DNA from: Ectocarpus siliculosus
Lineage: Eukaryota; Sar; Phaeophyceae; Ectocarpales; Ectocarpaceae
Reading direction: 5' to 3'
DNA: 34,643 bases
Assembly: GCA_000310025.1 (NCBI GenBank)
Contig: FN649728.1
Span: 3,632,958-3,667,600 of the forward strand
Shown: positions 1-34,643 of the stretch, one piece after another
How positions within the stretch are numbered: the first letter of the stretch is position 1
How the letters are laid out: every line of letters begins with the position of its first letter
The notes under the pieces: generated by a model
Databases searched by the model: none
What the model was told of the DNA's origin: nothing
What the model saw: the letters and a program-made list of their open reading frames with translations, nothing else
Made by a program: the position numbers and the translations under genes

Positions 1-502
1 GTAAGTTCGTGAAACTTGTACACTTATGTCATATCCTGTGGCACAAAACAGCAACCATATGACACCGAGGCGAGCGCTCAGTCGGATTCTTGTCGTTGGC
101 TCTTGCTATTGCTGTGTTTGCATCCTAAGAACTCCGATCGATGATAAACCGCTACGTGTGATTCATCTGAATTCCGTGAAGAGCTGAGGCACCTCGCGCA
201 GAATAATCATTTTTGAGTGTTCCCGACCCCCATCTTCATATTCCCCACCCACATGTGCTTGCCCCCCCCCCAAAAAAAAAGCACGGCAGCTGATATGAAA
301 CCCCCTTCTGGGCCCACCTATGCCGACACCTTGCTTACTGCCGTGTGTGTGAGCGAAGCTGAGCGCGGTGTCGCTCTATGACTTGAACGATCACGGCTTC
401 ATCTACCAGCACAGCATCGACAACCGGATCAAGAGGGACCTCTGGGAGTACTCGCACTCGTGGATGGGCGTGCTCAAGGCGGATTGTCCCCCCTCTTTGT
501 GA
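1..502 (+). CDS. Last intron and terminal exon of a truncated upstream gene, possibly NTF2-like/DUF2358-type
   Basis: The first bases, GTAAGT, form a consensus 5' splice site, so the window seems to begin at the first base of an intron; the preceding exons lie outside. A coding exon starts near 364, after the AG at 362-363 (an AG at 357-358 is also possible), and ends at a TGA at 500-502. It encodes about 45 residues, including VSLYDLNDHGFIYQHSIDN and then WEYSHSWMGVLKAD. A strand, a turn and a 'G.IY.H.IDN' stretch resemble the C-terminal part of DUF2358-type proteins with an NTF2-like fold, often plastid or mitochondrial in plants and algae. That assignment rests on a short motif and is weak. 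The exon itself is better supported: it has clear codon structure, unlike the flanking DNA. Confidence 0.45.
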
Positions 503-546
503 TCTATGTGGCTACTGGTGCGCGCTCTTGCTGGCTACTCTCGCTT

Positions 547-706
547 GAGGAAGAGCAAGAGGAGGAAGCAGGAGCTGAGGGATGTATGGGAAACAACGGG
601 GGGGCGAGAGAGAGAGAGTTCGGAAGACAACACTCTAGCTTCCGGAAGAGCAAGAGGAGGGAGCGGAGGCTGAGTGATGTATGGGAAGCAACGGTGGGCG
701 GGAGAG
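547..706. repeat. Imperfect direct repeat, two copies of about 65 bp, period about 95
   Basis: Copy 1 (547-612) and copy 2 (642-706) share 'GGAAGAGCAAGAGGAGG', then 'GATGTATGGGAA' and 'CAACGG', with scattered substitutions. Both are purine-rich on the plus strand. This looks like local duplication rather than a transposable element. Confidence 0.6.
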
Positions 707-1741
707 CGTCTGGAACACGCCGGGAGACCGGGCAATCTAAGCATGGGTGACCAAGCCCTGCTACCCAGCAACGTAGCTGGCGCCTCGCTCGCTGGCGGGC
801 TCCGCACATCGGGCTTGGCCTCTGCTCGTGTTTTAGGCCTGCCGCGGCAACGCACGTCTCCTACGTGGCGAGAGAGGGGCAGGGCAAGAACAAGAGCAAG
901 TGCTGAAGGGACAAAAAGGAGCTGTCTTGTCGACTTCACTGCCGTGGCATGCCCCGTCGACTGTACAGGGGGCTGCGAAAACACGCGAAGCATTGATGTA
1001 GTGCTCTCCTGTACCCTCGCCCGATGACTCGGCAGGTGGGGGCCGACGAGGATTTGTGGTGGGTAAGTTATGGACTACGCAAGCACGCGTAGGTTGTTGG
1101 AGTATTTCGATCCTCGCCGGGTAGACTCTTATCTACTGTACGTGTGCCCATTCGACGTTGTATATCACATAGATTTGTTGGAGTACGGTGTCTGTGGTCT
1201 GTTACTGTTCTTTGGGCAGAGTTAGATTGGACTTGCCTCTTTTTACGCTATACTTGGTATTTTCGTATTCCGTCGAACGGCATCGTCTCTTCTCCACTAC
1301 AATAGAGAGGTGGGGATAACGCGATGTATATGCTGTATTCCTTGTTCACATTATTTCATTTTGTGACAAAGTCTACCATATGCGTCTGTGAATGATGCAG
1401 GAACCATGCCATTGCTTACTACTGTCTACCAATTTTTCTCGAGCTTAGGATATCTGTACATATGTTGTGATAACGAAGAACATTCCTATCAAAACATTCA
1501 CAATAGGCGCTGGCGACCTAGTGCGCTCCACGGCGTGAAACTTGTGTCGGAGTAGCAAGCGAACGTTGTGTTTGAAGAGGCAGGAGAGCCTATAGTCGAC
1601 GCATTGTATTTGACTGAGCAGAGCAATCCTTTCGTGTTGCGTTTTGGTAAATAAATGGTGCGTAAATATTTATATTTTTTAGACATATCAATGGCAAGAA
1701 TATCACCAGGGGACTACGGTGATCATGTTGTGGGTATGTTA

Positions 1742-1924
1742 AGCTCGTGTCCGTTTTAAGCGTTGATTTGAAACCTATCAATTGTGTGTCTTCCATCTGT
1801 GTCTTGATGGTACGGAGCCGCGGAGCATGAGGGGTGATTTCATCGTGGTGTGTGTTGCGCTCGTGTGCGTCTTAAACGTTGATTTGGAACCTATCAATTG
1901 TGTATCTACGTCTGTCTCTTTATT
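1742..1924. repeat. Pair of diverged direct repeats, about 67 bp each, period 116
   Basis: 1742-1808 and 1858-1924 align over their length, with the shared core 'CCTATCAATTGTGT' preceded by 'GTTGATTTG(A/G)AA'. The copies differ at roughly one base in seven, so the duplication is old. Confidence 0.7.
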
Positions 1925-3019
1925 GTGTTCGGTTAGTTTTCTCCGCCAAACAAAGCAGGACCGTTAAACCCATCTATTTCAATGCAGCTAGTGGCTGTGG
2001 ATGGGCAAGCGTGGTGCTTCTGTCGTGATATGTAGAATGCGTTGACACGTCCATGCAACGAAATGGGTTGTCGCGTGTTTCACGTACGGATTGCATGACA
2101 GCAAACAAGCGTTTATTTCCGCATACAAACGTAACATGAGGCTACAGAACCACAAACTGGATAAGTTTTGGCGGCTGCGCGCAGAATCTGCACAAAGTAC
2201 TATGATGGGCCGTGACTGTCCGGTAGTTGCGGCGCTAGGGGTATGGGGGGCATATTCAGGAATTGAAGCATCGGACACTTCCCTGTTTGCCCTCTAGCAG
2301 TTTCGAAGAAGCGGCGGTCATGCAGCATCTATGAAGAAGGGACTACTTCAACACTTCTCTCCATGTCACGTTTTTGCGAGCGTGTTCATACGCCCGGTGT
2401 TTACTTAACACCCCCCACGTGGACGATAGTTAATAAAAGCCGTTAAAGTGCACATTATCACCGTTAACATGTCTATCACACGCCGTACTAAGTCATGCTA
2501 ACATGTATACCGTTTTTTCCTTTGAGGGACGTATGGTAATATCAGCACGACGGTCGTCAACAAGCTGCTACACTATTTGCTAGATACCGTACGAGAGATG
2601 GAGACCATCCAGGAGAGACAATGAAGACAGGTGAGCGCAACTCACCTCCATCACAGTGATTCCCAGCCCCGAGGAAACGGTCTACGCACAGGGGCCTCCA
2701 GCAAGTTGTAACAATCACCGAACAAGCAGAGAAGGAAATCACTGGTTACCGCGAGGTAAAAACCAAGAGAAGGGGACTCTCCCATCTTGGCCGCGGTCGA
2801 TCTTGGAGCTGAAGTCGACGTGGGAGATGGTCCGATTGAATCTCTTGGGCTCTCCTCCAAAGAAGCGGCGGCCGTTGATGGCGGTGCGCAGGGAAAGTCC
2901 TCTGGGGCGTTGTGGGTCCCCTCCTGGTGTCCCCCAGCACTCTCCACCTCCGCTACACCCCCGCAGACTGCTAACCGTCCGGGCAGCAGGCTCGTGGCAG
3001 TGGAAGCGCCAGGTTGCGC

Positions 3020-3208
3020 TCAAGCAGAAAATGATGGTTGGGCAGCAACTCCGATGCCCTGCTCCACTTCCCGCTTGGTAAGCTCCTCCCAATCTCCATC
3101 GGGGTATTCCACCCGCCAATACGGGTCGCAGTAGTCGTACACCTTGGCCTTGAACACTTTGGACTGTCCTTCGGCGCTAGTAAAGGTCCTTCCCACGACG
3201 GTACGCAG
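3020..3208 (-). CDS. C-terminal tudor/chromo-like module of the integrase
   Basis: In the frame +1 to the integrase, minus 3208-3020 reads LRTVVGRTF, then KVYDYCDPYWRVEYPDGD and WEELTKREVEQG, ending at a TGA at 3020-3022. The pattern of aromatic residues and 'VEYPDGDWEEL' resembles small beta-barrel (tudor/PWWP/chromo) modules at the C-terminus of retroelement integrases, which are thought to bind chromatin. One frame change (equal to a one-base insertion) between about 3250 and 3180 separates it from the integrase. There is no Met, so it is not a separate gene. The fold is inferred from pattern only. Confidence 0.6.
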   Translation of the reverse strand: MRTVVGRTFTSAEGQSKVFKAKVYDYCDPYWRVEYPDGDWEELTKREVEQGIGVAAQPSFSA

Positions 3209-5252
3209 GGAAACTTTTCCAAGGCTCGCTCCCGGGACGCCACCTCGTGTTGTCCTCTTGTGGGTCTCCCGGTGGCCGAGGTTCTGAGTCGGGGTGATGG
3301 AGTTCCCAAAGCGCGTGGAAGACGTCGAGCTGTAGCGGCGAAAAGCTGTCGCGTGCTTCGTCCTCGGTGATCCTGCTCGATTGTATCCTATCCTGGTATC
3401 GACCTCGATACTCCCATGCCCACGTACCAGCGCTCTTGGCCTGTCCTACCCTCCGAGCTGTCACGGTGTAGAGAGGTACGGCGACCACGGAGGTGTCGGT
3501 CGAACCCAAGGAAGCCGACCAGATGAGGTGGCTGAACTCGTCCTCGCAGGGCAGTTGGAGATGTGTGGGACGCCGGTGGAAGGGCTTGATGTCGGCAGCC
3601 ACTACTCGGCGTTGTCGGATGCGTCGTCCGTTGAGTTGCACCGTGAAGCACAGCCGAGCCAAGAGAACGTTGACGACAGTCCACGGTCCCGTGAAGTGCT
3701 CATGTGCCAGTTTCGGGTGCAGGCTATCTCGGTAGAGGGGGATTGGGGTCTCGTGGACCAGCACCAGGTCTCCTATCTGTGTCTTGGCTCCCGGTGACTC
3801 ACAGGCGACCCTGGCGTTGTGACGTTCCCGTTGTTTGGTGAGTACCAGAATTTCTTGCGTGAGATGATGTTGGTCCTCGACCGTTCTCTCCAAGCCTTGG
3901 CCGAACGAAGCGGTGTCCAAAGGTTGGGCGAAAAAGTCGACGTGACTGCGTGGCGGCCGACCAAAAAGTATCTGGTACGGCGAGGCCCCTCCCGGCAGGG
4001 CCGGATCGGGCGTAACCCGGTGGATTCACGTCGCCACGGGAACGTAGTCGTCCCACCGCTGGGGCCATGCTTTGCACAGGAGGGAGAGGGCTTCCTGCGG
4101 CCACCCTCCCATCCGTTCCACCGCTCCCTGGGCTCTGGGATGGTTGACCGGGCCATTGTCCAGCGACACCTTCAGCCAGTTGCACAGGTGTTGCATCACG
4201 CGCGCAATGTTCTCGCTTCCCATGTCCGCGCGGATGGAGAGTGGAAGACCAAAGGTGAGGAGAAGCTCCAAACGTTTGCTGCTCGCGCTTAGGGCGTCCT
4301 TGTGCGGGAGAGGGAAAGCGGCCAAGAACTTCGACGCGCTGTCCACTACAACCAACAGGTACTGGTTCCCCTTCTCTGACTTGACCTTCATATCCTGGAT
4401 ATCTATTTGTAGAACCTCCCCGGGTTGAAGAAGGCGAGCGGGCATCATGGCGAGTTGCGTACTCCACGCCCGCTGCCTCCGGCGGCACGGGCATGACAAG
4501 AAGTAAGCGCGGACGTCCCGCTTCAGCATGGGCCACTGATACTTCCTCTCGATTAGCAGGGTCGTCCTTGCGGTGCCCGGGTGCCCGTACATACCGTGGA
4601 TGAGTGCCAACATTCCTGGTAGTAGCCGACGTGGAACGGCGATCGCGTACAGTCCTCCCCGCGGTGCGTGCCACAGTAGGTGGTCGTCCGCGAGTACGTA
4701 GTCGGTGTCGTCGCCTTGGTCTCCCTCAAGCATAGCTTCGATAGGCCCCAGGGTCGGGTCCCGCTGCTGTGCCTCCGCGAGTTGCACAGGGTCCCGTAAG
4801 ATGTTCTCCATCTGGTATAAGTTCGCCGAGAGTCCCCGACGCAGTTCCGGTGTGTCCAGCCGTTCGTGGTCTCCATCGTGGCCCTCAGGGGCCCCCGTTG
4901 ATTCCTCCGTGGTCCCCGGTGGCGAAGCAGATACCGGTGTCGTGACCGACTCATCCTCTTCGCGTTCCTCCCGGGGCACAGGCGTCGATGTTCGGGCTGG
5001 CGCCGGTGCCATACGTCTGTTCTCCTCCAGCGACTCGGGTGCCGAGGGCGTGTGGGCGTTCCTAGCTGGCCCCTTGCCTTTCCGGTTAGCTACCTGTCTT
5101 CTCCTCTCCGGTAGTACGGCCACTTCTGTCGAAGGAGGAACCTCTGTAGTCGTCTGCGGCGCTTGAGCTTGGCGTGCCGTACGTCGCGTGACCGCCGGAG
5201 TAATGATGAATCGTGGCTCCTGTAGGGCGGTGTCGACCGCAGAATCAGCGGT
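3177..5252 (-). pseudogene. Ty3/gypsy-type integrase with GPY/F-like module, interrupted by a TGA
   Basis: Numbered from the ATG at 5123: a Pro/Thr/Glu-rich linker (1-100), an integrase zinc-binding region with His176 and His181 (HGMYGHPG) and Cys211/Cys213, then the catalytic core with Asp241 (LQIDI), Asp300 (RADMGSEN) and Glu336 (QGAVERMG), a D-D-35-E arrangement. The zinc pair is C-x-C rather than C-x-x-C, so this subdomain may be damaged. The TGA at 4026-4028 follows residue 365. Downstream in the same frame come ASPYQILFGRPPR and HFTGPWTVVNVLLARL, typical of the region after the core and of the GPY/F module of Ty3/gypsy integrases. The frame ends at 3177. Confidence 0.88.
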
Positions 5253-6254
5253 CTACGTGAAGGTGTCGTGTAAGCTGAAGAGAAGGTCGTCGGCTAGGCT
5301 GTCGCGTGTGTCCCTGTTCATCGCGACTACGCCACAGACGCACAAAGCAAAGAACACTTCACGCATCATCGGTGGTAGGGTAAACTCTTCGAGTGCCCAG
5401 GCCGCGGCGCTGGTCCTGACAGTGGGTGGACTACGAAAGTCGTCTTGTGCCGTGGTGAGCTTCACGAAGTCCTGCCACTGCACATCCTGGGCTGTGTCCA
5501 AAGTTCCGGCGTCCTCTGGGTGTGCCTGATAGGCCGCCGGCGGTGGGCGACGTCCCATGATGTGCACGTGGGTGATGGCCGGGGACGGTGCATCAGCTGG
5601 GAAGATCGCTTTCTCGCCTGGCGGTCTCTGCAAGAAGTAGTGGCCGCCCCGATCGAGGAAAGAACCGATGGTGGGTGTGGTTGGCGTGGGTTGCTGGATG
5701 TGATGCTTCCACTTGGAGAGGTTTGCGGAGAGCTTCGCCATGGCGTCCTCAGGTTGTCGTTTGCACGCTGCGATGAAGACCCTCTGCTTCCGTGTGGGTA
5801 CGCCCACGTCGACAGCTGTCAGCGTGGCCTCCTCCACAGAGCATCGGTGGCGCTCCAGGAGTGGCCGTAAGGTGTCCCACCACTCGGTGGTCCCCGCAAA
5901 TCTCACCGGACACTCCACGATCAGGAGTCGTGCTCGGCTCGACAGGAAGATGTCGATGATCTCCGTGGCTTGCCTTGCTGCTGTGTTGCCCGTCCGATCA
6001 GGATCATACCGGCGACAGGCGTTGCCGATGAGGATCTCCGGTTTGGCGCCGGTGACAGCTTCCCTGCATCGGGGGCTAGCTAAGGGGGCTCGTAGCAGTT
6101 GGACCCCTTGGCCCCACGCGTTGGTTCGCGCACACTCCAGCGCTGTCCATTCGGGCTCGATTGCTGCACCTATCTGTAGCACCTCCCCCAGGGCCAACAG
6201 AGCACCGCCAGCTCCACATCCCCAGACAGACGCACGCCCTCGGGTGCCTCTGAG
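5253..6254 (-). CDS. Cytosine-C5 DNA methyltransferase-like domain in the retroelement
   Basis: C5 methyltransferase motifs occur in the family order. Motif I is SVWGCGAGGALLAL at about 6230-6189, the S-adenosylmethionine loop, followed by an acidic residue in AAIEPEW. Motif IV is LIGNACRRYD with a Cys at 6017-6015. Motif VI is LIVECP, with the Glu kept. Motif VIII is DVGVPTRKQRVFIAA. A motif IX-like stretch is DAPSPAITHVHIMGRR and a motif X-like end is LPPMMREVFFAL. The catalytic Cys and motif VI Glu are present, but the usual Pro-Cys-Gln reads Ala-Cys-Arg and the usual Glu-Asn-Val reads Glu-Cys-Pro. The spacing between motifs VIII and IX is short, so the target recognition region is small. 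Motif I lies upstream of the first candidate start, so this is a domain of a larger protein. Activity is uncertain. Confidence 0.75.
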   Translation of the reverse strand, partial: LRGTRGRASVWGCGAGGALLALGEVLQIGAAIEPEWTALECARTNAWGQGVQLLRAPLASPRCREAVTGAKPEILIGNACRRYDPDRTGNTAARQATEIIDIFLSSRARLLIVECPVRFAGTTEWWDTLRPLLERHRCSVEEATLTAVDVGVPTRKQRVFIAACKRQPEDAMAKLSANLSKWKHHIQQPTPTTPTIGSFLDRGGHYFLQRPPGEKAIFPADAPSPAITHVHIMGRRPPPAAYQAHPEDAGTLDTAQDVQWQDFVKLTTAQDDFRSPPTVRTSAAAWALEEFTLPPMMREVFFALCVCGVVAMNRDTRDSLADDLLFSLHDTFT

Positions 6255-6588
6255 TCAAGGCGCGACGCACATCCTCGTAGGCCAGACATCTCTGGTGGTC
6301 CATCGGGCCCGGTGTCTCCGGCGTGTGTTGTAGGGCCCAGACAACCGTCAGGGGTAGCATAGGTCCAGGGTCCACTTCCGTCGCTCCCAGAGCCGCTAAC
6401 GAAACACCGTCGAGCGTTGGCGTTCCTGTCCCCGATCCGCCGCCGCCGTCAGTGTCGCGCCGTGGGCCCGGGGAGGGGTCGTTCATGTCCTCCCGTGCCA
6501 GACTCTGGAGGTGGACACCGTCGAACATTGGCCCTGTGGGTTCGTGACTGCGTCCTTCGGAGGTCGTGGTGTCGTCTTGATCGGTATC
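6076..6588 (-). CDS. Leader ORF of the retroelement, function unknown
   Basis: This frame opens after a TAG near 6589, with a first ATG at 6528. It encodes an acidic, Pro/Gly/Asp-rich, probably disordered stretch, then a more structured part containing PLTVVWALQ and RCLAYEDVRRAL. The structured part points straight at methyltransferase motif I, which lies one frame away. A +1 shift near 6255-6225, equivalent to a one-base insertion, would join them. The last 50 or so codons of this frame, which overlap the methyltransferase, look like shadow sequence. It may be the N-terminal extension of the methyltransferase or the end of an upstream polyprotein module. Confidence 0.4.
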   Translation of the reverse strand, partial: DTDQDDTTTSEGRSHEPTGPMFDGVHLQSLAREDMNDPSPGPRRDTDGGGGSGTGTPTLDGVSLAALGATEVDPGPMLPLTVVWALQHTPETPGPMDHQRCLAYEDVRRALTQRHPRACVCLGMWSWRCSVGPGGGATDRCSNRARMDSAGVCANQRVGPRGPTATSPLS

Positions 6589-7009
6589 CTAGGGCTCCTT
6601 ATCGCGACCGTCGGTGCGGTAGCTGTTCTTTTCTTTCTATCATTTTGTTTTCTTTTTCCGAGTGGTTTGTACTCTATTCTTGTTTTGTTTCCCCGCGGCG
6701 TCGTATGTGCCGGGTTTTGCAACCACGGGCTCCCCATTTTTGTGGACTATAGTCTAAAGCTAATGTGAGAGCAAAAACAACAACAACAATAGGCAACGCA
6801 AAATGGATCTCTCAGGATCGCGGTTCGGTTTTGTTGTGCGTTGTTGCTGGATTCTTCTGGTTCCTTGTGTTCAGATATTGCGCGCTGCTGCTGTAGCCGC
6901 TGCGCCCGTTGGACCAAGCTGTGGAAGGTGCTGTGAGCTGAGTTTGGAAAGTTTTTTTGAAAATGAACCCACGAAACCTTGAAAAGCTGTATGAAGTCCA
7001 GGTAGGGGT

Positions 7010-7013
<4 letters not shown>

Positions 7014-7051
<38 letters not shown>
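7014..7051. repeat. (CT)n microsatellite, about 19 units
   Basis: An uninterrupted CT dinucleotide run on the plus strand. It creates Arg-Glu repeats in minus-strand frames, which are not genes. Confidence 0.95.
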
Positions 7052-7052
<1 letters not shown>

Positions 7053-7056
7053 TGAT

Positions 7057-7100
7057 GATAATGGGTAGTCTTTCTGTGTGTGTTTTTATTATAAACGAAT
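7057..7100 (+). repeat. Dispersed repeat family B, copy near the TRIM
   Basis: GGGTAGTCTTTCTGTGTGTG followed by TTTTTATTATA, matching the family B core. It ends just before the TRIM. Confidence 0.6.
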
Positions 7101-7107
7101 GGGTCAC

Positions 7108-7175
7108 TGTGGAGACCACCTTCATAAAGGTAGAAACTCCCCAACGTCTGTCGAGGACGATTCCCTCTTTTCACA
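7108..7175 (+). repeat. 5' terminal repeat of the TRIM
   Basis: 68 bp, identical to 7487-7554, with TG...CA ends. Confidence 0.92.
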
Positions 7176-7199
7176 ATGGCGTCGACGTGAGATGTCAGG

Positions 7200-7240
7200 G
7201 TGTCTGCTTGTGGTTGCAAAAGACACGGGTTCAAAACCCG
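7200..7240 (+). other. tRNA-like hairpins inside the TRIM
   Basis: GTGTCT (7200-7205) pairs with AGACAC (7221-7226). Directly after it, CGGGTTCAAAACCCG forms a 4-bp stem with a 7-base loop, TTCAAAA, like a tRNA T arm and matching a pol III B-box. A full cloverleaf cannot be built, so this is not called as a tRNA gene. It may be a packaging or priming structure, or a tRNA-derived fragment. Confidence 0.4.
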
Positions 7241-7486
7241 CTGGTCACTAAATTTTCTTCCGGATAACGGAAAAAGAAAAACGGTGGGTGGGCCAAGGGA
7301 GGACGCACTGGCTATCGAACTCGGAACTTCTGAAAACGTGGCGGACGTAGCGAACCCGTAAAACACGTACAGAGGATTGTGAGGAATGTGAATCGCCCCG
7401 CCGCCAGCCGGTCGGGTTCCGGTTACCCCAAGAAGACTTCTCTTGCCTGGGCAACAAGAAAAAGTCTCGAAAAAAGGGGGGGGTAA

Positions 7487-7554
7487 TGTGGAGACCACCT
7501 TCATAAAGGTAGAAACTCCCCAACGTCTGTCGAGGACGATTCCCTCTTTTCACA
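7487..7554 (+). repeat. 3' terminal repeat of the TRIM
   Basis: 68 bp, identical to 7108-7175, directly preceded by the polypurine tract and followed by TCAC. Confidence 0.92.
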
Positions 7555-7558
7555 TCAC

Positions 7559-10029
7559 TGGTGGTTGATTTACGACAACACTGACTGACTTTTGCATTCT
7601 CTGTGTCGTGCGTGTACACACGTGCAACTGCTGCAAACAATCACTGGCACGTAAGTTCGCCTCTGGGGCCACTCTTCTTCTCCTTTCTTTCTCGCACCCA
7701 TCTGATCCGACCGCCGTCACGAGAAGACGCCGTGCCTAGTCACTACAGCAGTTCCGCAGAGGTGCGGTGGAATTGCGCCCACAGTGCCCGATTTCAGATT
7801 CCCAGATGACGTCATGCACTCCAATCGACAAGGATTTGTTTTTTGTGGGGGTATGGAATCCCTATCCCGGCACCGCTGACGTGGTTTATTTTTTTCCGAA
7901 TTCCAAATCCCTGTGCAAGGGCGGGTACGCTCTCCCACATCATAGCACACCCACCACCACACTACCACTAGCAGCAGGGAAAGACCTGCCCGAAGCCGTA
8001 GTCCGGCCCGTCAAACCAGCGTAAAGTCCGTACGCAGGGGGAGAGATATGAGCGCCAAGGCTCGCTGGAATTACAACAAGAAGGTGTGGTGTGTGTTTGT
8101 ATACTGCTGCAGTCGGTGTACCGTCGCGCCAAATTGCTTGTTTTTGACTCGATCCCTCAACCATCGGATTGTTGTCAGCGGGACCGATGTCAGAGCGAGA
8201 CTCCGCCGTACGCACGCTTCCTCATGCGGCGTGTCTTCGCAACGCTGCCGGTGTTGCTTGCAGTAATATTTTTTGTGTTTCGGCAGCGCTGGAAGTGTTT
8301 CGCTTCTGCCTACCAGCTGTGTTGATGATGGAACGTCGGCTCAAAGTCGTGAATGGATTGATTGATCTCCAAGCAGAGACGCATGTTTATTTTCGTTCAC
8401 GGCTGACAATCTCCAACCTGTCTTGACGCATGTACCTCGTCATTATTGTTTTGCGTCCAGCCCACCGGCGAAGTCATGCCCTATGAGCAGGCCAGCTGCC
8501 CTGGCTTGTTGTGTGATTGTTCTGGTCCCTCTATCCAGGATGTGCGGGTCATAGACTACAGCAGCAGTATCCGGGAAGTTAACGGAGAGATAGACTATTA
8601 ATAGAATACTTTCACGCGCACCATGTGTGCGTACGTATACAATCAAATCCAGTCTCTCTTTCTCGCCATCTTACCTTTCGGCATCTATGCTACCTATCGT
8701 ACTTCTTGTTCCACACCCGACGCGTTTGAGTCCGTTTAACCCCGGCAAATGAGCCACGTCATGTAAGGGATTGTTGTATTCAGGGGGGAGGGGCGATCAA
8801 AATGTTAATATTGTAATGTGTTCGTGCGTGTGCCCTACCAATATTTTTTATTGCCTTTTGGTTGAGCTTTGTTGAAGCAGATGCCCCAAAAAAATGTACA
8901 TATTTGAAGCGGGATCTCTTTGCCAGCAGTCCGTGTTACTCGTGCATCATCTTTTCAACGACACACGGAATTAGCGCAATGCTGTACCTACTATCCTTCG
9001 ATTGTTTTACACTCGGAATATCCAACCCACTAGTGTCGCGTTTCGTCCGGGGACATTCTGGCCGGTACATGCGGGTGTGGGGGACGGGGCGGGGGGGGGG
9101 CAAGGGGGCAACCAGCGTCGTCCGGCGAGAGTGTCTGTTGAGGACGGCAACGCCACCGCTACAGGCCGTTTCGCGATGAAACAACCCCCGTGCGTCGACG
9201 TCGTGATACGGCATTTTGCCGAACGGCTGTCTCAGGCTCTCTTTGATTTTTATATGTTCATCCTTTTTTTTTTTTATGCATACCTGGATATTTCTTCAAA
9301 ATAAGGTAAGTAGTACCATTCTGTTGCTGTACTTGCAGATTTTTCACGAAGCGCATGTATCCGATGTTTGTTGACTAAATAGTCTACTAGGATATACGCG
9401 CTTTTGTATCCTTTTTGGCCTGCTCTTTCATGCTCTTTCAAAGAGGGGAAGCTCGTGTGCCCTCGGATGACACACAGCGCAAAACCAAATGTCGTCTTCG
9501 CACAAAGAACGCACAGCGGAGTTTGGTGATTCTGGCATCGGGGCCATTTGTGAGGGTATAGCAGTCTTGTGTTGCTGTATGGCAATCATGCACAACAACA
9601 AGCAGTGTTAAGACTTTCGTGACCCAATGACACGTGATTAACCGTCTCCCTCCTTCCTTCATTTCCTTCCTTTCCTTTCCCTCTTTTGGTGATGAAATGG
9701 CAAATGACCCCGCACCCCCCCCCCCTCGCCCGGCTTCGTTCGAGCAGTTCGCTACCCAGGCTCGGTCAATCTAAGCGCAAGGCACCGACACCGCTGCAGA
9801 GAAACGAAGAATAACAAACGAAAAGACTACAATCTCTCTCTCGACGAGGAGGACGTTGCCTAGCACGAAAACCCCGCCGCCTACCGACCTCGCGGCGGCA
9901 GCTCAAGCCACGCGCCCGCCGAGGCGGAGACCGCCAAGCAGCAGCGGCCGCCAGGGTACACAACCAAGGCACCAGAAACCCTCCCCCAGGTTGCAATAGT
10001 ACGGAGACGCTGCGACGGCGATCAGCATC
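7559..10029. other. Intergenic region upstream of the aspartate oxidase gene
   Basis: No gene can be supported. One short plus-strand frame (8086-8325) contains a hydrophobic run, VFATLPVLLAVIFFVF, but it has no homology I recognise and no clear splice or start context. A short tandem 'TGCTCTTTCA' pair lies near 9420-9440 and a pyrimidine tract at about 9650-9685. The last 250 bases before 10030 are C-rich, then A/G-rich, and probably hold the promoter and 5' leader of the next gene; no TATA-like element stands out. Confidence 0.5.
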
Positions 10030-10358
10030 ATGTCGACGTCTCGCGCGATCCTCCGCCTGGCATCTCGCGGCCCCAGCGGCGGCGGTCGTCGCCGGGTCCT
10101 AACTGCCACTGCCACTAGCGGCGCGCAGCGGCAGGTCGAGCGCGGCTCTGCTCATCCTGCTGCTGGGGGGTCGGCCGCCGGCGCCGGCGCCTCGTATGGC
10201 AGCGTTTCGAGGAACGCTACTGCGGGGTCAGCAGCGGTTGGGCGATGCGGTGTCGCGACGAACGGGAACAACCGGTTCTTTTCCTTGTCGACGGCGGCGG
10301 CGGCTCCGTCGGCGGCTCGGGCTCCGACTCCGACTCCGACTCCGGTCCTGGCTTCCAG
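10030..10358 (+). other. First exon of the aspartate oxidase gene: N-terminal targeting extension
   Basis: Codes for 109 residues rich in Ala, Gly, Ser and Arg, starting [20 protein letters not shown]. There is no hydrophobic signal peptide and no A-F motif, whereas the two plastid-targeted proteins in this window have both. The composition fits a mitochondrial presequence. The FAD-binding domain begins in exon 2. Confidence 0.6.
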
Positions 10359-13300
10359 GTAGTAAGCGTCAGGTTGTATCGCGGGTATCTTTTTTCATCT
10401 GGATTATGACTGCTTATTTCATCTACGGCGAGACATTGGCGGGGGGGTTACCGTGTTTTGCATGCGTAGCAGCGGTTAGGCCATTGACCATGCGTCCACG
10501 AGAGGACGGAGAAATGGGGGGGGGGGGGAGTCGGAAGCGGGCGGTGTTTATGTTGCAGAATTTTCGACTTAGTATCATTTGCAACTTTGTTTGTTCGATG
10601 AAATCAGCGGCGCACGCGCGCGCGCGAACGAAAGGGTCGACTCCTTTTGTACAACCAAGTACGAAAGCCCTGTGTGATGAACTCCTTTTGTACAACAAAA
10701 CACAACGCCGTGTGTGCTGCTGTTGTGGCTGCTGTCATTCTCACATGAATCTTCCGTCCCCGCTCCCCAAACTTTGATATGGACGTCATGTGCACGAAAA
10801 GGAGCCCTGCGTCCGCGACAGAGTTCGACACCGACTTGCTGGTGGTTGGCTGCGGCATCGCCGGCGCCTCCGCGGCCCTCCAGGCCGCCAGGCTGGGCAT
10901 GACGGTGACCATGCTCTCCTCTGCCCGCAACGTGGACGACTGCAACTCGTTCTGGGCCCAGGGCGGCATCATCTACAAGGCCGAGGTGCGGGTCTATTTT
11001 GTTTTCTGGTCGGAAGACGAAGGTGGTCATTTATTTTAGCTTTTGGCGTTGATTAATACTGCTGTTGTAGTGCGTTCGCAGGGGTAGCTGGCTCCAGCGG
11101 GGTTCTATGCGCAATGCGTGTGTTTCGCTATTTTTCGAAACGACCTGGCTGGGTGCCAAGGGGTCTTTTTTCTTTCTTTTGCACAGCGGATGTGCTGCGC
11201 AACGAGCTGGTGTCGCACCTCACGTCTGCGTGGTGTTACTGCTACGCTCGCCCCCCACCCCCCCCTCTGGGCGGTTTGATCCATCGACACGACCCACGTT
11301 ACACTTCGTTCCTGCACTTGGCGGTATGGCGCCACCACGTTTTGTGAAAAATTCCAGACGTTCTTGATTCCCTTACCCAAGAACCACCCCACGCCAACCC
11401 CGAAAACTCCTAATTCATTCTTCAGGACGACTCGCCGGACCTGCTCGCCTCGGACGTCCATACTGCGGGTGCGGGCCTCTGCAACGATCCCGCGGTCATG
11501 AAGCTGGCCGAGGAGGGGCCCGGCAGGGTGGAGCAGATGCTTCTCCGCGGCAGCTCTGAGGTGAGAGACGGAGAAGAGAGATTGGAAAAGAAGGCGGTTA
11601 CAAGACAGAGGGGAGGGGGGAGAGGCTTGCGGCGACGACAGCGACGATAGCATGTGAAAAAATTCTACTACTAGCAGGCGAGACTGCCAGGCTGTGTTTC
11701 TTGTGCACGGCGGGACCGAAATCTAAGTCTCACCGCTTTGTATGCATGTATAGCCCCTTCGTACCGTCTCAAGTCCCCCCTACGCCCCCCCCCCCCCCGT
11801 AACTGGATAGGTGCCGTTCGACCGAGATGCCGATGGCCGCTTGGCGCTGTGCCTCGAGGCTTCTCACAACCGTGCTCGCATCATCCACTGGCGTGACGAG
11901 ACCGGCAAGGCCATCACCACGAGCGTACAGGTAAGAAGTTTTTTTTTTTTTTCTTGTTCTTGACTTCAAATCAGCGCTCACAGCACTTTTATAGTGCCGT
12001 TTATTCCAACCCGTGGTCACACAGAAGGGCCTCTCATTCCCCTCCCCTCCTGCGGTACGAAGTTAGATACGAATGGGTCACCTAGGTAGAATGCAAGTGC
12101 CGTAGGCGGTGGTCGCGGCGAAGAAGCAGGGACTAGTCAAAACTGGCAACACGAAATCAATGATGAAGGCAGGAGATGTGGGAACTAAAAGGTTCAGGAC
12201 AGCTGTTGATCGTTTCAGTTCCCCCCACCACCTGCGACCTCCGCTGTGTTGGCTCTCCACTTTGCTTTCCCCGGCGCGGCTCGGTTGCCACGCAGAGAAA
12301 TTTGTCGTGATCCTCCTTTTCCCCTGAACCTTGTGTTGTTCTGTCCCTGGAAAGCATGTCCGCACAGTTTCGGTTACTAAACTTACGGATGTCTACACCG
12401 CACCTGAGTCTCCGTGCGAACAGCCGAGACATCGTTCTGCTACACAATGCGCACACGTGGAACACATCTGAGACACGCCTGTCTGCGTGCACCCCCTTTC
12501 TCTGTTGTGTGACGTCACCAACGGACAGGCCGCAGCCGCGCAGCACCCGAACATCCGCGTGATGACGAGCACCACGGCGGTGGACCTGGCCCTCGCGGCT
12601 GGCCAGTGCGTCGGCGCGCACGTTCTGGTCGAGGTACAGTATGTTACGTGTCCACCTTTACCCCTTAGGATGCGCCGAACCGTCGCATCTCTCTCTTGCC
12701 CGGGCCGCCGCCCTGTTTTGGTCCCACTTGTTTTTGTTGTTCTTACGAGTGTTTTTGGCGTTTGACTCTTTGTTCGAGGGCTCTGGGCCCCGAGCAAAAG
12801 AATGTGCGTGGGTGTACCAGGTTTGTTGGCTGACCTGTGTGCGTTTGCGCGCGGGCGGCTACACCTTCGCGTCGTACCGCGCCACCACTCCGTGTGGGAA
12901 AGCTACGTCCCTCTTTTTTTTTGTGCGGCTCGTTTACAAGCCCGGCGGCCCCGAAACGCCTACGTTAGTTTTGGTTTGTTTCGAACCGCCCCCGCCCCCC
13001 GCGCGCGCGCGCTCTTCCTGGGTGCGCTCGCATACAAAAATTATTCCGCACCTGCGATTGGTGGCTCTCAGGATTCCGGCATGAACGATGGCAGCGGCAT
13101 GGGCCGCGGCGGCGGCTACCACCTGGAGACCATCCGCGCGCCGGCGACCGTCCTCGCGACGGGGGGGCTCGGCGACCTGTACGCGCACACGTCCAACCCC
13201 GCGAGCGCCAAGGGCGCCGGCTTCGCGATGGCGCTGCGCGCGGGAGCCGTCCTGTCCGGCATGGAGTACGTCCAGTTCCACCCGACCACGCTCCACATCC

Positions 13301-15514
13301 CGGGGCAACGGAGCTTCCTGTTGACGGAGGCACTTAGGGGGGAAGGCGCGAGGCTCGTCGACCGCAGGGGGCGCTGCTTCGCCAAGAACTACCACCCGGA
13401 CGGCGAGGTGAGAACACGGACGGACGTCGTGTGTTGATGCCTGTTCGGGATCACTGCTACGGCTGCTGCTGCTTGTACTATCGCATGTGGCGTTTAATTT
13501 TTGCATGTTTTTTTTGTGTGTGTGTGTGTGGGCGGGGGGGGGGTGCCGGTGCTGCAGGTGATTGTTCGCCTATTTATTTGAAAGGACACCTTAGCCGAAA
13601 GGACGTCTTTCTGCTGAAGTTCACCCAACGCGTTTCTCGAGCTCCGAACCCCCCGTTTCTCGCGTCCCTGTCTCTTGCCTGCCTGCGCGATACACGATCT
13701 GCGGCCATGTCTTTAGATCGCTGCGCATCATGTGTCGGTTCGCGTCATGTTTTTCGGCGTTCTGTTTGCTCTTCCTCCACCTTCGACCGAAGAACTGACT
13801 TTGTCGCCCTGCCCTCCTCTCACTCCGCTTCCTACGTGCGTGTGTCGCTTCCTCCCCCCCCCCCTTACTACTTTTTTACGCAATAACCAGCTCGCCCCGC
13901 GGGACGTCGTGAGCCGGACCATCCTGAGCGAGATGCGCCTCCAGGGGGCCCCCCACATGTACCTCGACATCTCGCACCGTCCCGCGGACTGGATCCGGGG
14001 CCGCTTCCCTTCCATCTACGAGCACTGCATGAGGCAGGGGCTCGACATGACCGTGCAGCCGCTCCCGGTCGTGCCCGCGGCGCACTACTTCTGCGGCGGC
14101 GTCGCGACCGACCTGACGGGGCGGACGACCGTACCTGGACTGTTCGCTGCCGGTAAGGATAACACGGATGACTTGTCACTTGCTTCGAAGTGGTTGAAAT
14201 TTTGTCCGTGGGTGCCATATAAGTATAGATGGAATAATTGTTGGGGGTTGCATGTGAAAAAGAAAAGCATGTTCTGTGCGCGTTTTTTGCGGGTTGTGGA
14301 TCTCGCTTGGTTGTCTTGGGGTCTCTATCCAAATGTGCGGCTCATGTCCTCGCTGTAGATGAGGACCGGATCGCCACTGCTGTCTTTTTTCCCACGCGTG
14401 CTAACGCGCACACCCAAACCACGGCCCGCTTCTCGTTCCGCAGGGGAAGTCGCCTGCACCGGTCTTCACGGCGCCAACCGCCTGGCGTCGACCTCCTTGC
14501 TGGAGGGCCTCGTCTGGGGCTGCTCGATCGCTGACCACCTCGCCGACCGCGGCAGCAAGGACTCCAAGGACGGGCTGGCGGCGTCGGCCGACATGGGCGC
14601 TCTCGCGCCGCCGAGGGTCCCGGGGACCGCCGCGGGCGGGGGCGGCCCGGTGGCGTCGGCCAAGGCTCTCTCTTCCGCCTGGAAGGATCTCAGGTGTGTC
14701 AAGAGTGTGTCGTGTGTTATTTTGTTGGCATGGACCGCGCTGCCTAACCGGCTGGTCAATGAAAATACGTCAGTCTCAGTGCGGCTGAAAACACAACTTG
14801 CGTGGGTGTGTATGTAGGCGGCACAGACCGCGCTCACTGACGTAGTGGCCAATGAGAAGGTGACGCCCCCGTGTAGCAAAAGTGCGAATGTTGCAAGAGC
14901 GTCTGGTTCGGTCATCCGCGGGATACAAACGGGCACGCGTGTGTCTGTACTTTTGTGGTTGCGAGGTCCACGCTGACCCGGTCAGATCGTAGCGACAAAA
15001 AATAGTAGAAAGTTCGTTCGAAGACCCACAGCTCAGCGTTACAAGAGTAGACCCCTACACCGTATTTCCTGTTTTAGAGGCTACCGCTTTTAGCACTGGC
15101 TACGAAACGTTAAACTGAGTTCCGGCAGTCAACCCATCAAAGTTCAGACGTGACCACACGAAACCCATCACAGCAGTAGTTTCTGACGTGTCTTTGCTGC
15201 GGTGCCCCCCCCGCCCCCCGCCCCCGCCCCCCCAACGACGATGCGGCGGCAGGACGATCCTCTGGGAAGACGTTGGCGCCGTCCGCAGGAGCTCTTCCCT
15301 CCGCGAGGGCGCCCAGCTCCTCTCGGACCTGGCCGACCGCTGCAGCCGCCTGTACGACACGTCCGCCCTGTGCCCCGAGACGGTGGAGCTCCGCAACGGG
15401 GTGCAGACGGGGGCCATGATCGCCGCCGCCGCCGCGAGTAACGAGTGCTCCGTGGGGACGCACTTCGTCGAAGAGGAGGACGAGGAGGACGACCACGGGC
15501 AAGCCAGGGCCTAG
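10030..15514 (+). CDS. nadB: L-aspartate oxidase, 9 exons, 660 aa
   Basis: Flavoprotein oxidising L-aspartate to iminoaspartate, which quinolinate synthase uses for de novo NAD synthesis. Exons: 10030-10358, 10802-10985, 11426-11560, 11811-11930, 12529-12633, 13072-13407, 13891-14152, 14444-14693, 15253-15514; all junctions agree in phase. Gly126, Gly128 and Gly131 (VVGCGIAG) bind [12 protein letters not shown] follows at 158-166. His361 (QFHPT), Thr376 (LLTEALRG), Arg407 (LAPRD), His468 (PAAHY) and Arg503 (GANRLAS) have the same spacing as E. coli His244, Thr259, Arg290, His351 and Arg386 as I remember them. The C-terminal helical domain contains [10 protein letters not shown] and ends in an acidic tail. 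The first 110 residues are an extension, Arg-rich and almost without acidic residues at the start. The second exon could begin at 10805 instead. It is convergent with the next gene. Confidence 0.95.
14727..14880. repeat. Dispersed repeat family A, copy in intron 8 of the aspartate oxidase gene
   Basis: The stretch from GGACCGCGCTGCCTAACCGG to GCGGCTGAAAACACAA matches the repeat array in the last intron of the reductase gene (30278-30702), sharing 'TAACCGGCTG', 'CAATGAAAA' and 'CGTCAGTCTCAGTGCGG'. A second, more diverged copy follows at about 14822-14860. Confidence 0.75.
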
Positions 15515-15561
15515 AGCCAAGTGGCGGAGCGTCGTGTCGTGTGGAATGGCGCCACCACCAC

Positions 15562-15797
15562 CACCATGTGGACGTTTTTTTGTTCCCACCGCTAACATTT
15601 GGACGACTGGCGTCGTCGGGTCGTGTCGCATCACGCGCCCACAGCCGACATGTGGACGACTCGTGTTGTTTTTTGTTCCCACTACCGACGTATGGACGAC
15701 AGATGATGTGTTTTGTTCCCGTAGCCGAAATATGGACGACTGACGTCGGTGTTTGTTGTTCCCACCGCCAACATACGGACGCCTGGTGTTTTTTTGT
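15562..15797. repeat. Minisatellite, about 41-bp unit, five to six diverged copies
   Basis: Each unit has 'GTTCCCAC', then 'GCC(A/G)ACAT', then 'TGGACGACTG' and a T-rich end. Units start at about 15581, 15638, 15678, 15718 and 15757, with a partial unit before. Units differ by substitutions and small length changes. It begins about 50 bases after the aspartate oxidase stop, so it is probably in the 3' untranslated region. Confidence 0.8.
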
Positions 15798-17171
15798 CAA
15801 ATGTCTGCTGGTACATTTTTTTGGGTCGAATCTTTTTTGTCGAGTATTTATTTTGTGTGTCTCGCGTGTGTAGGCGTTTTGGTGGGCGCGCACAAACGTG
15901 AAGATGACCCGTGTTTGCGTCTCGAAAGAGCGTAGGCGTTGTGTGCGCGGTCACACAACATATATTGTAGTGACTGTCTAACTGGCTGAGGTTGTTTGGA
16001 CGTAAGGGTTTGCGAATGAACATTAGTACATCGGTGTCTGCGTTGCATACATGATCGGTTAAGTACTCGGCCTCGCAGCCACGGTAAGGAGATACAACGC
16101 TGTCGGCAGTACCCACATATTTCACATTACGGTGGTTTGGTTTGAGAAATAATAGGACGCCGGGCGAGCTCCATTTTTTGTCAACATGGGCCCCGAGTGA
16201 CCCACAGAAGACTTCGCATCTAAACATGAAAACCTTGAACGGTGACGTGGGGCGGTGGGCATTCGAGGGCTCTCTCGTGTGTGCGATAAATCCATTGTGC
16301 TTCTATCGCTTGCCGGGTGTTGTGCTGTGTTCACGCGAAAGAGGCGTGTGGCGACGGGAGGGGGCGTGTTGCACACCCGTCAGGCTCAACGTAGTGGAAG
16401 AAGATGAGGTGTTGCCAAGCACAGGGAGAGGGGGTCTTGGTGACAGGTGCATATATGTTGAAAACAAGGTCGTGGTTGTAGTAGAGGATACCTGTCCGTC
16501 GGAAGAGTAGGATTTCTGTATATTGCGTGTGAGTCGTGGAAAGGTAGGACGAACATGTTGGTAAAAAAAAATCGCAAGAGGTCAAAGAGAACTCCGTCCT
16601 CGTACATGCGCGAATGCATAGGTCCGTGGAAGATAACGGATGGACATCAAACTTTGACTTGACGTGTCGCGGGTGCGTACCTGCATTTTTTTTTTTCATG
16701 TCAGGGTTGATTAATCGTGCGCGTGTTCGGGCGGGGAGTTAAGGCTGATGCTGTTCTGACATTCCTCCACCCCTACTTGCATCCGGTCAAACGCCTTCCA
16801 CGTGGAAAGGCTAGCACCATCAACGGCAGTCCTCAGAAGAGTCGTCGACTGTTCGGCAAGAAGAACAGGAGAAAATGGTGGTGTCGTTGATTGTTGGTAC
16901 GCACCCGCCTCACGAAGCAAACACATGCAGCAAGCAGGCGGCGACAGTGTCGACTAATATATTAGTCTCGACAACGTTATCCACTCAATTCTTGTGTTAC
17001 CCTTTCAGGTGGAGAAGTTCACACCGCCACAAAGACAAGGGCGGCATGAAGCTAGCTACAGGTAGGATTTTCAACAGGCAGGCAAGGGGGAATCTCAAAA
17101 AACATCAACACTTTAAGGAACAAAGAAAAAAAACACGCACTCTGGCCACATGGTGGGCACACCGCGAAACT

Positions 17172-17336
17172 AGCGACGGGAAGAGGCGACAAATACGTTT
17201 GCATGCGTACACAAACGCGGAGAGCGAGACACAGCTGACGACAACGTGGGTCGAAGCGACGGGAAGAGGCGACAAATACGTTTGCATGCGTACACAAACG
17301 CGGAGAGCGAGACACAGCTGACGACAACGTGGGTCG
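17172..17336. repeat. Perfect tandem duplication, 83-bp unit
   Basis: 17172-17254 and 17255-17336 appear identical, starting AGCGACGGGAAGAGGCGAC and ending GACGACAACGTGGGTCG. Identity implies recent duplication. The unit is not a multiple of three and no gene spans it. Confidence 0.9.
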
Positions 17337-17745
17337 GGTTGCAACGCCCGCCGCCACCACCACGTGAGGACACCAGCGTTTGCGATGAACTCCCATCGTA
17401 CCGTCCAAGACAGGGTACAGTGCACACATCGTCCGCTGCCGCGAGAAACACAAAACCAACAGGCAGAATACGAGCTTACAGCTAAACGCGCTGCGGAGGC
17501 ATTACACCACACAGGAACCATTATTGGGCCGACAGCAGTTGCTCACGTCACGGCAAGGCCAAAAAGGGTCGGTGACTAGTCGCCGACGCGCGCATGCGAA
17601 ATACTACACAGTTTCACACTACAAAATTGGCGCCGGCATCTCACTTCTACTGCTGTAGCTCCCCAGCGGTGCATCTATTTTACCAACAAAGGACAAAAAT
17701 TAGAGTGCCTCCCCCCCCGCTCAAAACAATCTTGAAAGGCTAACT

Positions 17746-20700
17746 CTATATGGTAGCGTCTCCGCAAAGCATCTCGTCCACCAGAGGGATAGCATCCTGC
17801 ACGCGGAACACGCAGCAGGTCGGTGAAAGACATGATTAGACGACAAGGAAAAGGGGAGGGTTGAGACAAGCACGAGGCACAATCCGTGAGGATGGCTAAA
17901 AACCCTGCTGCCCGACCCACGTTTACATGATAAAACGGTTCTTCCCTGCTCTACTCTACGCATACGATTTTCGTGGGTCAACCAGGCTGCACAGAAACCG
18001 CTGTTGTCAGCCGCCATCCTACGCATCCTACGCGCATTTGATATCCTGCACCCACTCCACCGGGGTTACTTGTTCCTGTTCCGGAATATATTCCAAGCAG
18101 CCCTGTTATTGCACCGCTTATGCATACCTGTTCTTCTTCCTCATCGATGAGCAAGTAATTTCCCGGCGTATGCTCCTTCGCCAGGATCAGTATCGGCTCC
18201 AAGAACCGCACGATCAAAAACTCCTTTCGAAACCAAAAACAAACGAGCAAGAGCGGCAGCGGCATCGTCGAGCAAAACCGGAGGAGAATGATTCAGGGGT
18301 CGTGCTATATGGTGCTGGGGTCGGAGCTCTTGGCGCACACTCATTTGTTTTATTTCGAGGCGAGGGGGAAGACAAGGACAGGGTTGGTTGTGACAAAAAA
18401 GAAAATACGCCAATTTGTGTACGCACCTGTCTTGTGTCGCTGCGTCGGGGTTTGGACAGGAAACAGCTACAGTCCGGGCGCAGGCCACGAAGAGCACTTG
18501 GGTACTATCGAAAATAAAGCGCGACAAATCTGTGACTTTTGGCATCCAGGAACTGGTTCCCGGAACGCTTCTTCAAGGAGGTGCCCATCAGTCCGGTAAT
18601 CGGCTTCTAGTCAAAATCCAAGATATTTGGAGCCGTAAAAATCGAAAACGACCTTCGGGCTTCGAAAGTGTTCATGTCCAATGGGAAATCGATAGAGGGC
18701 TGAACCTGACCGGTTCGAACGGAGCTGTTTGGTTGAGCTACATGTAGTTGGAAATTGGGTGAGGCAGGCGGGCATGGTGTTGCTGGGCATCATCGCAACA
18801 GACAAAATAGCAGTCTTCATCCAGCCCCTCCCCTTTTCGCCAAGGCTCCATCCACAGCATGCCCCTCTCTCCCCCCAAAAGGTTAAAATATACGCACCTC
18901 CCCTTCCAGCAGAAACTCGCCCAGAAGCTCCACCTCATCCGCATCCTCTTCGTCGTCGTCGTCGTCCTCCTCCTCCTCCGCCTCGCCCGCCTCCTCCTTC
19001 TCCTCCCCCTCCCCCTCGGGGTCGCCGCCCTCGGCCTCCCTATCTTTAGCCTCGTCTACCAGCTCGTTCAGCCCCTGGACCGTGAGGGTGGTCGGTGTTC
19101 TGCGAAGGAAAAACGGGATGGGGGGGGGGGGGTGGGAGTCCCGTGATGTGGCGCAAAGAAACACCGGGGTGGGGAGATGGGGGGAAACGGGCGTCCCGTG
19201 ATATGGCGAAAATATGAAGAAGACACCCCGTCAGGTCAGGATCGGGGGGCAAACGATGAAGAAAAGCGTTATTCTGCGCCGGTTTCCAAGCATGGCGAAA
19301 CAGGCATCGGTTTCGCTCTACATGTATGCGTACGTGGCGCCGTTGAACAACGCGTCCTACTCAAAGAAGCCCGCAGGGAAACAGCTTTCGTGCTTCAGCA
19401 GAGATAAGGTTTAAGTGTCGAGCATGGTACGATCTCCGCTGCGCACGTGAAAAGGACAACAGGCTGTGGGGGCGAAAACACACTACAACTGGGACAATTA
19501 TAGCTTGAGCCAGCTCGCACATGATCTTTTGTTTCTGGGCCTCCGAACATAGCTGTGACGCATACTGTGGGATAAAAAAAAACACTAGAACGGCAAATCG
19601 AAACACGAAAAAAACAGGCGGGAAGGCGACAGATGACCGGACCTAGGTTAATACCAACGGAAGAAAGAGCAAAAAAAAAGCATGAAAAGCAGAGGCGGAA
19701 GCCGGCACAGCGCCACAATTTTTCGACCTCGACGACTCGTGTGTCGCAAGAAATGGCATCAGCTACCGAGCAGTACCTTAACAAGGTGACGCCAGGCCCC
19801 AGATCCGCCACGCACGCCTCCGCCAGGGGGAAGAGCTCGTCCATGATGGGGTCGTCGTTCGGCACGGGGCTGACCTCCCCATTCTCGTCGAACGCGATGG
19901 CCACCGCGGGGTCCTGAAGGCAGCGGCCGCCGAGGCGTTCGGTGCGAGAGCAAGCAAGCGATGTGAAGCAAACCAGATAGGAGCGTGTGTCGGGATTACG
20001 GGGCAAAAAAGCGTCGCGCGAGAGAGATCCAAGCAATGAAACACAGCGCATACGAGCGTGTGTAAGGTACAGAGCAATGAAGCACGGCAGATACGAGCGT
20101 GTGTGTTAAGTTTTATGGAGCGTGTGCCCCAGGGTGGGCGAGGGCCAGCAATGAAGCGCGGCAAGTGCTATATAGAGGGAAAACGACACAACAGGGTATA
20201 CCCTGGTCGAAAAGCGACACACCTTGGTACACAGTCCTTAACAGCAGTAAATGCATTCATATGATTGGTCAGCGCCCAATTTCACCCCGGTACGTCCGAA
20301 AAGGTGCAGGGTATACCCTGCTGTGTCTACTTTTCTCACCAACTGTACCCTGTTTTCGGAAGTGTACCCTGACCTGACGGGAAATAAGACCCATTCATCA
20401 ATCATTCCCCCCGCAGGAATCTTCCCAACTCCTTTTCCTCTCCAACCATGGGGTACCAAACGGCGAATCTTCCCACCCAATAACAACCATGGCAACGCGG
20501 CAGGAATCAGTTTCCGCCCCTGCCAAACAACACCAACCATCAACTCTTCCGCTCTAAATCAACAATGAATGGTCGGGCACTACCCCAGCACAGTTGTTCC
20601 GTTTGGAAACATACATGCACACGCGTACAATAATACCCCGTGCACCACTGCTTGCTGCAGTCTATATGCCACATGCACGGGTCACGCTACGAAAGCGAGA

Positions 20701-23700
20701 CCGATCCAGCATGGTTGACATGCATATATATATATGCATGTATGGACACAGCACTACACGGGTAACGTTGGGCGCCGCCACTCCCTCTTGCCTGTGCCGT
20801 GTGTGCGTGGGTGTGTTGTCTGTTGTGTCTCAATTGCGATGTGTTTCTTGCTTGAACTACTACTACTACTGCTGTAACAGCAGCGGTCGCGCTTACCAGC
20901 CGACCAAGCCGACCAACCAATCAATGTATGCAGTAAGAAGACGTCAGGCTTCAGCGGGATGAGCCGATGAAATACACCGCGAGCACAGGGAGGGTGATTG
21001 AGTTGGACGACACAGCAGTTGTTAGCACTCGCTCCTCCTTCCATGATTGATGTCAAGGGCGTGTCTGTGTGTGGTGTTGCTGCCTCTCTCCTCCGCCCGC
21101 TCAGCGCAGCGCCACACATCATGGGCACATACATGCATATATATGCATGTCAACCATGCTGGATCGGTCTCGCTTTCGTAGCGTGACCCGTGCATGTGGC
21201 ATATAGACTGCAGCAAGCAGTGGTGCACGGGGTATTATTGTACGCGTGTGCATGTATGTTTCCAAACGGAACAACTGTGCTGGGGTAGTGCCCGGCCATT
21301 CATTGTTGATTTAGAGCGGAAGAGTTGATGGTTGGTGTTGTTTGGCAGGGGCGGAAACTGATTCCTGCCGCGTTGCCATGGTTATTATTGGGTGGGAAGA
21401 TTCGCCGTTTGGTACCCCATGGTTGGAGAGGAAAAGGAGTTGGGAAGATTCCTGCGGGGGAAATGATTGATGAATGGGTCTTATTTCCCGTCAGGTCAGG
21501 GTACACTTCCGAAAACAGGGTACAGTTGGTGAGAAAAGTAGACACAGCAGGGTATACCCTGCACCTTTTCGGACGTACCGGGGTGAAATTGGGCGCTGAC
21601 CAATCATATGAATGCATTTACTGCTGTTAAGGACTGTGTACCCAGGTGTGTCGCTTTTCGACCAGGGTATACCCTGTTGTGTCGTTTTCCCTTATATAGA
21701 TATGCAGGTAGAACGCTACCGTGAGAGTGAGTTCCTGAAGAACCTTTTCGTCGGGTTCGTCTTACTGGAGTCTGCTCTACGCACGGCTGCCATTTCGTCA
21801 TGTTCGTCTCAGTCAAGTGCTGATTCGTGATTTTCTTCTTGGGCGTGTTCGTCTCAATCAAATGCTGACTCGTGAACTACTTCTTCGGCGTGTTCGTCTC
21901 ACTAACAGTGCTCTGATTCGTGTGTCAAGACGGACGAACCTTGGGGAACGCGACGAGGTATCGTTCTCCGCCCACCACCGCGATGCGCTCGGCGTAGCAC
22001 ACCAGCTCCTTGCCAGTCTTGGGACACCCCAACGCCACGGGTTTCGACGCCAGCTCATCTGAAACCTGAACAAGAGGGATGAAAAGTGTTCGTCCGAAGG
22101 GAAAAAAAACATACCAGGTGTTACCTAGAAAGCATCGGCGGTGGTTGTACTACATAATGGAAGCACACGAACAGAGACACGTGTAGTGCTTCGAAGTAGT
22201 AAAGAGGACGTCAAGTGCAACGACACAAAAACAATAACGACCGGCTAGAGGGATGCAGAGGAGAGGGGTAGAGGGGACGGCTGTCGAGCTCAACATGGGG
22301 GCGACAAGAGAGGGACACGGCGTCCCCGGCTTTGGTGGGATGTTCACATGCGAATCGGCCTTCGGCAAGGCTCCATCACGCGTGCACCACACGCCGAAAA
22401 CGGAATGACGGCCTACAGCACGTCCGCAGGCGGCATGAGGGCACACGTAATTGTACCCCCGAAAGAGCTACGAGAGGCCTTCTGTACCAAAAGGAGGCAC
22501 GTGTTGCCATTTTACCGGCGGGATAGGTACTCCCTCATCATTTTTTTCTCATGTCTTGTTTGAAGGGGGGAGGGGGGGGGCTCGTGGCTCGTGGCCGCCA
22601 CGCAGGAAGCAACCTAACCAGCAGCCTTGACTATTTTGCTGAAACCTGCTACACACAGGCGGTGAGACCAGGCTCTTCTTCCATTCGGGCCTGATACGTA
22701 GACTGGGCGCGTCCTAGAACCTGACGACAAGCAACAAAATCACACGCCAAACGAGACCATAGTCAGGCAAAAGACTGACTGCAGTTGAAAAAACACGCCG
22801 GGTCAGGGCCCCAAAAACAATTCATCGTGATTTTTTTGGTTGCCGTACCTCCTCAAGGGAATCCTTGACGACTTTCTTCTTCTTCATCGTCAACGCCCCA
22901 CCCGCCGCCCCTCTCCTGTCTCTCCTCGCGTAGCCCACCCCACCCCGTCGGCTGCTGCTGCTGCTATGTTGACACGTAGAGGACGACCACCAACCGCCTA
23001 CTGCGCCGCACGTGGGCCGCCGCGAGGTGGGATTGACGAAAAACGCCTATTTTTTGTGGAAATCGGATCCAAGCAGATTCCCGCGCGAGTGAAAGAGGAA
23101 GGGGGGGAGGAAGGAGTGGGGTAAAAATCAGCAGTGCACTGTAGACTGCCCTGTTGCGTGAGGATTCCACCATGTAGGCTGTTTGTGGTACTTGGATATG
23201 AGTCCGATCTGTGCATCCTCTGTGGGGGATACGCGTATGGGAAGTATGGGTGTGATGGGTATGTATGCAGTTGAGGTCCAAGTGCGGGGCCTCCGGGTGA
23301 GCACACGGCGGTGTGCTCCCGGCACTTGCCTGAGGGGCTCGCGTGGCGGATACCAGCTTGCCTGAGGGGCTTGCGTGACGGATATATATAATACATGGTC
23401 CTTTTTCATCTGCTGTTCCTGGGATAACATAGTACCCAGTCTCAACACCACAGACCGCTGAGGGCGGCAGTGCACACTAACACGATATATCGAGTGGAGC
23501 CTAGCATGGTGAGTCCGAGTGGAGCCTAGCATGGTGTGTGNNNNNNNNNNNNNNNNNNNNNNNNNNNNNNNNNNNNNNNNNNNNNNNNNNNNNNNNNNNN
23601 NNNNNNNNNNNNNNNNNNNNNNNNNNNNNNNNNNNNNNNNNNNNNNNNNNNNNNNNNNNNNNNNNNNNNNNNNNNNNNNNNNNNNNNNNNNNNNNTGGGT

Positions 23701-25201
23701 ACTATGTTATTCCAGGAACAGCAGATGAAAAAGGACCATGTATTATATATATCCGTCACGCAAGCCCCTCAGGCAAGCTGGTCACCAACACGCAAGCCCC
23801 TCAGGCAAGCTGGTATCCGCCACGCGAGCCCCTCAGGCAAGTGCCGGGAGCACACCGCCGTGTTCTCACCCGGAGGCCCCGCACTTGGACCTCAACCGCA
23901 TACACACCCATCACACCCATACTTCCCATACGCGTATCCCCCACAGAGGATGCACAGATCGGACTCATATCCAAGTACCACAAACATAGGCCACAAGAAA
24001 GTGCTGGTGTGGGGCTGGGAGACCATGGCCACCCCTGCGTGCCGGTCATGGGGACGGCGTGGTGTTCCAACCAAAAAGGGCTAAAATAGTCGTAACTCTG
24101 AACTCAACCGGGTTAGGGGGGAGAGAGGGCAGAGATGTGTGCCCGTGTGTCGGGCGGACTTTTCTTGTTCTCCCCTCGCCTGTGGACGTAGACAACAGTG
24201 CGATACGGACGTTAGACCGTTGGGAGGATGTCACGACCGCCAATCGTGGTGACTAACTACTGCTGCATGTTCAAGTCCCCGCAGTTTGTTGCGTCGGGGT
24301 TTGGATAGACACTTCTTTTATGCATATCAACACACGAGTTTCCAGCCAGGACAAACTACTTCTGTGCCTCTAGGAACGGACGTACTTTTGTACAGGCTCA
24401 AGGTTGTCTCAAGGTACGCATGAGTATCCATACTGGAAACGTAGGTTCATGGAACTGAAAACTGCAGCTAAAACTCGAAGTAGAACAAAGTGGTTTCTCT
24501 CCACTCACTGAAAAGACTTCAGCGCATCCCTTTCGACTGTGGCGATATCTCGAACGGGTAGTCTTTCGGTGAGGTTGTGGGTCAACTGTTGTAGGTACAT
24601 ACATCAAACAAGCGACCAGTGAGCGCGCGGGCTGTTCACCGGTAGTCGTTCTGTGCGTATATATATATTTCCTTAATATAAGGGGGCGCGAAGTAGAGAA
24701 CACACCTTTTGTTGCGATTTGGTGCAACGACGTGCGTTCAAAACAAACGATTCAACACCCCCACCCACGGTGGCATGCGCTGTCCACGTGGTTCCAAGGG
24801 TTTGTGATTTAGCTGAGTCCAAACGTTGACCGCACATCGCACCGATTGCCTCACGGAGTTCAACCCGCAACTGCTGACCGCAGATTTTGCTGAACGGAGA
24901 AGATACAGCAGTGCACAATTCACAGCTTCTCAAGCATCGCGAGTTGGACGGAAGCTCACAGCAAACTTACACACTTTACGAGTTGCAACGGCCTGCTGCA
25001 GCGTTAAAGTTTGAAAAGCTCGGCAACGTGTGACATGATAGTCTACATACACGGCGGTCGCTACCCGAGGAGAAACGGCGACAACCTCACACATGACGGC
25101 AGCCGGTATTGCCTCCCTTCCCGTCCAAACGTCAATTACACGCTCACCTGTGAACCACGGAAGACATAGCAACACAGGAGCAAAAACAAAGCTCGCGCCA
25201 T
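17746..25201 (-). CDS. Plastid-targeted DUF1292/DUF3727-type protein, 7 exons, 287 aa
   Basis: Exons on the minus strand: 25201-25148, 23046-22849, 22065-21940, 19913-19777, 19099-18898, 18223-18128, 17796-17746; phases agree throughout. Residues 1-18 (MARALFLLLCCYVFRGSQ) are a signal peptide followed by AFFVNPTSRR, an A-F motif at the expected cleavage site, then a Ser/Arg-rich transit peptide to about residue 78. The body has LVCYAERIAVVGGERYLVAF and DPAVAIAF (DUF1292-like), then TPTTLTVQGLNEL and VELLGEFLLEGE joined to EFLIVRFLEPILILAKE, typical of DUF3727 proteins of cyanobacteria and plastids, whose function I do not know. A Glu/Asp-rich insert of about 45 residues sits between the halves. 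The terminal exon (17 codons) is the least certain, and the donor at 21939 is non-consensus (GTTCGT). The first intron contains an assembly gap. Confidence 0.82.
20031..20165. repeat. Short tandem repeat beside the foldback element, about 40-bp unit
   Basis: 'AGCAATGAA(A/G)CAC' followed by 'ATACGAGCGTGTGT' occurs twice (from about 20031 and 20071), and the first part recurs near 20148. It lies in the third intron of the DUF3727-type gene. Confidence 0.6.
20176..20745 (+). repeat. Left inverted arm of the foldback element
   Basis: Matches the reverse complement of 21133-21692 with few differences (for example near 20226, 20408 and 20569). It contains two copies of the palindrome CAGGGTATACCCTG and an AT repeat at the inner end. 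Confidence 0.9.
21133..21692 (-). repeat. Right inverted arm of the foldback element
   Basis: Reverse complement of the left arm. The inner end differs by a shorter AT repeat. It ends CGTTTTCCCT just before the TATATAG duplication. Confidence 0.9.
21801..21921. repeat. Tandem repeat, 45-bp unit, 2.7 copies
   Basis: Units start at 21801, 21846 and 21891, each beginning TGTTCGTCTCA and containing TGCTGA(T/C)TCGTGA. It ends about 20 bp from the exon at 21940-22065, on the donor side of that exon in the minus-strand gene. Confidence 0.85.
23541..23695. other. Assembly gap, 155 N
   Basis: Undetermined bases. Translations across it carry no information. Two copies of CGAGTGGAGCCTAGCATGGT (starts 23491 and 23516) stand just before it. 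Confidence 1.
23740..23845. repeat. Tandem repeat, about 32 bp, three copies in the right arm
   Basis: Copies carry 'ACGCAAGCCCCTCAGGCAAG' or, in the third, 'ACGCGAGCCCCTCAGGCAAG', and the first two are followed by CTGGT. The inverted counterpart at about 23325-23385 has two copies. Confidence 0.8.
24046..25147. other. Rest of intron 1 of the DUF3727-type gene
   Basis: No exon was found in either strand here. It contains one copy of dispersed repeat family B (about 24546-24575, ATCTCGAACGGGTAGTCTTT). Some minus-strand frames begin with Met and hydrophobic residues but do not join in phase to the next exon with an A-F motif. Confidence 0.5.
25148..25201 (-). other. First exon of the DUF3727-type gene: signal peptide
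   Basis: Eighteen codons, MARALFLLLCCYVFRGSQ, then a donor GTGAGC. It joins in phase 0 to the exon beginning AFFVNPTSRR 2.1 kb away. The join recreates the signal peptide/A-F motif structure, which is the main evidence for the pairing. The intron between crosses the N gap, so the link is inferred. Confidence 0.7.
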
Positions 25202-25469
25202 CCTTGCTGGAAGCCCGTCAGACAGCCCCCCTGGTGCACTGCACACGTGGCTGTGCTGTTGCTGTGAGCAGGTGAGTTGCGCTTGAATGCTGGGGGGGCG
25301 CGCGTTGGTATGTTCCAACAATGAGGTGGGGATATCCTCGTGCGGAGTCCCCGGGGACTGCGCCGCATGATCGGGTCTGGGGTGCTCCCTGCTGCCTGCT
25401 GCCTGGGTGTAAAGCTTGTGTCTCTCCTCTCTCTACTCGGTCCCTTGTGGAGGGACATCACTGCAAGAG
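25202..25469. promoter_or_regulatory. Shared divergent promoter region between two plastid-protein genes
   Basis: Only 268 bp separate the start codons of the DUF3727-type gene (minus, 25201) and the reductase (plus, 25470). Promoters and 5' leaders of both must lie here or overlap the genes. The side facing the reductase has a pyrimidine-rich stretch, TGTCTCTCCTCTCTCTACTC, at about 25420-25439, the kind of tract often near transcript starts. No TATA-like box is evident. Confidence 0.55.
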
Positions 25470-28400
25470 ATGCTGGGGATTCTTCTTGCAGCACATGTGA
25501 CTATCTCGGTGCTGGTCCAGGGCGAAGCATTTGTGGTGAGTTCCTCTCCCGGCAGCAGCAGCACCAAGGCGATCGTGGCATCATCATCACGCCCGCACCG
25601 GCAGCGGTCCCAGCGCCCCACGGCGACGACAATGGCGGCAATCGTTGGGGGAGGTCGCATCGGGTGTGCGTTGTACGTGAGTTCCTATGAAGACAAGGGT
25701 ATTATCGCAAAAGTGGGTTTCGTTTTTCATCGCAAGTCCTGATAGATTGGGCGCAGTCGGTGTGTTCAAGTCGCCTAGGTTGCTCATGTGTCACGATGGT
25801 TCGTCCTCACGTCCTCATCACGCGTCTTGCGTACATCTCCCGTAAAGGCCAGCAGTTCAGGAGGCACCGCCCGGGGTACATGGGTTCGGTGAGGTTCCAC
25901 CAAATGATGAGGCGTTGAAGAAGCCTTGATCCCTTCCTCGTAGCATGTTGCGTAGTTTTGGACCTGGGTTGCGCCGTGCCCGTGCCAGATCTACTTAGTC
26001 TAAACATAACAGATCCATGATGACAAACGGGTGCTTATCCAAAACTGGACTCAAATCAACTCTTTAACGAAGTACTGAAATCAACTCTCTGAGCGAAGCA
26101 AGTGCCCTTTGGATTGCTTCCAGGCCCACCCCACGGTGTATCGTCGTGGTTTGCATGCCTTCCGCGTGGAACACGGACTTCAAGAAACACACTATAGCCG
26201 TGGTCGAGATATACTTACATACTTACGCCTGTGAAACGACAATCAATCCTACGTCATGTGGGACGCTGTCCAACAGCGATACAACAAGTATCAAATAGCT
26301 CGGTCCCCGAATATCTCGGTCCCTCGGTTGGGATTTGAGAACACTGCTGTCATTGGTCTCTGTGAAAGGGGTTATGCCTTGTTTCGTGGGTGCGTTATCG
26401 TACGGTACCCGGCAACGTCGATCCTGCTGAAACCCGCTCGGTTTTGTGTTTGTCACCCTGCACCTAGTTGCGGGCCTATTAACCCGCACGTGTTTATAGT
26501 GGTCCGACCAATTAAGCTTCGCTTCCCACAAATGCTGCCGTCGCACCCAACACCAACGTGTATTTGTGGTTATTTTCGTGTTCCGGGTTGTTTCGCGGTA
26601 AAAACCGTTGACGACCTGTGTGTGCTCCGTGCCATCCCGACTACCGGCACGAATGTTCCTGATCACGGCAAACGATCCTAAGATACATGCGACGTACCAC
26701 AATACAACCAAGAGACACAGTGAAGGTCAGCAAAAAAATGCAGGAAACGCCAGATGAAACACTACAAGGCCAAGGGGAAATTTAGAAAAACGTAAACTCA
26801 TGCTGCAGGAAGGTCATCGTTGCGTTAATTCGTTAGTAACCATAGCGCGGTAACTTTGAGGTTGAAATACCCTAATCCTACGTCCACAATTTGTTCCGTT
26901 GTTGGGGAAGGCAGGATATGGGCGGCGGCGGGGACACCCTGGTCGGACGTGGTGACATCATCCCCGATGGTGACGGACCGATTTACGTGAGTACATAAAA
27001 CAAACAACTTCCGCGGGCCAGCCGTTGTGCGATTTTTGTCGACAATGTGTACCTGGGTGTCCTGATGCATGGAATGCTGTTTCCGGAAGCTGTTTTTCGC
27101 TTTGAACTGATTCAGTTGGGTCTTGATGCAACGCGTGCTCGGTGTGCTTGTTGCGCGTGTTGATGGATCCGCCAGGCAAGCGTCACTGGCCGACCACAAG
27201 CGTTGTACACGTAGGTATTGCTTTGTGAAGCACGGCCGAAACCGTCGAGCGATCTGCAAATCTCAAGCCAGACCCCCCCCCCCGGTCGACTCGATCTCTC
27301 GATGCCCGCTTAGATCTAATTTTGCTTATATATTTGCGTGTTATGATGTACTTCGTATTTCTTATAGAGTAGAGGACTGGTTCTGTATGACTCCGAATCG
27401 GGGATCTTCAGGTGTAGCCCAAGGCCATACACAGGGCAGTTCGAAGCAGGAAGCGAAGGTAGTCAGTGTACTCCGAAGAAGGAAACATGGACAACTTTTT
27501 TTTTTTTGCGTCAGTGATTGCTCGTTTTCCCTCAACTCTCTTAAACTCGTCCACCGTATACTGAAAAGGTTTGCACACGGAACGATGATCTGGAGGACGT
27601 AATCTCGCGCACGCCTCCGGCTCGAAGAGAGGACTTGGTTTTCCTGCAGAACGGCGTTTTGGGGCCTCTGCTCGAGAAGCACGGGCTCGCCAAGAACACT
27701 CAGGTGGGCTGGCCGACTCTTGGCACCTGTGCTCTTTGCTATCATGATCATGTCTCTGGTGTGGTGTTTTGATATTTGTTTAGACGTCTGGTGGTCGATC
27801 CCGTCCTGTTGCTTACTGTATGGGTGCCTTGCATTGGAAAATTGAACAAAATTTGCTCGCTCGGCAAGGGACGGGCGTTGCATGTAAGTAAAAAACGGCA
27901 TAGGTTTGGTATGGAGAACTGCGACAGCACGGAAATAAGGCACCCATACAGTAAATGAATGACACCACACCATCATCCGACTCCCGCGCTCCCGATATGC
28001 CTCTGAGTTTTCTTTTTGGCGATTGCTGCCGTGGAACATGCATTCGCTCTCTCGAAAGCAGCACATAAGCACATCTGAAGTCCGCTGCAGAGTCATGGTT
28101 TAGGTACACCGGTCCGTTCAGTGTTCCCATGATCATTGTTCTACGACGCCTTGTTTCTGGGTGCAGCAGTAGTCTATCACGTAGCATCCACCGGGGGGCC
28201 GGAGATGTCGTTGATCCGTAATTCCGCCGAGTACACATATAAAACACCGCGTGTACTACCGGCGTGCTGCCTGCGTACTCGCTCGCTGCCTTTGTATCGC
28301 CTTACGCCAAACAACCCACGTCCGCCACCAGGCGCTGATATACTTCGCGGTGTCGAAGAAAGGAGAGCCCCCCATCGATGGCATCACCGATGCCAACCCG

Positions 28401-30932
28401 GAAGGGCTGACGTCCACGTGCGGAAAGTGGGCGGGGGAGTTGAAGGAGAGGCTCGCCAAGGGAGGGCTCACGTGCCACGAGCTAGCCGAAGACAGGTGGG
28501 GGTGAATGAAATTGGGACCAGCAGGGGCGGAAATCGCTTCTTGTTTGCCGCCCCCTTTTTTGGATAATGTATCGAAAAAAGGAATTTGGAAGTGGGGGAT
28601 ATGTCCGGTTGTGCTGCTGTGCGAACATGTCAGGGTGCGGATGCAACGCAGATAGTTTAGACGAACGGCGCGTGTGTCGTGTATGTTGGGGATCGATCAG
28701 CGAAACGCCGCGGCGAAAGCCACCGAAACACAATTCGATGAACAAGACGGCGCCTCCACAAAACACCTTGTATCTATTCTACTTTTAAAACACCATGTCG
28801 ATCGATGAGGTAGAGTTGTCACCGAGATGGCGTTGTCGCGTAGCAATACTCTTGCCGTGATTTTTGTACGACGCGCGCACTCACTCTCCGCCTGCCGCCG
28901 CATCCAACAGGTACACGGCCAGGATGTACGAGAAGCACATCTGGATCTGCGCCTTCATGGTGGCGGGAGCGGCCCACAAGTGCAACATGGGCCAAGTGGA
29001 CGCCGACCATGCCGACGAGGTATGTATCTACCGAAGTATTGCAAGTCATCGCACTGTCGGGAGCCATCACACAGTCCGCAGTCTCATCGCACCCCTGTGC
29101 GATGAGACTGCAGTGGCGAAGATGTTTCAAAAACGGCCGCTACGGGGGTGCCATGACTCTCGCACATGCTCGGGGTTTTCGTTGGCTCATGCCGACGAGA
29201 CGAGGTGGCGGTGTAGGGGCTGTTGCCTGTCCGGCTATGGCACACAGCTCGCCTCCCCGCAACACCACCTGTAGTGGTATTGCACCAAGCACGCCTCTTT
29301 GACATGAGATGGCGTGAAAAGCGTGAGAGCCTCGTCGGTCCAAGCTTGGCTCTGGCGCGTCGATTCACTGACGCCTGTAGCTACACCGCCGAACACACGG
29401 CCACCGAGGCTGCGTCGGTTTCGCAACACCGCCAGAGATGGCGGGTACGGGTAGGAATGACGTGAGGAAAGCTACGCCGGTGCCCAACTGGTGGCAGTGC
29501 CCGTAGCCAATCTGACAGCATTTGTACACCGCCCGTTCCTCGTTCTTCGTTTGAAGAACACAGCGTATATTAGGAAGTGCGCCAATTTTCCCGCCTTTCT
29601 TACGGGTTTGCCGATCGAGTTTTTTTTTTGTGTGTTTCTGTCATATGTTCTCGGGATAGTCCATGTGTTCCGTTTTCCGATTCCCGTGCAATGGAGGCGG
29701 AACGGAGAGCGCAGCGCAAATGGATTAGCGGTCGAGATCGTTGCTGTGAACTGCTCTGATCTTCTGCTAACTACTGCCCCCCCCCCCGGGTGGTAGGTAC
29801 GCACGTTGATCGGAGAGCTGCAGAAGGCGATAGAGGTGGAGTACGGAGTGGCGTTCGAGGACGGGGTGAAGGATCGTCTCTGCGCGTACTCTAGGTGAGC
29901 TATAATAGATTTGCACGACACGCTCCTCCTTCGGAAAGGTCGGAATCAAATACCTGAAAATATGGCATGGGTTCGATTCGCATGAGGTCGTCTGTCGGGG
30001 TGCTCGTAAAGGTTGTGATACTATTGTACATATCTCGAACGGGCAGTTTTTTTCTGTGATCACATGTATGTTTTATAGAAAGTTTCGGCTCTCCTTGAGT
30101 TTTCGGTTCTGCGAGCTGGAGTTGCACGCTGTTGTGTTTGTGTGTGCGTTTGTGTTACATGTACCGTGGTGAACCGCATCGGTTTGGCAGTCGTGCAACG
30201 GTTCCATGCATGTAGGTACGCCTGGTGGATCTTGCGGTGTGTCTGGGACGCATGTGTGTGTATGCGTTTCTTACTTTGCATCGACCGCCCCAACCGGCTG
30301 GCCAAGGAAAAGACGTCAGTCTCAGTGCGGTTGAACAGGTGTGTTTGTTTTATTATTCGCATCGACCGCGCTAACCGGCTGACCAATGAACGTCAGTCTC
30401 AGTGCGGTTGAAAACGCAAAACACTTCTAAATGCCATGAACTGCGTGTGTGTTTATCAATAACATCGACCGTGCTAACCGGTTGACCAATGACAACATAT
30501 GTTACTGTGTTTTCATTATTAGTCTAGCATCGACCGTGCTAACCAGCTGACCAATGAAATACGTCAGTGTCAGTGCAGTTGAAAACACAAAATGCTTCTA
30601 AAGGTCGCGATCTGGGACCCCGTGAGTGTGTGAGTGTGTTCATGTTTTCATGTTTTCTTAATTAGCATCGACCGCGCCAACCGGCTGACCATTGAAAAGA
30701 CGCCTGTGGTAGTCCTCCGTCGACTCACACTACTGTTGCTTTGCGTATGGTGTTCTTGTGTTGGACCAGGTCGGTCGCAAACTACCCCGCTGCCGTGAAG
30801 GAGTTCTCATGGCGAAACGGCTTTTTCTGGGATATTTCCGAGAAGGCCAGGAAGGAAGGGACCGAAGACCCCTGTCCCCTCCACACCAAGCTGTTGCGGC
30901 AAGTAGCGAATGAGCAAGGGCTGACTCTGTGA
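25470..30932 (+). CDS. Plastid-targeted ketopantoate reductase-like (ApbA/PanE-type) oxidoreductase, 7 exons, 315 aa
   Basis: Exons: 25470-25676, 26915-26986, 27569-27703, 28332-28495, 28911-29019, 29797-29894, 30770-30932; phases agree at every junction. Residues 1-20 (MLGILLAAHVTISVLVQGEA) are a signal peptide ending at an A-F motif (GEA-FVV), then a Ser/Arg transit peptide to about residue 54. A nucleotide-binding glycine motif follows at 60-65 (GGGRIG), then VCTRNDDL, LVFLQNG (Asn121, like the conserved Asn of PanE) and a helical second domain with EKHIWICAFMVAGA, where Lys201 may match the PanE catalytic Lys. Near the end come AVKEFSWRNGFFW and DPCPLHTKLL. It is distant from true PanE, so the substrate is unknown. 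An upstream in-frame ATG at 25416 would bury the signal peptide, so 25470 was chosen. Confidence 0.85.
27814..27953. mobile_element. MITE with TA duplication and 16-bp inverted repeats, 136 bp
   Basis: CTGTATGGGTGCCTT (27816-27830) recurs inverted as AAGGCACCCATACAG (27937-27951), perfectly. TA flanks both ends (27814-27815 and 27952-27953), as in Tc1/mariner-type insertions. The 106-bp interior is non-coding. It lies in intron 3 of the reductase gene. Confidence 0.75.
29078..29111. other. Perfect 15-bp stem-loop in intron 5 of the reductase gene
   Basis: GCAGTCTCATCGCAC (29078-29092), loop CCCT, then the exact complement at 29097-29111. It lies 59 bases inside intron 5. Outer flanks pair poorly, so the stem does not extend to a microRNA-precursor length. 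Confidence 0.8.
30278..30702. repeat. Array of dispersed repeat family A, five copies
   Basis: Copies begin GCATCGACCG (or ACATCGACCG) at about 30278, 30359, 30462, 30527 and 30665. The core is ACCGCGCTAACCGGCTGACC, then AATGAA, then ACGTCAGTCTCAGTGCGGTT and GAAAAC. Copies 3 and 5 are truncated after the core. Copies 2 and 4 extend further (ACTTCTAAATG / GCTTCTAAAGG). The same sequence occurs in intron 8 of the aspartate oxidase gene. Confidence 0.9.
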
Positions 30933-31627
30933 GGCCGAGCTTTCATGTCCTTGCGCCAGAGGGGGACGACTCTGCTTCTGTTCGCAACGTGCGTCTCTCA
31001 GCAAGTTGTGAAAAAGACACCGCCCGTTGTTCTACATTTTACTCGTCTTGTTTCATTTCTGGCCCGCAGACCACACCGCTCTCTCTGGCTGATTTGCCGT
31101 GGGTAAAAAGTGTGGAGGCTCAGGTGGTTGGTGTGTGCTACGACGGGGTGACCGACATTCATTTGTACGTCGGGCAGCACGTGTCCCACGCAATAGATTC
31201 TTGGCCACGAAAAAAACATGGTTGTCGCTGCTGCGTGACCCCTCGTGCTGTGATACGAATCCAACGATTCATTTCATTCCATCAGTGTCTCGTCTCATGC
31301 GAAACACTTTACGTGCGGCGGGTACGCGTGTCCTCCTGGTGTATAGTACGAAGCAGTAGTTATGTAGTGCTTTCTTTTTCTTTTCCTGTCCTGCCCTTTA
31401 CCCTACCCGGTTTATTTGTTTTCTTGAGTGCGTTTCGTTCTTGCGGGAACGAGCGTGGCTTCATTTCGCAGCTATGTACACGTCGTGAGGAAAGGGGTTC
31501 CTACTTCCAGTTTATTGTTGGTTACCACAACTGGTCATGGTGTCTGACCAGCTGTTCAGCAAGTCAGCACGAAAATGCAATTCTTATCCTTTCCGCGAAG
31601 AGAGCTTTCGACTGCTGCTGTGGTTTT

Positions 31628-31663
31628 ATCTCGAACGGGTAGACTACGTAGTCTTTCTGTGAC
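31628..31663 (+). repeat. Dispersed repeat family B, most complete left end
   Basis: ATCTCGAACGGGTAGACTAC, then GTAGTCTTTCTGTG. Other copies are at about 24546, 30031 and 32151 on the plus strand and at about 33362-33390 and 33440-33485 on the minus strand. Confidence 0.75.
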
Positions 31664-32150
31664 ATGTCTACTTTCTGAAGTGGGGAAAGAAGGATGCTAC
31701 TTGAACAGGGGTCAAACGTATTCAACAGCAACAACTAGCATATATTCCAGCTGAGGAACAACGGTCGCTCGTGGTTTGGCACCTCTTGTTCGTTCTGCCG
31801 AACGCTCTTAGTCTCTCATTCACATCATCATATGCTGTAAGGAAGGGAGAGTTTTGCCCCTTCGGCGCAAAAGAAACGTTTTCGGCCTGTGACTCAAGTG
31901 AAGGATCGTCATATGGAGTATATTCGTTGGCTCGAAAATGTTTTGGTATCTATCGCGGTGGCGAGGGCCGGCCCACCAATAAGATTCAAACAGTTCACAG
32001 CGGTTTTATTATTAGGATATTGATGCATGACGGTCCTCGACTTCAACAATAGCGGTATTTAGCTTCATCAAGCTTGGCTTCATCCACAAAACGGCGTAGA
32101 AATTGGCTCTGCCACAAACCGCTACGTGCAAAAGTCGCGGGCTATTGTAG

Positions 32151-32190
32151 GGTAGTCTTTCTGTGTTTGTATTTATGTTTCCTAATGTCT
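32151..32190 (+). repeat. Dispersed repeat family B, copy with downstream tail
   Basis: GGGTAGTCTTTCTGTGTTTG, then TATTTATGTTTCCTAATG. The tail matches the inverted copy at 33436-33485, so the family unit is at least 50 bp. Confidence 0.75.
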
Positions 32191-32807
32191 GCGAAAAACC
32201 ACCCTGACAAACCTTGGACAAACGTGCTATTTATCTAAATGTGCGTCGGCCCAGGACTCGAAGGCTGCGTTGGATCTTTTCGTGCGAACGGACAGCAGCA
32301 GTTCGGATTCCCCGTTCGAAATTCGAAAGTGGACTCTCGAAAAAAAAAAAAAGAGTACCTACAAGTCTCGTTTGCGGCATGCGGCTGATTAACCCCCCGC
32401 TGCTAGACGCGGGCGGCCCGCCGCAAAAACGACGCACGGCACAGAAGCCAGCCTGGGCGCCTGGGCACAGCGCGCGGTACTGGCTCGAAAGATAGACCAA
32501 AGGAAGAGAGCCTCTACCTCTAGTGAGAGGTGAGAGTGGTGGTGCGGTACCTTTGTCCGAGCCGAGCCTGATCGATGCGACAAGTTCTAATAAAATAGCG
32601 CGCACAGCAGCAGCATCAGCAGCAACCATCAGGAGGTCAGAAGGCGCCACCGTTGATTATGGATGTTCAATCGCAGGTAGTTTGCCGTGGGGGTTGATTC
32701 TCGCAGCTCCCCCCCCCCCCCTCTCTCTCGTGTGACAAGGCGTCCGTGGGGAGGGCAACCAGCAGAGGTCGTGCTCGATGGGGTAACACAACAATAAGGG
32801 GCTCCCA

Positions 32808-32828
32808 CTGCTGCTGCTGCTGCTGCTG
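32808..32828. repeat. (CTG)7 microsatellite
   Basis: Seven CTG units on the plus strand. It gives poly-Ser or poly-Gln runs in several frames, which makes the overlapping open frames unreliable as genes. Confidence 0.9.
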
Positions 32829-33361
32829 AAGAAGCCTTTCATGTCGGGCTTTCGGCGCGTGGTGTCTTGCAGTCCTTCCGCCAAAACTGAGCTGAAACCG
32901 CAGGTTGTTGCCCCATGGTTGCGACAGAGAGAGCGACAGAGAAACAGCAGAGACGACAACACTTCTCGACTCGCCCCCTCTCTCTCTCTCCGAAGCGCAG
33001 CACAGACTCCTTTTGCACCTTGTGTCACAACCTCGCACGGTCAGGCACATTCGAAATTTCTCGAGCAACCTAACCACCGAACCTAGAACAGCGTTAGTCG
33101 TTAGAACGGCCGATACCGAAGATGCGCTTCGGCAAAGTACGAGGACGTTGAGCCTTTCACCCTGTTGGTGCTGGTGCCTTGACCACCTTCTTCTGTCTCT
33201 GTCTTCATCTCGCTCTCCGTTTGACTGCTTCTGAAAAGAGCCAACAAAGGTTGAAGAATAGGGTGAACAAGTGGCTCTTTTGTGTACTCGGGCCGGTGCA
33301 CGTGCTTTCGTATGTAGTCAGTCTGTGCCTCTTGTATTGGAGTACAAAGAAAATACAACCA

Positions 33362-33486
33362 CAGAAAGACTAGATAGTCTACCCGTTCGTTACGTATCCA
33401 TACAGAAGTGCCCGCCGCAGCCTGCTCTGGGTATGCATGTTAGGAAACATAAATACAAGCACAGAAAGGACACCCATTCGAGATAA
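33362..33486 (-). repeat. Dispersed repeat family B, two inverted copies in tandem
   Basis: On the minus strand, 33486-33436 reads ATCTCGAATGGGTGTCCTTT and ends in the TATTTATGTTTCCTAA tail; 33396-33345 reads GAACGGGTAGACTATCTAGT and continues into TTTCTGTGGTTGTATTT. Confidence 0.75.
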
Positions 33487-34643
33487 GACCACAGTCGAAC
33501 ATGTGCATAGGTGACACACGTCTACATTTGTGTACCCTACACATACAATGCGTACACACGACTGACAACTTACATGTTGGCAGACAGCAGTAATATGATC
33601 TTCGTCCTAACGTTGTATGTCAACAACAAATGACAAACTGGACACACATGCGTTGTACAAGGGGTCTTCACGAGGGTGCAACAAGTAACACACCCAAGAA
33701 AATCTATCGTCCTCTTCATTGCATACACATTCTCAGCAATACCTATGCATAAGTCCGATGCAGCACACAAGATGGCCACCAAACTACCGGTATGCATACA
33801 CTTCGTATAATATTCAGGAAGTCAAAACGAAAGCGATGGTTGGCTGCGTGATTCAATTGGAATATGGGAATTGGGAATTTCGCAACCAACCCTCTGTCGC
33901 CTTTTGTTCATCGGCGCAGTCACCCTTTTTTTATTGTCGTGACCAGACAATACATTTTTTTTTTCTAAATGTGACCCAACGAATCCATCTCAATTTTGAC
34001 TTCTTGTCTACCAAAAACCCAAAAAATAATAAATAAATAATTAAATAAAAAACAACACATATACATATACCTGTGTACTCCCCTAAACCCAAAAACAATT
34101 AATTAAATCAAACACCCCCATGTATGATTTTTCTGTCGTTGTGACGAGTAAACTTCAAGGGAGATTGCATTTTCGTCTTCAAGCTGTGTATTTTTCAATT
34201 TTCTTACATAGCTTAACCAAGGGTGCAAGAACTAGCTGCAAGACGTGATTAGAAGTACTTCATCAGTCAACAGTAACCGGTTGCGTCCATTTCTTGGCTG
34301 ATGATGAGAAGCACTACATAGCATTTTAATGGCGCCATACGCCCGAAAGATTGTAAAGTGTAAAGGCTGACCCCCAGACCAAGACAGATCGGTCACACAC
34401 ACCAAACACACGCACACACAGCCGGGATTTGTTTGGGTCGTCCCGTGATACTGCTGCCATGCCGTATTACGGCAGGAAACGGTAAACCACGCCAGTTCAT
34501 TGCGGGATGCGTTGTTGTTTGGGGGCGGGGTATTATGGACAGTATGCCTAATATCGCTCGCACGCCTCGGGCAAAGTGACTGCCTAGTAAGGTGGCCATT
34601 TGTTTTTCTGTCGAAAATAAATAGGCAACTAGCTGTTCACCAT

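Follow-up and report, generated by a model that had tools for sequence, protein, structure and literature searches.

The window, the whole 34,643-nucleotide stretch of Ectocarpus siliculosus DNA that was analysed, contains a defunct member of a lineage of LTR retrotransposons of the Ty3/gypsy type, whose Pol protein carries a C5-methyltransferase-like domain (MTL; Table 1). The open pol frames of three other copies (C98, C147 and C30) align with it by tblastn from 6558 to 3023, that of C98 as far as 2913, and the DNA similarity of clade A copies extends to 2929. The methyltransferase-like region falls in a minus-strand open reading frame at 6254-5253, inside the interval 6588-3020 of the window, and the integrase zinc and core domains follow in an open reading frame at 5252-4026. 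In the preliminary description these domains were placed in frame with each other; they do share the same minus-strand frame at that place, but an in-frame TAG separates them. The pol frames of C98, C147 and C30 contain no stop. Stops and frameshifts, a minimum of two of each, break the window copy; its pol match stops at the 5' side at about 6558, and both reverse transcriptase (RT) and RNase H are absent from it. No LTR pair was found for this copy. The LTR-like stretch nearby is probably a separate insertion, because its orientation is opposite to that of the pol copy.

Table 1. Features of the pol copy and its surroundings (positions in the window)
Feature	Position	Strand	Basis
Degraded, 5'-truncated Ty3/gypsy-type pol: linker, MTL, integrase, Tudor-like tail	2929..6558	-	tblastn and DNA similarity
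Remnant of RNase H-MTL linker, in a frame different from that of MTL	6226..6558	-	polA 401-506, polB 651-760; ORF 6076-6588
C5-methyltransferase-like domain (MTL)	5319..6236 (about)	-	Pfam, hhalign, C5 HMM; fold from relative P0012
GCGAGG, resembling motif I (the loop that binds the cofactor in C5 enzymes)	6204..6221	-	Translation; GxGG aligns with Dcm
Motif IV (altered, IGNACR): Cys that coincides with or adjoins the catalytic Cys position	6015..6017	-	Alignment; codon read
Glu of motif VI (VECP)	5913..5915	-	Invariant in 9 A1 rows; aligns with Dcm ENV
Arg of motif VIII (KQRVF)	5781..5783	-	Invariant in 9 A1 rows; aligns with Dcm RER
TAG stop in frame, separating MTL from the integrase	5253..5255	-	Translation
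Integrase zinc-binding domain (H2C2)	4476..4637	-	PF17921, E 1.5e-9
Integrase catalytic core (rve)	4137..4427	-	PF00665, E 4.1e-9
In-frame TGA after integrase core	4026..4028	-	Translation
C-terminal Tudor-like tail, in another frame	3023..3226	-	Match to polB 1736-1804
LTR-like stretch, about 75% identical to C129/C30 LTR	2165..2689	+	Similarity to those LTRs

The MTL region has at least 77 matching places in the genome (189.5 Mb in 492 contigs), several of which are parts of one copy. Long open pol frames are present in three copies, C98 (1649 aa), C147 (1807 aa) and C30 (1943 aa), for which 300 shuffled controls contain a mean of 42, 83 and 108 stops, respectively. The C98 frame begins within RT and C147 adjoins a tandem repeat; C30, a member of clade C and the best preserved of eight copies fetched with their 10-kb surroundings, is the only one of the three that looks complete. 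It displays a protease-like LLDTGA (recognized by eye), direct LTRs of 635 bp that are 99.1% identical and have TG..CA ends, a 4-bp target duplication (GTTG), a PBS-like stretch TGGTGAGGCC after the 5' LTR and a purine-rich (polypurine) stretch. The LTRs of C129 are 636 bp long and 100% identical, and this copy has only part of the integrase and neither RT nor RNase H. The fetched stretches of C98, C147, C183 and C26 gave no LTR pair. A 2963-aa open frame in C476 is probably an artefact, since the fetched stretch contains 4902 N. The only named MTL-bearing relative comes from Ectocarpus sp. CCAP 1310/34; pattern matches in viral contigs (36) and prokaryote genomes (45) included no confirmed relative.

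In the longer copies Pfam reads RT, RNase H, integrase zinc and integrase core in this order, and MTL lies between RNase H and the integrase. The RT-RNase H-integrase order and the LTR anatomy of C30 and C129 are those of Ty3/gypsy elements. Between RNase H and the integrase zinc domain lie 559-707 aa in six elements with MTL; in two gypsy elements that lack it (P0014 and P0016) the distance is 87 and 108 aa. In addition, a weak match to a Tudor domain (PF21743; under the cut-off of that profile, with E 9.2e-5 to 0.0068) is seen in four of the six longer relatives. The preliminary description had suspected an unusual domain order, which is not upheld: in the longer copies MTL is preceded by RT and RNase H, which truncation has removed here. 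The genome search for fuller copies that it had proposed established the domain order, the position of RT and the terminal repeats of C30 and C129. That a separate methyltransferase gene was hit by an integrase fragment is rejected, since three open pol frames fuse both domains.

The similarity to C5 methyltransferases, as judged from sequence, is weak for the window copy alone and real for the MTL family. The window MTL scores 10.7 bits against the Pfam DNA_methylase domain (PF00145), under the gathering cut-off of 22, and E 0.019 against the PHROGs DNA methyltransferase; it has no match in NCBIfam, and the window protein has none in PDB by sequence. PF00145 matches four of the nine members of alignment A1 (best E 0.0081) and four of the twelve of A6 (best E 0.024). 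Comparison of the MTL family with Dcm and eight phage enzymes by hhalign gives a score of 57.2 (probability 92.9), whereas the best of 60 column-shuffled controls reaches 22.9 and the best of seven decoys 18.7; at the family level, therefore, the originally described similarity is borne out. With a C5 HMM, nine of ten MTLs score above all 2000 shuffled sequences, the exception being the clade C MTL. A C5-methyltransferase fold is present in a confident predicted model of the relative P0012, for which Foldseek places human DNMT2 at rank 2. The structural match extends to about model residue 447, with low confidence there, and the predicted model of the window's own MTL sequence is poor (pLDDT 43). 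In PDB profile searches, none of the matches was significant: one profile of MTL matched 3qv2 alone (E 0.73), the Entamoeba protein EhMeth, which is of DNMT2 type, and the A7 profile matched a ribosomal protein (E 0.43), 3qv2 (0.71) and five HhaI entries (1.9-2.1). We consider it very likely that a domain with the C5 fold has been captured.

Motifs I, IV, VI, VIII, IX and X were all listed in the preliminary description. Motif I, the Glu of motif VI and the Arg of motif VIII are clear, but motif IV is altered, and motifs IX and X are seen through the structural match, where its confidence is low. The GxGG of motif I is retained across the open pol frames. In motif IV, the MTLs mostly have GNAC where nine C5 enzymes have the PC of the PCQ motif; the Pro is absent, being replaced by Ala and, once, by Val. 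The ENV of motif VI is replaced by ExP in clades A and B, and only one of the two arginines of motif VIII is retained throughout. Of this genome's 30 best matches, 25 clade A/B loci are readable, two pairs of which are the same copy; 22 of the 25 have the Cys, 23 the Glu, 24 the Arg and 19 the three together; L004, L008 and L015 are without the Cys, and the positions following it are variable. Seven of eight readable outside proteins also contain the Cys and P0005 has a Tyr, a count that leaves aside P0002-P0004, which stop short of the motif, and P0009, which is mis-spliced at it. In clade C, none of five loci has the Cys on an ungapped alignment, gapped alignments can put one there, and the catalytic loop is eight residues shorter; on this comparison the catalytic Cys is likely lost in that clade. 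The mean pairwise identity is 0.51 in the region after motif VIII versus 0.44-0.49 in the core.

No well-supported conflict separates the trees built for MTL (10 rows), RT-RNase H (8) and integrase (IN; 7). The median pairwise dN/dS in clade A is 0.26 for MTL (36/36 pairs), 0.15 for IN (33/36) and 0.22 for RT-RNase H (20/21), and in clade B it is 0.46 (76/105), 0.22 (62/74) and 0.30 (64/78), respectively; these medians leave out saturated pairs and those with dS <=0.03, take in broken copies and count one clade B copy double, as L023 and L030. In both clades, MTL is under weaker constraint than RT-RNase H or IN. A query with an Ectocarpus relative, for which 28 of 3339 candidates were scored, revealed at least five places with open frames that are matched only downstream of MTL (C150, C227, C141, C14 and C156). 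C156, the one of the five examined, contains RT, RNase H, the shared linker and an integrase-side match, without a detectable MTL. The domain is dispensable for a gypsy life cycle, as relatives in which no MTL is detectable have open frames in five places. The best tree sets the MTL clades A, B and C together against the C156 relative (support 77/85), and the identity of clade C to that relative is 59%, versus 45-50% otherwise. A single gain of MTL in the lineage is favoured by the tree; given the closeness of clade C, a loss in the MTL-less relative may be the alternative.

A search of the genome with PF00145 returned two matches, which are exons of one gene; the search treats each exon singly, so that further genes may have escaped it. 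We take this gene to be DNMT2 from its PPCQPF and LGIPNSRLRYY stretches. The basic proposal, a retroelement with a C5-methyltransferase-like domain in frame with its integrase, stands in a genome where the sole PF00145 gene found reads as DNMT2. This agrees with brown algae as portrayed in the open text of PMC13076208, where they are said to lack DNA cytosine methyltransferases except DNMT2. Published accounts differ on whether brown algae are unmethylated: DNMT1 is reported as encoded in early-branching ones (PMC12344493), and Saccharina japonica is reported to have about 1.4% methylated cytosines with DNMT2 alone (PMC6916402). For Ectocarpus, negligible 5mC is reported (PMC12477816). CpG is close to expectation, and not depleted, in the element copies, with observed/expected ratios of 0.85-1.01 there, 0.91-1.08 in the flanks and 1.02 in the rest of the window.

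Our best explanation, which as a whole we give an even chance, is that the C5 domain captured into Pol works on nucleic acid of the element itself. A Ty3/gypsy Pol would have gained the domain, probably once, between RNase H and integrase; being made within Pol, it would share the particle with RT and integrase and may act on the element's RNA or cDNA before integration. In clades A and B, MTL would most likely bind SAM and either methylate the element RNA or cDNA or form a transient covalent adduct with it, most loci there retaining the catalytic Cys, Glu and Arg. Clade C, with its Cys apparently lost and its loop shortened, may be left with a binding function alone. Methylation by the clade A/B domain is, on its residues, conceivable at somewhat less than even chances; the altered motif IV, the ExP of motif VI, the single motif VIII Arg and the weaker constraint on MTL count against it. 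Also counting against the explanation as a whole are the apparent lack of the Cys in clade C, the absence of CpG depletion, the negligible 5mC of Ectocarpus, the open MTL-less relatives and the lack of a significant PDB sequence match. On the idea in the preliminary description that the element may mark its own copies, the evidence is divided: the undepleted CpG, the altered motif IV and the apparent loss of the Cys in clade C speak against it, and the 19 of 25 A/B loci with all three residues speak for it.

Alternatively, MTL could be a pseudo-enzyme that transfers no methyl group in any of the clades, its C5 fold serving the integration complex by binding nucleic acid or chromatin. We regard this as a serious possibility, though not a probable one. 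DNMT3L, which is inactive, provides a parallel. The alterations of motifs IV and VI are consistent with such a module, as are the undepleted CpG, the Tudor-like reader tail, the region after motif VIII, which is conserved like the core, and clade C, which is without a clear Cys and yet includes the best-preserved copy. The joint retention of Cys, Glu and Arg in most A/B loci, while the residues past the Cys vary, and the GxGG retained in open frames count against it. That MTL descends from a DNMT2-like protein and works on RNA, as an enzyme or a binder, with the tRNA primer or element RNA as target, appears improbable; this reading draws on 3qv2 as the best, if not significant, PDB methyltransferase match, on the Foldseek rank of human DNMT2, on the DNMT2 reading of the sole PF00145 gene found and on the PBS-like stretch behind the 5' LTR. 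That MTL is a functionless junk insertion carried by a few copies, as its weaker constraint and the many broken copies might suggest, was already disfavoured and is very improbable given open frames of >1600 codons in three divergent clades, dN/dS below 1, a history shared with RT and IN and relatives in other sources.

Several known elements resemble those described here, as far as the consulted text of each source goes. KnitGypsy-Dnmt3 from Klebsormidium nitens (PMC5890265) is likewise a Ty3/gypsy element, under purifying selection, whose Pol frame includes a cytosine methyltransferase domain. However, it encodes a recognizable Dnmt3 with conserved key residues, whereas MTL lies below the Pfam cut-off and has an altered motif IV; and it has DIRS-like repeats, an arrangement not found in the MTL elements, which have direct LTRs (C30 and C129) and a Tudor-like tail. 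SymbioLINE-Dnmt and SymbioDIRS-Dnmt3 of Symbiodinium (PMC5890265) are also retroelements with captured C5 methyltransferases, and the enzymes of the SymbioDIRS-Dnmt3 elements methylated CG in yeast; unlike the MTL elements, they belong to the LINE and DIRS classes, conserve the key residues and reside in a heavily methylated host. In Ectocarpus itself, Gypsy-10_Ec32, which has a relative in Tribonema, combines a gypsy Pol with a C-terminal Tudor domain, and the text consulted, on whose description alone the comparison is based, names no methyltransferase domain in it (PMC12477816). Sola1-1_Ec32 (PMC12477816) carries a DNA methyltransferase gene as well, but it is a DNA transposon and the enzyme is of N4-cytosine or N6-adenine type, encoded by a separate gene. 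Orchid Ty3/Gypsy elements (PMC9289625) also have an accessory nucleic-acid-modification domain; it is an m6A RNA demethylase, and in plants. We found no paper in open PMC text, supplements aside, that describes Gypsy elements of brown algae with a C5 methyltransferase domain, and the consulted text of PMC9998398 does not mention brown algae. Full novelty is weakened, because PMC6338049, in the part consulted, makes the general statement that Ty3/Gypsy and DIRS elements encoding DAM and DCM are present in several groups, the Stramenopiles among them.

The analysis points to a strongly diverged C5 fold inside retrotransposons of this brown alga, where a search of the Pfam type misses it. We tentatively suggest that, in a lineage without ordinary DNA methylation, retrotransposons may keep a non-PCQ C5 fold, the sole one seen here apart from DNMT2, within Pol and use it on their own RNA or cDNA, with one clade reduced to binding only. 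The MTL elements would represent either a hidden source of cytosine methylation or a natural series in which the domain is absent, present with the Cys or present without it. Such a series would offer a way to ask why retroelements capture methyltransferases repeatedly, and the MTL elements could show how a methyltransferase fold is used without ordinary DNA methylation.

Within the window, two repeat structures lie apart from the degraded retrotransposon copy that carries the C5-methyltransferase-like (MTL) domain. The shorter, a pair of identical direct repeats with TCAC on either side, spans about 450 bp in total and has the appearance of a TRIM-like element, a miniature LTR structure; the longer is a foldback-type element. 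Two exons that match FAD_binding_2 (E 2.1e-19 and 6e-21, respectively) belong to a host flavoprotein gene. An exact tandem duplication of 82 bp and a run of Ns, the latter within an inverted-repeat region, were also observed.

Coordinates of features in the window and in the genomic stretches L033 and L038
Feature	Stretch	Positions	Details
Direct repeat pair	window	7108-7175, 7487-7554	68 bp, identical, TGTGG..TCACA
FAD_binding_2 exons	window	13126-13413, 13852-14160	
Tandem duplication	window	17172-17336	
Inverted repeat	window	20176-20741, 21127-21692	566 bp, 99% complementary, 385-nt spacer
N run	window	23541-23695	
gag, C30 element	L033	8274-9998	
C129 element	L038	1486-7804	

In the gag of the C30 copy, the best preserved of eight MTL elements compared with 10-kb surroundings, a CCCH-type zinc finger can be recognized by eye (Pfam match weak, E 0.089), and the Ectocarpus protein P0009 has a similar stretch. 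Among the 28 of 3339 candidates scored, the MTL domain was undetected in related Gypsy elements with open frames in C150, C227, C141, C14 and C156, of which the C156 one was examined more closely. The C129 element, whose LTRs are 100% identical, has lost the reverse transcriptase and RNase H, and retains the MTL domain and part of the integrase, with stops. It is a non-autonomous derivative that has moved recently, and copies resembling it occur in C53 and C241.
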